Of a stretch of DNA of 64,000 nt, positions 1 to 64,000 are shown in pieces (the first letter of the stretch is position 1; every line of letters starts with the position of its first letter). The position numbers and the translations under genes were made by a program. The stretch covers positions 150,910 through 214,909 of the forward strand of contig NZ_HG964497.1 of assembly GCF_000613125.1 (NCBI RefSeq), given 5' to 3'. Source of the DNA: Bacillus sp. EB01. Its GTDB lineage: Bacteria; Bacillota; Bacilli; Bacillales; Cytobacillaceae. The notes beneath the pieces were generated by a model that saw only the letters and a program-made list of their open reading frames with translations, ran no database searches and had not been told where the DNA came from.

Positions 1-18
1 TTTCTGTTCCTTAGCCAT
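1..18 (-). CDS. CoA-transferase subunit B, N-terminal fragment
   Basis: Only the first six codons (Met-Ala-Lys-Glu-Gln-Lys) lie in the window; the gene continues past the left edge. The ATG overlaps the end of the subunit A gene (ATGGCTAA, eight shared bases), the tight coupling typical of the two subunits of a type I CoA-transferase. The identity is inferred from this position and overlap, not from domain sequence. Confidence 0.6.
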
Positions 19-706
19 TTACTGTCACCCTCCCTTCAGCCTGTTCTTGCAATAGTACCAAGCGATGTACATAAATACTTGGAGTGGCAACTGCCTCCGG
101 ATCGATTACGCCAACGTCTACAATTTCATCGACCTCAGCTATCGTAAGTCGTGCCGCTGTCGCCATAACCGGGTTGAAGTTCCGCTGTGTTTTTCGATAT
201 ACAAGATTTCCCCACCGGTCAGCACAATGTGCTTTTATAAAGGCATAGTCCCCTGTAATGGCTTGCTCAAGGACATGTACCTTCCCATTGAAATCCCGTG
301 TTTCTTTACCTTCCGCAAGTTCAGTGCCCACTGCTGTAGGTGTATAAAAAGCCGGAATACCAGCCCCGCCTGCCCGGATCCGTTCCGCCAATGTTCCTTG
401 CGGAGCGATCTCCAACTCAATGCTTCCCTTCTCGAGGCGTTGAATTAGGTCATCCGCGTGTGGACCGACTGGGAACGAACAAATGATTTTCCTTACCTGA
501 TTGTTGGAAATAAGTGCTGCAACACCATCACTTACAGCCCCTATATTATTGGATACAACCGTAAGGTCCTTTGCACCCTGCTCCACAAGTGCCGCGATAA
601 GATGTGACGGCAGCCCGCTGCCTCCAAATCCACCGACGAGGAGTGTAGCCCCATCCTTCATGTCAGCCACAGCTTTTGCTGCATTTTCGAACTTCTTTTG
701 GATCAT
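11..706 (-). CDS. 3-oxoacid CoA-transferase family, subunit A
   Basis: 231 residues, the usual length of the alpha subunit of two-subunit 3-oxoacid/acetate CoA-transferases (AtoD/ScoA/PcaI type). The N-terminal glycine-rich segment GGFGGSGLP (residues 25-33) is the family CoA-binding signature, followed by a Rossmann-like core. The enzyme moves CoA between a short acyl-CoA and an acid; the catalytic glutamate is on subunit B, whose start overlaps this stop. It starts with ATG after GGAGG and follows the MBL hydrolase by about 20 bases, so it is the late part of the operon that begins near 7.5 kb. The actual acid substrate cannot be read from the sequence. Confidence 0.9.
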   Translation of the reverse strand: MIQKKFENAAKAVADMKDGATLLVGGFGGSGLPSHLIAALVEQGAKDLTVVSNNIGAVSDGVAALISNNQVRKIICSFPVGPHADDLIQRLEKGSIELEIAPQGTLAERIRAGGAGIPAFYTPTAVGTELAEGKETRDFNGKVHVLEQAITGDYAFIKAHCADRWGNLVYRKTQRNFNPVMATAARLTIAEVDEIVDVGVIDPEAVATPSIYVHRLVLLQEQAEGRVTVNG

Positions 707-725
707 TCAGTTTTTCCTCCCTTCA

Positions 726-1670
726 TTATTGATGAATGTGACGAAGTTCTTCTTTGTAGCCGTTTATTGTTACAAAAAAAGCACATGGCAGGAATCTTGG
801 ATCACCTCTATAGCCAAGTTCTTCGGCAATTGAGCCAAAAGGCCCGTAAAGTTCATGATGATGCTCTTTTGTCACCCCACTGGCCAAATGCTGTTTAAGA
901 ATGGCAGCCAACTTTCCTTCCATATTAAGGCTTGACTGGAGGGCTGCCACTACCTGTTCACCCTTAATCTGGGCGCTTTGGATCTCACCATGACGATTTC
1001 GGAAAGGGTGTCCTAGATACAATTGTCTTGGGCGGACCTCTTCCAATAGCCGATGTAAACTTCTTCGATATAACGTTGGATTCTCAATCGTTGGCAAGCC
1101 GCTGGCACCGCCATACATTTGAACTGCATCGGCTGCGAAAGCTATCCCGTCAAGTAAAAAGGTAACGGAACCTATTGAATGGCCTGGAGTTTCGATCACT
1201 TTGACAGAAATGTCACCGCCAAGACTTACGGTATCACCTTCGACAACTTCCAGTGCAGGTTCGATAGTACCTCCGATATCCGAAGTCAGCATCCTGATAT
1301 GCTTTTCCTGAATAATCGGGTCTATGATGTATCTTCCTTGAAGTGCTTGGTAATCAACGATATGTTCGTTTATGTCCCGCAAGAGTCGTGCTTCTTTTTT
1401 GGGAATGACCACTTTTGCTCGTCGCCCAGTTTTTTCCCATACTGCAAAAGCCCCACCCAGATGATCTACATGGCCATGTGTGAGCAATATCCAGCTAATG
1501 TCTTCTATTTTTATTCCGTGTTCAGCCAAGGCTGGTTCGATATCTTGTTCAGCAGAGGCATTTACTCCAGCGTCGATAAGTGCTGGTTCCGGTGAGTCCA
1601 CATAATAAGCAAATGCTGAAATTGGGCCAAATTTACATTCTATTGGTATCACCCGTACAGAGCTGCTCAA
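726..1670 (-). CDS. MBL-fold metallo-hydrolase
   Basis: About 314 residues of the metallo-beta-lactamase fold. The zinc motif THGHVDHLGG lies near residue 65 and a later ETPGHSIGS segment carries a further ligand histidine; an aspartate (FAADAV) and a C-terminal GHPF complete the usual metal set. A GTG three codons upstream overlaps AGGAGG itself, so the TTG at 1670, eight bases after that site, is the better start. It sits between the CocE-type hydrolase and the CoA-transferase and probably cleaves a thioester or lactone of the same pathway. The substrate is unknown; glyoxalase II-type or lactonase activity are both possible. Confidence 0.85.
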   Translation of the reverse strand: MSSSVRVIPIECKFGPISAFAYYVDSPEPALIDAGVNASAEQDIEPALAEHGIKIEDISWILLTHGHVDHLGGAFAVWEKTGRRAKVVIPKKEARLLRDINEHIVDYQALQGRYIIDPIIQEKHIRMLTSDIGGTIEPALEVVEGDTVSLGGDISVKVIETPGHSIGSVTFLLDGIAFAADAVQMYGGASGLPTIENPTLYRRSLHRLLEEVRPRQLYLGHPFRNRHGEIQSAQIKGEQVVAALQSSLNMEGKLAAILKQHLASGVTKEHHHELYGPFGSIAEELGYRGDPRFLPCAFFVTINGYKEELRHIHQ

Positions 1671-1714
1671 GTCCTTCACCTCCTAGTTGGATTGGGTAGT
1701 TGCTGAAGAATTCT

Positions 1715-3412
1715 TTATTTTTTTGTAATATCGAACTCTTTCGGAACTACTGGCAAAACTAATCGTGAAGGATGTTCTGCATCGCGATAAATTTTATGAG
1801 TTGTCGCCCGGCCACTCGGCAAGTGATAGCTATCAGGCGGCAGCAATTTGGCTTCATCCCCATCAATTGCTTCGTTACAAGCAAGTTCCAACTCAATGCG
1901 ATGCCCTGTTTTAATTAAGAAGGAGAACGGATAAAGTCTTATCGCGTATTCCAGGATCTCCCCCGGTGATACCGGAACCGACCGTGTATGTGGATGCCAA
2001 GGTTCCCCTGGTTTTGACCTTTCTTCATCCAATTCACGATGGGATGCTTTTAAGTAACCCGAAGTCATTAGAGTGCGTTTTCCGCCCGGGTCTACATCGT
2101 AAAGCTTTGCAATCAGGTTTGTGTCATCCGTATCGATTTCGACGTATATATGCAGCGCACCTGTCCCAGTCATTTCAACATCTTCTTGAAACTTATCGCT
2201 GGTCCATTTCACCGATTCCGATTTTGTTGTAACGGTAAATGGAGCCTGGTAAAAGCCATCCGGATGAGCATATTGGGACGATAAAGGCTCAGGCTTGCCA
2301 CTAATTTTATGGCGTGGGCGTAAGTAGAAATTTTTATGTTCTATAGAAAGCAATGGCCAATGATCCTCTTTACGCCATTTATGTGAACCTTCTACAGAAA
2401 ATTGAACTGTTGGTTCATCCATGATACCTGTGTCAATGCCTTTTAACCAGTAATCGTACCAGCGGAACATTTCGTCATGGCATTCATGAAATGGACGTTC
2501 GAGCATGGGCGGCAACGCCTGGATTTCAAGCTTTTTCACACCTTTTACGCGGTGGTAACACTCAATCGTTGTTTCAACATTCCAACCGCGTCCCCATTTC
2601 GCCTGGAAGTAGACCGGAATATCTACTTTATCGGCTAAGGCCATAGCAGAATTTTCTTGCCAGAATGGTCCATCAAGCGGATTTAAAAGGTAATCTATCC
2701 ATAATTCGTGACGGTCCTGGTAATGCAGAAGGTGAACAAAGTCGGACCAGTGCGCGATATCGGGGTCATTTAGGCGCTCCCTGGTTTTCTCCTGAAGTTC
2801 TTCAGGAGAATATATCCTTGAACTTTTACTAGCGACGTTATTGAACGCATTTCCGCTATCGCCTCCACGGCCTTCGCGGGACGCGCGGGGCATTAACCAC
2901 ATGATCCCGCCATGATAGCAGAGCTCGTAAAGGTCATAATGGCCGCCATTCACAAAAATGGCTTTCAGATGTGGCGGTTTTTCTGCTGCTCCAAGAATTT
3001 GCACCGTAGCAAAATAGGAAATACCAATCATCCCAATATTTCCATCGCACCACTCCTGTTCAGCCATCCATTCAACGATGTCATTTATATCTTTTCCATC
3101 GCCATGCCCGCCTGAATTGTAGTTTCCGCACATTTCACCCTCTGAGTGGCCTGTTCCACGAACGTCTGCGATTATATGTGCATAGCCATGCTCGACAACC
3201 GCGCGAATGTCACCGGCCTCGATTGCCCCATTCCATAGATGGCTTGGCCGTGCTTGCGGGGGTAATGTCAGTGCCTGCGCCTGGAGTTCTTTTCCATACG
3301 GACTTAAAGCAAGTAACGCCGGCACTTTCCCAGCGCCGTCCGGCAGGTAAATATCAGCAGCGATATGAACCCCATCCCGCATCGGAATCCGAACGTCTTT
3401 TATGATTCTCAT
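1715..3412 (-). CDS. CocE/NonD-family serine hydrolase
   Basis: 565 residues, matching the CocE/X-Pro dipeptidyl-peptidase S15-like hydrolases. An alpha/beta-hydrolase core at about residues 10-300 has the nucleophile elbow GISYFA (Ser132) and the oxyanion-side DVRGTGHSEG segment near residue 83. A C-terminal jelly-roll domain follows (from about 345 to the end, with TGTGALHIYVEIDTDDT). There is no signal peptide, so it is probably cytoplasmic. Family members hydrolyse esters or amides such as cocaine, glutaryl-acylase substrates and dipeptides. In this operon it would act on an ester or amide intermediate. It starts with ATG after an AGGAG ten bases upstream. Confidence 0.88.
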   Translation of the reverse strand: MRIIKDVRIPMRDGVHIAADIYLPDGAGKVPALLALSPYGKELQAQALTLPPQARPSHLWNGAIEAGDIRAVVEHGYAHIIADVRGTGHSEGEMCGNYNSGGHGDGKDINDIVEWMAEQEWCDGNIGMIGISYFATVQILGAAEKPPHLKAIFVNGGHYDLYELCYHGGIMWLMPRASREGRGGDSGNAFNNVASKSSRIYSPEELQEKTRERLNDPDIAHWSDFVHLLHYQDRHELWIDYLLNPLDGPFWQENSAMALADKVDIPVYFQAKWGRGWNVETTIECYHRVKGVKKLEIQALPPMLERPFHECHDEMFRWYDYWLKGIDTGIMDEPTVQFSVEGSHKWRKEDHWPLLSIEHKNFYLRPRHKISGKPEPLSSQYAHPDGFYQAPFTVTTKSESVKWTSDKFQEDVEMTGTGALHIYVEIDTDDTNLIAKLYDVDPGGKRTLMTSGYLKASHRELDEERSKPGEPWHPHTRSVPVSPGEILEYAIRLYPFSFLIKTGHRIELELACNEAIDGDEAKLLPPDSYHLPSGRATTHKIYRDAEHPSRLVLPVVPKEFDITKK

Positions 3413-3505
3413 TACATTCCGCTCCTGTTCTCAGCCCTAGTAAAAAGGTTTCGGCTGTCAAAGATACAATAAATTAAAATGGAATTCTGGAAATCTTATA
3501 AGTTA

Positions 3506-3600
3506 CTATGTTACCTTTTTCTTCATGCCTGGGTTTGGTTGGGCACATAGAAACGTTCTATGTTACCTTCAGTTTCATCCGGGGCTCTGTTAGGCAGATA
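3506..3600. repeat. imperfect direct repeat pair, 52-bp period
   Basis: Two copies of a roughly 43-bp segment start at 3506 and 3558. Both begin CTATGTTACCTT and share TTCAT, GTTxGGCA and ATA blocks. They lie in the 240-bp gap between the DUF35 gene and the CocE-type gene, inside the transcribed operon. No protein-coding sense was found. Confidence 0.6.
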
Positions 3601-3606
3601 AATTTT

Positions 3607-3662
3607 CTCACTACTCACTACTCACTACTCACTACTCACTACTCACTACTCACTACTCACTA
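3607..3662. repeat. 7-bp tandem repeat (CTCACTA, 8 copies)
   Basis: Eight perfect head-to-tail copies of CTCACTA, followed by one degenerate copy (CTTACAA). On the minus strand the unit reads TAGTGAG. The array encodes the last residues and the stop codon of the DUF35 gene and continues downstream. The unit length is not divisible by three and the array holds TAG or TGA in all three frames, so any change in copy number still ends translation here. Confidence 0.95.
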
Positions 3663-4072
3663 CTTACAACAGGCGTAAAGCAAGGAATGTAAGGTCCGGG
3701 CTGTTCCTGATCCCCGCTTTGTTTGAAGACTACTTTGACCCTTTGATCAATATGGATTTTATCCAAATCACAATCTACGATATTGGTCATCATTTTCAGG
3801 CCTTCATCCAAAGTTACAAATGCAATGGCATATGGCGTGCCCCGGCGCATGACGCTGTATGTGTAAATACTTCCGGTACCACACGCTTCAATCCACTCTG
3901 TCTTATCACTCATGCAATTCGGGCAAAGGATACGTGGGTAATAATGATATTCGCCGCATTCAGAGCATTTTTTTAGAAGCAGCCTGCCATCTGCCGCTGC
4001 ATCCCAATACTCTCTGTTCTCGGGATGGATTTCTGGAATTGGCATTGTTCTGGTTTGGTACATTGTTCCCAT
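3653..4072 (-). CDS. Zn-ribbon/OB-fold DUF35 protein, thiolase partner
   Basis: 139 residues of the DUF35 family: a helical N-terminus, a rubredoxin-like zinc ribbon with Cys36, Cys39, Cys50 and Cys53 (CSEC...CPNC), then an OB-fold with the usual GTGSIYTYSVM strand. DUF35 proteins bind SCP2-thiolase-like or dehydratase partners and present acyl-CoA to them. The gene directly follows such a thiolase (six-base gap, ribosome site inside the thiolase end), so the two very likely form a complex. The last residues and stop are encoded by the 7-bp tandem array, so the extreme C-terminus (VVSSE) is probably not functionally constrained. Confidence 0.9.
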   Translation of the reverse strand: MGTMYQTRTMPIPEIHPENREYWDAAADGRLLLKKCSECGEYHYYPRILCPNCMSDKTEWIEACGTGSIYTYSVMRRGTPYAIAFVTLDEGLKMMTNIVDCDLDKIHIDQRVKVVFKQSGDQEQPGPYIPCFTPVVSSE

Positions 4073-4077
4073 GAAAT

Positions 4078-5241
4078 CTACACCCTTTCCATAATCAGCG
4101 TTGCACTTCCATGGCGGGTGGCAAGCCCGCCGCCGGTACCGTGTGCCAGCGCAATATCACAATTATTCACTTGAACCTGTGGGTTTGCTTCCCCCCTAAG
4201 CTGTCTGACCGCCTCAATCACTTTGACAATTCCGCCTCTGCTTGCTGGATGGTTGTTATTCAGTCCTCCACCATCTGTATTGATAGGAAGCTTCCCAACT
4301 CCTGAAATCAAGTTCCCATCGGCAACAAACCTTCCACCTTCACCCTTTTTACAAAAGCCAAGGTCTTCAAGCTGCATTAATACTGTAATCGTGAAGCTAT
4401 CATATACGGATGCATACTTGATGTCTTCCGGAGTCACACCTGCCTCATCAAATGCCTTCGGTCCGGACCAGACCGCTCCTGTATACGTCAGGTCTGTCTT
4501 GCCATTCAAAAGTCCTTTCGGAGATTCCCCGATGCCGATTACCCGTACCAGTGGGCGTTTCAGGCTTTTGGCAATCTCTGGCCTTACCACAACCAACGCT
4601 CCGCCGCCGTCACTTACTACACAGCAATCCAATTTATGTAAGGGATCTGCAATCATTGGGGAAGCCAGCACATCTTCAACAGTCACGACTTCACGCAGCA
4701 TTGCATTCGGGTTGTATTGTGCATGATGTGATGCCGCTACTTTAACCCATGCCAATTGTTCGCTCGTTGTCCCATATTCATGCATATGGCGCATTGCTGC
4801 CATCGCGTACTCATTGACTGCAGTTGGCCCATATGGGAGCTCGAACGGAGAATCAGGAACATTGGCTCCGACCATTTTTTGTTTTACACCGTTCCTCCCC
4901 TGCGACCGAGGCCGACCTGCCATTGTAATTAACGCAACATTACATTTCCCAGCAGCGATCGCCTGTGCAGCATGGGATACATGCGCTATATACGACGAAC
5001 CACCAATATCCGTGCCATCCACATGCCGCACATTCAAGCCTAGGTAATCAACCATGGATAGAACTCCGCCTGGCGCATCACCTGCGCAAAAATATCCATC
5101 TACATCCGCAAACGATAGTCCCGCGTCTTCCAGTGCTCCTTTCGAACACTCAGCATGTAAAGCGGCTACGGATTTATCCGGAGCTTTTCGTGTTGGATGC
5201 TCGAACGCGCCTGCAATATAAGCCAATCCTTTACTACTCAT
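4078..5241 (-). CDS. thiolase-fold protein, SCP-x/Ltp2-like
   Basis: 387 residues of the thiolase superfamily (SCP2-thiolase-like branch). The two halves are visible: an N-terminal domain with ALHAECSKGALEDAGLSFADVD, and a C-terminal domain with NNNHPASRGG and AHGTGGGLATRHG. Where a thiolase has its nucleophilic cysteine, this protein reads GGSSYIAH (residues 80-87), and the usual C-terminal CxG motif is AHGTGGG. It may therefore not do classical Claisen cleavage. In actinobacteria, Ltp2-type proteins with a DUF35 partner act as retro-aldolases, which is a plausible model here. ATG start after GGGGGCAGGG. Confidence 0.85.
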   Translation of the reverse strand: MSSKGLAYIAGAFEHPTRKAPDKSVAALHAECSKGALEDAGLSFADVDGYFCAGDAPGGVLSMVDYLGLNVRHVDGTDIGGSSYIAHVSHAAQAIAAGKCNVALITMAGRPRSQGRNGVKQKMVGANVPDSPFELPYGPTAVNEYAMAAMRHMHEYGTTSEQLAWVKVAASHHAQYNPNAMLREVVTVEDVLASPMIADPLHKLDCCVVSDGGGALVVVRPEIAKSLKRPLVRVIGIGESPKGLLNGKTDLTYTGAVWSGPKAFDEAGVTPEDIKYASVYDSFTITVLMQLEDLGFCKKGEGGRFVADGNLISGVGKLPINTDGGGLNNNHPASRGGIVKVIEAVRQLRGEANPQVQVNNCDIALAHGTGGGLATRHGSATLIMERV

Positions 5242-5295
5242 TATCCCTGCCCCCTCTTCTCCTTCGCTTCCTTAGTGAACTCTCATGAACTCAGA

Positions 5296-6297
5296 TCAGC
5301 GATTCTCTTGAGAAATAAGGACTCTCGGTGAGGTATTTACTTGCGGTTCTTGCATCGTCAAGAATTTGGCAGGATTGTGTACTAAAAGCTGTTCAAAAAC
5401 TGCCTCAGCTACACCGGCTTTACGGAGATCCGGCAAAAATTCTTCAAACAAGTAGTTTACAGAATGCCCTTTCAATCCCGGCCAGCCCAGTGCACAGCAG
5501 TTCGCATCAGCTGAGATTAGTGCTCGGTCAACATACCCTTTACCAAGGAAACGGAGGAAATGTTCAACTCGATCCTGGCGTGGACGCGACCAATACGGTG
5601 CCCCCTCCATTTCACTGTCATAGCCGATAGTATCGAAGCCTACCCATGCCCCCTGTTCAGCAATTAAATCATCTCGTTTTTCATCCAAATAACCGCCATC
5701 ATCTGCATGCCCCATCAGTACGCGGTCAAGAGGCAGCCCCTCTTCATTGAAAATCGAGATTGCTGTTTCAGCATCCACGCATAAATGAGTAATAATCGGT
5801 ACTCCTGTTTTTATAGATGCACACGCAGCGGCACGGTAAATGCGTTTATCAAGCTCGCTTAGTTTCCCGCCGCGGCTGACACCAACCTTGATTGCACCAG
5901 CCTTAGCTCCAGTACCGTCAATGCCAACAGTAATTTCATGAATAAATAGATCGGTTAGATATTCGACTGGTTTGTTACGGAAATATGGCAGGGCCGAGTC
6001 ACCGGCGACAAAGCCTGTAACGGCGACAATGTGGACTCCGGTCCTGCGTGATAGAACCTGGAAGTACTCGACATCCCTCCCATTTCCTATACCTGTGCAG
6101 TCAACAAACGTCTTTCCACCGTGTTCACGGAAGCGGCGCAGCTTTTCAATTGTCACTTCAAATGCTTCTTCGGGTTTTTTCCACCATTGCGTATCCAAAT
6201 CACAGCCTGGCAGGCCAAAGCCAATATGCTCATGAACTGCGATAATCCCTAAATCCTCCACCGGCACTGGGCCTAGAACTGTATTTACCTTACCCAT
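5296..6297 (-). CDS. phosphotriesterase-family metal-dependent hydrolase
   Basis: 333 residues of the PTE amidohydrolase family, a TIM barrel with a binuclear metal site. The full ligand set is visible: His22 and His24 in VHEH, Lys137 in GAIKVGVS (the carbamylated lysine), His171 in IITHLC, His197 in MGHADD and Asp264 in ISADANC. Most bacterial members with natural substrates are lactonases, though phosphotriesters and other esters are also hydrolysed. It lies 22 bases downstream of a degenerate paralogue. In this operon a lactone-opening step would fit with thiolase and CoA-transferase steps; that is inference. Confidence 0.9.
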   Translation of the reverse strand: MGKVNTVLGPVPVEDLGIIAVHEHIGFGLPGCDLDTQWWKKPEEAFEVTIEKLRRFREHGGKTFVDCTGIGNGRDVEYFQVLSRRTGVHIVAVTGFVAGDSALPYFRNKPVEYLTDLFIHEITVGIDGTGAKAGAIKVGVSRGGKLSELDKRIYRAAACASIKTGVPIITHLCVDAETAISIFNEEGLPLDRVLMGHADDGGYLDEKRDDLIAEQGAWVGFDTIGYDSEMEGAPYWSRPRQDRVEHFLRFLGKGYVDRALISADANCCALGWPGLKGHSVNYLFEEFLPDLRKAGVAEAVFEQLLVHNPAKFLTMQEPQVNTSPRVLISQENR

Positions 6298-6319
6298 ATA
6301 GTCTTCTCACTCCTCAACT

Positions 6320-7360
6320 TTAATTTCTGTTTGCAGCAGCAACAGTTTCTTTTTCAGAAGCTGCAGAATTCGCAACGTTAAGAACACGTTGGGGACTGTC
6401 TTCCAAAATGGTACGAATTTGTTCGTTGGTCACACCGGCTTTCTTGAGCTTCGGAATAAACGATGTCAGCAGGTAATCAAAGCCTATCTCCTTTGCTTCA
6501 TGTCCTTTTGCTACACCTACTGCATTGGTAGAGAGAAGCAGTTGCTCGCCAAAACCTTCTTCCAGCAATTCCATAATAAGCTGGACACGCTGTTCATCGT
6601 TCACGTAGCCTTCGCCGTTGGACCAGCCAACATGGTCCAATGCCACATAAGCCCCGCGGCGAGCAACAGCAAATGCCTCTTTTCGTTCAACCGCGTCAAG
6701 GCGATCCAGCCCGCCAACAATGACTTTTTCAGGCTTAATTCCTTCGCCCAATAAAATTTCCAGGTCATTGATTGCATCTTTACCATATTGAACTGATACT
6801 GCTAATCCTGTAGCCAGCGCAGCTTGGGCAGATCCTCTGAATAAATTGATTTCCTTTTCAGTAATTCCGCTCTTACTTGCGATCGAAGTTACTAAACCTG
6901 CTAGCCCTGATCGTTCAATTCTCGGCACTACTATTCCTTCAGTCACTTCTTTTTCGAACAAAGCTGCAAACTGTTCAGCAGACCATGGAGTTGGCGGATT
7001 TTTTTGCGGAGTTACAAAATATCCGCTTAGCATTGGTTCCGGCCCTAAACCAGTCGAAGCTACAATATGCACACCGGTTGTTTTAGAAAGAGTTTCATAG
7101 AGTTTTACATCCCGCCCGTGGAACATGCCGGTCCGGTCGACAATTGTCTTACCCCCAGCCCTGCGAAAATCAAATAGCTTCCTCTTCAAAATCTCGAAGA
7201 TTTCACTTTTGTCCATGTTAATTTCCGGCGCATACTCAGCTCCAGGCATTACCGAAAGAAGTGACTCATGAATAAGCACAACTCCTAGATCTTGAGCCGG
7301 CACTGGGCCAAGGACTGTTCTGATATAGCCTGACTTTGTTTCTTCTAAACTATGTACCAT
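6320..7360 (-). CDS. phosphotriesterase-family paralogue without metal ligands
   Basis: 346 residues, clearly homologous along its length to the downstream PTE protein (shared TVLGPVPxxDLG start, GGKTxVDxTGxxxGRDV and C-terminal AGV blocks). The metal ligands are replaced: HEH is HES (His31, Ser33), the bridging lysine aligns with Thr158, and the two later histidines align with Gln191 and Gly217. The final aspartate is Asn279. The fold is intact, there is no frameshift, and the ribosome site is strong (AGGAGGTC), so it looks like a maintained pseudoenzyme, perhaps a partner or binding protein of the active paralogue. It is the first gene of the operon. Confidence 0.85.
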   Translation of the reverse strand: MVHSLEETKSGYIRTVLGPVPAQDLGVVLIHESLLSVMPGAEYAPEINMDKSEIFEILKRKLFDFRRAGGKTIVDRTGMFHGRDVKLYETLSKTTGVHIVASTGLGPEPMLSGYFVTPQKNPPTPWSAEQFAALFEKEVTEGIVVPRIERSGLAGLVTSIASKSGITEKEINLFRGSAQAALATGLAVSVQYGKDAINDLEILLGEGIKPEKVIVGGLDRLDAVERKEAFAVARRGAYVALDHVGWSNGEGYVNDEQRVQLIMELLEEGFGEQLLLSTNAVGVAKGHEAKEIGFDYLLTSFIPKLKKAGVTNEQIRTILEDSPQRVLNVANSAASEKETVAAANRN

Positions 7361-7420
7361 ATAAATGACCTCCTATCATTTAGTTCTTTTTTAAGTGGAG
7401 CGATGTCTCGGCAGACTTTC

Positions 7421-7459
7421 TATAAAAAGACCCCACACGTTAAAAAAGTGAGGGGTCTT
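7421..7459 (-). promoter_or_regulatory. leader hairpin with T-run (attenuator candidate)
   Basis: On the minus strand a 12-bp stem (AAGACCCC paired with GGGGTCTT plus inner pairs, one mismatch) with an A/T loop is followed by TTTTAT. It lies between the likely promoter near 7560 and the first gene start at 7360, so it would end transcription before the operon unless antiterminated. I see no T-box or known riboswitch signature before it. Confidence 0.55.
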
Positions 7460-7557
7460 AAACTGCCTACCCTTCAGAATGCCACTTTTTATTGCGTAAT
7501 CGCTTTCTTATTAGGTTTTACAGTGATGTAAAATTAGCTGTTATGTTATAAATGCAT

Positions 7558-7584
7558 ATTATAATATTGTTATACCAAAGTCAA
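7558..7584 (-). promoter_or_regulatory. possible sigma-A promoter of the PTE/thiolase operon
   Basis: Minus strand TTGACT, 15 bp, TATAAT (or TAATAT with 17-bp spacing). It would give a leader of about 180 bases containing the attenuator-like hairpin. The rest of 7361-8075 holds two terminators and no gene. Confidence 0.45.
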
Positions 7585-7841
7585 ACACTTTTCTGTATCT
7601 TCTGAATAGACAGATAACGAAACTGTTTTTTTAAGAAAAATGTTTTTTAACCTTACTTTGGAAAGAAAAAAATAAAATGGCGAAGGTTTCTATAACGTTT
7701 TTAACACTTTCTTTTCGATTGTTTGCTATTTTAAAAAAGTGAAATTTTATTTATTTTTTTACAAACTGGAACTGTGGATGGCTTATATATAAAATGCAGA
7801 TTTGTCCTTCATTCCTTCAATTGTACATGTTCCAAAAATAT

Positions 7842-7872
7842 AAAAAGAGCTGCCCAAAAATGTGAGCAGCTC
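7842..7872 (-). terminator. intrinsic terminator
   Basis: Minus strand GAGCTGC stem with GCAGCTC and an 11-base loop, followed by TTTTT. It lies about 200 bases beyond the symporter stop and upstream of the operon promoter, insulating the two units. Confidence 0.8.
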
Positions 7873-8034
7873 CAAAGATGTATATTCATTTGATGATGAT
7901 ATGGCCAAAGATTGCTCTCGCCAAACCTTGTTGAAAAAATGCATTTTAATTTGTTCAGTATTGAACTTTCTGGTTCCATCATAAATCCCGAAATTTAAAT
8001 AATCAAGTTTTTTCTGCCTTGTTTAGCTCAAAAT

Positions 8035-8077
8035 AAATGGAAGGGTGTAAACCTAATAAGTCAACACCCTTCCATTT
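8035..8077 (-). terminator. hairpin at the 3' end of the symporter gene
   Basis: A perfect 14-bp inverted repeat (AAATGGAAGGGTGT with ACACCCTTCCATTT) overlaps the symporter stop codon. The T-tract after it is interrupted (ATTTATTTT), so termination may be partial; a second terminator follows at 7842. Confidence 0.7.
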
Positions 8078-9563
8078 AAGAAATTTTTTGTTCTTCCGGG
8101 ATGTATTCTTTCTCCCAATAATCTGCATTTTTTATTCCTAATGCTTTAGGGTCAAACACAGGATCCAATCCTTGCTTTTTCTGCCGTTCATAATCCTTTA
8201 AGGCAGCAATAGCAGTTTTTGCAAGAATCAGCATTGCGATGAAATTAAGCCATACCATTATTCCCAAACCTGCATCTCCAAGTGCCCACGCCACTTCAGC
8301 TTCCTTTAAGGATCCATAGAACGAGGCAGCCATAATAACAACTTTTAATAAAAGCATGGCCGTTTTTTTATCGCCACGGATTAAATAGGCAATATTGGTT
8401 TCTGCCATGTAATAATATGCCATGATCGTTGTAAAAGCGAAAAAGAATAGTGCGATTGCAACAAAACCTGCACCAAAACCAGGCAAAACGCTATCTACCG
8501 CTGCCTGTGTATACTCAGGGCCTGCTTGAACGCCTTCCAGATTGTTTACAATAAAGGAACCGTCTTCCGCCTGTGTATTGTATGCCCCAGTAAATAAAAT
8601 CATGAATGCGGTAGCGGAACAAACTAGCCATGTATCAATGTATACTGAAAATGCCTGGACGAGCCCCTGCTTGGCAGGATGCGAAACCTCTGCCGCTGCA
8701 GCTGCGTGGGCACCAGTCCCCTGTCCGGCTTCGTTTGAATAAATCCCCCGCTTTACGCCCCAAGATATGGCCATGCCGATTAAGCCGCCGAATGCTGCGT
8801 CCGCACCAAATGCACTTTTAAAAATCAGGGCCATGACCGCCGGCACTTCGGTAATGTTCATTGCAATAATGATAAGTGAGAAGAGTATATAGCCTAATGC
8901 CATGAAAGGAACAATCAACTGTGCGGTGTGGGCAATCCTCTTTGTTCCGCCAATGATAATAAAGCCCAGTAAAACGACAATTAACCCTCCAGTAATGGCT
9001 CTATGGAAACCAAATGCATTTTCCATCCCTAATGCAATGGAATTAGCCTGTACTCCTGGCATAAGGACAGCCATAGCCAGTAATGCTGCCAGAGAAAATA
9101 GAATCGCAAACCATTTCCAGCCTATGCCTTTTTCTATATAATAAGCCGGACCTCCGCGATATTGTCCATCTTGCTTTTCCTTGTAGATTTGGGCGAGAGT
9201 CGATTCGATGAAAGCACTTGAAGCTCCGATAAATGCCATCGCCCACATCCAAAAAACGGCTCCCGGACCACCAAACGCTATTGCGGTTGCAACACCCGCT
9301 ATGTTCCCCGTTCCCACACGTCCGGAAAGGGCAATCGATAACGCCTGAAATGAAGAAACCCCTGCCTCTGAACTTTTACCCTGGAACATCAGGATAACCA
9401 TGTCTTTAATGTGCCTAACCTGGGCAAACCGGGTTAAAATTGAAAATAAAAGTCCAACTCCAAGTATTGTGTAAATTACCGGTGTACTCCACAGCACATT
9501 ATTATTCAACCAGCCAATAAATTCTTCAAAGTTACCAATCAACATCCCAATAAACTCCTCCAA
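8076..9563 (-). CDS. sodium:alanine/glycine symporter (AGCS family)
   Basis: 495 residues with about ten hydrophobic segments, the usual size for AGCS (AlsT/DagA-type) permeases. The conserved blocks SGRVGTGNIAGVATAIAFGG, FIESTLAQIYK, GGPAYYIEKG and WGVKRGIYSNEAGQGTGAHA are all present. The protein imports a small neutral amino acid (alanine, glycine or glutamine) with sodium. The frame opens at a TTG six bases after AGGAGG; an ATG six codons later (MLIGNF) behind GGAGGA is an alternative. It is monocistronic, between a terminator and the giant protease. Specificity cannot be told from the sequence. Confidence 0.93.
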   Translation of the reverse strand: MEEFIGMLIGNFEEFIGWLNNNVLWSTPVIYTILGVGLLFSILTRFAQVRHIKDMVILMFQGKSSEAGVSSFQALSIALSGRVGTGNIAGVATAIAFGGPGAVFWMWAMAFIGASSAFIESTLAQIYKEKQDGQYRGGPAYYIEKGIGWKWFAILFSLAALLAMAVLMPGVQANSIALGMENAFGFHRAITGGLIVVLLGFIIIGGTKRIAHTAQLIVPFMALGYILFSLIIIAMNITEVPAVMALIFKSAFGADAAFGGLIGMAISWGVKRGIYSNEAGQGTGAHAAAAAEVSHPAKQGLVQAFSVYIDTWLVCSATAFMILFTGAYNTQAEDGSFIVNNLEGVQAGPEYTQAAVDSVLPGFGAGFVAIALFFFAFTTIMAYYYMAETNIAYLIRGDKKTAMLLLKVVIMAASFYGSLKEAEVAWALGDAGLGIMVWLNFIAMLILAKTAIAALKDYERQKKQGLDPVFDPKALGIKNADYWEKEYIPEEQKIS

Positions 9564-9676
9564 AATATCCCTCCTGTTTTCTGAAAATTCTCTATCATTA
9601 TAAAATATCTGATTCTCATGTACAAATTTTAAGCAGACAAATAAATTTTTCCAACTTCCACTTGTTTTAATGGATG

Positions 9677-9766
9677 AATCTGCTTGCTCGAGATACCAAT
9701 TAATCTATGAGATGGGTTCTCTTGGATTAATCTGCTTGCTCCTGACTCCCATTAATCTATGAGAAG
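9677..9766. repeat. imperfect direct repeat pair, 52-bp period
   Basis: Two copies of a roughly 37-bp element start at 9677 and 9729. Each begins AATCTGCTTGCTC and ends ATTAATCTATGAGA. They lie between the protease terminator and the symporter start. No coding sense is apparent. Confidence 0.65.
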
Positions 9767-9787
9767 ACAGATTCACTTGGAAAATTC

Positions 9788-9820
9788 AAAAAAAGAGCCA
9801 GGACAGTTTGCCCCTGGCTC
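9788..9820 (-). terminator. terminator of the giant protease gene
   Basis: Minus strand GAGCCAGG stem with CCTGGCTC and a ten-base loop, followed by TTTTTTTG. It is 32 bases after the stop codon. Confidence 0.92.
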
Positions 9821-9851
9821 CTCTCTTATAACGAAACTTCCAGCATATAAG

Positions 9852-12800
9852 CTAGCTTGCTTTTTCTTTCCCTTCTGGTTTTCCTATGACCAGGAGCTCC
9901 ATTGGTGTTATCGATTCTGCTTTTCCTGCGAAGTTTTCTGCCTCGGCAGTAAGCAGATGCTTCCCGTTTTTGACATTCACTTCAACAGAGAATGTGCCCT
10001 CCTTAGTTGCCTTAGTTTCACCCAGAAGTGTTTTCTTGCCAGAAATCTTGGTATAAATCCGTACTGTAACGCCTGCATCTGCCTTCCCATTTACAACAAT
10101 TGGATGTTCGCGAACAGTTTTGCTTTCAGACTCCCAAGTTGGAGTTTGAGGCAGCTGCTGCTCTGCTTTCATAGACCAGCGTATCGCATTTGCAAACAGC
10201 TTTTTGCCGTCCTTTGTCCAGCCATAATCAGGACCAATCATATTCGTCACGGTAAAGGATGAAAGGAGCAAATGCATGTGGTCTTTGCCACGGAATTCGT
10301 AAGCAATAGCATCCCCTTTTTCCACACCATTAACCTGCAATCCCGCCAGACTCAAACCACTGTAATTTTTGAATGTGGCATATGGACTTTTCTCAGTATG
10401 GATCCTGATCAATCCATTTTCATCAGAATTAATACCGTTAAATAATGGGTGATCCTCCAATGCCTTCATGTAAACAGCACCTTCATTGTATCCCTGCTGA
10501 TTAAGTTCAGGATTACCAACTGAACCAGCAAGCAGTTGGATTGATCCTTCCTTAACCCCCCAAGTACCTGTAAAGATCAAGCTAACCTTGTGATTATCAC
10601 TTTCCTTTATCAACTGATCAACCTGTTCCTTCGAACCTGAGTTTGTGTTAACTACAATCGCTTTATATTTGTTAACTTGACCGAGAATATCCCAGTCTTT
10701 TTCTTCTGTGAAAATCTCCTGTTCATTTAGGAAGCTGCTTATATTGCCGTTCATATCTCCTAGTACTGCCACTTCAAAGGCGTTCACATCAAGATTGAGG
10801 GAAACATCCGAGTTACCAATGGCAGCCTCCAACGAAGAAGGGAGATAGCCTTCCCTCACAACTTCAAGTGTATATTCACCTGGGAGGAGGTTCTCAAATA
10901 CGTACGAACCATCTTCACCACTTGTAGCCTTGCCTTTGAAGTCAGGCTCGTCCTTAGGTATAAGGGTAATATTTGCCCCAGCAACAGGTTCTCGTGTTTT
11001 CTTGTCGACGACAGTCCCTTTCAGATCTGAGCCTTCAAGTGCCTCAAGTGTAAAATCAACTACTGCGGTATTGCCTGTTTCCTCGATGATCGCCTTCCTG
11101 GTCTGTTCAACATAACCGCGGGCTTGCACCTTCACATCATATGTCCCGACACCAATTCCAATCCGATACAATCCGGCGGCATTCGTTGCTGTTTTAACAT
11201 CCGTACCAGGAATCGTTACTAGTGCATTGGCAATCGGCTTTCCTGATGCATCGGCCACAGAACCTTTGATTTCTCCCTGGCTTGCAGTCAAGGCGTAGTC
11301 AATTGCATTTACGTAAATCTTCGCGGTATTATCCGTCCAGCGGTCAGCCGGGTTACCATAGCTTCCAATTTGCAGACCTGATAGAAGGATATGGACGCTG
11401 TTTGCGGAGCTGAACTTAAATCCAATTGCGCGGCCGAGATCTCCTTTTACCGGATTTGTCATGTTTGCAAGCGTTGTGCCACTGTAGTTCTCATAATTCG
11501 CGTATTGAACGGAACCTTTCGGATTCACCAGGAACGGATACTCCTTCCCTTGCTCAAAGCCCCGGAAGATTGGATGGTTCTGGTCAATCCGTATATTAAC
11601 CTCTTTATCCGCATAGCTGCCGGTCACTTTTTGCGGGTCGGCATACGCTTTTGACAGATCGTAAATTGAACCGAATCCAAACTGACTTCCGAAGATGATA
11701 CTGGTTTCATTTTCATTAGCCTTTTCGACTATTACTTTAAAATTATCCTTCATTGCACTCGAGATATCGTTCGCGATAATCAATTTATAATCGCCGATAT
11801 TCTCAATCAAACCAGCAAACTCTGCATACGGGTAAAAGTCAACCTCATATCCGTACGATTGAAGGAATGGGACAATCCTTGCCTGATTGAATGGATTTGC
11901 GAGAACTGCAATCTTTTCCGAAGCAAACATCGATATGTTCAAAGCGGAAACTTGCTCTTCAGTTATAACAACTGTATTAAAAACTGGTTTGAACCCTGAT
12001 GCACTGATCCTGATTTCATACTCACCCGCTGGTAGTGTCAATTCATATGTGCCGCCCTCATTTGTTTTACCAACAGCTGGTGTGCCCAATACCTCAATCG
12101 TTGCACCCTTGATTGCATCCTTTGTCGTTCCATCGATAACCTTCCCGCTTAGAATTCCCGCATTTTCTGACTCGATGACCAGGGTTTGATTCAGTACCTG
12201 CCCATTACGCACCGATATTGCGAAGTCCTTTTCCTGGTGGCCGAATGCACGAACAGTAACGGTATAGGAACCTTCTTCAAGCGCGGTGAAGAATTTGCCT
12301 TCCCCATCCGAAGCAATCTTTTTACCGTTTTCCTTTATAGATATTTCACCTTGGACTGGCGACCCCTTTTCATTCTCAATCATCCCATGGAGCTCACCTG
12401 CCAATGGTGCTTTTTCTGCAAGGGCCCAATCAAGGGCATTCATCAATAGCTTTTCACGGCCCTTGTCAAATAACGTCACGTCACCAGGGTGGAATGAACT
12501 GCTGATCGTCAAGTTAGCCAATAAGATTTCTACCGATTGGCTAGTCCGGCCCTTAAAAGCAACCATTGACCCTTTTTGGCCAGTTATTGTCTGCTCAAAA
12601 TCAACAACCGTATTACCGGAATAGCCGTTAAAACCGTAATAATATCCTGACTTTCCTGGTATTTCGATTACATCTCCGGCCTTGAAGCCTTTAGTTAACG
12701 GATGTTCTTCTATGACGATTCCCTTCGATTCAGTCTTGTTCGTTCCTTGAATTAAATCCGCCGGATTGCCTTCATATTCCCAAAGATAGCGAATTGAACC

Positions 12801-15800
12801 CCGACCCCCAGCCTGTCCTGTCCAAATAATCGATTTACGCTTTTTGTCCAATGCTTCCTGGAAGGCCTTGAATTTCGCCTTGCTCGGAACAGCATCTGGC
12901 TTGTAATCGGAATTGGCAAATACCAAATCAACAGAATCAAGCTTGTCGATGTCCTTAAAGCCAAGGTATTCGACTTTGTAACCTCGTTCTTCAAGATATT
13001 GTTTGAAGGATTTTCCCGATGCAGTAAGGTCTACAATAATCCCAATTGTAGGCGAAGGAAACTGTTTAACCTTCAATGTGAGTTGTTCGCCTGCCTCAAG
13101 CTTGACGTCTACCTCTTCACGCACAAAGCCTTCCTTTTCAACACGAACTGTGTATGTTCCAGGTTCAAGTTTGATTAAGTTGAATTGACCCTGGGTATTC
13201 GTTTCAGTAGACCTTGGTTTTCCAATCACCGTCACTTTTGCTCCAGAAACGGCATTGCCGTCCTTTTCATTTTCAACAGTGCCGTTAATGGAGGCAACAT
13301 CCTCTGCTACTTCGAGCGATATTACCTGCGGCTCCCCGTCCAGGATTGCTGAGGCCCTCACGGTTTTGGTTTCATAACCGAAAGCACTCACCGACAATTC
13401 ATACTCTCCCTCGAGAATTGCAATCGAGTATGCACCCGTTGCCGGGTCGGTTTCTGCTGTATAAGGCTGCCCCTTCACAGTAATTGCTGCCTGTAGCGGT
13501 TCCCCATTCTCATCCACAACAGTTCCACTGATTGCCGGGAACTTGGCATTGGCAGCCCAGAGAATGGCATTGAACAATATTTCTTTCCCTTCTGGGGTAT
13601 AATCCTTGGCACCGTGATAAGTCATGAAGCCATGTCCGCTCATCAATAGCTCGACACTTCCAGCGGTCCTTGGTTTATAGGCCATGCCTTGCCCATGTGA
13701 CGCACTGGTCCCATCAAGCGTAATGTCAGCGAGCGGATAGCCGCTGTAATTCTTGAAGTATGCAAATGTGCTCGCAGCAGGATTGAGAATTTTTATTGCA
13801 TCACCCGCTTTCGCATTGCCGAAAATCGGATGCTCCTCCTTTACTTTATAAACAGCGGATTGAGTAGTACTGCGTACCGTTGTTCGCGCTTCCGGATCTT
13901 TCCTGTAGTTAACAAGTTGGTTAATCGCAGAACTGCTCCAGTACGCATCTCCAAAAATAACACTCGTACCTGCTTTATCAGCAGCCTTCATCGTATTTTC
14001 GAAAACTGCCTTCGTAAATGTTGTGGTGCTTGGTTCATTTATAAAAACAACATCGAAATCCACCATTCTGTCAGCAGCATCCGCAGGCTGGATGTCTACT
14101 GCTTTTACACCGTACTCATTCATAACAGCTTTGAAGTTCCGGTCAGAGAAAGAATAATCGCCAATAACCCCGACCCTCGGCATATTGTTCAGTTTCACGT
14201 TGATGTCACCTTCGTGGCGGGCAACATCGACCGACTGCGAATGGACTATATAACCCTCCTTCGTAAAGGTGAGCTTGTACGTTTCCTCCTGCAAGCCGGT
14301 GACTTCATAACGGCCGTTGGCAGTTGATACCGTCTCTGTCACCTTTTCTCCAGTGGCATTCAAGACTTCTACCTTCACTCCCGGGAGCTCAAGGGTTTTC
14401 TGGGCATCCGTAATGACCCCTGCCAATGTACCTTTTTCCGAACTTCCAAGCGTGACTGTGAGATCGGCTGGATTTCCTTTTTCAGCTGTAAATTCCACTG
14501 TTTGTGTGCCCAGCCCTGTTCCACGCACTTCAAGTGCGAAAGTTCCCTGATCGTGGAAGAACTCAAATTCACCATTTTCGTTCGTATTGGTTTTTACGCC
14601 GGTTTCAACTACTTCAACACTTGCTTGAATAGGCTCACCAGATGAGTTGACAACCTTTCCCGCGACCTTCCCAAACTGAGCGTCATACAAATAATCAAGG
14701 CTATTCATAACGATTTGATTTTGCGCCTGAAGCCAGCTGTCAGTTTGCTCCCAAGGAACCGAGGCAAAGCTCGATAGCAGCAGGTGAGCACTATTTTCCG
14801 ACACTGCCTGGTAGGCAATGCCTGAACCCACATAGCCTATTTCAGTTGTACCGATTTTACCTATTGTCCGGCCTGTAAAGTGATTAAACCAAGCAAAGTC
14901 GGCATCGTTTCCAAGCAGCGGAACCTCTGTTCCAGCCTTGTATCCCTTCAGGATTGGATGCTCTGCTTCCACTTTCAATCTGACTTCGCCAACATCATAA
15001 CTATGGCCAATATCAGCAGGATTTCCGTAATAATCCTTCAAGTGGTGGATTGAACCGTAATTGGACCCCCATTGATCTGTGAACACAATACTAACATTGT
15101 TTTCATTTGCAGCATCAACAAGGTTCTTGAATTCTGCCTCGCTCGGCTTGACGCCATCCGTGCCATAGCCACCGTTCAGATAAAGTACCTTATAACGGCC
15201 AATATCCTCAATAACATCCCAGCCGCGTTCCTCAACGGTATATCCATTCTTTTCAAGCAAAGTAGTAATTTGCTCCTTATAGTCATTCAGAACTGCTACA
15301 TCAATTGGCTGCAGCTCGAATGTAACACTAACATCTTCTCCAGGCTTTATGGTAATTGCGCCAGAACCATCTTTATAACCGCCCAGGGAGAAAGAAACGG
15401 ACCAGATACCTTCAAAGACTTCTTCTTTTGTAAAAATGCCTCTGGCATCGGTCTTGCCGGTAATGCCTGTGTGATGCAAATCAATTTTGACACCTTCAAG
15501 GAGTTTTCCTGTCCGCTTATCCTTGACGGTGATTGCAACTGATCCCTTTTCGGCATCCTTAAGCTGATAGTTTTGGGTAACTTTATATCCCGATACAAAC
15601 TGAACCTTTTCGCTGTGCTGCTTTTTACCATAAAGGGATATGCGCACAGTATACTCCCCAGGAACATGTTTTAAGGTAAAGCTGCCGTCTGCTTTAGCAG
15701 TGACTGAATCCCCGGTTTCTTCAACAGTCAGGGTACCCTCAATTGGCTCACCAGCGCTGTCGGTCAGTTTGCCCTGCAGAATACCAGGAGATTGGTAGCT

Positions 15801-18800
15801 TTGAATTCCATTTACATACGGTAAAATCGCCTGTCCAGGCAGGACCGGTATCCCGGATGTACTATAAACCGGCAGAATGATATCCTTCAGCCGCTCGCCT
15901 GTAAATGCATCCAGCACAGAAACGGAGCCATTCGTACTTGCAAAGAACAGCAACCCATTTGCAGTTACCGAGCCATTATTCAATGTAGTGCCGACTGCCT
16001 TGTTGCTCCATACTTCCGAGCCAGTATCCTTGTTAAAAGCGCGGAGGTTTGGCTGTGTAGCCGAGCCTATGATAACCATATTTTCAAAAACAATCGGCGA
16101 GGCTGCCTGCGTATCACCAATACCATCTACCTTCCACTTCTCTGTACCGGTTGCAGCATCAACCGCATAAAGGCTTCCGCCGCCGGTTGAAAAATTGATT
16201 CCCGTAAAATAGAGGACACCATTATCAAAAACAGGCTTGGAGGCAATGCCCTCGGCAGAAAGTTTCTTTTGCCAAACCTCGGTGCCGTCCTCGATTTTGA
16301 ATGCCCGAATCGTTTGATTGTCATAGCTTCCCACATAGAGCAGCCCATTTCCGGTGCTTGGGCCGAAATAAGTTGGAGCGCCAAGTTTTACACTCCACAG
16401 CTTTGCGCCTGTTTGAGGATTCAAGGCCCAAAGATGTGCATTTTCGGTAAGATCGGAGGAAACGAACAGTTTTCCATCTGTTAAGATTGGGGACTCGTAA
16501 ATGGCCATTGCCCCAACAAGTGTGCTCCATTTGACACTTCCTGTCTTTAACTCAAGTGCGTAGATCCTTCCGTCTTGGCCTCCCGATAGGTATACAGTAT
16601 CGCCTTCAATGGTTGGCGACGAACGATTATTGCTGCCAAGCCTTAGTGACCATTGCTCCTTGCCTGATTTCGCGTCGAGTGCAATCACCCAGCCGCGGTC
16701 TGTCGTGAGCACTACTTTATTTTTTGCAGCTGCAGGTGTCGAGAACAGGATATCCCCTTTTCCTTCAAGGCTATATTCCCATGCCTTCTCAAGACCATCT
16801 GCATCAATCGCATTTCCTGACACGGCATTTCTTTGAAGGTTTCCGTTCGCCATCCCCCATTCCCTGGCAACTGCAGCCTGATGCGCTTGAACCAGCAGCT
16901 CAAGGGTGAGATTTTGATTAACGGTAATTTCCTGGGCTTTTCCTTTCATTCCTTCTCCCGTTACCTGAAGGATGTATGTTCCGGTCGGTACCTGGCGGAT
17001 TTCAAAATTTCCGCTGGCATCTGTTCGGATAGCCGGCAAAGGTGTGTCCTTTAGGCGGATATAGGCGAACGGAACCGTATTTCCGGCATCATCAACAACT
17101 TTCCCTTTCACTGTGAAGGCTTCAGCATCGTCAAGAACAATATGGACTGTTGTTACTTCGCCCTTTTTCAACTGTAAGGTGCCTTCATACGTTTTGTAGC
17201 CAAAAGATGTAACTGTTACCTTATGCGAACCTTCCCTAATTTTGATCGAGTAAGTTCCTTTATCCGAAATATTATAGGATAACCCTTCAGATTTTATTTC
17301 AAGCTGTGCTGCAATGGGTTCTCCCTTTTCGTTCTTGACTGTACCGGTTAGCTCCCCTGCAAAAGCGGCTTCGGTGACAGCCTGATAAATATTAATAATC
17401 CCGTTTCCGTATGAATCATTTGGGAGTGTTCCCATATGCGGTTCAGTACGGACAGTGTCTTTAAGGATTTTCTTTACCTGTTCAATAGTCAGGCTCGGGT
17501 TTGCCTGGTAAAGGAGTGCAATTGCCCCGGTAACATGGGGCGTCGCCATCGACGTTCCGCTGATCGTATTGTATTTGCCTTTTTTCAATCGGCCTGGCCA
17601 GGCGGAATAGATCAGGTGTCCCGGAGCTGAAATATCCGGCTTGATTAGGCGGTTCGTCCCGCCGCTCCCGTCCTGCCAATATACTGGGCCGCGGCTTGAG
17701 AATGAGGCTACTTGGTCATATTTGTCAGTAGCGCCGACAGCGAACGATTCAGGAAAACTGCCCGGTGAACCAATCGTTTGAGCTCCGGGTCCCTCATTTC
17801 CCCCAGCGAACGACGGGAAAATCCCTGCAGATACCCACGCTTTAACATCTTCATAGAATTCGAGGTTATATGTATTCGAATTTCCCCATGAATTGTTGAC
17901 AACATGCGGTGCCTTTGAAGGGTCGCCGCCCGGTGCCATGAACCATTGGAACGCCCTGTGAATGGCTGATAGACTTGTAGAGCCACCATCATTGAAAATC
18001 TTCGCTGCAATCCACTCTGCACCTGGTGCAACACCGACTGCCTCGCCAGCACCGCCCCCAACAGCAGTTCCGGCAACATGGGTTCCGTGGCCGTTTCCAT
18101 CATCAGGTGTTTGATAGCCTTCACCTGAAAGGTCAATCCAGGAAAACTGATGATTCCCATCGCGCCCGCGGTAATTGTTTTTCAGCGCTTCATGATTTCC
18201 ATCAACTCCAGAATCCATGATGCCGACCACGACGCCTTCACCTTTTAGGCCGTATAAGCCCCATACTTTTGGAGCAAAAATCTTTTCAAGTCCCCATTGC
18301 GGGAGCTTTGGCGGAGCTTCATCGACAGTGATTTCCGGAAGGCTCAATGTCTCATCAAGGGTAATGGATGCAACATCCTCGCGCTGCTTCAATTCTTCCA
18401 GCGCATCCTTTGTCACCGTTGCCGTTAACCCGTTAATAATCCACAACGAATCCTTTTTCTTTGCCTTTCCTTTGGATTCCATTGCTGTTAGTGCCTGCTG
18501 AATGCCTTTTTGTGACGAGTTTGCCTTTTCTTTGAGATGTGTCTGGATGGTTTTAATTTTGTTTGTTCGAGATTTTTGCTGCTTTACCTGAGGATAGATA
18601 GACTGGAGGTTGGGTTTGTCTTTCATTCTGATGATGACATTGACTTCATTGCTTTTTTCAAAGGCCTTTTGAAGTTTGGCTTCAGCCTTTTTTGTTTCTA
18701 CTGCAGCATTTGCTGTAGCTGCTTCACTTTCTTCTTCAAGTGGTGGAGGTTCAATTCCGAGACCTTTTAAAAGATCTGGAAGTTCATTACTTTCTCCTTC

Positions 18801-19007
18801 ACTTTGCTTCCCGGCAGTTTCATCCTGTTCTGCCCCTTTGATTTCCTCTTCGCGTTCCTTCTCAAGCTGCAGCTCTTCTGCGGAAAAACTCTTTGGTTTC
18901 GAGTCCGCGGCAAACGAGATGTTCGGAGCAAAAGACGAAACTATCAGCAAAAATGCCATCATCACTACAAACCATTTTCTGATTGTTTTCTTTTTAAAAT
19001 TAAGCAA
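9852..19007 (-). CDS. giant exported S8 protease, bacillopeptidase F-like, with propeller and five ThuA-like modules
   Basis: 3051 residues. A signal peptide (1-33) and an I9-like propeptide region (about 105-225) precede a subtilisin domain (about 235-560) with catalytic Asp265 (MDSG), His307 (GHGTHV) and Ser486 (GTSMATPH). Carboxypeptidase-regulatory-like beta-sandwiches follow, then a PQQ-like beta-propeller (about 744-1075, repeated ALDAKSGKEQW-type strands). After that come five repeats of about 377 residues, starting near 1236, 1609, 1988, 2364 and 2746. Each repeat has a ThuA/class-I-amidotransferase-like domain with EHP(I/L) and HLLLS motifs, usually followed by two regulatory-like domains. 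An Ig-like domain ends the protein (2955-3051). There is no sortase or S-layer motif. Start is TTG after AGGGGGTG. It is probably a secreted or wall-associated protease; the role of the modules is unknown. Confidence 0.9.
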   Translation of the reverse strand: MLNFKKKTIRKWFVVMMAFLLIVSSFAPNISFAADSKPKSFSAEELQLEKEREEEIKGAEQDETAGKQSEGESNELPDLLKGLGIEPPPLEEESEAATANAAVETKKAEAKLQKAFEKSNEVNVIIRMKDKPNLQSIYPQVKQQKSRTNKIKTIQTHLKEKANSSQKGIQQALTAMESKGKAKKKDSLWIINGLTATVTKDALEELKQREDVASITLDETLSLPEITVDEAPPKLPQWGLEKIFAPKVWGLYGLKGEGVVVGIMDSGVDGNHEALKNNYRGRDGNHQFSWIDLSGEGYQTPDDGNGHGTHVAGTAVGGGAGEAVGVAPGAEWIAAKIFNDGGSTSLSAIHRAFQWFMAPGGDPSKAPHVVNNSWGNSNTYNLEFYEDVKAWVSAGIFPSFAGGNEGPGAQTIGSPGSFPESFAVGATDKYDQVASFSSRGPVYWQDGSGGTNRLIKPDISAPGHLIYSAWPGRLKKGKYNTISGTSMATPHVTGAIALLYQANPSLTIEQVKKILKDTVRTEPHMGTLPNDSYGNGIINIYQAVTEAAFAGELTGTVKNEKGEPIAAQLEIKSEGLSYNISDKGTYSIKIREGSHKVTVTSFGYKTYEGTLQLKKGEVTTVHIVLDDAEAFTVKGKVVDDAGNTVPFAYIRLKDTPLPAIRTDASGNFEIRQVPTGTYILQVTGEGMKGKAQEITVNQNLTLELLVQAHQAAVAREWGMANGNLQRNAVSGNAIDADGLEKAWEYSLEGKGDILFSTPAAAKNKVVLTTDRGWVIALDAKSGKEQWSLRLGSNNRSSPTIEGDTVYLSGGQDGRIYALELKTGSVKWSTLVGAMAIYESPILTDGKLFVSSDLTENAHLWALNPQTGAKLWSVKLGAPTYFGPSTGNGLLYVGSYDNQTIRAFKIEDGTEVWQKKLSAEGIASKPVFDNGVLYFTGINFSTGGGSLYAVDAATGTEKWKVDGIGDTQAASPIVFENMVIIGSATQPNLRAFNKDTGSEVWSNKAVGTTLNNGSVTANGLLFFASTNGSVSVLDAFTGERLKDIILPVYSTSGIPVLPGQAILPYVNGIQSYQSPGILQGKLTDSAGEPIEGTLTVEETGDSVTAKADGSFTLKHVPGEYTVRISLYGKKQHSEKVQFVSGYKVTQNYQLKDAEKGSVAITVKDKRTGKLLEGVKIDLHHTGITGKTDARGIFTKEEVFEGIWSVSFSLGGYKDGSGAITIKPGEDVSVTFELQPIDVAVLNDYKEQITTLLEKNGYTVEERGWDVIEDIGRYKVLYLNGGYGTDGVKPSEAEFKNLVDAANENNVSIVFTDQWGSNYGSIHHLKDYYGNPADIGHSYDVGEVRLKVEAEHPILKGYKAGTEVPLLGNDADFAWFNHFTGRTIGKIGTTEIGYVGSGIAYQAVSENSAHLLLSSFASVPWEQTDSWLQAQNQIVMNSLDYLYDAQFGKVAGKVVNSSGEPIQASVEVVETGVKTNTNENGEFEFFHDQGTFALEVRGTGLGTQTVEFTAEKGNPADLTVTLGSSEKGTLAGVITDAQKTLELPGVKVEVLNATGEKVTETVSTANGRYEVTGLQEETYKLTFTKEGYIVHSQSVDVARHEGDINVKLNNMPRVGVIGDYSFSDRNFKAVMNEYGVKAVDIQPADAADRMVDFDVVFINEPSTTTFTKAVFENTMKAADKAGTSVIFGDAYWSSSAINQLVNYRKDPEARTTVRSTTQSAVYKVKEEHPIFGNAKAGDAIKILNPAASTFAYFKNYSGYPLADITLDGTSASHGQGMAYKPRTAGSVELLMSGHGFMTYHGAKDYTPEGKEILFNAILWAANAKFPAISGTVVDENGEPLQAAITVKGQPYTAETDPATGAYSIAILEGEYELSVSAFGYETKTVRASAILDGEPQVISLEVAEDVASINGTVENEKDGNAVSGAKVTVIGKPRSTETNTQGQFNLIKLEPGTYTVRVEKEGFVREEVDVKLEAGEQLTLKVKQFPSPTIGIIVDLTASGKSFKQYLEERGYKVEYLGFKDIDKLDSVDLVFANSDYKPDAVPSKAKFKAFQEALDKKRKSIIWTGQAGGRGSIRYLWEYEGNPADLIQGTNKTESKGIVIEEHPLTKGFKAGDVIEIPGKSGYYYGFNGYSGNTVVDFEQTITGQKGSMVAFKGRTSQSVEILLANLTISSSFHPGDVTLFDKGREKLLMNALDWALAEKAPLAGELHGMIENEKGSPVQGEISIKENGKKIASDGEGKFFTALEEGSYTVTVRAFGHQEKDFAISVRNGQVLNQTLVIESENAGILSGKVIDGTTKDAIKGATIEVLGTPAVGKTNEGGTYELTLPAGEYEIRISASGFKPVFNTVVITEEQVSALNISMFASEKIAVLANPFNQARIVPFLQSYGYEVDFYPYAEFAGLIENIGDYKLIIANDISSAMKDNFKVIVEKANENETSIIFGSQFGFGSIYDLSKAYADPQKVTGSYADKEVNIRIDQNHPIFRGFEQGKEYPFLVNPKGSVQYANYENYSGTTLANMTNPVKGDLGRAIGFKFSSANSVHILLSGLQIGSYGNPADRWTDNTAKIYVNAIDYALTASQGEIKGSVADASGKPIANALVTIPGTDVKTATNAAGLYRIGIGVGTYDVKVQARGYVEQTRKAIIEETGNTAVVDFTLEALEGSDLKGTVVDKKTREPVAGANITLIPKDEPDFKGKATSGEDGSYVFENLLPGEYTLEVVREGYLPSSLEAAIGNSDVSLNLDVNAFEVAVLGDMNGNISSFLNEQEIFTEEKDWDILGQVNKYKAIVVNTNSGSKEQVDQLIKESDNHKVSLIFTGTWGVKEGSIQLLAGSVGNPELNQQGYNEGAVYMKALEDHPLFNGINSDENGLIRIHTEKSPYATFKNYSGLSLAGLQVNGVEKGDAIAYEFRGKDHMHLLLSSFTVTNMIGPDYGWTKDGKKLFANAIRWSMKAEQQLPQTPTWESESKTVREHPIVVNGKADAGVTVRIYTKISGKKTLLGETKATKEGTFSVEVNVKNGKHLLTAEAENFAGKAESITPMELLVIGKPEGKEKAS

Positions 19008-19404
19008 ACTAGCACCCCCTAAAGTTTTGATACTCGAAGAATACTAGATTATTAGCCAATTATCCTTTGTTTATTTTTAAAATTCATAAAATTTGGATAA
19101 TTAGAACTAGAATATTTTTCCTTAAATGGGATAAAAGTCTTTATGTTATGACTGGTGTAAATTATCCTCATAAAGAATCTTTTTATAGCTCTTATGGCAT
19201 TTTCTTTAGCTCACCTGCTATATATCCCATTTCTTATAAACAAATTCTAAGATTTCGAGGTGTCTTCCTTCTGTATGCCTATGCCTAAAGACCTGAATTT
19301 ACTCTATAGTACTAATTCCTGACTATATGCCTACATAATATTCTGAATATTTAATTTATAATTAAGCCTGTCCACTGTAGTGGAATTACATAGGAGGTGT
19401 TTGA
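19008..19404. other. divergent intergenic region of the two peptidase genes
   Basis: 397 bases between the TTG of the giant protease and the ATG of the M14 carboxypeptidase. It is A/T-rich. A small hairpin TCCAC-TGTA-GTGGA lies about 35 bases before the M14 start and TATAAT-like boxes precede it, but no convincing -35 element was found for either direction. Confidence 0.5.
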
Positions 19405-21807
19405 ATGAGAAAAAGAAACAAAGTCATGCAAGGCCTCATCATTGTTACAGCATTCAGTGCATTGAGCTTTACCACCCTGTCCCCAGGATTGGGCGCGGGC
19501 GGTATAACAGGTGCCCAACAGCTTGAAGGTGAGCGAATTGTACAAGAGGAGTCACCTGCTGTTGTCCAGCTTGAAGTGCCAAATAAAAAGGCGCTTGATA
19601 AGCTGGTTGAAATGGGTATAGACCTCACCCACAGAGTCCATCAGCATGGTGAAGAGATCGAGGTTGATGTGGTTGTTACACCTTCTGAAATCGCAGAATT
19701 AAAAAAGCATGGAATCAAAGTAAAGGACACACTGATCACAGAGGCTCAGTGGAACCAAAGGACTGCGGAAAGGAATGCCGCGGCGCAGCAACAATCCACT
19801 ATTGCATCCGCTGAAGATACGATAAAAATTTTACGCGCAAATCATTATACCAACCAGTCGGCAACCTTCCTGTATGTAGAGGCAAAGACAACCGCCGGGA
19901 ATAGTGCAAGTACAGCACTAACCGCCACTTGGGTTGAAAATGGAGTAGAGAAAAGAGCAACCTTAAGTCGATTTGTTGACTACGGGGAATATATGTACCA
20001 CTGGTTCGAGGTACCTGTCACAGCAGTACCGGAAAATGTCACGATTACTAGCAATCTTGGAGGCTCGGCTGAAAGTAATGTAACAGAGTGGCTGGGTGAA
20101 GATAAAAAAGGCAGTCCGAAAAAACATTACGTAAAGGAATTCGTCGATCATTATATGGACCCATATGAGTTGTATGAACGGGCTGATCAGCTTGCCAGGG
20201 AATTCCCGGATTTAGTCGAAATCATTGAAATGCCAAACAAAACTAACGGCTACCGCCGCCTCGCGCAGGCAACTCTCGGTTCTGTGACGAATTCAGCTGT
20301 TGTGGTTACTTCGAAGGCTTGGGGACACGAAGGCGGGAATGATATTTCCGTAGAGTTCAAAAATTTGGGGACGAATCACCCTTTATCTGTAAATGTTGAA
20401 GGCAAAAAAATTGTAGTTGGACTTGCAACAGACGCTGACGGAAAGGTTACAAGTACTGCAAGACAAGTGGCAGCTGCCCTAAATGAAGATGCCGCTAATC
20501 TTGTTACCGCCACCACTTACCGCAACACAGGAGGTATCGGTATTGTAGCTCCAAATACAGCAAAATTAACCGACAACCTAAATGCTCCGGCCCATATTTC
20601 CCGAGAGCCGCAAACAGTCAAAGCCATCCGTATCGGCAAGCACCGTGACGGTTCCAAGCCGGGTGTCCTTGGCTATGCACAGGAGCATGCCCGCGAATGG
20701 GTCACGCCGCTCGTTACAATTGAAACAGCAGAGCGTTTATTAAGGAACTATGCTCATGACGGTGAAACAAAGAAGCTAGTAAACAATCTGGATATTTTCC
20801 TGGTCCCTTCAGTAAACCCAGATGGTGCACTTTACAGCTTCTATGATTACAATATGCAGCGGAAAAACATGACGAATCACTGTGGCCCTAACCAATCTGA
20901 TTCCGGATATCGAAACAGCTGGGGTGTTGACCTTAACCGGAATCACTCTGTCGGCTCGGCCTATGATGGATTCATCGGCGCCTCGACTACAAACTGTTTG
21001 AGCGGCACCTATGCAGGACCAGCAGAACATTCCGAACCTGAATCAAAGAACCTTGTCTGGCTTGCCGATCAAAATCCAAATATTAAATTCGCTATGAATA
21101 TTCACAGCTATGGCGGGTACTTCATGTGGTCTCCTGGCTCATATGACCCGGATCGTGTTACCTTGCCTCGTCCGACAGCCGGCCAGGAAGCATTCTACTG
21201 GGCTGCGTCAAACGAAATCCTGAATGATATCCAGGACCACCGCGGAACAGTCATCCTGCCAAGCCGCACCGGCCCAATACCGGATGTCCTATACTCAGCG
21301 GCCGGGAACTCAGCCGACTATCTGTGGTATGAAAAAGGTATTTATGCATGGAACTTTGAGGTTGGTGCAGACTTGTGGGATTCTGAAGCGAACAGATGGC
21401 GGGCTGTAGGATTCCAGCCTCCATATGAAGAAGGACATGAAGAAGCAATGGAATTTGCAAATGGATTGATTGGATTGATCAAGGTCGCCTATAACCAGTC
21501 AAAGGATAAGCAGCCTCCTTCAACAAAAGCTGTACCTGGAAACGGCAAATTTTCCGGTCCTGTCGAAGTATCATTTGAAACGAGCGAAGCATCGACCATC
21601 TACTATACTCTTGATGGAAGCCGCCCAACATTCGAGTCCAAGCATTTAAAACTATCCGGAACTCGGGAGCCTGCTGAAACATTGAAAATCGATAAAACAA
21701 CAGTGTTGAATTGGTTTGCAGTTGATGCCGCGGGCAATATCGAGAAAAACTATAACCCGTTCAGCAATTCTTCTAACTTCAACTCTGTTAAACTAACAAT
21801 CAAGTAA
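19405..21807 (+). CDS. exported M14 zinc carboxypeptidase with inserted domain and chitobiase-like C-terminus
   Basis: 800 residues with a signal peptide ending near the GLGAGG segment (about residue 33). The M14 core has zinc ligands His428 and Glu431 (EHAREWV) and His567 (NIHSYGG), substrate-binding WGVDLNRNH, and catalytic Glu652 (WNFEVG). A segment of about 90 residues (roughly 290-385) is inserted just inside the catalytic domain; it resembles small repeat domains of phage tail and surface proteins (DISVEFKNLG, LATDADGKVTSTA). The C-terminus (about 705-790) has the YYTLDGSRPT signature of chitobiase-type beta-sandwiches. The start follows AGGAGGTG. Together with the divergent giant protease it suggests extracellular peptide breakdown. 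Confidence 0.92.
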   Translation: MRKRNKVMQGLIIVTAFSALSFTTLSPGLGAGGITGAQQLEGERIVQEESPAVVQLEVPNKKALDKLVEMGIDLTHRVHQHGEEIEVDVVVTPSEIAELKKHGIKVKDTLITEAQWNQRTAERNAAAQQQSTIASAEDTIKILRANHYTNQSATFLYVEAKTTAGNSASTALTATWVENGVEKRATLSRFVDYGEYMYHWFEVPVTAVPENVTITSNLGGSAESNVTEWLGEDKKGSPKKHYVKEFVDHYMDPYELYERADQLAREFPDLVEIIEMPNKTNGYRRLAQATLGSVTNSAVVVTSKAWGHEGGNDISVEFKNLGTNHPLSVNVEGKKIVVGLATDADGKVTSTARQVAAALNEDAANLVTATTYRNTGGIGIVAPNTAKLTDNLNAPAHISREPQTVKAIRIGKHRDGSKPGVLGYAQEHAREWVTPLVTIETAERLLRNYAHDGETKKLVNNLDIFLVPSVNPDGALYSFYDYNMQRKNMTNHCGPNQSDSGYRNSWGVDLNRNHSVGSAYDGFIGASTTNCLSGTYAGPAEHSEPESKNLVWLADQNPNIKFAMNIHSYGGYFMWSPGSYDPDRVTLPRPTAGQEAFYWAASNEILNDIQDHRGTVILPSRTGPIPDVLYSAAGNSADYLWYEKGIYAWNFEVGADLWDSEANRWRAVGFQPPYEEGHEEAMEFANGLIGLIKVAYNQSKDKQPPSTKAVPGNGKFSGPVEVSFETSEASTIYYTLDGSRPTFESKHLKLSGTREPAETLKIDKTTVLNWFAVDAAGNIEKNYNPFSNSSNFNSVKLTIK

Positions 21808-21808
21808 T

Positions 21809-21860
21809 AAAAAAGATGCCGTGCATGCTTCAGAATCTGAAGTGCACGGCATCTTTTTTA
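21809..21860. terminator. bidirectional terminator
   Basis: AAAAAAGATGCCGTGCA pairs perfectly with TGCACGGCATCTTTTTT across a 17-base spacer. It serves the M14 gene (plus) and the convergent ECF S-component gene (minus), whose stop codon lies in it. Confidence 0.93.
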
Positions 21861-22379
21861 CTGGTGCTGGCCTACTCTTTGCCTAAAACCACTTGCAAGA
21901 GGTACTACTATAATACCAGCGATTACAATTTGCATGATATTGCCCGGTACAGAGCCAAATGGCTGAACCCAGTTACCAAACAGGAGTACTTCTGAAAAAT
22001 AATAGCCGACTACTTTAATAATTAATGCTGCGACAACTGCAAAAGAATACACGAAAACCTTTTTGCCAGGTAGTTTCTCTGCAATAAGTCCAGCTAAATA
22101 TCCCATTAAGCCAACGACAACAAATGTAAAAGGTGCCCATGCTGTCCACCCCGAAACAATATCAAAGAGTGCCATTCCGAAGGCACCGGCTATAGCACCT
22201 GTTTTTTTGCCAAAAACAAAAGCAGCTATAAAAAGAGGCACATTGCCTAAATGGATTAGTCCCCCATTCCCCATCAATGGCAGCCTGATGTTGATAAACA
22301 TTGTCGCTACAAAAACCAGCGCGATAAAAAGTGCATTAAATACTAGATTTCTTGTTTTGTTCTGTTCTGTTGTTAACAT
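21858..22379 (-). CDS. ECF transporter S component
   Basis: 173 residues, about six hydrophobic segments and no ATPase: the size and layout of the substrate-binding S component of energy-coupling-factor importers. The core IRLPLMGNGGLIHLGNVPLF and GAIAGAFGMALFDIVSGW segments fit the vitamin-type S components (DUF3816/HmpT-like group). The EcfA and EcfT proteins must be encoded elsewhere. Substrate is unassigned; a vitamin or thiamine/pyridoxine precursor is likely from the family. I looked for a TPP or preQ1 riboswitch upstream and found none. Start is ATG after AGGGGGAT. Confidence 0.8.
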   Translation of the reverse strand: MLTTEQNKTRNLVFNALFIALVFVATMFINIRLPLMGNGGLIHLGNVPLFIAAFVFGKKTGAIAGAFGMALFDIVSGWTAWAPFTFVVVGLMGYLAGLIAEKLPGKKVFVYSFAVVAALIIKVVGYYFSEVLLFGNWVQPFGSVPGNIMQIVIAGIIVVPLASGFRQRVGQHQ

Positions 22380-22688
22380 TGTAAATCCCCCTTATTTGCC
22401 TATCAAATTTGTTATTCTTTACGTCCTAGCTTGTTTTGCAATTGTTCTCCCCTTCTATAATAGTGATTACAAGTATAATAAAAACTGACAATATAAAAAG
22501 GGTCAATTTTTATAAATTTTACATGGTCAGATAAACGAGGTCTTCTTTGGGATATACTTTTAAAATCCATAAGGGGAATATTTAACAAAAAAATGCAAAA
22601 CTTCTATAATGTTAATAAATGAGAAATTTCAATAACCTGAAAGATTCGCTTATGTAAGACCAATTATTGATAATCTGAGAAATAAATA

Positions 22689-22737
22689 AAAAAGCTAACT
22701 TTCTTTCCGATCAAGGAATAAAAGTTAGCTTTTTTGC
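22689..22737. terminator. terminator of the second M14 gene
   Basis: AAAAAAGCTAACTTT pairs with AAAGTTAGCTTTTTT, with further inner TTCC/GGAA pairs. T-runs on both strands make it potentially bidirectional. It lies about 100 bases past the stop of the minus-strand peptidase gene. Apart from it, 22380-22840 shows no gene. Confidence 0.88.
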
Positions 22738-22840
22738 TTCTATGAAGTTCTCTAAAACTGGCTTCTTACTGATCGCCTTATAACAACTGCCATATGTTCA
22801 TTAGGCTGTCGCCCAGATATCAGGTATGGTACATTTATTA

Positions 22841-23896
22841 CTATTCTTCGCTTGGTCTATTCTTTTGTGTTGGCAGCGTATCCCAGAAGCTTGTATCAGC
22901 AGTATTAATTGAACCATCGGAAATTGCCCTTACTGTTGCATCCAATGTTTCAATTGTCTGCTTGATAAGATAGCCATTGCTTTTTTGGCCAAGAGCGTAT
23001 GATTCAATATAGTGGTCTGACATCCCCCTCATCTCAAATAACAATGTTGCAATATCATAGCGAATGGCTGCACCATTACGGCCGATATTCGCTCCCGAAC
23101 CCCCGTCATATTTCCCAATATGTCCCCAGCCTTTGCTTTCAAGCTCATGGTAAACAACAGATCCGAGTTTCTTGGATTTTTCCAACACCTCAGGTTTAAC
23201 CGCCTCATTGGTCGGATAGAGGATAGATCCTGATACCAGTTCCCCGTCTGTTTCACTTCTAGTTCCTTGATGATGTAAATCGATCATATAATCAATCTTA
23301 TATTTTTGGAAAACATTTTCATGAAGGTAACGTACTTCCGGCTGCATTTTGGCTGTTGCTTTATCATGCTCGCGGTTTAAGTCAAAATTATTAGCATTGG
23401 AACGGGTAAGATGGCGGCCCCCGTCTGCAAGGTAGTTATCAAGCGAAAAATTTACGTCTCCCATGGCGCCGTCAGCATTGAGCATAGGAATGATAAGAAT
23501 GTTTACCTTATCAAGGACACCCTTCGTCTTGTTTGTACCCAAGTGCTTAATAAATTCAAGCGCGCCTTCGGTTGTAAGCTGTTCATTTCCGTGCTGTTGA
23601 GTTAAAAATAGGATTGTAGGATTCTCGGGATTTGAAATATACTTGACGAGGTGGATATCCCTTCCTTTCACAGTCTGCCCAATCACTTCAAGGGTCATTG
23701 CATCCTGTTTTGCATCTTGAGTCTTTAGATAAGTGACCAAGCTTTCATACGTATGTAGAATCGATGTCTGAATGGAACCATTCCCAGCGCTTGGGCCATT
23801 ACCAACTGCCCCTACCGGAATACCAACTGCAGTTACCGCACCAAAAGCCAACATACTAGAAAAAGAAACACCTAAAAGCTTCCTCTTAAAACTCAT
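22841..23896 (-). CDS. exported M14-family metallopeptidase
   Basis: 351 residues with a signal peptide (about 1-30). Zinc ligands His102 and Glu105 (QHGNEQ) and His208 (DLHH) are present, with substrate-binding FDLNREH and catalytic Glu288 (LLFEMRG), so the active site is complete. HGNE and DLNRE are typical of the succinylglutamate-desuccinylase-like/murein-peptide branch of M14 rather than the pancreatic-type branch of the neighbour at 19.4 kb. It probably trims peptides or peptidoglycan stem peptides outside the membrane. ATG start after GGGAGGG. A cre-like site precedes it. Confidence 0.9.
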   Translation of the reverse strand: MSFKRKLLGVSFSSMLAFGAVTAVGIPVGAVGNGPSAGNGSIQTSILHTYESLVTYLKTQDAKQDAMTLEVIGQTVKGRDIHLVKYISNPENPTILFLTQQHGNEQLTTEGALEFIKHLGTNKTKGVLDKVNILIIPMLNADGAMGDVNFSLDNYLADGGRHLTRSNANNFDLNREHDKATAKMQPEVRYLHENVFQKYKIDYMIDLHHQGTRSETDGELVSGSILYPTNEAVKPEVLEKSKKLGSVVYHELESKGWGHIGKYDGGSGANIGRNGAAIRYDIATLLFEMRGMSDHYIESYALGQKSNGYLIKQTIETLDATVRAISDGSINTADTSFWDTLPTQKNRPSEE

Positions 23897-23916
23897 AAAA
23901 TCCCTCCCAATTAGTA

Positions 23917-23931
23917 TTTAAGCGCTTACAA
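23917..23931 (-). promoter_or_regulatory. candidate cre (CcpA) site
   Basis: Minus strand TGTAAGCGCTTAAA differs from the Bacillus cre consensus TGWAARCGYTWNCW at one position. It lies about 20 bases before the start of the M14 peptidase, where CcpA binding would repress. Confidence 0.45.
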
Positions 23932-24082
23932 TCCTAGTGTAATAGTTAAATATTACTTCGGGAATAGAAACGAAGTCTCATTTTTCAGATAATTTTAACG
24001 GTGAAATTAGTGCTAAAGAATTAGTTTAACTGATTTATTTAGAGTAATAGTGATATTTTCGGTTACAAACACTCCAATCATT

Positions 24083-24112
24083 AAAAAAACCACAGCCAAA
24101 ATAGACTGTGGG
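24083..24112 (-). terminator. intrinsic terminator
   Basis: Minus strand CCACAG stem with CTGTGG and a ten-base loop, followed by TTTTTTTAA. It lies 40 bases after the beta-lactamase-family gene. Confidence 0.85.
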
Positions 24113-24152
24113 ATGACAGAAACAAAGGGTTTAGGGATAGTTAATAGATGAA

Positions 24153-25454
24153 CTATACAAACTTATAAACTAGATGGTTATTCCCATAATAGTCTTTATA
24201 CAGAACACTTTCTATTCCACCTGTTTTAGAAAAATTGAATGTAAGCTGTTCGTTAATCATTTCGGTTACAAATTGTGCCTTTGATGAATCTTCCTTAATG
24301 GGTACAAGTTTAAATTTATATACTACCCCGTACATTTTAGGAACGATTAAATACAATTCACCATTTTCATAAGAGATATCGAAAAGCTTGATGTGTTCTT
24401 TTTCAGAAAAGTACGTTCCAGAAAACTGGCCTTTTGTTAAATTGATGGGTATAGCAGGAAGAGGCAAATGGACATTTTCTCCAAAAACCACCTTGGCGAT
24501 TTCTTGTGTTAAATGAGTTACAGGAGATATGTTCATGTTGCTCAAGTATATAATTGTAACGTCATCATCTACAAATCTAAGAAAGTCACTATAGAAACCA
24601 CTTATATCTCCCCAATGATGTACACATTTCTTACCGAAAATTTCATCTACCATCCATCCACAGGCATATGAATCAAGATTAGGGGTAAACATTTTGTCCG
24701 TTAATTCTTTATTTAGAAGCCGGGATGATTTTAATGCCCTATCCCAAATAATAAGGTCCTCAGTCGTTGAATATAATCCATATGCCCCCAACGGGAAAGA
24801 TAAGTCGGCATAGGCCGGGTGTATTGGTTTCTCCCAGAATGAATAGCCGGATGCCAGGTTCGGAACAACCTTGATGCCGTCATCACATCCAGTGTTATTC
24901 ATACCTAAAGGAAGGCATATTTTTTCCTGTATGTATTCTGCGTACGATATACCAGAAACCTTTTCAATTATTGCGGTGAGCAGCGTGAAACCTGAGCTTG
25001 AATATGCATAACTACTTCCCGGCTCGAAATCCAATTCCAGATTTTTGAATGAATCTATCAATTGAACCAATGTAGCCGGAAGTCTCATAGTTGTCGGCCA
25101 AAAATCCGCGAAACTTGTGTAATTAGGAATTCCAGAGGTATTTGTTAGACAGTGATAAATTGAGATTTTATCGCCATTCGGGTAGTATGAAAGATATTTC
25201 CCAATAAAATCATATATATTCAGCTTCTTCTCTTCATGTAATTGAAAAATAGCAAGAGCAGTAAAAGCTTTTGTTAGGGATCCAATCCGGAATTTAGTAG
25301 TTGGTTTATTATGAACCAGGTGTTCCCAATTCGCCATGCCAAACCCTTTGTTTAATAGAACTTGCCCGCCAATGGATATTAATATAGATCCACACAAATA
25401 ACCATTTTGTTCATAGGATTCTATCCAATTGTTTAAACTCGTTTCTATATTCAA
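24153..25454 (-). CDS. beta-lactamase-family serine hydrolase
   Basis: About 433 residues of the class C beta-lactamase/penicillin-binding-protein-like fold. The SxxK motif is Ser59-Leu-Thr-Lys62, the second motif reads YAYSSSG in place of the common YSN, and the third region is HHWGDISG. There is no signal peptide or anchor, so it is probably cytoplasmic, like many esterase or D-aminopeptidase members. The C-terminal 110 residues form the small lipocalin-like domain seen in this family. No ATG fits; the TTG at 25454 lies nine bases after AAAGGA, with another TTG six codons upstream. Function is not assignable further. Confidence 0.85.
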   Translation of the reverse strand: MNIETSLNNWIESYEQNGYLCGSILISIGGQVLLNKGFGMANWEHLVHNKPTTKFRIGSLTKAFTALAIFQLHEEKKLNIYDFIGKYLSYYPNGDKISIYHCLTNTSGIPNYTSFADFWPTTMRLPATLVQLIDSFKNLELDFEPGSSYAYSSSGFTLLTAIIEKVSGISYAEYIQEKICLPLGMNNTGCDDGIKVVPNLASGYSFWEKPIHPAYADLSFPLGAYGLYSTTEDLIIWDRALKSSRLLNKELTDKMFTPNLDSYACGWMVDEIFGKKCVHHWGDISGFYSDFLRFVDDDVTIIYLSNMNISPVTHLTQEIAKVVFGENVHLPLPAIPINLTKGQFSGTYFSEKEHIKLFDISYENGELYLIVPKMYGVVYKFKLVPIKEDSSKAQFVTEMINEQLTFNFSKTGGIESVLYKDYYGNNHLVYKFV

Positions 25455-25546
25455 TGTACATATTCCTTTCAAGTAATCGGTTGTAAGATTGCTATTTTAC
25501 ATCTTCTAACCTTTTCGTTTAGTGAACAATTCGCGCAGGAAACTTT

Positions 25547-25705
25547 TTATACTTTTCTAGTGAATTCACTTTTGAGTAATCCCATTATGATAGTGTCATG
25601 GGATTCATGGTAATCATAAATGCACTCACGTTTGATCCCTTCATGTTTTAATCCAAGTTTTTATAAGCTCTGATTGTCCCAATTGTTATATGCTTACGGT
25701 TAAAC
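25547..25705 (-). pseudogene. GNAT acetyltransferase, C-terminal remnant
   Basis: Directly after the MaoC-like stop the minus strand reads IRAYK in one frame and then LGLKHEGIKRE and DTIIMGLLKSEF in the next, ending in TAA. Together these are the typical C-terminal strands of a GNAT N-acetyltransferase. The frame breaks within an AAAAA run that is one A short, and the first two thirds of the gene are gone. Confidence 0.65.
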
Positions 25706-25707
25706 AA

Positions 25708-26109
25708 TTATTTCATTGGGTTCTCAACCTGTTTGAGTATTACACCTGAAAAATCCCCTTTTAATACTTCTTTTTCATCCTGGTTTTTACATACAAATGA
25801 AGCCCTTATTCCGATCCTCTCATTTTCTTGCCTTTCGTATCTTTCAATAGTGACTTCACATTGAATTGTATCCCCGGTAAACACCGGTCTTAAAAACTCA
25901 AAATTCATCGTTCGAGCCAATACATTGGCATCACCACCCACTTTTGTGGGTAGAGTTGCGGTCAATAACCCTTGAACGACAAGCCTTCCCTGTTCATCCG
26001 GGGTTATATGATGAATTCCTTCATCACCTGAAATCTCTGTAAATAATTCAACATCCTTCACTGTAAAAGTCCGTTCAAACGTAATGATATCTCCAACATT
26101 TAAAGACAT
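25708..26109 (-). CDS. MaoC-like hotdog-fold protein
   Basis: 133 residues of the hotdog fold. It opens with VGDIITFERTFTVKDVELFTEISGD, the MaoC/(R)-hydratase N-terminal pattern, and has a central helix VVQGLLTATLPTKVGGD. Active MaoC hydratases carry an Asp/His pair in a D-x4-H motif; here GDEGIHHITPDEQGR offers such residues at about 29-34, so hydratase activity is possible. Relatives hydrate enoyl-CoA or act as small thioesterases. ATG start after AGGGGGGAT. It stands alone, and its relation to the MBL gene upstream is unknown. Confidence 0.8.
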   Translation of the reverse strand: MSLNVGDIITFERTFTVKDVELFTEISGDEGIHHITPDEQGRLVVQGLLTATLPTKVGGDANVLARTMNFEFLRPVFTGDTIQCEVTIERYERQENERIGIRASFVCKNQDEKEVLKGDFSGVILKQVENPMK

Positions 26110-26222
26110 TTAAATCCCCCCTGAAGCTTTTTTACAATATGGATAATTAAAATCCGAATATTGCAAAAACAGAAACTAAATTCATCCATACTACAACTGA
26201 TTCATAATGTCTTGTATTTGAA

Positions 26223-27206
26223 TTATATGAGAAAGTCTTGAGTTTTCCAATCTCTTGGTTTTATGTTTTTATTCATCCAGTTTTCTTGTGGTGCTTGGTA
26301 TGGGGTGGCTGCGATTAAATGGTTATTTTTCCAAATTGCTGCTGCAGAACGGATCATTTCATCAAGCAAGATTCTAATAAATTTTTCGGGTTGTAGCTGG
26401 AAAGAGTACCGTGCAAAATCATTGAACCAGCCACAATTTAATAGGTAGTTGTCGATCTCTTCTTTTGCCAATCCGTTTTTAATGATTAATGTGAATGAAA
26501 AAATCCTTTTACAGGCATGCCATGAAATTTTTTCTGGCATCTGGAGCCACTTTTCAAACCTTCCCCTTGCTGCATCAATTGCTGACATAGGATTCTCAAT
26601 TTGCGGTCCATGTCCAGAATATGCATGTTGAATCCGGAGCATCGACAACCGATCCAAACTTTCCATGGATCTTTGGATAGATGAAACACCCTCTCGAAAG
26701 ATATTTAACCATCCTATATCACTTTTGTGGAAGAGATCGCCGCAAATTAATGTTTCTTCTTCAGGTTCATATAAAGAAATATGCCCTAAAGTGTGTCCCG
26801 GAGTATGTAAGACTATCAAGGTTCTACTTCCTGTATTAATTTCATCGTTATCTGATAGCTTTTTGTTGACTCGATAAGGTTCAACAGGCTGATCCAACCA
26901 TTCCGCACTACAGGCCTCAGGGTCACAAGAATTTATTAGATCTGTATCCCATTTATGAGCAGCAATCGTAACACCATAATTTTTTTGCAGATGAAAATTG
27001 CCTCCTACATGGTCACTATGATAGTGAGTGTTCACAATAAGATGTAATTGTTCTGGTGAAACGCCTGCTTCTTTAATTAATCTCTCTGTTTCTATCGCAT
27101 CACTTCCAAAACCAGTATCAATTAGGACCGGGTGCTTATCCTTAAGAAGAATCATATTTGCACTAGGAAACTTTCTTTCGACGAAAATAATATTAGATTT
27201 TTTCAT
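26223..27206 (-). CDS. MBL-fold metallo-hydrolase
   Basis: 327 residues of the metallo-beta-lactamase fold with the full motif THYHSDHVGG (His61, His63, Asp65, His66), then HTPGHTLGH, the bridging GDLFHKSD aspartate and GHG. A helical C-terminal extension (about 225-327) with winged-helix-like character resembles the LACTB2/glyoxalase II-like branch. Likely a thioester or related hydrolase in the cytoplasm. It is monocistronic and different in detail from the MBL protein at 0.7 kb. Confidence 0.87.
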   Translation of the reverse strand: MKKSNIIFVERKFPSANMILLKDKHPVLIDTGFGSDAIETERLIKEAGVSPEQLHLIVNTHYHSDHVGGNFHLQKNYGVTIAAHKWDTDLINSCDPEACSAEWLDQPVEPYRVNKKLSDNDEINTGSRTLIVLHTPGHTLGHISLYEPEEETLICGDLFHKSDIGWLNIFREGVSSIQRSMESLDRLSMLRIQHAYSGHGPQIENPMSAIDAARGRFEKWLQMPEKISWHACKRIFSFTLIIKNGLAKEEIDNYLLNCGWFNDFARYSFQLQPEKFIRILLDEMIRSAAAIWKNNHLIAATPYQAPQENWMNKNIKPRDWKTQDFLI

Positions 27207-27383
27207 ATACTTTCCCCTTTAATTTTATATGTCGTGCGCATTAATCAAACAAAAACATATATTGCAATGGAAATAAGGTTTCATCTAATAGTTAGGCAGA
27301 TTATAGATTGACCATGTATTTTAACCAATATAGCTAGATTTCACCTTATATCAATCTACCATCTTATTCACATATTACATGTA

Positions 27384-27419
27384 AAAAAGGAGTTGGGGAA
27401 GGTTCCCTACTCCTTTTCT
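27384..27419 (-). terminator. terminator after the truncated YusW copy
   Basis: AAAAGGAGT-GGGGAA / TTCCCT-ACTCCTTTT long stem. It closely resembles the terminator following the intact YusW-like gene at 44.16 kb, showing that gene and terminator were duplicated together. Confidence 0.8.
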
Positions 27420-27451
27420 TATGTGTTTCCTTGTTCAGTTGTTTGAACTCA

Positions 27452-27733
27452 TTATCTTCTATATTCCTTCTCTATCCCATCTGCATATACAATCTCTATT
27501 ACAATCTCTTTTGTATTTTCCGGAAGGTCAAATGCTTTAAAAACCTGCTCGAGAACCTGCTCGTCAGGAGTATGTTGATTAAAAGTGAAGGACTTAAATT
27601 TTTCATCTAATTCCTTCATCGCCTCGTTGCCTTTTAGTTCGATATTGTTATCTTTGTCAATATAGGATGCTTCTGTTTCATCTTTTTCCTTTTCGTAACT
27701 TATATCAAGCGCATCCATAGTAGAAGCCTTCAC
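27452..27733 (-). pseudogene. YusW-like domain, 5'-truncated copy
   Basis: 93 residues nearly identical in pattern to the C-terminal half of the YusW-type lipoprotein at 44.2 kb (shared DISYEKEKD, EASY, KSFTF and EIVYADGIEKEYR blocks). The signal peptide, lipobox and first part are missing: homology starts abruptly at DALDISYEK, and the GTG/ATG before it has no convincing ribosome site. Probably a decayed duplicate, although the open frame is intact. Confidence 0.7.
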
Positions 27734-27902
27734 ATAAACGAAGAGAATTTACTCAAGAGATAGATCACTCTTATAACTATTTGACAACATTTAGTCATAG
27801 TTGGCAGACATTTTGTTTATTATTGCTCTGTCGAGAATTGCTGATTTTACCCAGCAGTCTTTGGAAAGAGAATTGTAGACACCTAGAGTTTTGGAGGTTT
27901 TG

Positions 27903-28246
27903 TATGCCACCTGTTGTTATTGGAAAAAGCATTTTGGTATTCATATTGTTTTTGATCCTCGGAATGATCATTCGGTTTCTCATTCCGGTTTTTCAAAGGC
28001 GCTCCTGCCGATCATAATCACCTTTGGTTTTCTGACACTGCTGATTGGACCTCAGGTACTGGGAAGGATGGTGCTGAGTGCGGATTCCATTTTTAAGGAT
28101 GTCCTTATTCCCACTGAGTTTATGGAGGTATGTTCCAAGGGCTCTTTTTCCCTCCATATAGTACCCACCTCAATGTTGTCAAGGGACTACGGACACGGAT
28201 GAAGGAGGAAATCCTCAACAACATGTTCTACTATAACTTTAAGTAA
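27903..28246 (+). pseudogene. decayed membrane-protein gene
   Basis: Hydrophobic protein-like sequence runs through three frames in turn: IGKSILVFILFLILGMIIRF, then LLPIIITFGFLTLLIGPQV through VLIPTEFMEV, then LNVVKGLRTRMKEEILNNMF up to TAA at 28244. Each switch needs a frameshift, and no start with a ribosome site was found. I do not recognise the family. Confidence 0.45.
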
Positions 28247-28356
28247 ATCCGTTATAATATTGGGTCTTCATGATAAATTTATATCCCTAGGTGGCAGTTT
28301 GGCCCTTTGTTGTATTACCTATATGAAATATACCTTATAAACAAAGCAATTAATCA

Positions 28357-29688
28357 TTATGATAAAAAAAGAAACATTACAATGCCTAATGTCGCAACCA
28401 GTGTAACATAAAAACCATTGGATAGAAGGCCCACTTCAACTCCTGACCTGCCTACCATTTTGCTGACGAGGAGGTTAATGCCTGAAAAGGGGCTGAGTAA
28501 AACAGATAAAGACCAGGCTAGCAACAAAAGTATGGCTAGCGCGATACTACTAATCCCGAGTTCATTCGGCTCCAATTGCATTGCCAGTGCTGCTACAACA
28601 GCAATTGGATGAATACCCACATACGTTACTGTGATTACAATACCCATTACACTTACAGCAAACAATAAGAAAGAATGGTGTGCTACCGTATTCAAGAACC
28701 CGGTTATCAAATGTGAAAAGCTGGTATCCTGTACAGCGTGACCAAATAATCCTGCACTTGTGAACAAGATAATTTCATTGTTCATCATAGGAACTGTCTG
28801 ATTACGGAAGGCATTCCAATGGGGGGAAAGCTGGATCCATTCCCTTGTAAATGTTCCCCATAATAATGGAAGAAAGATTGAAATTAGGCTTACAATCACA
28901 ATCATTGACCATTCTGTAAAATACTCAATTAACAATGGTGTAAATAAAAGGCAGGAAACATATAAACTTAACATGACCAACCGATTTTTCTCCCAACTTT
29001 CCAACGGGGACATATTAATCGAAATAATATTTAAAGGGTGCTTTTCCTCCCAGGCTACAAGCAGTATGTTTCCTAAAAGCAATGAAAGAAGAGATAATGA
29101 AACACCAAAAAATATGTATTTTCCAACAGGCAATTCAAGGTAATAAAGGACCATGGTTACTGAAGTAAAATATGGAGACCAAAACATTGCTGTCGAAAAA
29201 CCGACCAAATAGAGTTTAGAAGAAATCGCTGAAGGTAGTTTTAGGTTTGAAAGAAACTCATCTATTAACCGTACAGAACCTAGATTTAGAATTGGGCTTA
29301 GGATGAAAAGAGTGACGGTTATCCCAGCAAAAAATACTTTTGGGTTATGCAACATGTTCCCGAGGAAGGAATCAAGCGCTTTAAAATATCCGCCTATTTT
29401 AAGCGGAAGTGAAAGAAGGGGTGCGAGCGTTAAGATACAGAGTAACGGCAGTACGAATAAAATTCCGTCAACTATTGCCTCTATTCCCCCTCCCTGGCCT
29501 ATTTCCAAAGCGATTCCACTTCCCATCATTCCAATAGCAAGAATACGGGGAAACCCTTGGGCCCTTATAATGCAAACTGAAAAAGAGATGAATGCCATAA
29601 TGACAACAAGGTATCGTAACCAGTTAAAATTTAAAAAATAATACGTTAAAAACAACAAACACATAGATAGTATAAAATAACTTTTCAT
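28357..29688 (-). CDS. multi-pass permease of unknown specificity
   Basis: 443 residues with about eleven hydrophobic segments. The pattern (paired GxNLLVSKMVG and SPILNLGSVRLIDEF segments in the two halves) resembles permeases of the ion transporter/CitM-like group that carry organic anions, but I cannot place the family firmly. The ATG at 29688 follows AAAGGAGGGGAGG closely; an upstream extension of 27 residues is possible but lacks a ribosome site. It follows the terminator of the hexarate operon, so it is probably transcribed separately. A role in sugar-acid uptake is possible from position only. Confidence 0.6.
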   Translation of the reverse strand: MKSYFILSMCLLFLTYYFLNFNWLRYLVVIMAFISFSVCIIRAQGFPRILAIGMMGSGIALEIGQGGGIEAIVDGILFVLPLLCILTLAPLLSLPLKIGGYFKALDSFLGNMLHNPKVFFAGITVTLFILSPILNLGSVRLIDEFLSNLKLPSAISSKLYLVGFSTAMFWSPYFTSVTMVLYYLELPVGKYIFFGVSLSLLSLLLGNILLVAWEEKHPLNIISINMSPLESWEKNRLVMLSLYVSCLLFTPLLIEYFTEWSMIVIVSLISIFLPLLWGTFTREWIQLSPHWNAFRNQTVPMMNNEIILFTSAGLFGHAVQDTSFSHLITGFLNTVAHHSFLLFAVSVMGIVITVTYVGIHPIAVVAALAMQLEPNELGISSIALAILLLLAWSLSVLLSPFSGINLLVSKMVGRSGVEVGLLSNGFYVTLVATLGIVMFLFLS

Positions 29689-29756
29689 GTCCCTCCCCTC
29701 CTTTCCAAAAAACAGGCTATAACAAGAACTAGTATTGATCTCAGAAATGAGAGATA

Positions 29757-29782
29757 AAAAGCAGGTCAAAAAACCTGCTTTT
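29757..29782 (-). terminator. terminator of the hexarate operon
   Basis: AAAAGCAGGT pairs with ACCTGCTTTT across a six-base loop and is followed on the minus strand by TTTTTATC. It overlaps the stop codon of the aldehyde dehydrogenase. Confidence 0.92.
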
Positions 29783-31247
29783 ACGATTTCACAAATACTG
29801 TTTTGATTGACGTAAAAAATTCCTTAGCGGCTTCTCCTTGTTCCCTCGAGTGAGAGCTTGATTGCTTCATGCCTCCGAACGGAGCCTGGAGTTCAACTCC
29901 TGCACTTTCTGCATTAATGCGAATGAGCCCGGCGTCCATATCTTCAATAAATGAAAGGATGTTTTTGATATTACTAGTAAAAATGGAGGCGCTCAAACCG
30001 AATTCCACATCATTTGCAATCTGAATGGCCTCTTCTATATTTTTGACTTTTATGAGTGCAATCACTGGTCCGAATATTTCTTCCCGGGCGATGGACATTT
30101 CTGAAGTGACATTCTCAAAAATTGTAGGTTCGAGGTAAAACCCTTTATCAAAAGGTTTCCCATCAAGTTTATTTCCCCCAGCGATCAATGTCGCACCCTC
30201 TGAATGTCCTTTCTCGATATAGGAGAGTACAGTTTTATATTGGCTTTCATTCGCACATGGCCCCATCCACGTATTCTCTTCAAGTCCATTTCCAATCGTA
30301 ATCTCTTTTACTTTCTCCAATAACTTTTCTTTAAAAGATTCATAGACTGAACTTTCAATTATGACGCGGCTTGTTGCGGTGCACTTTTGACCGGTGGATC
30401 GGAATGCTCCACTTATCGTGCCATCTACTGCAAGGTCAAGATCGGCATCAGCTGCAACAATAACAGGATTTTTCCCGCCCATTTCCAGTTGGTATTTGGC
30501 TCCTCGTTCTAATGCTGAACGAGCAATCCGTTTCCCTACTCCATTCGATCCAGTAAATGTAATGCCGTTTACTTTCGGATGATCCGCAATACTTTGGCCG
30601 ATCACACCTCCAGGGCCGGTCACCATGTTTACCACACCTGGAGGGAAACCTGCCTCTTGAAAACATTCTATGATCTTCGCACATGTGACTGCTGTTTCTG
30701 TTGCCGGTTTGATTACAACTGTATTCCCGTAAACAAGGGCAGGTGCCATCTTCCATATCGGAATGGCGATTGGAAAATTCCATGGCGTAATAACACCAAC
30801 AACTCCAAGGGGAACACGGGTTGTAAACATCAGGGCGGAGCTATCGGTTGACGGAATAACATCACCGACTTTACGCATACCTTCCCCTGCGTAGTACTTT
30901 AAAATCGCAATCCCCCTTGCTGTCTCTCCTTTTGTTTCAGCAAAAGTTTTTCCCATTTCACGGCTTGCTGTTTCGGCAATTTCATTGATTCTTTTTTCGA
31001 TAATTTGGGCAGCTTTATATAGATACTCTCCCCTCTCCGCTCCGGAAAGCTTTCTCCATCCATCCTTCGCCGTACTGGCTGATTCTATTGCCCTATTTAA
31101 ATCCTCTGTTACGGATTTCTGCACATAACCGACAACATCTTCTGTGTTGGCTGGATTAACGCTTTTTTCCACTTCATTTGAAATGGAAGAAACCCATTCC
31201 CCATTGTAAAAATTATGATATGTTTTTATTTCAACCGAGGTTGTCAT
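29781..31247 (-). CDS. aldehyde dehydrogenase, probable 2,5-dioxovalerate dehydrogenase
   Basis: 488 residues of the NAD(P)-dependent ALDH superfamily with [12 protein letters not shown], the GSNGVGKRI nucleotide loop, general base Glu255 (LEMGGKNP) and catalytic Cys289 (GQKCTATSR). It is the last gene of the hexarate operon, 12 bases after the 5-dehydro-4-deoxyglucarate dehydratase. It should therefore oxidise 2,5-dioxopentanoate (alpha-ketoglutarate semialdehyde) to 2-oxoglutarate, the final step of glucarate catabolism. The family alone would allow other aldehydes; the substrate call rests on the operon. Confidence 0.92.
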
Positions 31248-31259
31248 TGTATCCCCTCC

Positions 31260-32195
31260 TTAAAAAATTAGTTTTGCAGCTTCCTTTTTAGGATAACGTT
31301 CCATCGCGTTTTTCAAAATTGTTTCCATCTCGGTAAAATGTTGTTTTTCCACTGGAAGAATTGGAAGCCTTACTGATTTGCCAACCTTCAATCCCATAAT
31401 TTCCATTCCTGCCTTAATAAGTGACACAGCATAACCTTTCCGCTTACGGCGAATGTTATTAATCGGAAGGATTACATGCTGGTATATGTCTCTTACTGTT
31501 TCCATTTCTCCGTTAAGCAGACTATTGTAAAATTCCCTTGAAATATGGGGAATATAATTCGATATTGCTGAAGAGTAAGAATCAAATCCAAGCGGAAGAT
31601 ATGCGGGCATGGTTACTTCAGCAAGAGGCATTCCGTTCAGCCATCCAAATCGGTTTCCAAATGTTTGTGTGAGCATAACATTTAACTCCATATCACCCAA
31701 TCCATCTTTCACGCCAACTACTTGGGGTACTTCTGCCAGTATTTCTAATCCTTTTACTGAAAGACTGACATTGTCACGCTGATATACGATGGCATTAAGA
31801 TCAGTGCTTTCTGCAATGGATTTAAAATAGGCAGCTATCCCATCTTTTTCTCCAGTGACAAGATACGGGGGCAAGATAAGGTATCCGTCCGCCCCTTTAT
31901 CTGCAGAAATTTGAGAATACTTAAGTGCTGTTTTGATATTTCCGCCCACCCCTGTATAAACCGGAAGCCGTCCTTTGACTGTCGATACAGCAACCTCAAC
32001 AGAAGCAGCATATTCAGATTCGCTTAATGAAGGGTATTCTGCTGCAGCACAAGCGACGAATATGGCTTCCACTCCTTCATTCATTAAATTTTCGATATTC
32101 CGAGAAAGAGCCTGTTCATCCAGATTATCATTCTCTGTAAAATGAGACACAGGAAACCCTAATATCCCCTTAGGCGCAATTCTAGCTTTAGACAT
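31260..32195 (-). CDS. 5-dehydro-4-deoxyglucarate dehydratase
   Basis: 311 residues of the DHDPS/NAL TIM-barrel family. The Schiff-base lysine is in VVGVKDGLGDME and the catalytic tyrosine in AIVYQRDNV. The start KARIAPKGILGFPVSHF is typical of the decarboxylating KDG dehydratases (YcbC type). It converts 5-dehydro-4-deoxy-D-glucarate to 2,5-dioxopentanoate with loss of water and carbon dioxide. The ATG at 32195 (MSKAR) follows GGAGGA with proper spacing; longer in-frame starts lack one. It lies between gudD and the aldehyde dehydrogenase, in pathway order. Confidence 0.93.
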   Translation of the reverse strand: MSKARIAPKGILGFPVSHFTENDNLDEQALSRNIENLMNEGVEAIFVACAAAEYPSLSESEYAASVEVAVSTVKGRLPVYTGVGGNIKTALKYSQISADKGADGYLILPPYLVTGEKDGIAAYFKSIAESTDLNAIVYQRDNVSLSVKGLEILAEVPQVVGVKDGLGDMELNVMLTQTFGNRFGWLNGMPLAEVTMPAYLPLGFDSYSSAISNYIPHISREFYNSLLNGEMETVRDIYQHVILPINNIRRKRKGYAVSLIKAGMEIMGLKVGKSVRLPILPVEKQHFTEMETILKNAMERYPKKEAAKLIF

Positions 32196-32223
32196 GATCA
32201 TTCCTCCAATGCTAAAAGTTCTG

Positions 32224-33567
32224 TTAACGAACAAGGCAAGGTTTTTTATTGTTAAAAGTCCAATTTGGGATTAAATATTTCATGGCAATTGAATCATCTC
32301 TAGCGCCTAATCCATATTCTTTGTACAAACGATGTGCCTGTTCTACTCTTTCCAAATCTATTTCTATTCCAAGTCCAGGCTTATCCGGCACTTTTACTTC
32401 TCCGCCGACAATTTTCAGCGGATCCTTTGTTAAACGCTGGCCATCCTGCCAAATCCAATGAGTATCTATTGCGGTAATTTCACCAGGTGCTGCAGCAGCA
32501 ACATGAGTAAACATTGCTAGTGAAATATCAAAATGATTATTGGAGTGTGACCCCCAAGTTAAGCCCCATTCATGGCACATTTGTGCAACCCTGACTGAAC
32601 CAGCCATTGTCCAGAAATGAGGGTCGGCAAGCGGGATATCAACTGAATGCAATTGAATTGCATGACCCATTTCCCGCCAGTCCGTTGCAATCATATTGGT
32701 TGCGGTTGGTAGGCCAGTTTCCCTTCGGAATTCAGCCATAACCTCCCTTGAGGAATATCCATTTTCCGCTCCGCATGGATCTTCCGCGTAAGCAAGGACA
32801 TCTTTCAAGTTACGGCATAAACGAATTGCTTCTTGAAGTGACCAAGCTCCGTTAGGGTCCAGCGTGATACGCGCTTCCGGGAATCTTTTTGCCAGTGCGG
32901 TAACGGCTTCGATTTCTTCATCTCCCCTTAATACCCCGCCTTTTAGCTTGAAGTCCTGGAAACCATACTTTTCCCTTGCCGCTTCTGCAAGCCTTACGAT
33001 AGATTCAGCTGTCAAAGCAGGCTCATTACGCAGACGGAACCAATCGTCCTTTGCGTCAGGTTCGCTTTTGTATTGAAGATTCGTTTGTTTTCTATCCCCT
33101 ATATAAAAAAGATAACCAAGCATCTTGACGGAATCCCTTTGCTGCCCTTCCCCTAAAAGTGCAGATGCCGGGACATTAAGGTGTTTCCCAAGAAGGTCAA
33201 TCATGGCTGATTCAACGGCTGTTACGGCATGGATAGTGACGCGAAGGTCAAATGTCTGAAGACCCCGGCCGCTAACATCAAGGCTGGCGAAACAGTCTTT
33301 TATTTCTCTTAGAAGGTTTCGGTATAATCCTATTGGCCGCCCTATAATAAGGTCTTTTGCCTGTTCTATCGTCTCCCGGATCTTTTCTCCGCCAGGAACT
33401 TCACCAACACCTGTGTTTCCTGAATTATCTTTAATGATGACAATGTTTCGGGTGAAAAACGGGCCATGCGCCCCGCTTAGGTTTAGGAGCATGCTATCTG
33501 AGCCCGCAACCGGTATGACCGTTAACTCCTTTACGATAGGTGTTTTGAAATCACCGATCTCTCCCAT
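32224..33567 (-). CDS. gudD: glucarate dehydratase
   Basis: 447 residues, the full length of GudD in the enolase superfamily. Visible marks are the catalytic lysine region [10 protein letters not shown], metal ligands in LDPNGAW and AEDPCG, the ATNMIATDW strand and the general-acid region [14 protein letters not shown]. It dehydrates D-glucarate (often also L-idarate) to 5-dehydro-4-deoxy-D-glucarate. Start is ATG after AAGGAGGAT. Its gene is 28 bases before the next pathway enzyme. This is the most diagnostic enzyme of the operon. Confidence 0.95.
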
Positions 33568-33583
33568 CTGTATCCTCCTTGGA

Positions 33584-34501
33584 TTAAAGTTGGGGTGCCA
33601 GCATCCCCCATTTTGTTAGTAGGCCCTCAAGTTCTTTTTTGTCTTCATTACATAGACTGTTAACAGGTTCCCTTGTAGGTCCGGCCTTAAAGCCAATCAA
33701 CTCCAAAGCTTCCTTTATAACAACAACATTGTTTCCATTATTGTTTTTTGCCCTTAAGTCCTCGAATAAGAGCACTTCTTCCCAAACCTTCCAGGTTTTC
33801 TCATTGTCTTTTTCACGAAGAGCTTGCAACAGTTCAAAGGACTTTTCAGGAAAAATATTTACAAGCCCCGATGTAAAGCCTTTGGCGCCAGCATGATAGA
33901 AATAAGGGGCCCATTTCTCGGCTGTCCCGCATATCCAGGCAATGTCATGGATTGCCGATACCTCACGATATGTCTTTGTGAATCTAGGGAGATCATTAAT
34001 CGCGTACTTGACTCCAATGAATTTCTCTAGTGAAGCAAGCTCGTATAAAACACGGTCGCTCACATGAGGATCTTTAAAATATATAACTGAAGGGATATCA
34101 AGTGCATTGATGATTTCCTTGAAATAAGAAACAGTTCCTTCCGTAGTCACATATGGGTGAACAGGTTGATGTATCATTATGCAATCAGCCCCAGCGTCCT
34201 GTGCGGCAAGACCAAGTTCAATAGCCTGGGGAACAGAGTAACCAATTCCAGCCATAACAATTGCACGCTTGTCAACAATCTCAACAACCCTTTTTGTCAC
34301 TTGTTTTGCTTCCTCGATTGAAAGAGCATAAAATTCTCCAGTGTTTCCGGCTGGAACAATTACTTTCAGTCCCTTTTCTATTAAAAACTCAATATTTTTC
34401 TCCAGACTGACCCAATCAATTTCCTTTGAATCCTTTTGGAAGGGAGTGATGTTAATAGCGGTAATTGTTTCAAGATTTTTACGCAAATAGCTGAAATCCA
34501 T
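33584..34501 (-). CDS. DHDPS-family lyase/dehydratase (second copy in operon)
   Basis: 305 residues of the dihydrodipicolinate synthase/N-acetylneuraminate lyase family: [15 protein letters not shown] motif, VIYFKDP tyrosine region and Schiff-base lysine in [11 protein letters not shown]. It is only distantly similar to the KDG dehydratase two genes downstream, so it is a different specificity rather than a recent duplicate. Six bases separate it from the GntR regulator. It may act on a stereoisomeric ketodeoxy-acid (for instance a galactarate or idarate derivative), but the sequence does not settle this. Confidence 0.85.
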
Positions 34502-34506
34502 AAAAA

Positions 34507-35196
34507 TTATCCTCCAATGTTTAAATATTTCATTACATGTGTCGTCGTTCTCATAATATGGTCTTTCATTCTTTTTTCAGCTAATTCACTATCCCGATCT
34601 CTGATTGCTTCAAAGATTTTTCGATGTTCGGCGAAACCTTCTTCGACTTCCATTTCAAGCGAAAGAGCCTTTTTTCGAAACATATTGTCATAGTTTACAA
34701 TGACAGATAACATTTGCTTAATGACAGGATTTTCGGCACCTTGTTGGATCATTTGGTGAAATTTAGTATTTTCGAGAGATAGCCGTTCAGTATCCTTGGA
34801 TCTGACAATGTGCTCCATCCTATTTATCTGGACTTCCAATTCTCTTAGTCCCTTTTCATCAATTTTATCCGTGCATAATCTGGCTGATAAACTTTCGAGG
34901 GAGGCTCTAACCATTAATATCTCTGCAATTGACGTTTCGACCATATGGGAAACATACGCACCTTTACGAGGATAGGTTTCTACCAATCCTTCATGGCTTA
35001 GGATTCGGAGCGCTTCCTTGATTGGTGTCGTGCTGATTCCCATTGCCTCTGCGAGCTGCCTCTCCTTCAAATGTTCACCTGGCTTTATTTTGCCGGTTAT
35101 AATGGATTCACGAAGAGATTCTAAAACGATGTCCCTTAACGACTTGATTTCCGTTGAATAGATTGATAATGATGAGAATTGTTCATTTTTTCCCAT
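34507..35196 (-). CDS. GntR-family (FadR/FCD) transcriptional regulator
   Basis: 229 residues: an N-terminal winged helix (about 20-90, LRESIITGKIKPGEHLKERQ and GISTTPIKEALRILSHEGL) and a C-terminal all-helical FCD ligand domain (about 95-220) with metal/ligand residues in FHQMI and AEHRKIFEAI. FCD regulators sense small acids such as sugar acids. Located inside the hexarate operon, it probably controls that operon through the perfect 20-bp palindrome TGATATATCA core at 41201-41220. Its inducer is likely a hexarate or ketodeoxyhexarate; this is inference. Confidence 0.93.
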   Translation of the reverse strand: MGKNEQFSSLSIYSTEIKSLRDIVLESLRESIITGKIKPGEHLKERQLAEAMGISTTPIKEALRILSHEGLVETYPRKGAYVSHMVETSIAEILMVRASLESLSARLCTDKIDEKGLRELEVQINRMEHIVRSKDTERLSLENTKFHQMIQQGAENPVIKQMLSVIVNYDNMFRKKALSLEMEVEEGFAEHRKIFEAIRDRDSELAEKRMKDHIMRTTTHVMKYLNIGG

Positions 35197-35233
35197 AGGA
35201 TTTAATTTTGACTATGTTCACCGATAGTCAACC

Positions 35234-36022
35234 TTATATTTCAACTCCTTCCATTCGGGCTGATGACGTGTATTCATAAAAAGAATCAATAATAAGGGAG
35301 GTTACCGTTACACCTATATAGTCCGCTCCCCATCTGGAACGATTTTGTGCTCCTAGGCCATTTTTTGTATGCACGCCTATTTTTACCTTATATCTGGCTG
35401 CTGTTTTCTTTATTTCATCAACTGCTTTCAATACTTCAGGATGATCGATACTGCCTCCATATCCCAAAGAAACCGAGAGGTCCGTTGGTCCAACGTAAAC
35501 TAGGTCGATTCCAGGAGTTTGGAGTATTTCATTCAAATTTTGCATAGCCTTCTCACTCTCGATATGGATACAAACCAAGGTTTCCTCATTTGCCTTTTCA
35601 AGGTACTCCCCGATCGGCAAAGTTCCATATTTTGCTGCCCTCATAGAGAATGCAGCTCCTCTTTTCCCCATGGGTGGATATTTTACAGCTTCAATTATGC
35701 GTACTGCCTGTTCCTTTGTTTCCACTTGAGGAACATGAACACCGTGGGCTCCTCTGTCCAGCACCTTTAATATTTCACCGGGATCACTCGAAACTGTCCT
35801 AACAAGGGGGGTTATTCCTGCATTTTCCGCAGCGATTACCATATGTTCTATATTTTCATAGGATAAGTTCCCATGTTCGCAGTCAATCACAACAGTATCG
35901 AAGCGATTAAAGGCGGCCATTTCAACGATATGAATAGAAGGAAAACCAACAAACAAACTTAGATAACTTTTTTTATCTCCACTTGCGAAATTTGCCTTCA
36001 ACTTATTTTTGAACATGTTCAT
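35234..36022 (-). CDS. HpcH/HpaI-family class II aldolase (GarL-like)
   Basis: 262 residues of the HpcH/HpaI aldolase family. Conserved marks are FDTVVIDCEHGNLSYENIEHM with the Asp-Cys-Glu-His-Gly signature, RGAHGVHVPQVETKEQA, the metal glutamate in IHIESEKAM, and YVGPTDLSVSLGY. GarL-type members cleave 5-dehydro-4-deoxyglucarate to pyruvate and tartronate semialdehyde. That would give this operon a second outlet for the gudD product beside the dehydratase route. It follows the Ldh-family gene by 14 bases. Confidence 0.9.
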   Translation of the reverse strand: MNMFKNKLKANFASGDKKSYLSLFVGFPSIHIVEMAAFNRFDTVVIDCEHGNLSYENIEHMVIAAENAGITPLVRTVSSDPGEILKVLDRGAHGVHVPQVETKEQAVRIIEAVKYPPMGKRGAAFSMRAAKYGTLPIGEYLEKANEETLVCIHIESEKAMQNLNEILQTPGIDLVYVGPTDLSVSLGYGGSIDHPEVLKAVDEIKKTAARYKVKIGVHTKNGLGAQNRSRWGADYIGVTVTSLIIDSFYEYTSSARMEGVEI

Positions 36023-36036
36023 TCCCCATTTCCCTG

Positions 36037-37104
36037 TTAGTTCTGGACCTTTTCCATATTTACGAAATCGGACATCTCAACCCCATATTTCTTTCCAGTG
36101 TGAATTAACTCCTCAAAGATTTCCTGTGGTAGAAGGATTCCTTCTTCCAATTGTTGTTTTTTCTTCAAATATTCAATTTCTCCAGGCATAAAAACCCTAT
36201 CAAAGCCTTTCATTGGCTTTGTTCCGGTCGTTTCAGCCACTTTTTCTTTCATTCTTTCATCAAAGGCTGAACGATTCATAAAACCTTCTACATTGATGGC
36301 GCCGAAGAAATGTCCAATAAGCTGAGGCTCCGGGTCGTCGTACATACGGGGAACACCCTTTCCGAAATTCGCACCTGTCATTACACCGCAAAGAATGTCG
36401 ATGATAATGGCAAGTCCCGATCCCTTCGGACCCATTGGCAGCATGTATCCCTCAAGGGCCTCTTCGGGATCTGTCGTATGCTCCCCATCTTTCTTGATTG
36501 CCCAGCCTTCGGGTATTTTCTGATTTTTCTTTTTTGCCTGTATGATTTTTCCTCTAGCAACATTGCTTGTTGCCATATCAAGTACAATAGGAAAGCCATA
36601 TGGTCCAGGTATCGCGATTGAGATTGGGTTTGTTCCTAGAGAAGGTTCCATTCCTCCAAAAGGAACCATGGTAGATGAAGTATTCGTCATAGCAATACCT
36701 ACGAAACCCTTTTCAGCAGCCATTTTTGTAAAGTATGCCGCCGTACCGTTATGGTTGGACCCACACACCCCTACAAACCCGGTTCCGTACTGTTCTGCCA
36801 TTTCGATTGCTTTATTCATCGCTTTGACCGACACAACCTGTCCCCAGCCATTATTGGCATTAAAAAGGGCAGTTGTTGGAGTATTGCTTTTAAACTCGAT
36901 CTCCGTGCTTCTTTCTATCAATCCGGATTCCATTCGGTTTATGTAATCCGTTATTCTGGAAACTCCATGTGATGGAACGCCACTTAAATCAGCATCTATT
37001 AAAGTGTCCATCACAATCTCAGCTTCATCTTTTGGTATGCATTTTGATAATAGGGCAACTCCAAATGGTTTCAGTACATTAACCGAAATCTTCTTTCCGC
37101 TCAT
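36037..37104 (-). CDS. Ldh-family (malate/lactate/ureidoglycolate) NAD(P) oxidoreductase
   Basis: 355 residues of the type 2 malate/L-lactate dehydrogenase (LDH_2) family. Typical segments are ADLSGVPSHGVSRI near residue 35-48 with the catalytic histidine, FNANNGWGQVVS, GTNPISIAIPG and LPMGPKGSGLAIIIDILCG. Members reduce 2-keto acids or oxidise 2-hydroxy acids with NAD(P). Its start overlaps the stop of the preceding hydroxyacid dehydrogenase by four bases (ATGA), so the pair is translationally coupled. It may reduce a keto-acid from the aldolase branch, such as tartronate semialdehyde or pyruvate. Confidence 0.88.
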   Translation of the reverse strand: MSGKKISVNVLKPFGVALLSKCIPKDEAEIVMDTLIDADLSGVPSHGVSRITDYINRMESGLIERSTEIEFKSNTPTTALFNANNGWGQVVSVKAMNKAIEMAEQYGTGFVGVCGSNHNGTAAYFTKMAAEKGFVGIAMTNTSSTMVPFGGMEPSLGTNPISIAIPGPYGFPIVLDMATSNVARGKIIQAKKKNQKIPEGWAIKKDGEHTTDPEEALEGYMLPMGPKGSGLAIIIDILCGVMTGANFGKGVPRMYDDPEPQLIGHFFGAINVEGFMNRSAFDERMKEKVAETTGTKPMKGFDRVFMPGEIEYLKKKQQLEEGILLPQEIFEELIHTGKKYGVEMSDFVNMEKVQN

Positions 37105-38075
37105 TGTTTAACACCTTCTATTGCATCCATGTTGACACAGGATGCTGGTTTTTCTCCACTTAAAACCTGAATAATGGATCTTGCGGCTCCAGTAGCCATG
37201 TTAATTAATGATTCCTTTGTGTGAGCAGCCATATGAGGCGTAACAATGATATTTTCCAAGTCAAAAAGCGGATGATTCCCTGGAGGTTCCTTTTCAAAAA
37301 CATCCAGCGCTGCTCCTGCAATGATGTTATTTATTAGAGCCTTATGTAAAGCAGCTTCATCTACCAGCCCTCCCCTTGCGCAATTTACCAGATAGGCTGT
37401 AGGCTTAAATTTTGAAAATTTTTCTTCATTGATCATATGGTGCATTTCCGGGGAGTAGGGTAAATGAAGGGAAACAAAGTCAGACTCAGCCACCAATTCA
37501 TCCAAGGAACCGGCTACTTCTACATAGTTAAATTCTTCTGTTTTCTTAATATAAGGGTCAAAAACTTTGACATGCATTCCCAGCCCATGGTGGCACTTAT
37601 GCGCAACTAGTCTGCCAATATTGCCAAAGCCTATTAAACCTAGGACTTTATTGGATAATTCCGTTCCTGTATAGGTATGCCTAACTTCAAACCGTCCATT
37701 TCGCAGGGCTTTATCGGCCCTATTGATTTGGTGTGCCAATGAAAGCATAAGACCAACAACATGCTCAGCAACGGCATTTGAATTAGAAGTTGGCACATTA
37801 CAGACTGGGATATTCCTGGCTGTTACTGCCTCAATATCAATATTATCAGTCCCTACTCCGTGCCTTGCGATTACTTTTAATGAAGAAGCAGCATCTATCG
37901 TTTTTTTCGTGATGTTTGACGTCCTAACAAGGATTGCCTCGCAATCACCTACACATTTGGATAAAGCTTCCTCAGAAGGGTCAGCGGGGACAACTATTTC
38001 GTACCCGGCATCTTTAAGAACCTCAATGCCTTCCTGAGCTATTTCTTGAACAATCAATACTTTTGGTTTATTCAT
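37101..38075 (-). CDS. D-2-hydroxyacid dehydrogenase (SerA-like)
   Basis: About 324 residues of the D-isomer-specific 2-hydroxyacid dehydrogenase family. The Rossmann motif is LGLIGFGNIGRLVAHK, the catalytic arginine is in NCARGGLVDE, and the acid/base histidine in VTPHMAAHT. It lacks the ACT domain of biosynthetic phosphoglycerate dehydrogenase. The ATG at 38075 (MNKPKV) follows AGAGGGG; an upstream ATG inside the tctA end lacks a ribosome site. It is coupled with the Ldh-family gene, hinting at a two-step redox interconversion or epimerisation of a hydroxyacid. Confidence 0.88.
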   Translation of the reverse strand: MNKPKVLIVQEIAQEGIEVLKDAGYEIVVPADPSEEALSKCVGDCEAILVRTSNITKKTIDAASSLKVIARHGVGTDNIDIEAVTARNIPVCNVPTSNSNAVAEHVVGLMLSLAHQINRADKALRNGRFEVRHTYTGTELSNKVLGLIGFGNIGRLVAHKCHHGLGMHVKVFDPYIKKTEEFNYVEVAGSLDELVAESDFVSLHLPYSPEMHHMINEEKFSKFKPTAYLVNCARGGLVDEAALHKALINNIIAGAALDVFEKEPPGNHPLFDLENIIVTPHMAAHTKESLINMATGAARSIIQVLSGEKPASCVNMDAIEGVKQ

Positions 38076-38088
38076 TCGAATTTCCCCT

Positions 38089-39594
38089 CTACATTTCTGC
38101 ATCAGCAATAAGGATACTTCTTTTGCTTTTCACCATACTGATTATGCTAAAGATTAAAATTAACAGGGCAAAGATAATTAAAAAACCTGAAATTGGCCTT
38201 GAAAGAAAAATCATTAGAGAGCCATCCGACATAGCCAAAGACTGCAGTAAGGATGATTCAATTTGATTGCCTAGGACAAATGTTAAAACAACAGCGGCAA
38301 TAGGAATATCCAGCTTTTTCATTAAATATCCCAGTATACCGAAAACAATCATCACACCTACGTCCCATAGACTGTTGTTCACACTGTAACAGCCTAAAAC
38401 CGATATGATCAGTATGATTGGAAACAAGAGCTTGTAAGGTACCGTCGCGATTTTCGCCCACATATTTGCCAACGGAAGATTCATGATGAGCAATAAAAGG
38501 TTTCCAATAAACATACTAGCTATTACTCCCCAAACAAAAGAAGGATTACTTTGAAACAACACAGGACCTGGTGTTAATCCATGTAGGATAAAAGCTCCCA
38601 ATATGACTGCAACTGTTGGAGAACTCGGAAGCCCAAGTGTAAACAATGGAATCAACGCTGCTCCACTATAGGCATTGTTTGCTGTTTCCGGGCCGGCCAC
38701 TCCTTCAATGGCTCCCTTGCCAAACCTTGAGGGATCCTTTGCCAACTTTTTCTCCATTGAGTAGGACATGATGGAGGCGATAACAGAGTTTGTACCAGGA
38801 ACAAGCCCCAATAAAAATCCAAGTCCTGTCCCTCTTCCAATCGCCTTCATAGTTGGACGAACCTCATTTTGGGAAGGAAACATCCCTTTTACTGCATGAG
38901 GCTTTTCTTCCTTTAATTTATTCTCGACATTCATCAGGATTTCTGATATCCCAAAAAGACCCATCGCTATCGCGACAAAATCCAGGCCGTTCAATAAATC
39001 TAATTGCCCAAATGTGAATCGGGTTGTTCCCGAGACAGGATCCATTCCGATTAATGATAATATCAAACCAAAGACAGCGGCTATGATCCCTCTGATAATG
39101 GATTTTCCCATTAATCCAACTACCATCAATAATCCTAGCATCATTAAAGCAAAGAATTCAGGCGGTCCGAACTTAAGTGCAAATTTTGCAAGTGGAGGAC
39201 CTATAAAAGCCAGCCCCAGTACAGCTATTGTTCCTCCAACGAACGACCCTATGGCAGATACTCCAAGCGCCACACCTGCCCTTCCCTGTTTAGCCATCTG
39301 ATAACCATCAAGAGCTGTGATGACAGAAGCAGCTTCTCCGGGAGTATTGATCAAGACAGCTGTAATGGTACCTCCATACATAGCTCCGTAATATATTCCT
39401 GCAAGCATGATAATAGCTGACATGGGATCCATCCCAAATGTAAGCGGAATCAACATTGCAGTCCCGGCTGTTGGCCCAAGTCCTGGCATTACACCTACAA
39501 GCATGCCGATTGTGACTCCAAGAAGACAGAAAAAGATATTCCAGCCTGACAAGGCCAATAAAAATCCTTCAAACAGCATTGACAATGACTCCAA
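38089..39594 (-). CDS. tctA: TctA-family large membrane subunit of a tripartite tricarboxylate transporter
   Basis: 501 residues with about twelve hydrophobic segments. The family blocks GVMPGLGPTAGTAMLIPLTF (near 33-52), YYGAMYGGTITAVLINTPGE and GLVPGTNSVIASIMSY are all present. It is the large channel subunit of a TTT importer, driven by an ion gradient and fed by the periplasmic-type binding lipoprotein TctC. Encoded between tctB and the first dehydrogenase, it is the uptake part of the hexarate operon. The carried solute is presumably glucarate or a related aldarate, by context. Confidence 0.95.
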   Translation of the reverse strand: MESLSMLFEGFLLALSGWNIFFCLLGVTIGMLVGVMPGLGPTAGTAMLIPLTFGMDPMSAIIMLAGIYYGAMYGGTITAVLINTPGEAASVITALDGYQMAKQGRAGVALGVSAIGSFVGGTIAVLGLAFIGPPLAKFALKFGPPEFFALMMLGLLMVVGLMGKSIIRGIIAAVFGLILSLIGMDPVSGTTRFTFGQLDLLNGLDFVAIAMGLFGISEILMNVENKLKEEKPHAVKGMFPSQNEVRPTMKAIGRGTGLGFLLGLVPGTNSVIASIMSYSMEKKLAKDPSRFGKGAIEGVAGPETANNAYSGAALIPLFTLGLPSSPTVAVILGAFILHGLTPGPVLFQSNPSFVWGVIASMFIGNLLLLIMNLPLANMWAKIATVPYKLLFPIILIISVLGCYSVNNSLWDVGVMIVFGILGYLMKKLDIPIAAVVLTFVLGNQIESSLLQSLAMSDGSLMIFLSRPISGFLIIFALLILIFSIISMVKSKRSILIADAEM

Positions 39595-39606
39595 TTTTCT
39601 CCCCCC

Positions 39607-40059
39607 TTACCATCCAAACAAATTAACCGGAAGCGGAATACTCAACAAACTACCAAACACCCAAAAAAGCAAGAGAGAGATTCCAAGTGCGATTCCCAGG
39701 CCTACATACCACTTATACTCTCTTACGAGTAAGATGTAGAGAAATAGTGTGCTTGCCAAAGTAAAACCGATAAAGTTAATTGTTAGAAGCAAAAGAACCA
39801 ATGATCCCAATATAATTAATACGTTCTTTAATCCTTGTCCTGACGGAAGTATTTCCTTGAATGCAACTTTATGACGAAGCGACTCAACTATATAAAGGAC
39901 GCCCATTATCATAATAAGAACACTCAACCACAAAGGAAGGAGACCCGGACCTGGACCATTTTCACCATAATAGTCAAACTCAAGAGCTTGAAAGAGGAAG
40001 ATTGCACCGAACACTATAACCGCGACACCTGCCCATAGGGCAGCATTTTGCCTTGCCAT
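39607..40059 (-). CDS. tctB: TctB-family small membrane subunit
   Basis: 150 residues with four hydrophobic segments, the normal size for TctB. The start FGAIFLFQALEFDYYGENGPGPGLLPLWLS has the GPGxxPxW pattern of the family. It lies 12 bases before tctA and 38 bases after tctC, in the usual C-B-A order. Confidence 0.92.
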   Translation of the reverse strand: MARQNAALWAGVAVIVFGAIFLFQALEFDYYGENGPGPGLLPLWLSVLIMIMGVLYIVESLRHKVAFKEILPSGQGLKNVLIILGSLVLLLLTINFIGFTLASTLFLYILLVREYKWYVGLGIALGISLLLFWVFGSLLSIPLPVNLFGW

Positions 40060-40097
40060 GACACACCCCCTTTTTAAAACGCTTACAATTTACCGAG

Positions 40098-41096
40098 TTA
40101 TTTTGTCAAACCGATTTGCTCTGCAACATCATTTGTAACTTTGTTACTTTCCTTTATATTTTTTGCAAATTCTTCAGATCCCGCATATGCCGGCTCGAGT
40201 CCGATTTTTTTGAACTTTTCTTTTAATTCTGGTTCCTCTAATCCCTTTTTAAAGGCTTCCTGAAGTATTTCAATAACTTCCTTAGGTGTATTCTTTGGTG
40301 CTACAACACCCGACCATGTATCCAATCCAACATACCCTTGGTCTTTAAGGAAAGCCGCATCTTTATAATCAGAGAGTTCTGTGGTGCCCATATTTGCAAG
40401 GACTCTCAACGCTCCTGACTCAGTATGTTGTTTTGCCTCCTGTGTTAAAATTACTGCTCCGTCGACGTGGCCTCCCAATAAAGCAGTGATTCCTGGTGCT
40501 GCTCCATCAAATGGGACATGTTTTGTTTTGATTTTTTCCTTAATATTTAAAGCTTCCATAGCCAAGTGCTGCGTATTGCCTGCGCCAGCAGTAGCATAAG
40601 AAAACTTACCTGGATTTTTCTTTACGTATTCTAACCATTCATCATACGTTTTCCATGGGGCATCGGCTTGAACAACTAATAGATTTTGTGCTGAATTAAA
40701 TTGTGCAATTGGTATAAAACCATCACTCTCATATGGCGTTTTTCCATAGTTTGGCTGTATTGCAAGGTTGCCTGTTGTCACTGATCCCAATGTATACCCA
40801 TCTGGTTTTGCCTTCATGACTTCAGCTAATGCAATAGTGCCGCTCCCACCCGGTTTGTTTACCGCAACAATGCTTTGTCCATTAGGCATATGCTTATTTA
40901 CTGCTTCGATTACATGCCTGGCGACAACATCAGTACCACCGCCGGCTGAATACCCAATTATCAATTCAATAGACTTTTTCGGAAAATCTGTCTTCGTATT
41001 CTTCTTAGCTGCACTTTCTCCACTTGAACACCCAGCGATTACTAGACTAATAGAAATAAGAAAACACAATCCAAACAGATTTTTAAGCGCTTTCAT
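40098..41096 (-). CDS. tctC: TctC-family solute-binding lipoprotein
   Basis: 332 residues. A lipoprotein signal peptide ends in the lipobox IAGC (Cys23), so it is tethered outside the membrane. The mature part has the Bug/TctC pattern: IELIIGYSAGGGTDVVAR at the first ligand loop, VNKPGGSGTIAL, and GNTQHLAMEAL. Members bind carboxylic acids, often two-pronged dicarboxylates, which suits an aldarate. First gene of the operon, with an AAAAGGAGG site, a palindromic operator and a near-consensus promoter upstream. Confidence 0.94.
   Translation of the reverse strand: MKALKNLFGLCFLISISLVIAGCSSGESAAKKNTKTDFPKKSIELIIGYSAGGGTDVVARHVIEAVNKHMPNGQSIVAVNKPGGSGTIALAEVMKAKPDGYTLGSVTTGNLAIQPNYGKTPYESDGFIPIAQFNSAQNLLVVQADAPWKTYDEWLEYVKKNPGKFSYATAGAGNTQHLAMEALNIKEKIKTKHVPFDGAAPGITALLGGHVDGAVILTQEAKQHTESGALRVLANMGTTELSDYKDAAFLKDQGYVGLDTWSGVVAPKNTPKEVIEILQEAFKKGLEEPELKEKFKKIGLEPAYAGSEEFAKNIKESNKVTNDVAEQIGLTK
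41082..41095 (-). promoter_or_regulatory. weak cre-like site over the tctC start
   Basis: Minus strand TGAAAGCGCTTAAA, one mismatch to the cre consensus, overlaps the first codons of tctC. A roadblock by CcpA would be sensible for a sugar-acid operon. The same bases are also needed to code Met-Lys-Ala-Leu-Lys, so chance is possible. Confidence 0.35.
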
Positions 41097-41200
41097 AAAA
41101 GCCTCCTTTTAAATTTTGTACTTTATCTACTAGACCAAAACAGTGAAGAGTTTTTCCTTTCTAAGTAAACATTCCCCCATTCAAAGTTTCTGCAAATAAA

Positions 41201-41220
41201 ATATCTGATATATCAGATAT
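41201..41220. promoter_or_regulatory. 20-bp perfect palindrome, probable GntR operator
   Basis: ATATCTGATATATCAGATAT is its own reverse complement. It lies just downstream of the -10 box of the hexarate promoter, about +4 to +24, where a bound repressor would block transcription. FCD-type GntR proteins bind short palindromes of this kind. Confidence 0.75.
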
Positions 41221-41230
41221 CATATTTTAG

Positions 41231-41259
41231 ATTATATTTTAAACTATCATTCCGGTCAA
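41231..41259 (-). promoter_or_regulatory. sigma-A promoter of the hexarate operon
   Basis: Minus strand TTGACC, 17 bp, TATAAT. Spacing is ideal and the predicted start of transcription (near 41224) touches the palindromic operator. The leader to tctC is about 130 bases. Confidence 0.8.
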
Positions 41260-41542
41260 TTATTTTTTAGAAAATTTTAAATTATCTAATTTATGATTAA
41301 ATCCACTACCTATTCCTGCCTTATTTGGTCACTAATTTAGTTTGCAAGTATCTTAAACTGCAATTATGTATCGAGAAACCCTGTCACGGAAATAAAACCG
41401 CATGAATACTAGACAAGACCTCGCTGTAAATTCACATGTCACTTTCTTCTAATTTCTTCAATTGCCTCCATGTCCTTATCGTCATTGGCGAACAGTGGGT
41501 TCGTTTTCATGCTAGGGCTCGGACTCTTCCACTTTATCCGGC

Positions 41543-41574
41543 AAAAAGAAGCATGACTCTCTTGAGCCATGCTT
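41543..41574 (-). terminator. terminator after the broken yezG-like gene
   Basis: Minus strand AAGCATGGCTC stem with GAGTCATGCTT (one mismatch), four-base loop, then CTTTTT. Between here and the hexarate promoter (41260-41540) I see no gene. Confidence 0.75.
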
Positions 41575-41600
41575 AAACCGAAGCATAAGTATCGGGGCTG

Positions 41601-42083
41601 TCATTTATTCGTTTGAATAACCTCTATTCCAATAATGGTCGAGTATTTTTTTGCACGTTTGCCTTCCGTTCTCAAATTCAAATAATTATACTTCCAAATC
41701 ACATGCTGTACATAACGGTCAATATCTAAAAGGTTGTCATATCCATATTCAAGTTTTAGGTGGCCACATGTTTCTAAGTACAAATTCACACTTGTCCACG
41801 GTTCTTGACCATTCCGTTTAAATTCCAGCTATAATTCTTTAAAAGTATTACTTAAATTTCTCCGTAATTGTGTAAATTCATCTTCGTCTATTTCAAAATA
41901 CTTTTGTATATCAAAATAATAGATTGGTATGTCTTTTCCCACAGGATAATAATAGAAGAATAACCTATTGAATTGATCATCCACTTTACTATACAAGTAC
42001 ACTTTTTCCCAGTCTTCATGAATTGTATTGTTAATTAAATTTGCTGCTTGTTGATACTTCTCTTCCATAACCGTTGTAACCAA
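41601..42083 (-). pseudogene. YezG/DUF600-family immunity protein, interrupted by an amber codon
   Basis: A single minus-strand frame of 161 codons matches the full length of YezG-type (DUF600) immunity proteins: EDWEKVYLYSKV and YFDI near the start, then EFKRNGQEPWTSVNL, LKLEYGYDNL and VIWKYNYLNL. It is interrupted once, at 41829-41831, by TAG between FKEL and LEFKRNGQEP. Nothing else is damaged, so it is a very young pseudogene, a sequencing error, or a suppressed codon. YezG proteins neutralise LXG-type polymorphic toxins; no toxin gene is beside it. ATG start preceded by GGGTGG. Confidence 0.8.
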
Positions 42084-42288
42084 GTCATTACCACCCTTTA
42101 GGATTTACGAGCATCTCAAGCTATGAATTTTATCTACTATTGATCCTCTACCACATATCTTTGTCTTTTATTATACTATTTTCGATTTGGTAGCGTTCAT
42201 CACGCCTTTTATTGAAAAATATGTTTTCTGGTATAGTATTTTCTACCTTGGCCTTTCCCACTATTGCATTTTTCTCATATTATATATT

Positions 42289-42723
42289 TTAATGCGATTG
42301 TCCCCAGTTTTCTTCCTCTTTTAAGAAATTTAAGAATACATTCAATCCCATTTTTGGATGCTTTTTAATCTCTTTAATAAATCGGCTTTTTGAATCTTCT
42401 GGAACCAAAGTACTTTTTTCAATTCTTCTAACCATATAATCATTGCTTTTGTTCAGAATTTCAACTCGTTTGAATTTTACTTCTTTCCTCAGGGCAGCCC
42501 CGACAGCAGCCATTAGAGCGTATATACCTATCGCTATGAATGTTCCTTCAATCTTTCGAGCAAATAACACAAGAGGTATAAGATTTATAATAGAGAAAAC
42601 GAGCAACATGACCGATATTACCGAATATCTTGTTGCTGTCTTTAGCAATGGCTGAACAATTGTTTCAATTTTTTCTATTTCCTTTTTATAGTAACGGGGT
42701 ATATTATTGAAAAATTGATTCAT
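42289..42723 (-). CDS. YybP-like small membrane protein (DUF5392 type) under a Mn riboswitch
   Basis: 144 residues with two hydrophobic segments (about 36-57 and 60-80) and a charged C-terminal half (KFKRVEILNKSNDYMVRRIEKS). Length and layout fit the uncharacterised DUF5392 group, and I think it corresponds to B. subtilis YybP, for which the riboswitch class is named; that identity is from memory and not certain. The gene follows, at about 70 bases, a yybP-ykoY riboswitch and its terminator. The context implies a role in manganese homeostasis or tolerance. Confidence 0.75.
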   Translation of the reverse strand: MNQFFNNIPRYYKKEIEKIETIVQPLLKTATRYSVISVMLLVFSIINLIPLVLFARKIEGTFIAIGIYALMAAVGAALRKEVKFKRVEILNKSNDYMVRRIEKSTLVPEDSKSRFIKEIKKHPKMGLNVFLNFLKEEENWGQSH

Positions 42724-42790
42724 TACTATACTCCTCCATTCGTTTATTCCACCTGATAGGGCAGTTATTTACTTTCGTTCATTTGGAAAA

Positions 42791-42827
42791 TAAAAAGACC
42801 TTTACCCGAGAAACAGGTAAAGGTCTT
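42791..42827 (-). terminator. riboswitch expression-platform terminator
   Basis: Minus strand AAGACCTTTACC pairs perfectly with GGTAAAGGTCTT (nine-base loop) and is followed by TTTATTTT. The 5' arm is also the conserved 3' strand of the riboswitch (AGCAAGACCUUUACC), so ligand binding and termination are mutually exclusive, as in known yybP-ykoY switches. Confidence 0.9.
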
Positions 42828-42925
42828 GCTAACAACAAAGTACGTTGCCAATAAAGCCGAGAGTTAAAACTCCGAATTGACGACCTTATTGTAAAAGCTA
42901 CTCCCCTAAAGGTGTATTTATTTTA
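42806..42925 (-). promoter_or_regulatory. yybP-ykoY manganese riboswitch
   Basis: The minus-strand RNA contains the class hallmarks in order: AGGGGAGUAGC, GUCGUCA, a CGG...CCG-type internal helix (UUCGGAGUUUUAACUCUCGG), UUGUUGUUAGCAAGACCUUU. Members bind Mn2+ and turn on genes for manganese export or tolerance. It begins a few bases after the predicted transcription start of a perfect-consensus promoter. Confidence 0.9.
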
Positions 42926-42932
42926 TACTTTT

Positions 42933-42961
42933 ATTATACAAAATCGGTATTTTTATGTCAA
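42933..42961 (-). promoter_or_regulatory. consensus sigma-A promoter of the riboswitch RNA
   Basis: Minus strand TTGACA, 17 bp, TATAAT, a full match to consensus with ideal spacing. Transcription would start near 42926. Confidence 0.92.
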
Positions 42962-43095
42962 AAAATCGGCCTTCAGCATTCAGTTAACCGATTCTTTATG
43001 TTCCCATTCTAAATTTTGATAGGAATTATAATTACCAAATAGAATTTTTCCATGTCTTAAGTTGATTATTCTAAAGTGTTATTCAGTTTTCTATT

Positions 43096-43899
43096 TTAGC
43101 TGGCAAGTTTTTCAAAATATTTATACAAGGCATGAAATACTCCGCTATAGCCCTTCTTCCATGGTTTCTTCTTTCCGCAAAAATGGATAAATACTGTATG
43201 CTTGATGATATAATCCATATCACATTTCCCGTTTGTCTTGATTTTATAATAATAATAAAACCTGGCATCATAATTATAGATCTTTTCATCAAGGCATAGG
43301 ATTCTTTTTGAATAAAGGGCATTTAATACATCTTGGTCAGGCATAATCAATCTTGTTTTGTGTTTCTCGACAAAGGCATATATAGCTTGTTCGTCAATCT
43401 CTTTTCGCTGTAGCTCCAGGTTCATCATCAGTACACCCGAGTTGTAATATGCCTCAATTCCGTATGGAAACAGGCGGATACGATTGATTTCCCTAACCGA
43501 AATTTTATCGTGGAAAGCAGCTGCATATAAATTACCATTGAATTCCGTTTCGTAAAGGGCTTTAACCGAATTCAAAACCAATATATCGGGGTCAAGGTAA
43601 AGGATACGGTCTAAATCCGGAGGCAAAAACTTAAAAGCTAGCAGCCGGTAGTACATTTCTTTTGTATAATGCAAAAGGACCGGTGCGTCGTGGAAATGGC
43701 TTTCGTCTACCTTTATTACCTCAAGCTTGCTACCGTGTACCTCAATGTAATTATGTAATTGGCTTAACTTTTCTTCTTCAATTTGCGAATGCATTAAATA
43801 GATTGTAAATCGTTCTCTTGGATTATTTAGAAAAAGTGATTTCAGCATAACGCGTAGCGGTTTTAAATAAGTGGAATTTAACGTGACTAGAATATTCAT
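43096..43899 (-). CDS. family 8 glycosyltransferase
   Basis: 267 residues of the GT8 family (LgtC/general stress protein A type). It starts MNILVTLNSTYLKPLRVML, has the metal-binding DPD motif (Asp103 and Asp105 in YLDPDILVLN), YYNSGVLMMNL and the C-terminal HFCGKKKPW with the second metal histidine. It transfers a hexose from a nucleotide sugar, keeping the anomeric configuration, probably to a surface glycan or lipid at the cytoplasmic face. No other glycan genes are adjacent, so the acceptor cannot be inferred. Confidence 0.92.
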   Translation of the reverse strand: MNILVTLNSTYLKPLRVMLKSLFLNNPRERFTIYLMHSQIEEEKLSQLHNYIEVHGSKLEVIKVDESHFHDAPVLLHYTKEMYYRLLAFKFLPPDLDRILYLDPDILVLNSVKALYETEFNGNLYAAAFHDKISVREINRIRLFPYGIEAYYNSGVLMMNLELQRKEIDEQAIYAFVEKHKTRLIMPDQDVLNALYSKRILCLDEKIYNYDARFYYYYKIKTNGKCDMDYIIKHTVFIHFCGKKKPWKKGYSGVFHALYKYFEKLAS

Positions 43900-44215
43900 A
43901 AATTCTGACTCCCTACCTTACACAATACTATTAGATGAATATATAAAACAGAAATATACTGAACTCATCCTCCTCTCAATTTATCTAACTCTCTAATTTC
44001 CTTTCGATGTATTCCCTTAATGAAGAGGAAAATGATGAATTAAGAGTAACATACCTACCTAAATAATTGCATGAAATCCAACCCCAACTCCACTTAAGAA
44101 GGAATTGCTCTGATTGTTGCAACTTTCCACCTCATTATTGATTTGTTTTTTTACAAATGAAAAAGGAGATGGGATAAAGCCCCTACTCCTTTTCACATTT
44201 GCCATGGATTCCTTG
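43900..44215. other. intergenic region with terminator
   Basis: 316 bases between the YusW-type gene and the glycosyltransferase. An intrinsic terminator of the YusW-type gene occupies about 44160-44194 (AAAAGGAG...GGG / CCC...CTCCTTTT). The remainder is A/T-rich with no supportable gene. Confidence 0.7.
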
Positions 44216-44695
44216 TTAACTGTTTGATTGGGATCTATATTCCTTCTCAATTCCATCCGCATATACAATCTCTACTTCAAACTCTTTTACATTCTCCGGT
44301 ATATTAAACTCTTTCGAAACCTGTGCGAGAACCTCCTCTTCAGGAGTATATTGATCAAACGTAAAGGATTTAAAGTTTTCATGTAATTCCTTCATTGCAT
44401 CATTGCCGGCAAGTTCTACATCCTTCTCTTTGTCGACATAGGAAGCTTCTGTACCATCTTTTTCTTTTTCATAACTTATATCAATCGCACCAAACGTTTT
44501 TTGGGTGTCCACTTCCAATTCGAATGAGGTGAAAGGGTAATCCATTTTATTAACATTATGTTTCTGGTTAGGATCTGTTGCCTGATTTTCCGCAGGGGCA
44601 TTTTCTGGAAGAGGATTCACCTCTTCAGCATTATTACATCCTGCCAGGACTGATGCAGAAAGAGCAAATAGTGCTATTGTTTTTGTAAAGTACAT
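44216..44695 (-). CDS. YusW-domain lipoprotein
   Basis: 159 residues. The signal peptide ends in a lipobox VLAGC (Cys19), so the mature protein is anchored outside the membrane. After an acidic linker, a YusW-like domain (about 52-155) alternates IDISYEKEKDGTEASYVDK and FEVEIVYADGIEKEYR strands with a helix of the DAMKELHENFKSFTF type. The function of the YusW family is unknown. A 5'-truncated duplicate with its own copy of the terminator lies at 27.4 kb. ATG start after AAAAGGAGCC. Confidence 0.88.
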   Translation of the reverse strand: MYFTKTIALFALSASVLAGCNNAEEVNPLPENAPAENQATDPNQKHNVNKMDYPFTSFELEVDTQKTFGAIDISYEKEKDGTEASYVDKEKDVELAGNDAMKELHENFKSFTFDQYTPEEEVLAQVSKEFNIPENVKEFEVEIVYADGIEKEYRSQSNS

Positions 44696-44752
44696 TTTTA
44701 TCGGCTCCTTTTCCCACTATGTTTCTCTTCTCTTTTATAAGCCTTTATCCGT

Positions 44753-44890
44753 TAGGGAGAATTCCAAACCTTTCATTACAATGGTCTGGGAGGGCCTTTC
44801 CATGAAAAGAATATGTCGGACTTTGGCATCCTGCAGATTATCTTTGAGACAGCACTTGCCTTGGGCATGCATGTATCCGGCCATCGGTAG
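44753..44890 (+). pseudogene. unidentified protein-like remnant
   Basis: The plus strand reads GEFQTFHYNGLGGPFHEKN followed by MSDFGILQIIFETALALGMHVSGHR and a TAG, with no proper start. It looks like decayed coding sequence. The GEFQTF part faintly recalls diphthine-ammonia-ligase-like proteins, but I would not assign it. Confidence 0.25.
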
Positions 44891-44992
44891 GGTTTATTCT
44901 TTGCTCTATTTGTTTTCCTAGTCTATTATGTATGCCATTTAGGGAACAATATCGATAAATCTACTTATATGTCTATTGGTTGAGCATTAAAC

Positions 44993-45022
44993 TTGAAAGT
45001 TGCTAAATCAGATACATATAAT
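44993..45022 (+). promoter_or_regulatory. probable sigma-A promoter of the selenoprotein gene
   Basis: TTGAAA, 18 bp, TATAAT on the plus strand, 39 bases before the ATG. This argues that the downstream interrupted frame is a live gene. Confidence 0.65.
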
Positions 45023-45060
45023 TATTAGTAGATTCAGAATATTTTTCAGGAGTGAGGTAA

Positions 45061-45297
45061 ATGGAAATTCGTATTGAATATTGTACTGCTTGAGGCAATT
45101 TACCAAAAGCCGTCGGTCTGGCGGATGAATTGTTAAATGAATTTAAAAATAATGCCAATAAGTTGGAATTGGTCCCAAGCACTGGAGGCGTGTTTGAGGT
45201 ATCCGTGGACGGCCAGAACATTTTCTCTAAAAAGGAAACAGGCCGTTTCCCAGAAGAGGGCGAAGTGCTGAACATTGTAAAAGAAAAGCACCAATAA
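45061..45297 (+). CDS. selenoprotein of the SelW/Rdx family (TGA read as selenocysteine)
   Basis: A 78-codon frame from ATG to TAA is interrupted once, by TGA at codon 11 (45091-45093). Reading it as selenocysteine gives EYCTAUGN, the CxxU redox motif (Cys8, Sec11) of SelW/SelT/Rdx thioredoxin-like proteins. The rest matches the family: LADELLNEF helix, LELVPSTGGVFEVSVDGQ, IFSKKETGRFPE. Length is normal for bacterial Rdx proteins. A ribosome site AGGAGTGAGG and a promoter precede it, a hairpin suited to a bacterial SECIS follows the TGA, and a terminator closes the unit. The protein is probably a small cytoplasmic redox protein. The alternative, a nonsense mutation at exactly the redox position, is less likely. 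Confidence 0.85.
45096..45132 (+). promoter_or_regulatory. candidate bacterial SECIS element
   Basis: Just after the TGA, CAAUU (45096-45100) pairs with AAUUG (45128-45132), and CCGUC (45110-45114) pairs with GGCGG (45120-45124) around the loop GGUCU. The apical loop starts 21 bases after the UGA and has the same GGUCU bases as the SelB-binding loop of E. coli fdhF, known from that system. Position and loop fit SelB-dependent recoding. Confidence 0.7.
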
Positions 45298-45311
45298 TCC
45301 ATTATGATACA

Positions 45312-45345
45312 AAAGGACAGCAGCGTGAATAAGCTGCTGTCCTTT
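45312..45345. terminator. bidirectional terminator
   Basis: AAAGGACAGCAGC pairs perfectly with GCTGCTGTCCTTT around an eight-base loop. It separates the selenoprotein gene (plus) from the convergent cysteine desulfurase (minus). Confidence 0.92.
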
Positions 45346-45350
45346 CTGCT

Positions 45351-46469
45351 TTAATTTATAGCCTCCTTTAACCAAAGAAGGACCTGATCAATCTCATCCT
45401 TTGTCGTCTGACTTCCTAAACTAAAGCGAATTGCCCCCATTCCAACCTCTTCCGGAATAGCCATATCTTTTAAAACCGGCGATAATTCAATGCTGCCAGC
45501 ATGGCAGGCCGAGCCTGTCGAGGCGGCTAACTGAGGAATTTCGGAAAGCAAATCCTGCCCAATTCTCTTCACAAAACTTACATTCAATGTGTTAGGCAGC
45601 CGCTCTTCCGGATGCCCATTTAATTGAACGAGATCCCCAAACTGTTGCTTTAACCTCTCCCAAAAATAATCCGTCAGTTCCTTAAGAGCCCTATTACCAA
45701 CATGGTTTTCAGCAATTTCACATGCTTTGCCAAGCCCGACTGCCAATAAGGTATTTTCCGTTCCGGCCCGGAGCCCTGATTCATGCCCAGCCCCGTGAAT
45801 CAATGGTTCCAGCTCAATTCCTTTTCTCTTGTATAGCGCACCACTTCCTTTAGGTGCATAAAGTTTATGGCCTGCGATTGTCAGCATATCGACTTTTAAC
45901 TCATTGACATTAACAGGTACTTTACCGACTGACTGAGAAGCATCCGTATGAAAGGCGATTCCATGTCTTTCAGCTATGTTCCCAATCTCTTGAATCGGCT
46001 GCAAAGTGCCTGTTTCATTGTTGGAATGCATGATTGATATCAAAATAGTTTCTTTTGTAATGGCTTTTTCAATTTCCTCCGGTGACACTCTCCCGTATTG
46101 ATTTACACCTACATAAGTAACCTTCGCCCCTATTGACTCAAGGAATTTACATGGATTCATCACCGCGGGGTGTTCAATTTTCGACGTAATGATATGGTTG
46201 CCTCTGCTCTTATTTTTAAAGAAGAAGCCCTTTAGCGCCAGGTTATTCGCTTCACTCCCTCCGCTCGTAAAAATGATTTCCTCAGGAACACAGCCAAGTA
46301 AGCCGGCAACTTGTTCTCTTGCTTTTTGCATAAAGCCCTTAACCGGTGCCCCAGCCCAATGCAGTGCGGACGAATTTCCATAAAAATCTCGGAGTAACGG
46401 TGTCATTGCCTCAATGACTTCAGGTGCCACAGGTGTGCTTGCGTTGTAGTCTAAATAAATGTGATCCAT
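45351..46469 (-). CDS. cysteine desulfurase (NifS/IscS-like)
   Basis: 372 residues of the class V PLP aminotransferase family. It starts IYLDYNASTPV, has the PLP-binding Lys202 (AGHKLYAPKG) and a mobile-loop Cys322 (TGSACHAGSIELSPVL), with RAGTEN before it. It removes sulfur (or selenium) from cysteine/selenocysteine as an enzyme-bound persulfide or selenide. It converges on the selenoprotein gene and shares its terminator. NifS-like proteins are frequent in selenium loci, so a selenium-supply role is possible, but a general Fe-S or thio-tRNA role is equally allowed by the sequence. Confidence 0.93.
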   Translation of the reverse strand: MDHIYLDYNASTPVAPEVIEAMTPLLRDFYGNSSALHWAGAPVKGFMQKAREQVAGLLGCVPEEIIFTSGGSEANNLALKGFFFKNKSRGNHIITSKIEHPAVMNPCKFLESIGAKVTYVGVNQYGRVSPEEIEKAITKETILISIMHSNNETGTLQPIQEIGNIAERHGIAFHTDASQSVGKVPVNVNELKVDMLTIAGHKLYAPKGSGALYKRKGIELEPLIHGAGHESGLRAGTENTLLAVGLGKACEIAENHVGNRALKELTDYFWERLKQQFGDLVQLNGHPEERLPNTLNVSFVKRIGQDLLSEIPQLAASTGSACHAGSIELSPVLKDMAIPEEVGMGAIRFSLGSQTTKDEIDQVLLWLKEAIN

Positions 46470-46778
46470 ATTTCACTTCTCCCTTTCCCCAAATAACATA
46501 AGCAGTTGAATTTTCTCTAAATAACCACCCGTATTTTTTCGTATACCTGCCAAAATGGGATAAAACATCTACTTTTCAGTAATGTTAATAGAATTTTAAA
46601 CAATTGTAATCTAATATACCAATAGTTGAAATGTATTTATGGGATAATGGCTACTTCAAGTTTAAAAGATGGTATCTTCTTCAGTTTCTGATCCCCCCTA
46701 TCCGAAACTAAAGAGATGGCCATTTTTTAACTTGATTCATTGATTATTATCAATATTTTCAGCCTGGGTGGTGCAAGT
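46470..46778. other. divergent intergenic region
   Basis: 309 bases between the cysteine desulfurase and the LCP gene, A/T-rich. GATAAT-like boxes are present but no good -35 partner was found. No RNA gene or ORF is apparent. Confidence 0.4.
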
Positions 46779-47732
46779 ATGGAAGGATCAAGAAGGGGAA
46801 GAAAGAGAAGAAGGATAAAATGGATGAGAGTCGTTGCCGCCCTTCTTTTATTAAGTATCTTTTTTGTTGGCCTTTTTACGATAGTTCAGTATATAGAAGG
46901 AACGATAAAAAAGGTTAATCAACCATTTAAAAAAGCTGAAGCAACTCATTCGTTTAATGGGGTGAAAACTAAAACAGACGAAGTAAATGTCCTTCTACTA
47001 GGTAGTGACTCTAGGGGAGAAAAACAAGCTAGAACCGATACCATAATGGTAGGACACTATAATCCCAATACTCAGGAGATAAAACTTATTTCTCTTATGC
47101 GGGATATGTACGTATCCATACCTGGACATGGAGAGCATAAATTAAATGCTGCTTATACATATGGAGGACCTGAATTATTAAGGCAAACCATTAATTTGAA
47201 TTTTGGTCTGGATATTCATCATTATGCAATCGTCGACTTTAAAGGATTCGAAAAAGCTGTCGACCTCCTTGTGCCCAATGGAATTGAAGTAGACATACCA
47301 TACGAGATGTCCGAAGGCATCGAAATGACGTTAGAGAAAGGAACTCAACGGCTTAATGGCAAAGAACTTTTAGGCTATGTTCGTTTCCGTCAAGACCGTC
47401 TAAGTGACTTCGGCCGGGTTCAAAGACAGCAAGAAGTCATCACAAAATTAAAGGATGAAGTGGTAAGCCTGCATAGTGTCACAAAGCTTCCTGATCTATT
47501 AGGACTCTTAGGTACATACATCGATACAGACATTGACACCCCAACACTCTTGACAATCGGAAAAGACATTTTGTCCAACGATAGCGGAGAAATACAATCA
47601 ATTCGCATTCCTGAAGATGGCAGTTTTACAAATGTACGTCATGAAGAAATTGGCGAAGTCTTACAAGTGGACTTAGAACAAAACAAAACAGCTCTTGATA
47701 TGTTTTTAGGAAAAGAAAAAAGTAATCCTTGA
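46779..47732 (+). CDS. LytR-CpsA-Psr (LCP) family protein
   Basis: 317 residues: a very basic N-terminus (RRGRKRRRIKW), one membrane segment (about 17-40) and an extracellular LCP domain. The domain has the family blocks NVLLLGSDSR, RTDTIMVGHYNP, SLMRDMYVSIPGHGEHKLNAAY, and VRFRQDRLSDFGRVQRQQEV with the arginines that hold the pyrophosphate lipid. LCP enzymes attach teichoic acids or capsular glycans to peptidoglycan from undecaprenyl-diphosphate carriers. The ATG at 46779 has GGGTGG before it; a longer in-frame start does not. Single gene. Confidence 0.93.
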   Translation: MEGSRRGRKRRRIKWMRVVAALLLLSIFFVGLFTIVQYIEGTIKKVNQPFKKAEATHSFNGVKTKTDEVNVLLLGSDSRGEKQARTDTIMVGHYNPNTQEIKLISLMRDMYVSIPGHGEHKLNAAYTYGGPELLRQTINLNFGLDIHHYAIVDFKGFEKAVDLLVPNGIEVDIPYEMSEGIEMTLEKGTQRLNGKELLGYVRFRQDRLSDFGRVQRQQEVITKLKDEVVSLHSVTKLPDLLGLLGTYIDTDIDTPTLLTIGKDILSNDSGEIQSIRIPEDGSFTNVRHEEIGEVLQVDLEQNKTALDMFLGKEKSNP

Positions 47733-47905
47733 TAATACGGTACCATATTTTTTTGATGGGAGTTAGTTGTGACTGTTGATTTTCCGGCCCAAGCACTCAC
47801 TTGCGCAGTACGTCAATTGTGCCCGCAGAATCAGGGTGCCCTCTCTTCTATTCAGCAGCTAATTTACTAACATACTCTCAAACCATCCCCTTCTTAAAAT
47901 CGAAA

Positions 47906-47935
47906 AACCGCACGAGTCAAATTGACCGTGCGGTT
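47906..47935 (-). terminator. intrinsic terminator
   Basis: AACCGCACG pairs with CGTGCGGTT across a 12-base loop; the minus strand continues TTTCG. It probably serves the lysine-dehydrogenase-like gene and may also stop LCP transcription. The surrounding 47733-48081 holds no gene. Confidence 0.75.
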
Positions 47936-48042
47936 AACTATATGTATTAGGCGAGACAGTGTGACCATCGAACCAACCTGACATGGCACGCAGGTTACAA
48001 GCGATGTTGACTTAATAGAACAGCAAAAGAGGTAAATTTAAA

Positions 48043-48073
48043 AGCACCCCCCGCTATAGTAGCAGGAAGGTGC
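48043..48073 (-). terminator. hairpin after the dehydrogenase gene
   Basis: GCACC pairs with GGTGC and inner GCT with AGC, nine bases after the stop. The T-tract is weak, so it may be a 3'-end stabilising hairpin with the stronger terminator at 47906 downstream. Confidence 0.5.
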
Positions 48074-48081
48074 GAGAATGA

Positions 48082-49251
48082 TTAAATTTTGATTAGGTTA
48101 TCCTGTTTCTCTGTTTCCGTGATTATAATATTTCTTTTTGCCATTTCTTCGATATATTCTTTTCCGGGAACAATCAGCTCTGGTGGATGGACGCCTTTTT
48201 TAGCTATTGTTCCATTGCCAATCATTTGTGCTACGACGGAAATGGTGTTTGCGGTTGCGCGTGCCATTGCTGTTACATTGTTTGTACGGTCTTTAAATGT
48301 CGTCATTTCATATTCGTACGTCGTTTTTACTCCATTTTTCTCTCCTGAGACGATGACGCGAAGCAATACCACATCATCTTTGTCCTTTAAGTCCACAATC
48401 GGGCCAAGAACCTTTAACAAGACATCTCTAGGCTTGACTTGCTGCCCTTTAATGTCTACCTCGTAATCATTACGGGTCAGGTTAAGATCAACAAGCAATT
48501 TGAATTTTTCCGCATGACCTGGGAAGCGGATCGTTTTATACTCCAATTCATCTAAATATGGGTATGAGTATGGTAATGTGGAGGTTCCACCCGAAGTATG
48601 AAATGCTTCCAGCGGACCAAATTTCTCAAAGTAGATTTTTTCTACCTCCGAAAGCGAAGGTACTTCTAGCTTTACTCCATTGCGAATGATCAATGAAGGA
48701 TCGGTATAATGATCGAATAATCCTTCCATTGAAAAAACATGATTATATTCAAGCGGGGGTTCAGGCCTTGCAGGAATCCCGCCGACATACATCTTAATGG
48801 ACTTGACATTATCGAGGTTGCTTGCTCCGTATCCTGCCAAAATATTTATCATACCTGGGGCAACACCCAAATCAGGGATTATCGTCGAATGAGCTGCCAG
48901 TGCCTCTTCTTTCAGCTCCAATACGCGATCCGTAATATGACCAATATGTCCACCAAGGTCAACAGAGCTTACCCCTGTAGCAATAGCCGCTTTTGCAACT
49001 ATTTCATTAAAGGTATAAAAAAGTGCATTAACAACGACATCATATTGGCTAATAAAATTTACCAGCTCGTCGTAGTTCCCGGCATCAACAGAAAACGCTT
49101 TTAATTTTGATGATTGGAGTTGGTTGCATACTTGTTGTGCACGCTCTAAATCAATATCTGCCAATCCAACTGCCTCTACTCCAACACTTTGCACTAAATC
49201 ACGTGCTGCTTCTTTTCCCATTAATCCAGATCCTAATACAGCTACCTTCAT
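48082..49251 (-). CDS. saccharopine dehydrogenase family, probable L-lysine 6-dehydrogenase
   Basis: 389 residues. The N-terminal Rossmann motif is [15 protein letters not shown]. The segments [47 protein letters not shown] and [11 protein letters not shown] fit the lysine 6-dehydrogenase branch known from Geobacillus better than saccharopine reductase proper. The reaction would be NAD-dependent oxidative deamination of lysine at the epsilon carbon, giving a cyclic imine. Monocistronic. The branch assignment is from memory of the family and is less certain than the family itself. Confidence 0.82.
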
Positions 49252-49512
49252 CTTAACACCTTCCTTTCAAAAATCCGGATGGAATTCCACGCTGCCAATG
49301 CCCTTATATATAGTTTAATAGTTACTTAAATTATAAATTCATTAAATTTATAATAATATGTATGCTTTAACCGAAAATAAATGTAATTAACATCCAATTT
49401 CTATACTTTTTTACCAAATTGAAATAATGAAGCTAGGCTTCCGGTATTTATTCAGCCCCAAACCAAATAACAAGCTGCTGTTCTCATTGCTACAGCGGAT
49501 ATATTGGCCCGC

Positions 49513-49640
49513 TTAGCCTAATGCTCCATCTAGAATCACCATGATAAAAAACCAACCAGTAAACCATTGAATCCAGCTCCATACAGAGTTTTTCGGCCGT
49601 AACCAAGGTAGCAGTATAAATAGAAAAAAGACAACCTCAC
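49513..49640 (-). pseudogene. remnant of a membrane-protein C-terminus
   Basis: In the otherwise empty 49252-49684 region the minus strand reads FILLPWLRPKNS, then WIQWFTGWFFIMVILDGALG and TAA, two hydrophobic segments without a start. The upstream part runs into a stop and overlaps the terminator of the BASS gene. Probably leftover coding sequence; family not recognised. Confidence 0.3.
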
Positions 49641-49660
49641 ACTATTGGTGTCAGTTGTCT
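49627..49660 (-). terminator. terminator of the BASS transporter gene
   Basis: Minus strand AAGACAAC...ACAC / GTGT...GTTGTCTT stem followed by TTTTCT, 25 bases past the stop. Confidence 0.85.
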
Positions 49661-49684
49661 TCCTTCAAAATTTTTCCCTACATG

Positions 49685-50653
49685 TTAGGATACAAGTTCC
49701 ACATTTTCCTGTTTTATTCTCTCTTCTTTTAACGCTTTTTTCGCCCAGTAAGTGGCAATCATAGGTCCAGAAATATTATGCCAGACGGAGAAAATAGCCC
49801 CTGGGACAGCTGTAATTGGAGAAAAATGGGCAGTTGCTAGCGCTGCAGCAAGACCGGAGTTCTGCATCCCGACCTCGATTGAGATTGCTTTTTGATCGGG
49901 GTAAGGGAATTTACACCATTTGGATATAAAGAACCCTAAAGCCAATCCAATAAAGTTATGTAAAATAACAACACCGAGGATGGCCAAACCTGATTCCAAG
50001 ATATTTTGTTTATTCCCCGCTACCACTGCTGATATAACACCGACAATCCCAATTACAGAAACGAGTGGCAAGATTTTCGCTCCTTCTTCTGCTTTATCCT
50101 TCAAAATCCATTTGAAGGCGATACCCAGTATAATAGGAAGGAGAACGATTTGCACTGTTGAGAGAAACATATCTTTACCTGATACAGGAAGCCACTGGCT
50201 CGCTAATAAATAAATAAGTGCTGGAGTTAGGATTGGTGATACTAAGGTCGCTACTGAAGAAACAGCAACGGACATGGCAACATTGGCCTTTGCCAGGTAC
50301 GACATAACATTCGATGCGGTTCCCCCAGGACAACAGCCTACCAAAATAACGCCAACGGCAACTTCAGGAGGGAGATTTAATCCTACAGCCAGGAGATAAG
50401 CAGTACCTGGCATAATGATGTATTGAGCAGCTACCCCGACGAATACAGCGAGAGGCTGCTTAAATACTGCCTTGAAATCTTCTAAAGATAACGTTAATCC
50501 CATCCCGAACATGATAATTCCCAGCAGTATGGAGATATGGGGGCCAATCCAGGTAAAACCGGATGGAAACAACATGGCCAAAGCTGTGAATAGTAAGACC
50601 CAATAAATAAACGTATTTCCAGCTGCCGTACTAATTCTTGCTAACGTGTTCAT
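49685..50653 (-). CDS. bile acid:sodium symporter (BASS) family transporter
   Basis: 322 residues with about nine to ten hydrophobic segments. Family blocks include [47 protein letters not shown], and [18 protein letters not shown] near the C-terminus, which form the sodium and substrate sites. Bacterial members carry pantoate, keto acids or other organic anions rather than bile acids. Monocistronic with a recognisable promoter. The substrate is unknown; the neighbouring lysine dehydrogenase gives no clear clue. Confidence 0.92.
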
Positions 50654-50689
50654 TTTAAACCACCTTTGAGTATTTTTATTAATTATTTC

Positions 50690-50717
50690 ATTATAATTTA
50701 TTTTCAGAAAATATCAA
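50690..50717 (-). promoter_or_regulatory. probable sigma-A promoter of the BASS gene
   Basis: Minus strand TTGATA, 16 bp, TATAAT, 37 bases before the ATG. Confidence 0.6.
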
Positions 50718-50813
50718 CAACAATTTTCGATAAAAAACGATGAACTTTTTATCTCTGAATTAACCTTTAATTAAATAAACACCTGGCCTCGCAGGCGGAT
50801 GTGGAGTAATGAG

Positions 50814-50844
50814 AAAAGACCGCAAAAAATTATGCGGTCTTTTC
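50814..50844. terminator. intrinsic terminator
   Basis: AAAAGACCGCA pairs perfectly with TGCGGTCTTTT around an eight-base loop; T-runs on both sides. It lies 60 bases past the stop of the minus-strand lipoprotein gene. Confidence 0.9.
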
Positions 50845-50903
50845 TCCAGATAACTTCCATAGGAACACTGGTTAAAAGTTGTTCCGAAGGTGCTTGCGCT
50901 TAT

Positions 50904-52103
50904 CTAAGGTGTAAGAGGAGTATAGTCTACCCCTTTTGTATAGCGGTTAGCTGCATTCCATAGTAGGAATTCGTTGATTCCATTTTCATTCAAGGCACGG
51001 ATTTGGGCTTCCACTTCGGCTTTTCCGTATTTCTTATAGTTCCCTGCTCCAAGATAGCTTGCGGTGAAATCCTGGATCCAAGGCCTTGAGACCGGGCGGT
51101 TTTCCAATGCATCCAGTACCTTATTTTCATGCTTAGCGTACTCATTGATGATTTCGTACGGCTGCAGGTCAGGCTTTTCAATTCCGAAATAGCTTGTCCA
51201 GTGGCTTGGGTAAATCATGCTGGAGATGGCATCCACATTTGCGGAGATCTTGGAGAAGTTCTGTCCAATTCCAGGGGCTTCCGGAAGAGTGGCTGAATAG
51301 CCGAAAATATCAACCGAGACATCTACATTGTATGGCTCCAGTTCTTTCTTCGCATAGGCGACAAAATCGGTTACTGCATCGACTCTTTTTTGGACATTAT
51401 CTTTTTCCACTTTACTGTAATCTCCCTGGGAATACTTGAGCGAGCTATCCCTTGTTTCAAAACCTTCCGGAAAACGCACATAATCGAACTGAATGTCCTT
51501 GAAGCCCATTTTGGCTGCTTCCTTGGCAATTTCGACGTTATACTCCCATACTTCCTTCATAAACGGATTAACAAAGCTTTCGCCTCGTCCGTTTTTCCAC
51601 ACTTTCCCATTTTCGGTAAAACTGAGGTCTGGCCTCTGTGTTGCAAGGTGGTTGTCCTTAAAGACCACCACGCGGGCAATTGGGTAAATCTCTTTTTCTT
51701 CCAAGGTTTTTAATAGTTTTTCAGGATCTTTTATGTACGGGCCGCCAATCTCTTCAAATGGTGAGCCTTTTTCGGGCTGATATTGCAGTAAACCAAAATC
51801 ATCCTTAATATCGATGACCATGCTATTCAATTCAGTCGTTTCAACGAGCTTAAGAAGCTCATCAAACCTTGAAACGCTCACAGTTGGTCCGGTCACATAG
51901 ATTCCTTTTACACCATCTTTCGGGTAATCAAATGAAAATGGGGATTTAAAACGTTCAGGCATGGGTTTTTTAGCCAATCCACTTTCTGGTTTTTCAGGCA
52001 AGCTTGACGCAGTCGGCGGTGGCTGTCCGACGTTTTTCCCCTGATTGCTACACCCTATTAGCAGGAAAGATACCAATAAGATGATAAGAGTTTTGTAGTT
52101 CAT
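50904..52103 (-). CDS. lipoprotein with a putative glycoside hydrolase (DUF4015) domain
   Basis: 399 residues. The signal peptide ends in a lipobox LIGC (Cys18). After a Pro-rich linker, a TIM-barrel domain (about 65-395) shows GVKGIYVTGPTVS, VIDIKDDFG, FKDIQFDYVRFPEGF and DVSVDIFGYS. These are characteristic of the DUF4015 putative glycoside hydrolase family, related to GH13-like barrels; the FDYVRFP strand likely holds catalytic acid residues. The substrate is unknown, presumably a wall or surface polysaccharide given the membrane anchor. It is divergent from a lipoprotein polysaccharide deacetylase. Confidence 0.88.
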   Translation of the reverse strand: MNYKTLIILLVSFLLIGCSNQGKNVGQPPPTASSLPEKPESGLAKKPMPERFKSPFSFDYPKDGVKGIYVTGPTVSVSRFDELLKLVETTELNSMVIDIKDDFGLLQYQPEKGSPFEEIGGPYIKDPEKLLKTLEEKEIYPIARVVVFKDNHLATQRPDLSFTENGKVWKNGRGESFVNPFMKEVWEYNVEIAKEAAKMGFKDIQFDYVRFPEGFETRDSSLKYSQGDYSKVEKDNVQKRVDAVTDFVAYAKKELEPYNVDVSVDIFGYSATLPEAPGIGQNFSKISANVDAISSMIYPSHWTSYFGIEKPDLQPYEIINEYAKHENKVLDALENRPVSRPWIQDFTASYLGAGNYKKYGKAEVEAQIRALNENGINEFLLWNAANRYTKGVDYTPLTP

Positions 52104-52253
52104 GTCGATTTCTCCTCTGGTAGGTCTTTTATTCTATTATAATGACGAAACTCCAAGATTTGTTCGAATTTCATCGAAAAATGCAGAAATTTGTGTTCCC
52201 CCCTTTCCCATTGGGTATGAAGATATTAGAATAAGCATAATGGAGGAATCAGC

Positions 52254-53090
52254 ATGAAATCATTTATTCCTATTTTACTCGCTGCTGTCATGCTTACCGC
52301 ATGCGCTGGAGCCAAGCAAAGCAATGAATCCCAAGACACAGAACCTATACCCTCAGAGGAAACGACGGAAACGGAAAATGTAGAAAAACCTCAAGAAACT
52401 GAAGAGGCTGCTAAGGAAAACACGGAGGAAGCTGTCGAAGAAACCCAGCCAGTCTATAAATTGAATGAAGCCAATTGGGTCATTGAACGGTTGGATGGGT
52501 CAAAGGAAAAAAATGTCCTAATTACAATCGATGATGCACCTGACAAGCATTCGCTTGAAATGGCCGAGATTCTCAACGGGCTTGGCGTAAAAGCAATTTT
52601 TTTCGTGAATGGGCATTTTCTTGACACTCCCGAAGAAGAGGAAAGGTTGAAAAAGATCCATGATATGGGCTTTGCCATTGGCAACCATACATATTCGCAT
52701 CCAAACTTGACGCAAATTTCAGAAGAGGAACAGAAGCAGGAAATCGTCAGCTTGAATAAACGGGTAAAAGAAATCACCGGTGTTTCGCCTGCCTTTTTTA
52801 GAGCACCTTTCGGCATGAATACGGATTATTCCAAAGAGATTGCCGCACAGGAAGGCATGATGCTGATGAACTGGACGTATGGCTATGACTGGGAGAAGAA
52901 ATACCAGAACCCCGATTCTTTGGCTGAAATCATGGTCGGCAGCCCGTACCTCACCAACGGGGCAAACCTTTTAATGCATGATCGCGAGTGGACGAAGGAC
53001 GCACTTGAGGAAATCGTCAAAGGGCTGCAATCCAAAGGATATTCCATTGCCGATCCCGATTTGATTGAGGTCCCTAAAAGAGCAAATTAA
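52254..53090 (+). CDS. polysaccharide deacetylase lipoprotein
   Basis: 278 residues. Lipobox LTAC (Cys17) and a Glu/Thr-rich linker (about 20-65) precede a NodB-type carbohydrate esterase 4 domain. The metal triad is visible: Asp in LITIDDAPDKH (a variant of TFDDGP) and the two histidines of GNHTYSHPNL; FFRAPFG provides the catalytic-base arginine region. It removes acetyl groups from an exported polysaccharide or peptidoglycan. RBS GGAGGA. The first motif is less canonical, but all ligands are present. Confidence 0.9.
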   Translation: MKSFIPILLAAVMLTACAGAKQSNESQDTEPIPSEETTETENVEKPQETEEAAKENTEEAVEETQPVYKLNEANWVIERLDGSKEKNVLITIDDAPDKHSLEMAEILNGLGVKAIFFVNGHFLDTPEEEERLKKIHDMGFAIGNHTYSHPNLTQISEEEQKQEIVSLNKRVKEITGVSPAFFRAPFGMNTDYSKEIAAQEGMMLMNWTYGYDWEKKYQNPDSLAEIMVGSPYLTNGANLLMHDREWTKDALEEIVKGLQSKGYSIADPDLIEVPKRAN

Positions 53091-53106
53091 AAAAAGAGTT
53101 AAAAAT

Positions 53107-53139
53107 TCAACAGGCCTGGATGGGCCTGTTGAGTTTTTT
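53107..53139 (+). terminator. intrinsic terminator
   Basis: TCAACAGGCC pairs with GGCCTGTTGA around a six-base loop and is followed by GTTTTTT, 17 bases past the deacetylase stop. Confidence 0.92.
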
Positions 53140-53219
53140 AACCTTACTTTTTATGCATTCGCACATTTTACGAAATGGGGCTGCTAATTTTGTGTTATTT
53201 TTTTACTAAATTTGTTGAT

Positions 53220-55268
53220 TTATTGACTAAAAAAATCCTTCAATTTTTCGAAGAAGCCATTCCGCTCATTTCTTGCCGTATTATAGGAGAGACCGAAATT
53301 ATAAATATACTCATCCCCGCTCTTCGCACGATAAACATAGGACGGATCTTCCCTGAATCCTGGGATATCTCCTACTTCATTGTCGATTGCCTGTTGGTTG
53401 GCCGGCATCGTAAAAGGAAGTTTCCCAACAGGATTAAATCTGCCGCGGATAACATCAATTAATGCCTCTGGCTTCGTTCCAAAAGTAGCAATAAAAGATA
53501 CAGCATTCGGCTCAACATTATTGAGCAGCCATGGGCTTCTCAAGTTGATAGCCGTGATCGTTGGAACCCTCTTTTGTATTTGATTGATTCTGTCAATTTT
53601 GCTGACTTCAGTTTCAGGCCCGATTAACAACTGAGGGAATCGTTTTAATAAGTCTTGCTTTGGCATAATCCAGATAAGAGCATGCGTTGCATTCTCCAGG
53701 TTGTCTGTTAACGTAATATTATTATCGTGTTTACGAATTGCTTCTCTAAGCCTTTGTGTTGCTGCTCCATTCGTTCCTGCTGGGAACATCTCCACAAAAA
53801 GCCTAACTCCCTGGATTTTTTCATCCGTTAATGGCAATAAATTATTGTCATTCCTCAATAAGACTACGGACTTGCGATGCGCCAAATCAGCACGTTCTTG
53901 TGAAGCAGGATCATTCGCCACTTCAAGAGCATTATTTGTGTCTACATAAGGATTTTCAAAAAGGCCCAGCTTCATCATCTCAGTCAACAAATAGGTTGCA
54001 GACCGGTTTACTCTATCCATACTTACCAATCCTTGGTTAACTGCGGAAATGATTGGAGTTGGATTTGCAACACCAGAGAAAATATTCGTGCCTGAGTTCA
54101 ATGCTTTCGCAAACCTTTGTTCAACTGGCAAATCTAGAGCCCCCCACGCTTTGTCGATAACGGCACTCGTATCGGAGTTTACATAGCCAAGGAAACCAAG
54201 CTGGCCGCGGAGGTAGTCGGTAATAAAGCTTCTGTTCATTGCAAAGCCAACTTCTTCAAACTGCTGTTCCGCACTAAACCGTGGCAAGCCCTGGTCCGCA
54301 CTTTCATTACTTGGATACGCGTAATAAGGCATGATTGACGTCGCATCGGCCTCAATCGCTGCCCGGAAAGGTGGAATATGGTACCTCACCAGACTGCCTT
54401 CTGTCGGATAAATATTATATCGGCCTTCTTCAAAATGAGGATCCTTCCCCTCTTCACGCGCTCCTCCGCCTGGGAAATGCCTAACTGTGGTGGATACACT
54501 GTTTTCATTTAGGATATCACCCTGATACCCTTTAACAATTCTAAATATGATATCTGAAATAATCCTTGGATCTTCACCAAAAGTTTCATCAATCCTTGGC
54601 CATTCTGGATCGGTCGACACATCTGCTGAGTACCCATATAGTTTACGTATACCTGAAGCCCTGAACTCTCTTCCAGAAATTCGTGCAAATTCCGAAATTA
54701 GATTCAAATCACGTGTAGCTGCTAGACCCAAGGGATCTGGCCAGTGAGAAAACTGTCCTGGAGCCTGTAAATCTGGAGCAGTCGAAGCATGATTTCTCGG
54801 ATTGGAAATAATCACAGCCGGAATCCCTAGCCTTGTCCTCTCTGCTGCTTCCTGAAGCTGGTTATTATAATTTGCAATCACATCTGCACTAGGGAATTCA
54901 CGAAATATAAAATAACGGGTACTCTGGTCAAGCATCTTATTCGGGAGAACCAGCTTTCCTTCCTGGAACTTAGGAAATTCTGGTATAAGCAGCAATCCCG
55001 ATTTCTCCTCCAAAGTCATTTTAGAAATCAAGTCCCGCACCCGTTCCTCATCGGAAAGCTGCCAGTTTTCATAAGGGTCTAGCTGTCCATTCCCGTTTAA
55101 ATCCTTAAACGTCTTTCCATCAACCGTTAATTTCTGTTTAACTCTAGCATCGATTACAGGCGGTACCGTTTGTTGTCTTTTTTCACCACTCACCTGGGGA
55201 CTCAAAAAAGAGAACGTCAAAAATACAACTAAAGAGGAAGAAATTATTTTCTTCAGAATTAAATCCAC
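53220..55268 (-). CDS. exported glycoside hydrolase family 3 enzyme
   Basis: About 682 residues. A signal peptide (about 1-28, IISSSLVVFLTFSFLSP) precedes a GH3 N-terminal TIM barrel (about 60-400) with MTLEEKSGLLL, RHFPGGGAREEGKDPH and the nucleophile aspartate in LGFLGYVNSDTSAV. An alpha/beta sandwich domain (about 450-650) follows with VVLLRNDNNLLPL. It hydrolyses beta-glycosides outside the cell. The GTG at 55268 follows AAGGAAG and gives a clean signal peptide; the ATG 23 codons upstream does not. The gene is isolated; related enzymes act on beta-glucosides or N-acetylglucosaminides. Confidence 0.9.
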   Translation of the reverse strand: MDLILKKIISSSLVVFLTFSFLSPQVSGEKRQQTVPPVIDARVKQKLTVDGKTFKDLNGNGQLDPYENWQLSDEERVRDLISKMTLEEKSGLLLIPEFPKFQEGKLVLPNKMLDQSTRYFIFREFPSADVIANYNNQLQEAAERTRLGIPAVIISNPRNHASTAPDLQAPGQFSHWPDPLGLAATRDLNLISEFARISGREFRASGIRKLYGYSADVSTDPEWPRIDETFGEDPRIISDIIFRIVKGYQGDILNENSVSTTVRHFPGGGAREEGKDPHFEEGRYNIYPTEGSLVRYHIPPFRAAIEADATSIMPYYAYPSNESADQGLPRFSAEQQFEEVGFAMNRSFITDYLRGQLGFLGYVNSDTSAVIDKAWGALDLPVEQRFAKALNSGTNIFSGVANPTPIISAVNQGLVSMDRVNRSATYLLTEMMKLGLFENPYVDTNNALEVANDPASQERADLAHRKSVVLLRNDNNLLPLTDEKIQGVRLFVEMFPAGTNGAATQRLREAIRKHDNNITLTDNLENATHALIWIMPKQDLLKRFPQLLIGPETEVSKIDRINQIQKRVPTITAINLRSPWLLNNVEPNAVSFIATFGTKPEALIDVIRGRFNPVGKLPFTMPANQQAIDNEVGDIPGFREDPSYVYRAKSGDEYIYNFGLSYNTARNERNGFFEKLKDFFSQ

Positions 55269-55462
55269 TAAAAACACTTCCTTAATGATAAATAGTATCG
55301 AACTATTTTTACTGTTTCTTTTTAGCAGATAATTCATCCAAAAAAATGAAAAAATGTGAGTTTGCTGTACTATCTTATATCCCTGGATTAAGCATAAAAA
55401 AGAAGCAAGGAAAATATCATTGCTTCAACCAAGATTTTTTTAAATTTGCTGCAAACTTTTTT

Positions 55463-55627
55463 CTAAATCATACTTTTGAAGACAACAACGGCCTGATTAC
55501 AAAATTCACCGCGTAATACAGGATGCTGCACCACGTGCAGGTTCGGTCCGTTCCACTTGATGACGTTACCCATTTTGTCCTCATCGTTGCAGGCAGGCAC
55601 ATGGGCTTCTTTTCTTAATGTCTCCAT
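55463..55627 (-). CDS. small hypothetical protein (54 residues)
   Basis: A short minus-strand gene between ftsZ and the GH3 gene. The product begins METLRKEAHVPACNDEDKMG and continues IKWNGPNLHVVQHPVLRGEF with two cysteines and no membrane segment. The codon pattern and amino-acid mix look genuinely coding, and AAGGA precedes the ATG at close spacing. I do not recognise the family and cannot suggest a function. Confidence 0.55.
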   Translation of the reverse strand: METLRKEAHVPACNDEDKMGNVIKWNGPNLHVVQHPVLRGEFCNQAVVVFKSMI

Positions 55628-55690
55628 GCTTCCTTTAATTATTTTCCTCCCTTTTAAAATAGCCGAATTAACGTTGGTTTTTATCCATTT

Positions 55691-55723
55691 AAAAAGGCCA
55701 AATCACAATGATTTGGCCTTTTT
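55691..55723 (-). terminator. terminator of ftsZ
   Basis: AAAAAGGCCAAATCA pairs perfectly with TGATTTGGCCTTTTT around three bases, 11 bases beyond the stop of ftsZ. Confidence 0.95.
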
Positions 55724-55733
55724 CTTCGTTAGT

Positions 55734-56996
55734 TTACCGTCTTTTTCTTCGGTTTCGAAAGAACGATGGAATATCAAGCGAGTCTTCTTGCTCATCGGTA
55801 TCCCGTTCGTAATCCGCAGGCTCTTCATAGGCAGGTGTATGGCGGTGATTGCCGGATTGGCTGTAGTTTCCCGATTGGCCAAAGCTGCCGGACTGGCTGT
55901 AGTTTTGGGCTTCGTTGTAATTCCCCGATTCTGCATAGGCAATGGGCTCCCGCTGTCTTGACTGAGCCTGGTATTGCTCACGTGAATTGATATTCATGCC
56001 GCTAGGTCGGCGCGATGTATTCGACTGCGGTGCTTCCTTTTCATCATGATCGAATCCTGTCGCAATCACGGTGACCATGATTTCTTTTTCCAGGTTTTCA
56101 TTGATGACCGATCCAAAAATCATGTTAAGCTGGTCATCTGTTGCAGCTGCCACAATATCGGCCGCTTCCTGAACTTCAAACAAACTGAGGTTCATGCCTC
56201 CTGTGATGTTCATCAGCACTCCTTTTGCGCCATTGATGCTTGTTTCAAGAAGCGGAGAAGAAATTGCCCTCTTGGCAGCTTGAGCAGCACGGTTTTCGCC
56301 TGAAGCCACTCCGATGCCCATAAGCGCAGTTCCTTTGTTGGACATGATCGTCTTCACGTCAGCAAAGTCCAAGTTAATCAATCCTGGAACAGCGATCAAG
56401 TCGGAAATGCCTTGGACACCCTGTCTGAGGACATTGTCCGCCTCACGGAACGCTTCAATCATCGGCGTTTTCTTGTCGACGATTTGCAGCAATCGCTCGT
56501 TTGGAATGATGATTAAGGTATTAACAGCTTCCTTCATCCTTTCAATTCCGGCTGCTGCATTTTGTGCCCGCTTACGGCCTTCAAAAGTGAACGGACGAGT
56601 CACCACTCCAATTGTTAGTGCGCCAAGTTCGCGCGCGATATTGGCAATCTCCGGCGCAGCTCCGGTACCGGTTCCGCCGCCCATTCCTGCAGTTACAAAC
56701 ACCATGTCGGCACCTTGCAGGGCCTCCCTGATCTGCTGCTTGCTTTCCTCGACAGCCTTTCTGCCAATTTCGGGATTTGCACCAGCCCCCAAGCCCCTGG
56801 TCAAGGAACTGCCGATTTGCATCGTGACCTCCGCTTTTGACATGTTGAGAGCCTGCGCATCTGTATTCACGGCAATGAACTCCACTCCCTGCACGCCGTC
56901 CTCAATCATCCGGTTAACGGCATTATTTCCGCCGCCGCCAACCCCAATTACTTTTATAGTGGCAAATTGATCGATATTGGTTTCAAATTCTAGCAT
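55734..56996 (-). CDS. ftsZ: cell-division GTPase FtsZ, without ftsA beside it
   Basis: 420 residues. The tubulin-like GTPase core has the signature GGGTGTG (106-112), [11 protein letters not shown] and the T7 catalytic loop [11 protein letters not shown] (about 208-218). A long variable linker (about 320-400) contains short repeats of the SGNYSQSGN type. The C-terminal peptide [13 protein letters not shown] is the FtsA/SepF-binding tail. The core is closely like Bacillus FtsZ, but the tail, linker and some core positions differ. No ftsA or other dcw gene is near; the gene is monocistronic with its own terminator. It may be a second FtsZ or a relocated sole copy. Confidence 0.95.
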
Positions 56997-57631
56997 ATAT
57001 AGTCCCCCTACTTTGCTTCAAATATTTCCCCCTATTTATCTCTATACATATATAATTCGCCATCGGCCCGGAAATTTTGTCTTTTCCTGCGATTTGTTAA
57101 AGAAATGTAATTTAACAGTAATAAAGTGTCATCTTTCTAGGGGGAGTGGATAGATTAGACTACAATCGTAATTTCGTTACTTCTTAGATATGTATAAACC
57201 AAGAAAATACTAAAACAACAAATTCAGACAACAAAAGTCAGATTTCCCCCATATCACCACGGCATCATTACCGCCTACTAGCGTGGTTCTAATGACACGT
57301 TCTACAATTGCAAAAAGCCGCCTTGTGGCAGCAAACCAATTAATACTGAAAGTAAGGTTTTGGACAAGGAGGAGCTTACAAGAGAAGCAGGTCTTTTTAA
57401 AGATACAAAGCATTAATTCAGCGACAGTATGTATTAGAAGTCTGAACATCCTGACCTGACCTTCTATTTGAAAGTCTCTTTTATCGTGGAGAGTACGCCT
57501 ATCTGTTTATGCTGATAGATAAAGTTTGGAGGCAGGAAATGTCCTAAATTATCTATTAATTTGGAACGGTAATTGGTACTATAAAACAAGTATAAACGGT
57601 AATCCCCTGTTAAAAAACAGGGGAGATTTGA
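56997..57631. other. intergenic region upstream of ftsZ
   Basis: 635 bases without a supportable gene. On the plus strand about 57290-57414 reads RGSNDTFYNCKKPPCGSKP and TESKVLDKEELTREAG up to TAA, which could be decayed coding sequence but has an in-frame TAG before it and no start. The ftsZ promoter was not resolved. Confidence 0.4.
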
Positions 57632-57964
57632 TTAAAAATTTCTAAACATTTGCCGCCTTGCAAAGGGTCTTTGTATTTCCGGTTCTGACTCCTTTTTAGG
57701 TTGTTTATTTAATAGTTCCTCCAGCTTACTAATCGCATGGTCAAAATCATCGTTGCTTATTTCCTTCCTCGCTAATGAAGAACAAAGCAGGGCATAAGCT
57801 AGGGCTTTTGTATCTATTTGGACATTAACATTTACATCAACTTTGGAATTTCCACTATGTCCGACATTTGCATGGTTTTCATTTTTATCATTTGATTTTG
57901 AAATTATTTTTTGAACAAGATCTTCGGAAATTTCTTGATTCTGTATATCTCTATTCTCTGACAT
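57632..57964 (-). CDS. small protein with SGNSKVDVNV motif
   Basis: 110 residues, polar, without signal peptide. The middle segment VGHSGNSKVDVNVNVQID is a short version of the motif in the two Asp-rich neighbours (SGNAKI..LDI.VDSD), followed here by a helical part (TKALAYALLCSSLARKEIS) and a basic tail RPFARRQMFRNF. ATG after GGTGGGGAT, 19 bases downstream of the Asp-rich gene, so the two are an operon. Function unknown. The alternating V-D-V-N pattern suggests beta strands. Confidence 0.7.
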   Translation of the reverse strand: MSENRDIQNQEISEDLVQKIISKSNDKNENHANVGHSGNSKVDVNVNVQIDTKALAYALLCSSLARKEISNDDFDHAISKLEELLNKQPKKESEPEIQRPFARRQMFRNF

Positions 57965-57983
57965 ACTCTATCCCCACCAATTT

Positions 57984-58400
57984 TTAATCATCAAATGATT
58001 GGCTTTGATCCTGATCTTGGTCTTGATCGGCATCGGCACGCGTACGGACCCTCGCTTCGGAATCAGAATCAACATTTATATCCAAACAAATTTTTGCATT
58101 CCCGCTTTTTCTTATTTTTGCGATATTCTTATTTCGGTCTATGTTTTTTATTTCGTTGTCATTATCGATTTCAATATCATTTTCAAATTCATTATCCACT
58201 TCTGCATCAACATCGATATCTGTTCTGGAATCTGCGTTGCCTTGATTCCCTGAAAAATTCCCCCTATTCCCTTCTGCATAGTTATCACTCGACTCATTGA
58301 TTCCTTTCCTTCGGTCTAGACCTGGAAACCAACCTTCCATTGATATGCCTCCTTTTTCGCTGTATCTTCTTCCCATTGACGGATACCAAACTTCTCCCAT
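57984..58400 (-). CDS. Asp-rich repeat protein (minus-strand copy)
   Basis: 138 residues. A start region with aromatic residues (GEVWYPSMGRRYSEKGG, MEGWFPGLDRR) leads into an Asp-rich part: TDIDVDAEVDNEFENDIEID, then NKNIAKIRKSGNAKICLDI, SEARVRTRADAD and a DQDQDQDQ tail. The second half is a paralogue of the divergent gene at 58601. No signal peptide or membrane segment. The ATG at 58400 has AAAGGAGGG at good spacing; longer starts have none. Highly acidic with periodic D-V/I-D, possibly metal-binding or a beta structure. Function unknown. Confidence 0.72.
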   Translation of the reverse strand: MGEVWYPSMGRRYSEKGGISMEGWFPGLDRRKGINESSDNYAEGNRGNFSGNQGNADSRTDIDVDAEVDNEFENDIEIDNDNEIKNIDRNKNIAKIRKSGNAKICLDINVDSDSEARVRTRADADQDQDQDQSQSFDD

Positions 58401-58600
58401 ATAAAAATCCCTCCTTTTGCCCTTATTACTAATCAATGTATTCGCCCCGCGGGAAAGAGTATGGACAGCTGTATCATATCGGGAGATTTTTTTTATTATA
58501 TTCAAGTTATTGCAAATTGGATTTTTGTACTAGGACAAATGTCTATCACTTTTAAGATTTAATGAATACACTGTGATTAGAAAACTAAGGAGGGAATAAA

Positions 58601-58876
58601 ATGGCAAGAAGGAACAACAATGGTTCTGACACAAGAACTGATGTGGATGTGGATGTGGATTTTGATAATCGTTTAGACAACAGAACTGATGTGGACAACG
58701 ATAATCAGGTTAAGAATCGCGATTACAACACTAATGTCGCAAAAATTGAGGATAGCGGAAATGCTAAAATTGATTTGGACATTAAAGTAGATTCTGACTC
58801 AAAGGCGCGCGTTCGCTCACGTGCCAATGCTGATCAAGATCAAGAACAGGATCAAGATCAGGATATCGACATTTAG
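58601..58876 (+). CDS. Asp-rich repeat protein (plus-strand copy)
   Basis: 91 residues, divergent from its paralogue 200 bases away. It reads TDVDVDVDFDNRLDNRTDVD, then NTNVAKIEDSGNAKIDLDI, SKARVRSRANAD and a DQDQEQDQDQD tail. Both copies share the order: acidic D-V repeat, N-x-N-(I/V)-AKI, SGNAKI, VDSDS, (E/K)ARVR(S/T)RA, DQ tail. AAGGAGGG before the ATG and a terminator after the stop show a complete gene. No known domain is recognised. Expression in sporulation would fit the Bacillaceae setting but is a guess. Confidence 0.75.
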   Translation: MARRNNNGSDTRTDVDVDVDFDNRLDNRTDVDNDNQVKNRDYNTNVAKIEDSGNAKIDLDIKVDSDSKARVRSRANADQDQEQDQDQDIDI

Positions 58877-58888
58877 TACTAATATATT

Positions 58889-58919
58889 AAGCCTGCCATT
58901 AACCCAATGGCAGGCTTTT
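58889..58919 (+). terminator. intrinsic terminator
   Basis: AAGCCTGCCATT pairs with AATGGCAGGCTT around six bases and is followed by TTTACA, right after the Asp-rich plus-strand gene. Confidence 0.88.
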
Positions 58920-59120
58920 ACATATTTAGTCAAATTGTAAAAAATCCTCTCTGGATTGATAACGTGTCATAACCTTTTCAAGTAAGTTATTTTTAAAACA
59001 TATTCATAAAAAGAATTTTTAAAGCCAGCTATTGATTATATTTTTATATTATAATATTTTAAAATTCTAAAAATTTAATATATACTAAATATATTATTAT
59101 TTAGGGAGACTGAAAGCATA

Positions 59121-59849
59121 ATGCAAGAAAATCTGACTTACATATTCCATCCTCTAGGGGACCAGGCAGTTGTCATAGAGCTTGGAGAAGATATCAATGA
59201 AGAAACACAGCAAAAGGTCCAACTCGTTACCTCGTTTCTTGATAGAAACATGGAATCCTGGATGATTGAATACATACCCGCCTTCACAACTGTTACGGTG
59301 TTTTATGACCCGGTTGAGGTAGTCTACAAGTTTAGAGGCAAATCCAGATTACCATATGACATTGTCTGTTTCCAGCTGAAAAAATTATTGGGCAAGATTT
59401 CTTCATCCGAAGAAACCCTGCAGCGGACAATCGAAATCCCGGTTTGCTATGGAGGAGAAATGGGCCCGGATCTCCCTTTTGTGGCAAAGCATAACGGTCT
59501 TTCCCAAGAAGAAGTGATTCACATACATTCTGCTGGTGACTACACAGTTTTTATGATTGGCTTTGCTCCAGGCTTCCCTTTTATCGGAGGCATGTCGGAA
59601 AAAATAGCCGCGCCACGAAGGGATAATCCCAGAATAAAAATCCCTCCGAGAACCGTCGGAATTGCTGGCAAACAAACAGGTGTATATCCGATTGAAACGC
59701 CAGGTGGCTGGCAGTTGATAGGCCGGACACCGATAGAACTGTTTCGTTCTGAAAACGAGCCGCCAACCCTCTTGAGGGCGGGCGATAAGGTTAAATTTAT
59801 TCCGATTAGCATTGAAGAGTACAAAAGTCTTGGAGGTGATCCAGCATGA
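59121..59849 (+). CDS. pxpB: 5-oxoprolinase subunit PxpB
   Basis: 242 residues of the KipI/PxpB family: early LGDQAVVIELG, then the IPVCYGGEMGPDL strand, FMIGFAPGFPFIGGM and PRIKIPPRTVGIAGKQTGVYPIETPGGW, all canonical. With PxpC and PxpA it forms the ATP-dependent prokaryotic 5-oxoprolinase, which opens 5-oxo-L-proline to glutamate. In B. subtilis the protein was first known as KipI, an inhibitor of the KinA sporulation kinase. First gene of the operon; its stop overlaps pxpC by four bases (ATGA). Confidence 0.95.
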   Translation: MQENLTYIFHPLGDQAVVIELGEDINEETQQKVQLVTSFLDRNMESWMIEYIPAFTTVTVFYDPVEVVYKFRGKSRLPYDIVCFQLKKLLGKISSSEETLQRTIEIPVCYGGEMGPDLPFVAKHNGLSQEEVIHIHSAGDYTVFMIGFAPGFPFIGGMSEKIAAPRRDNPRIKIPPRTVGIAGKQTGVYPIETPGGWQLIGRTPIELFRSENEPPTLLRAGDKVKFIPISIEEYKSLGGDPA

Positions 59850-60847
59850 TCACCGTAGTAAAACCGGGCCTCCTTACAAGTGTTCAGGATTTGGGCCGCT
59901 ATGGATTCCAAAAATACGGAGTGATAGCCAGCGGAGTAATGGACCAGATAGCCCACCGGATAGCTAATATACTGGTAGGCAACGAGGATAACGAACCTAC
60001 TCTTGAAATAACTCTGCTCGGACCAATTTTACGATTTGAGAAAGATTGCTTGATTTCCATTTGTGGTGGGGACCTTTCCCCGTCTATTAATGGCCTTCCG
60101 GTGAGGACATGGCGGACTATATTTGTGAAAGGAGGCAGTGAACTTCGATTCGGTCCAGCGGTAACCGGAACTCGGGTGTATCTGGCCGTGGCTGGAGGTA
60201 TAACGGTCCCGGAAGTCATGAACAGTAAATCAACCTACTTAAGGGCAGGAATTGGAGGTTATCAAGGTCGTGCTTTGCAACAGGGAGATGTAATACGATT
60301 GACCACGCCAGGAGACCTTTCAACAGCGATGATGGAATACTTGGAGGGCCAAACCGGAAATAAGCCTTTTGCTGAAATGGATTGGTCGATATCATCAACT
60401 TTAATTCCGATTCACAGAAAGGACATGCCGATTCGCGTCATAAAAGGCAAGCAGTTTCATCTCTTCGATGAGGAGAGCAAACGAAAAATTTTCAGTGACA
60501 GGTTTGAAGTTTCCCCACAATCAGATCGAATGGGGTACCGGCTTAAAGGACCACAGTTACGGCTAGAAATTCCAGAGGAACTGATCTCCGAGGCCGTAAG
60601 TTTCGGGTCCATCCAGGTACCTGCTGAAGGAAACCCGATAGTACTGCTGGCGGACCGGCAGACTACAGGTGGCTATCCGAAAATAGGACAGATTGCAACT
60701 GTTGATTTACCCCTGATCGCCCAAGCAAAGCCCGGTGATTATATTTCTTTTAAACATGTGACACACAAAGAGGCCCAGCTTCTTTTCCTTGAAAGAGAGG
60801 AAAACCTAAAGCAGCTAAAAAATGGGATTTTATTAAAATTTAAATAG
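59846..60847 (+). CDS. pxpC: 5-oxoprolinase subunit PxpC
   Basis: 333 residues of the biotin-dependent carboxyltransferase-like KipA/PxpC family. Marks are [19 protein letters not shown] at the start, [35 protein letters not shown] and the C-terminal [18 protein letters not shown]. Translation is coupled to pxpB through the overlapping ATGA. It pairs with PxpB as the module that activates 5-oxoproline. Confidence 0.95.
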
Positions 60848-60860
60848 GAGGAACAAGGAA

Positions 60861-61631
60861 ATGCCAATTGTTGATATTAACTGTGACATGGGAGAAAGCT
60901 TTGGTGCATACACACTTGGAAGGGATACGGAAATCCTCGATTATGTTACTTCCGCCAACATTGCCTGCGGGTTCCATGCCGGCGACCCTGCAACGATGAG
61001 AAAAACTGTAAAACTAGCAATTGAGAAAAACGTCGGAATCGGTGTTCATCCGGGTCTGCCGGACCTAGCTGGATTTGGAAGAAGAGAAATGAACATCTCT
61101 TCTCAAGAAGCATACGACATGGTGGTCTACCAAATCGGAGCTCTGAGTGCCTTTGTAAAAGCGGAAGGCGGCAAAATTCAGCATGTAAAACCACATGGTG
61201 CTCTGTTTAACATGGCTGCAAAAAATTCTGAGCTTGCAGAGGCCATTGCCGAGGCGGTATACAAGGTCGATCCCGAGCTGGTCTTTTTCGGCCTTGCGGG
61301 CAGCGAACTAGTAAAAGCCGGTCATAGACTGGGGCTTCGGACCGCTAGTGAAGTCTTTTCGGATCGTACATATCAAGAGGATGGTTCTTTAACTTCAAGG
61401 CGTGAAGCAAACGCTCTAATCAAAAATCATGAAACCGCGGTAAACCAGGTGATCCGAATGGTAAAGGAAGGCAAGGTGACTTCACAGCAGGGTCCCGATA
61501 TTTCAATAAAGGCTGATACGGTCTGCATTCATGGCGATGGAGAAAGCGCCCTTGATTTTGCCAAGTATATCACCTCAGCATTAAAGGAAACTGGTATCAC
61601 AGTTGCCTCAATAGGCACCTTTTTAAAATAA
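60861..61631 (+). CDS. pxpA: 5-oxoprolinase subunit PxpA (LamB/YcsF)
   Basis: 256 residues of the LamB/YcsF family. [51 protein letters not shown] and [11 protein letters not shown] are diagnostic of PxpA. The barrel carries out the hydrolytic step of 5-oxoproline opening with PxpBC. It starts 13 bases after pxpC behind AGGAGGAAC. With pxpB and pxpC adjacent, the three-subunit enzyme is complete. Confidence 0.96.
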
Positions 61632-61671
61632 AAAATTTGGCATGTTTGGTCATTACATTTAGGGGGTTCAT

Positions 61672-62862
61672 ATGAAGAATAAATCAACTGCCAGTATTCT
61701 TATGGGTGCTGCGTTCCTGATGGCAACATCAGCAATCGGTCCAGGGTTCCTTACTCAGACAACGGTTTTTACGCAGTCCCTTCTCGCAAGCTTCGGATTT
61801 GTCATTTTAATTTCTATTATTATTGATATTGGAGCCCAGATGAATATCTGGAGGATCATAGCTGTTTCAGAAAAACGCGCCCAAGATATTGCCAACGATG
61901 TTCTTCCCGGCCTTGGTTATCTCCTAGCTGCCCTTATCGTTGCCGGAGGACTTGCTTTTAACATAGGAAATATCGCCGGAGCAGGTCTTGGTGTCAATGT
62001 TCTATTTGGCTGGTCGACAGAAGTCGGAGCGCTTCTAAGCGGGATCATTGCCATCGGAATTTTCCTGGTTCGGGAAGCAGGCAAAGCCATGGACCGTTTT
62101 GCCCAGATTATGGGATTTGTCATGATTGCCCTTACTGTTTATGTTATGTTTACAGCTCAGCCCCCTGTGGGAGAAGCAGTCGTGAAGACATTTGTTCCTG
62201 ATAAAATTGACCTCCTTGCTATTGTCACCCTTGTCGGCGGCACCGTTGGAGGCTATATCACGTTTGCCGGCGGGCACCGCTTGCTAGATGCTGGAGTTAA
62301 GGGAAAAGAATCTCTGCCAGAAGTGACCAAAAGTGCCGTGAGTGCCATTGGTATCGCTTCGATTATGAGGATTTTCCTGTTTCTCGCTGCTCTAGGAGTA
62401 GTTGCACAGGGTCTTGCGATTGATCCTGCCAATCCTCCAGCCTCTGTGTTTAAACTGGCCGCCGGAAATGTAGGATACAAAATCTTCGGTGTCGTTATGT
62501 GGGCTGCTGCCGTTACCTCCGTTGTCGGTGCTGCCTATACGTCCGTATCGTTCATCCAGACGTTAAGCAAGACGGTGGATAAGTATAATAAATGGACAAT
62601 TGTTGCCTTTATTGCGATTTCCACCCTTGTTTTCGTGCTAATAGGAAGGCCTGTTAAAATCCTTATACTGGTCGGATCTCTTAATGGCCTTATTTTACCT
62701 ATCGCATTAGGGGTTATGCTGGTCGCTGCCTACAGGACGAAAATCGTTGGTGACTATAAACACCCTCTCTGGATGACGGTCTTTGGAATTGTCATTGTTA
62801 TTGCCATGGCGATTATGGGTGGATATTCATTGATTAACGGAATCCCTCAACTATTTAAATAG
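61672..62862 (+). CDS. ycsG: NRAMP-family transporter YcsG
   Basis: 396 residues, about eleven hydrophobic segments. It has the NRAMP-like opening SAIGPGFLTQTTVFTQSL, where metal-transporting NRAMPs carry DPGN. The second canonical motif is also altered, so metal transport is doubtful. YcsG-type proteins are routinely encoded with 5-oxoprolinase genes, and the gene here lies between pxpA and ycsI. It may import 5-oxoproline or a related amino acid; this is inferred from context, and no transport data are implied. Start is ATG after AGGGGG. Confidence 0.9.
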   Translation: MKNKSTASILMGAAFLMATSAIGPGFLTQTTVFTQSLLASFGFVILISIIIDIGAQMNIWRIIAVSEKRAQDIANDVLPGLGYLLAALIVAGGLAFNIGNIAGAGLGVNVLFGWSTEVGALLSGIIAIGIFLVREAGKAMDRFAQIMGFVMIALTVYVMFTAQPPVGEAVVKTFVPDKIDLLAIVTLVGGTVGGYITFAGGHRLLDAGVKGKESLPEVTKSAVSAIGIASIMRIFLFLAALGVVAQGLAIDPANPPASVFKLAAGNVGYKIFGVVMWAAAVTSVVGAAYTSVSFIQTLSKTVDKYNKWTIVAFIAISTLVFVLIGRPVKILILVGSLNGLILPIALGVMLVAAYRTKIVGDYKHPLWMTVFGIVIVIAMAIMGGYSLINGIPQLFK

Positions 62863-62883
62863 AAGGAAACGAGGTGCTCTTTT

Positions 62884-63678
62884 ATGCGAAGCACAATAGG
62901 TATAATGACTCCACAAGATATACGTGAAAAGATCCGTGCAAACCAGTGGGTAAAGCCTACTTCCGGTTTGGCTCCCGGCTATATCCAGGCGAACATGGCT
63001 GTGCTTCCTAAGGATTTGGCGTTTGAATTTCTCTTGTTTTGCCAGAGGAATCCAAAGCCTTGCCCCATCATCGATGTCACTATGCCAGGATCCGGGGTAC
63101 CAGCCCTTTCAGCGCCTGATGCTGACTTAAGGACCGATATCCCGAAATACCGGGTCTACCGCAATGGAGTCTTTACCGAAGAATTAACAGACGTATCAGC
63201 GCTATGGGATGATTCCATGGTCGGTTTTCTAATCGGCTGCAGCTTTACATTTGAAGAGGCCCTTTTGAAAAATGGAATTCCAATCCGCCATATGGAAGAG
63301 GGTCGGAACGTCCCGATGTACAAGACGAATATTCAAACCGTAAAAGCGGGCAGATTTGAAGGCCCAACTGTTGTCAGCATGCGCCCGATGACAGAAAAGG
63401 ATGCCATTCGAGCAATCCAGGTCACAAGCCGATTCCCTTCTGTCCATGGAGCCCCAATTCATATCGGCAATCCGGCTGCTATTGGCATTGAGGATATCCA
63501 TACTCCAGATTTCGGCGACAGCGTAACGATAAAGGATGGAGAGATTCCTGTCTTTTGGGCATGCGGTGTAACTCCTCAGGCTGTTGCCATGCATATGAAA
63601 CCAGAAATTATGATTACTCATGCTCCAGGCCATATGTTTGTAACGGATTTAAAAAATGAACAGTTTAGTATACTTTAG
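62884..63678 (+). CDS. ycsI: YcsI/DUF1445 putative hydro-lyase
   Basis: 264 residues, the full DUF1445 length. Typical segments are [62 protein letters not shown] and [13 protein letters not shown] with [10 protein letters not shown]. The mammalian relative D-glutamate cyclase converts D-glutamate to 5-oxo-D-proline, and operon context with 5-oxoprolinase supports a link to the same metabolite. Start ATG lies 21 bases after ycsG. The last gene of the operon; a strong terminator follows. Confidence 0.93.
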
Positions 63679-63730
63679 CTCAAGTGATACTTTACATTCA
63701 CACCTAAATACGGCTGCTTTCAATTGAATA

Positions 63731-63764
63731 AAGAAAAAGACTCGACAGGGCGAGTCTTTTTCTT
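63731..63764. terminator. bidirectional terminator
   Basis: AAGAAAAAGACTCG pairs perfectly with CGAGTCTTTTTCTT around six bases. It ends both the pxp operon (plus) and the partial 2Fe-2S gene (minus). Confidence 0.94.
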
Positions 63765-63787
63765 TGTTCCTGGATCTATTTTTATTT

Positions 63788-64000
63788 CTAATCCATATTC
63801 ACAACAAGGTCCTTGATCAATGGGCGGCCTTTCAATGGCTCAATGGTGACCTCAGCATCCTCCCTTGCCCTCATACTGCAAAGATACCCTGCCTTCCCAT
63901 CAACAATGGCCATACATTCCTTACAAGCATTAGCCGACTTACAGGAATACCTTACTGAGAGGGATGGATCCTCAGACTCCCGGATATAGAAAATCGCATC
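63788..64000 (-). CDS. 2Fe-2S ferredoxin-domain protein, C-terminal fragment
   Basis: The last 70 residues of a gene entering from the right edge. The segment YSCKSANACKECMAIVDG with a fourth cysteine in GYLCSM gives Cys-x5-Cys-x2-Cys-x11-Cys, a plant-type 2Fe-2S pattern like the N-terminal domain of succinate dehydrogenase/fumarate reductase iron-sulfur subunits (VTIEPLKGRPLIKDLVV). It ends soon after that domain, so this is either a short stand-alone ferredoxin or a component lacking the second 4Fe-4S domain. The missing N-terminus prevents a firmer call. Confidence 0.8.
   Translation of the reverse strand, partial: DAIFYIRESEDPSLSVRYSCKSANACKECMAIVDGKAGYLCSMRAREDAEVTIEPLKGRPLIKDLVVNMD

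Follow-up and report, generated by a model that had tools for sequence, protein, structure and literature searches.

A stretch of 64,000 nucleotides from Bacillus sp. EB01 (hereafter the window; positions 150910-214909 of one 5,282,259-base contig in the genome labelled G000) contains a short reading frame that is interrupted by a single TGA. The question raised by this locus is whether that TGA is a stop codon, leaving a peptide of ten residues, or whether it is decoded as selenocysteine (Sec) in a full-length protein of the SelW/Rdx family. We put the probability at roughly 96% that the gene, here called selW2, is a second, free-standing SelW-like selenoprotein gene whose UGA is decoded as Sec by means of a SECIS hairpin.

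In the excerpts of the literature that were available, SelW-like bacterial selenoproteins, with a CxxU motif and a place in Pfam family PF10262, are listed in a 2026 review as predicted with high confidence (PMC13188914). A 2005 study of the Sargasso Sea selenoproteome (PMC1088965) uses the term "SelW-like". A 2006 study counted 10 SelW-like selenoproteins, described Cys homologues of the family as very scarce or absent in organisms that contain Sec, and tabulated just three Bacillales selenoproteins, from three families (PMC1794560). Bacillales are mentioned in connection with the selenouridine trait by a 2016 survey that covered more than 5,200 organisms (PMC5029168), and terms for SelW and Bacill- are absent from the available part of PMC12013277. 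Within a search that left subscription journals mostly outside, neither a two-copy SelW nor a selW-selA tie in this order was found described. With the known SelW-like bacterial selenoproteins selW2 shares the Rdx family, an N-terminal CxxU, an in-frame TGA and a SECIS element; it differs from them in its YCTAU subtype and in lying away from selA.

Reading frame and family identity

The frame of selW2 opens with an ATG at 45061, runs for ten sense codons including the ATG, and after the TGA continues for 67 codons to a TAA at 45295-45297, with no second in-frame TGA across its 78 codons (Table 1). These coordinates agree exactly with the original prediction, according to which normal translation halts after ten codons while the same frame extends for 67 more. 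A run of 67 open codons has a chance of about 0.04 at the stop-codon frequency of the window and is unremarkable by itself; what counts as evidence is that homology extends to either side of the TGA.

Translated with Sec at the TGA, the protein scores 87.5 bits (7e-25; cut-off 22.6) against PF10262 (Rdx), over residues 2-74 of 78 and profile positions 1-73 of 74. It also exceeds the cut-offs of two NCBIfam models, NF041051 (97.4 versus 88 bits) and TIGR02174, the SelT/SelW/SelH family (68.6 versus 34.2 bits). The assignment to the SelW/Rdx family with a CxxU motif is upheld. The motif reads C8-T-A-U11 and lies near the N terminus, with the TGA at the redox position after Cys-Thr-Ala, as had been proposed. 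Eight distinct solved chains are matched at E values up to 0.1, including Selenoprotein W (2npb). The two alignments printed, those of 3dex and 2fa8, both place a Cys opposite the TGA, which is the residue that the original prediction suggested looking for at position 11 of homologues. A mechanically called ORF of 99 amino acids (45003-45302, minus strand) overlaps selW2.

Table 1. Predicted features of the selW2 locus, in window positions.
Feature	Position	Strand	Evidence
Sigma-70-type promoter-like site, TTGAAA-18-TATAAT	44993..45022	+	11/12 matches; consensus match only
AGGAG ribosome binding site, 8 nt upstream of the ATG	45048..45052	+	Kept in G021 and G023
selW2, predicted 78-residue SelW/Rdx selenoprotein with CTAU motif and TAA stop	45061..45297	+	Frame, profile matches, changes downstream of the TGA biased to third positions
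In-frame TGA, predicted selenocysteine U11	45091..45093	+	Cys in solved homologues 3dex and 2fa8; TGA kept in G021, G023 and G065
Bacterial SECIS hairpin CCGUC-GGUCU-GGCGG, loop 45115-45119	45110..45124	+	5/5 pairs; family-wide pairing
13-bp hairpin separating selW2 from the desulfurase gene convergent with it; possibly a terminator for both	45312..45345	.	Folding; compensatory change in G021

Genes of the same subtype occur in at least three other genomes, with 99% (G021), 96% (G023) and 66% (G065) identity. Over 65 codons after the TGA, all six changes relative to G021 and eight of the ten relative to G023 fall at third positions. The corresponding NG86 estimates of dN/dS are 0/0.156 and 0.013/0.217, and 0.278/1.67 against the G065 copy; the 65 codons after the TGA evolve under protein constraint. 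Across the aligned loci of G000, G021 and G023, changes are few round the TGA and the hairpin and become more numerous further on.

These comparisons bear on whether the TGA could be a true stop, created by decay of a SelW gene or by a sequencing error at a Cys codon. Standard translation does end there, and the genome has another SelW gene, so that selW2 could be a spare. However, the same TGA is present in all three related genomes, the codons that follow it are constrained as protein, and the ribosome binding site and promoter-like site are intact, which makes a true stop highly improbable.

The original prediction also had the unit framed by a promoter, a ribosome site and a terminator. 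The ribosome binding site holds. The promoter stands as a promoter-like site, a consensus match of a kind that is over-frequent in this stretch of the window (7 versus 1.4 expected); its hexamers are kept in G021 and G023, where the spacer is 17. The terminator is borne out in part: the 3' hairpin is strong (-23.4 kcal/mol, z -5.9) and shows a compensatory C-G to T-A change in G021, but its T tail is poor and a terminator scan of the window reported none at this position.

Selenocysteine machinery of the genome

Decoding of the TGA as Sec implied that selA, selB, selC and selD lie elsewhere in the genome, a point that had been set out beforehand as decisive. All four were found, each above its cut-off: selA at 1136197-1137582 (572 bits, cut-off 267.9), selB at 3311990-3313849 (358.6 bits, cut-off 242.25), selC, a tRNA-Sec, at 253677-253769 (65.2 bits, Rfam cut-off 47) and selD at 1138168-1139094 (399.5 bits, cut-off 125). 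In 14 control genomes the same cut-offs were exceeded by one for selA, two for selB, five for tRNA-Sec and two for selD. Since the tRNA-Sec cut-off is also passed by those five controls, the selC call leans on ARAGORN, which reports a tRNA-SeC with anticodon tca.

The genome contains further genes that appear to use Sec. selD is itself of the Sec type, with one in-frame TGA in the motif AGUGCK. A formate dehydrogenase alpha gene (4509241-4511262) scores above its cut-off and has a TGA within RTUHAP; a related gene at 563673-566480, with a TGA within RIUHSS, matches the formate dehydrogenase family piecewise, each piece below the cut-off. In both of these formate-dehydrogenase-type genes the in-frame TGA stands at a U-H motif and is followed by a hairpin whose GGTCT loop lies 18 nt past it. 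Together with selW2 and a second SelW gene, the predicted Sec genes number five among the families searched.

A conserved SECIS hairpin follows the TGA

A SECIS hairpin, 21 nt past the TGA of selW2, went unnoticed in the original prediction; it spans 15 nt, with a 5-bp stem and a GGUCU loop. It was compared, at a fixed distance from the TGA, across SelW genes mostly of the family and order, with a few from metagenome-assembled genomes (MAGs) of other phyla. In 159 distinct TGA-type stretches, related sequences being counted separately, 792 of 795 base-pair cells are standard pairs, and 156 of the stretches form all five pairs. The stem shows compensatory changes: in two of the pairs T-A or T-G replaces C-G, and the innermost one is variously G-C, A-T, C-G or T-G.

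This degree of pairing exceeds that expected from the coding sequence. Synonymous re-draws (200, following the codon usage of these genes) gave a mean of 3.83 pairs and a highest value of 3.97, versus 4.98 observed. Sliding the 3' side by 1-3 nt lowered the paired share from 0.996 to 0.21-0.59. When the whole hairpin was slid, 0.71 and 0.60 of the cells were still paired at shifts of 6 and 12 nt, indicating that this G+C-rich coding stretch pairs readily, and 0.17-0.42 were paired at six other shifts in the range of 3 to 12 nt. Taken alone, the selW2 hairpin is unexceptional, with 5/5 pairs arising in 14% of synonymous re-draws and folding z values of -1.2 and -0.5; its weight comes from conservation across the family. 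The four Cys-type stretches, the first from G031 of the window's family and the other three from Chloroflexota MAGs, pair at 3, 1, 2 and 2 of the five positions.

The bacterial SECIS model quoted in the 2026 review has an apical loop of 3-9 nt, an upper stem of 4-16 bp, a G in the first two loop positions, a distance of 16-37 nt from the UGA and a minimum free energy of -7.5 kcal/mol or below (PMC13188914). The selW2 hairpin lies within the loop and stem limits (a 5-nt loop and 5 bp in a 33-nt fold; 4 bp and a 6-nt loop in a 50-nt fold), and within those for the loop G (GGUCU) and distance (21 nt). Its energy is -11.9 kcal/mol over the 50 nt from the TGA, inside the limit, and just -6.8 kcal/mol for the shorter 33-nt stretch round the hairpin.

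Read-through of a TGA can occur without a SECIS element, and a suppressor tRNA or insertion of Trp could in principle carry translation past codon 11 without Sec. Against this, the Sec genes are present in the genome, the two aligned solved homologues have Cys rather than Trp, a SECIS hairpin follows the TGA, and SelW tracks SelA across genomes. We consider read-through of this kind the least probable of the readings discussed here.

Selenocysteine decoding, by comparison, is favoured on several counts. The match is full-length through the TGA, homologues have Cys at that position, the TGA is kept and third-position bias follows it; selA, selB, selC and selD are all present, the SECIS element is conserved with compensatory changes, and SelW is never seen without SelA in the family and order genomes compared by hand; the Cys-type gene of G031 forms three of the five pairs, and the formate-dehydrogenase-type genes share the GGTCT loop. 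Given the established pathway, Sec is very probably inserted in the selW2 product. Codon 11 of the mRNA would be decoded by SelB carrying the Sec-tRNA encoded by selC, guided by the downstream hairpin and its GGUCU loop, with SelA making Sec on the tRNA from selenophosphate supplied by SelD. By analogy with the Rdx family, this small CxxU protein would most likely serve as a thiol or peroxide redox protein in which Cys8 and Sec11 are reversibly joined as a selenenylsulfide.

Two SelW copies

The original prediction overlooked that selW2 is the second SelW gene of its genome. The other copy, also of the Sec type, lies between selA and selD at 1137732-1137950 of the same contig (G000:C1), and selW2 is its paralogue. 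This standard SelW (FCMMUNYAPKAA) has the family, TGA position and SECIS hairpin distance in common with selW2 and is 45% identical to it; whereas the standard gene adjoins selA and selD, selW2 (YCTAU) stands alone.

Among the family-genome matches listed, two SelW genes are present only in G000, G021 and G023. The YCTAU subtype occurs in at least four family genomes, these three and G065, where it is the sole SelW and lies at 84,557, versus 5,396,966 for selA, on a 5.61 Mb contig. Next by identity, at 59%, is a gene from a Myxococcota MAG. The SelW-like genes of Myxococcota and Binatota MAGs resemble selW2 in being of the Sec type, in their motif MEIRIEYCAAUG and in 55 to 59% identity, and differ in belonging to other phyla and in having GYEP after the Sec where selW2 has GNLP. 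When 84,980 species genomes were scanned with the selW2 protein, a search that reaches close relatives only, eight loci were returned: one in Bacillus sp. FJAT-27225 (the G023 gene, counted once), four Sec-type genes from MAGs and three genes of the Cys type from Chloroflexota MAGs.

A tree of 44 chosen rows over 78 columns was weakly resolved, with 17 of 41 inner branches open and bootstrap unsettled. In it standard SelW forms a 34-row clade (support 92/99) that includes neither the selW2 clade nor the G065 gene; these two do not group together, and the partner of the G065 gene is a very long branch. On this tree of 78 columns the selW2 subtype may have arisen either by an old duplication or by transfer. 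What is new here is modest: a second, free-standing SelW subtype of a known family.

The neighbouring cysteine desulfurase

A gene for a NifS-like cysteine desulfurase (45351-46469) is the convergent neighbour of selW2 in G000, G021 and G023, raising the possibility that the two proteins work together in selenium handling. The pairing looked specific when 10 genomes were compared, copies of at least 84% identity being found only in G021, G023 and G065. It was rejected as a partnership since 80 of the 193 family genomes have a desulfurase match at E <= 1e-120, while four are known with the window SelW subtype. The two genes are also far apart in G065 (4,852,275 and 84,557), and the protein passes no NCBIfam cut-off among the best 25 of its 35 matches, falling far below that of the selenocysteine lyase SclA (126.6 versus 525 bits). 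A joint role is therefore very unlikely. The G021 desulfurase is split over two overlapping frames (L091, 4206-5451) and may be broken.

SelW and SelA across the family and order

The original prediction held selenoproteins to be rare in this lineage. They are not: SelA is found above its cut-off in 172 of 193 family genomes and in 181 of 397 genomes drawn evenly from the order. SelW is present in 160 of the family genomes. By hand comparison of the listings, 160 have both genes, 12 have SelA only, 21 have neither and none has SelW only, with 13 of the SelW-less genomes identified by elimination (Fisher p 6e-20, relatedness ignored). In the order draw, a SelW matching the selW2 protein at 1e-5 is present in 165 genomes, and hand comparison places all of them among the 181 with SelA; the two draws overlap, 16 of the 165 belonging to the window's family. 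Every SelW among the order matches listed has one in-frame TGA, as does every SelW among the family matches listed except that of G031. SelW lies within 1.5 kb of selA at 25 of the 30 best-scoring selA loci, a non-random sample. The evidence is clear that SelW of the Sec type is common across the order and linked to SelA.

In G031, SelW has a TGT (Cys) codon, selA is still present and the SECIS stem retains three of five pairs. This is probably a natural change from Sec to Cys, the direction being suggested by the place of the gene among Sec-type genes in the tree. The 12 family genomes with SelA and no SelW match are G003, G005, G006, G007, G008, G011, G016, G027, G049, G064, G086 and G098; other selenoproteins probably maintain the Sec trait in them.

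Implications

SelA accompanies every SelW seen here, the two genes often adjoin, and Cys-type SelW is nearly absent. From this it might be argued that in this order SelW is a dedicated companion of the Sec pathway rather than a redox protein of general function that merely contains Sec. We regard this as unlikely, though less so than the alternatives weighed above. Were it correct, SelW could take part in selenium handling or shield selenophosphate or the synthesis of Sec, and selW2 would be a second version that has left the vicinity of selA and can be regulated separately.

The locus is a clear case of a gene cut to ten codons by ordinary ORF calling, and it belongs to an order of which a large part has Sec-decoding genes. 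With SelW tied so strictly to SelA, and with the Cys-type gene of G031, these bacteria offer a simple system in which to ask why SelW stays selenium-dependent.
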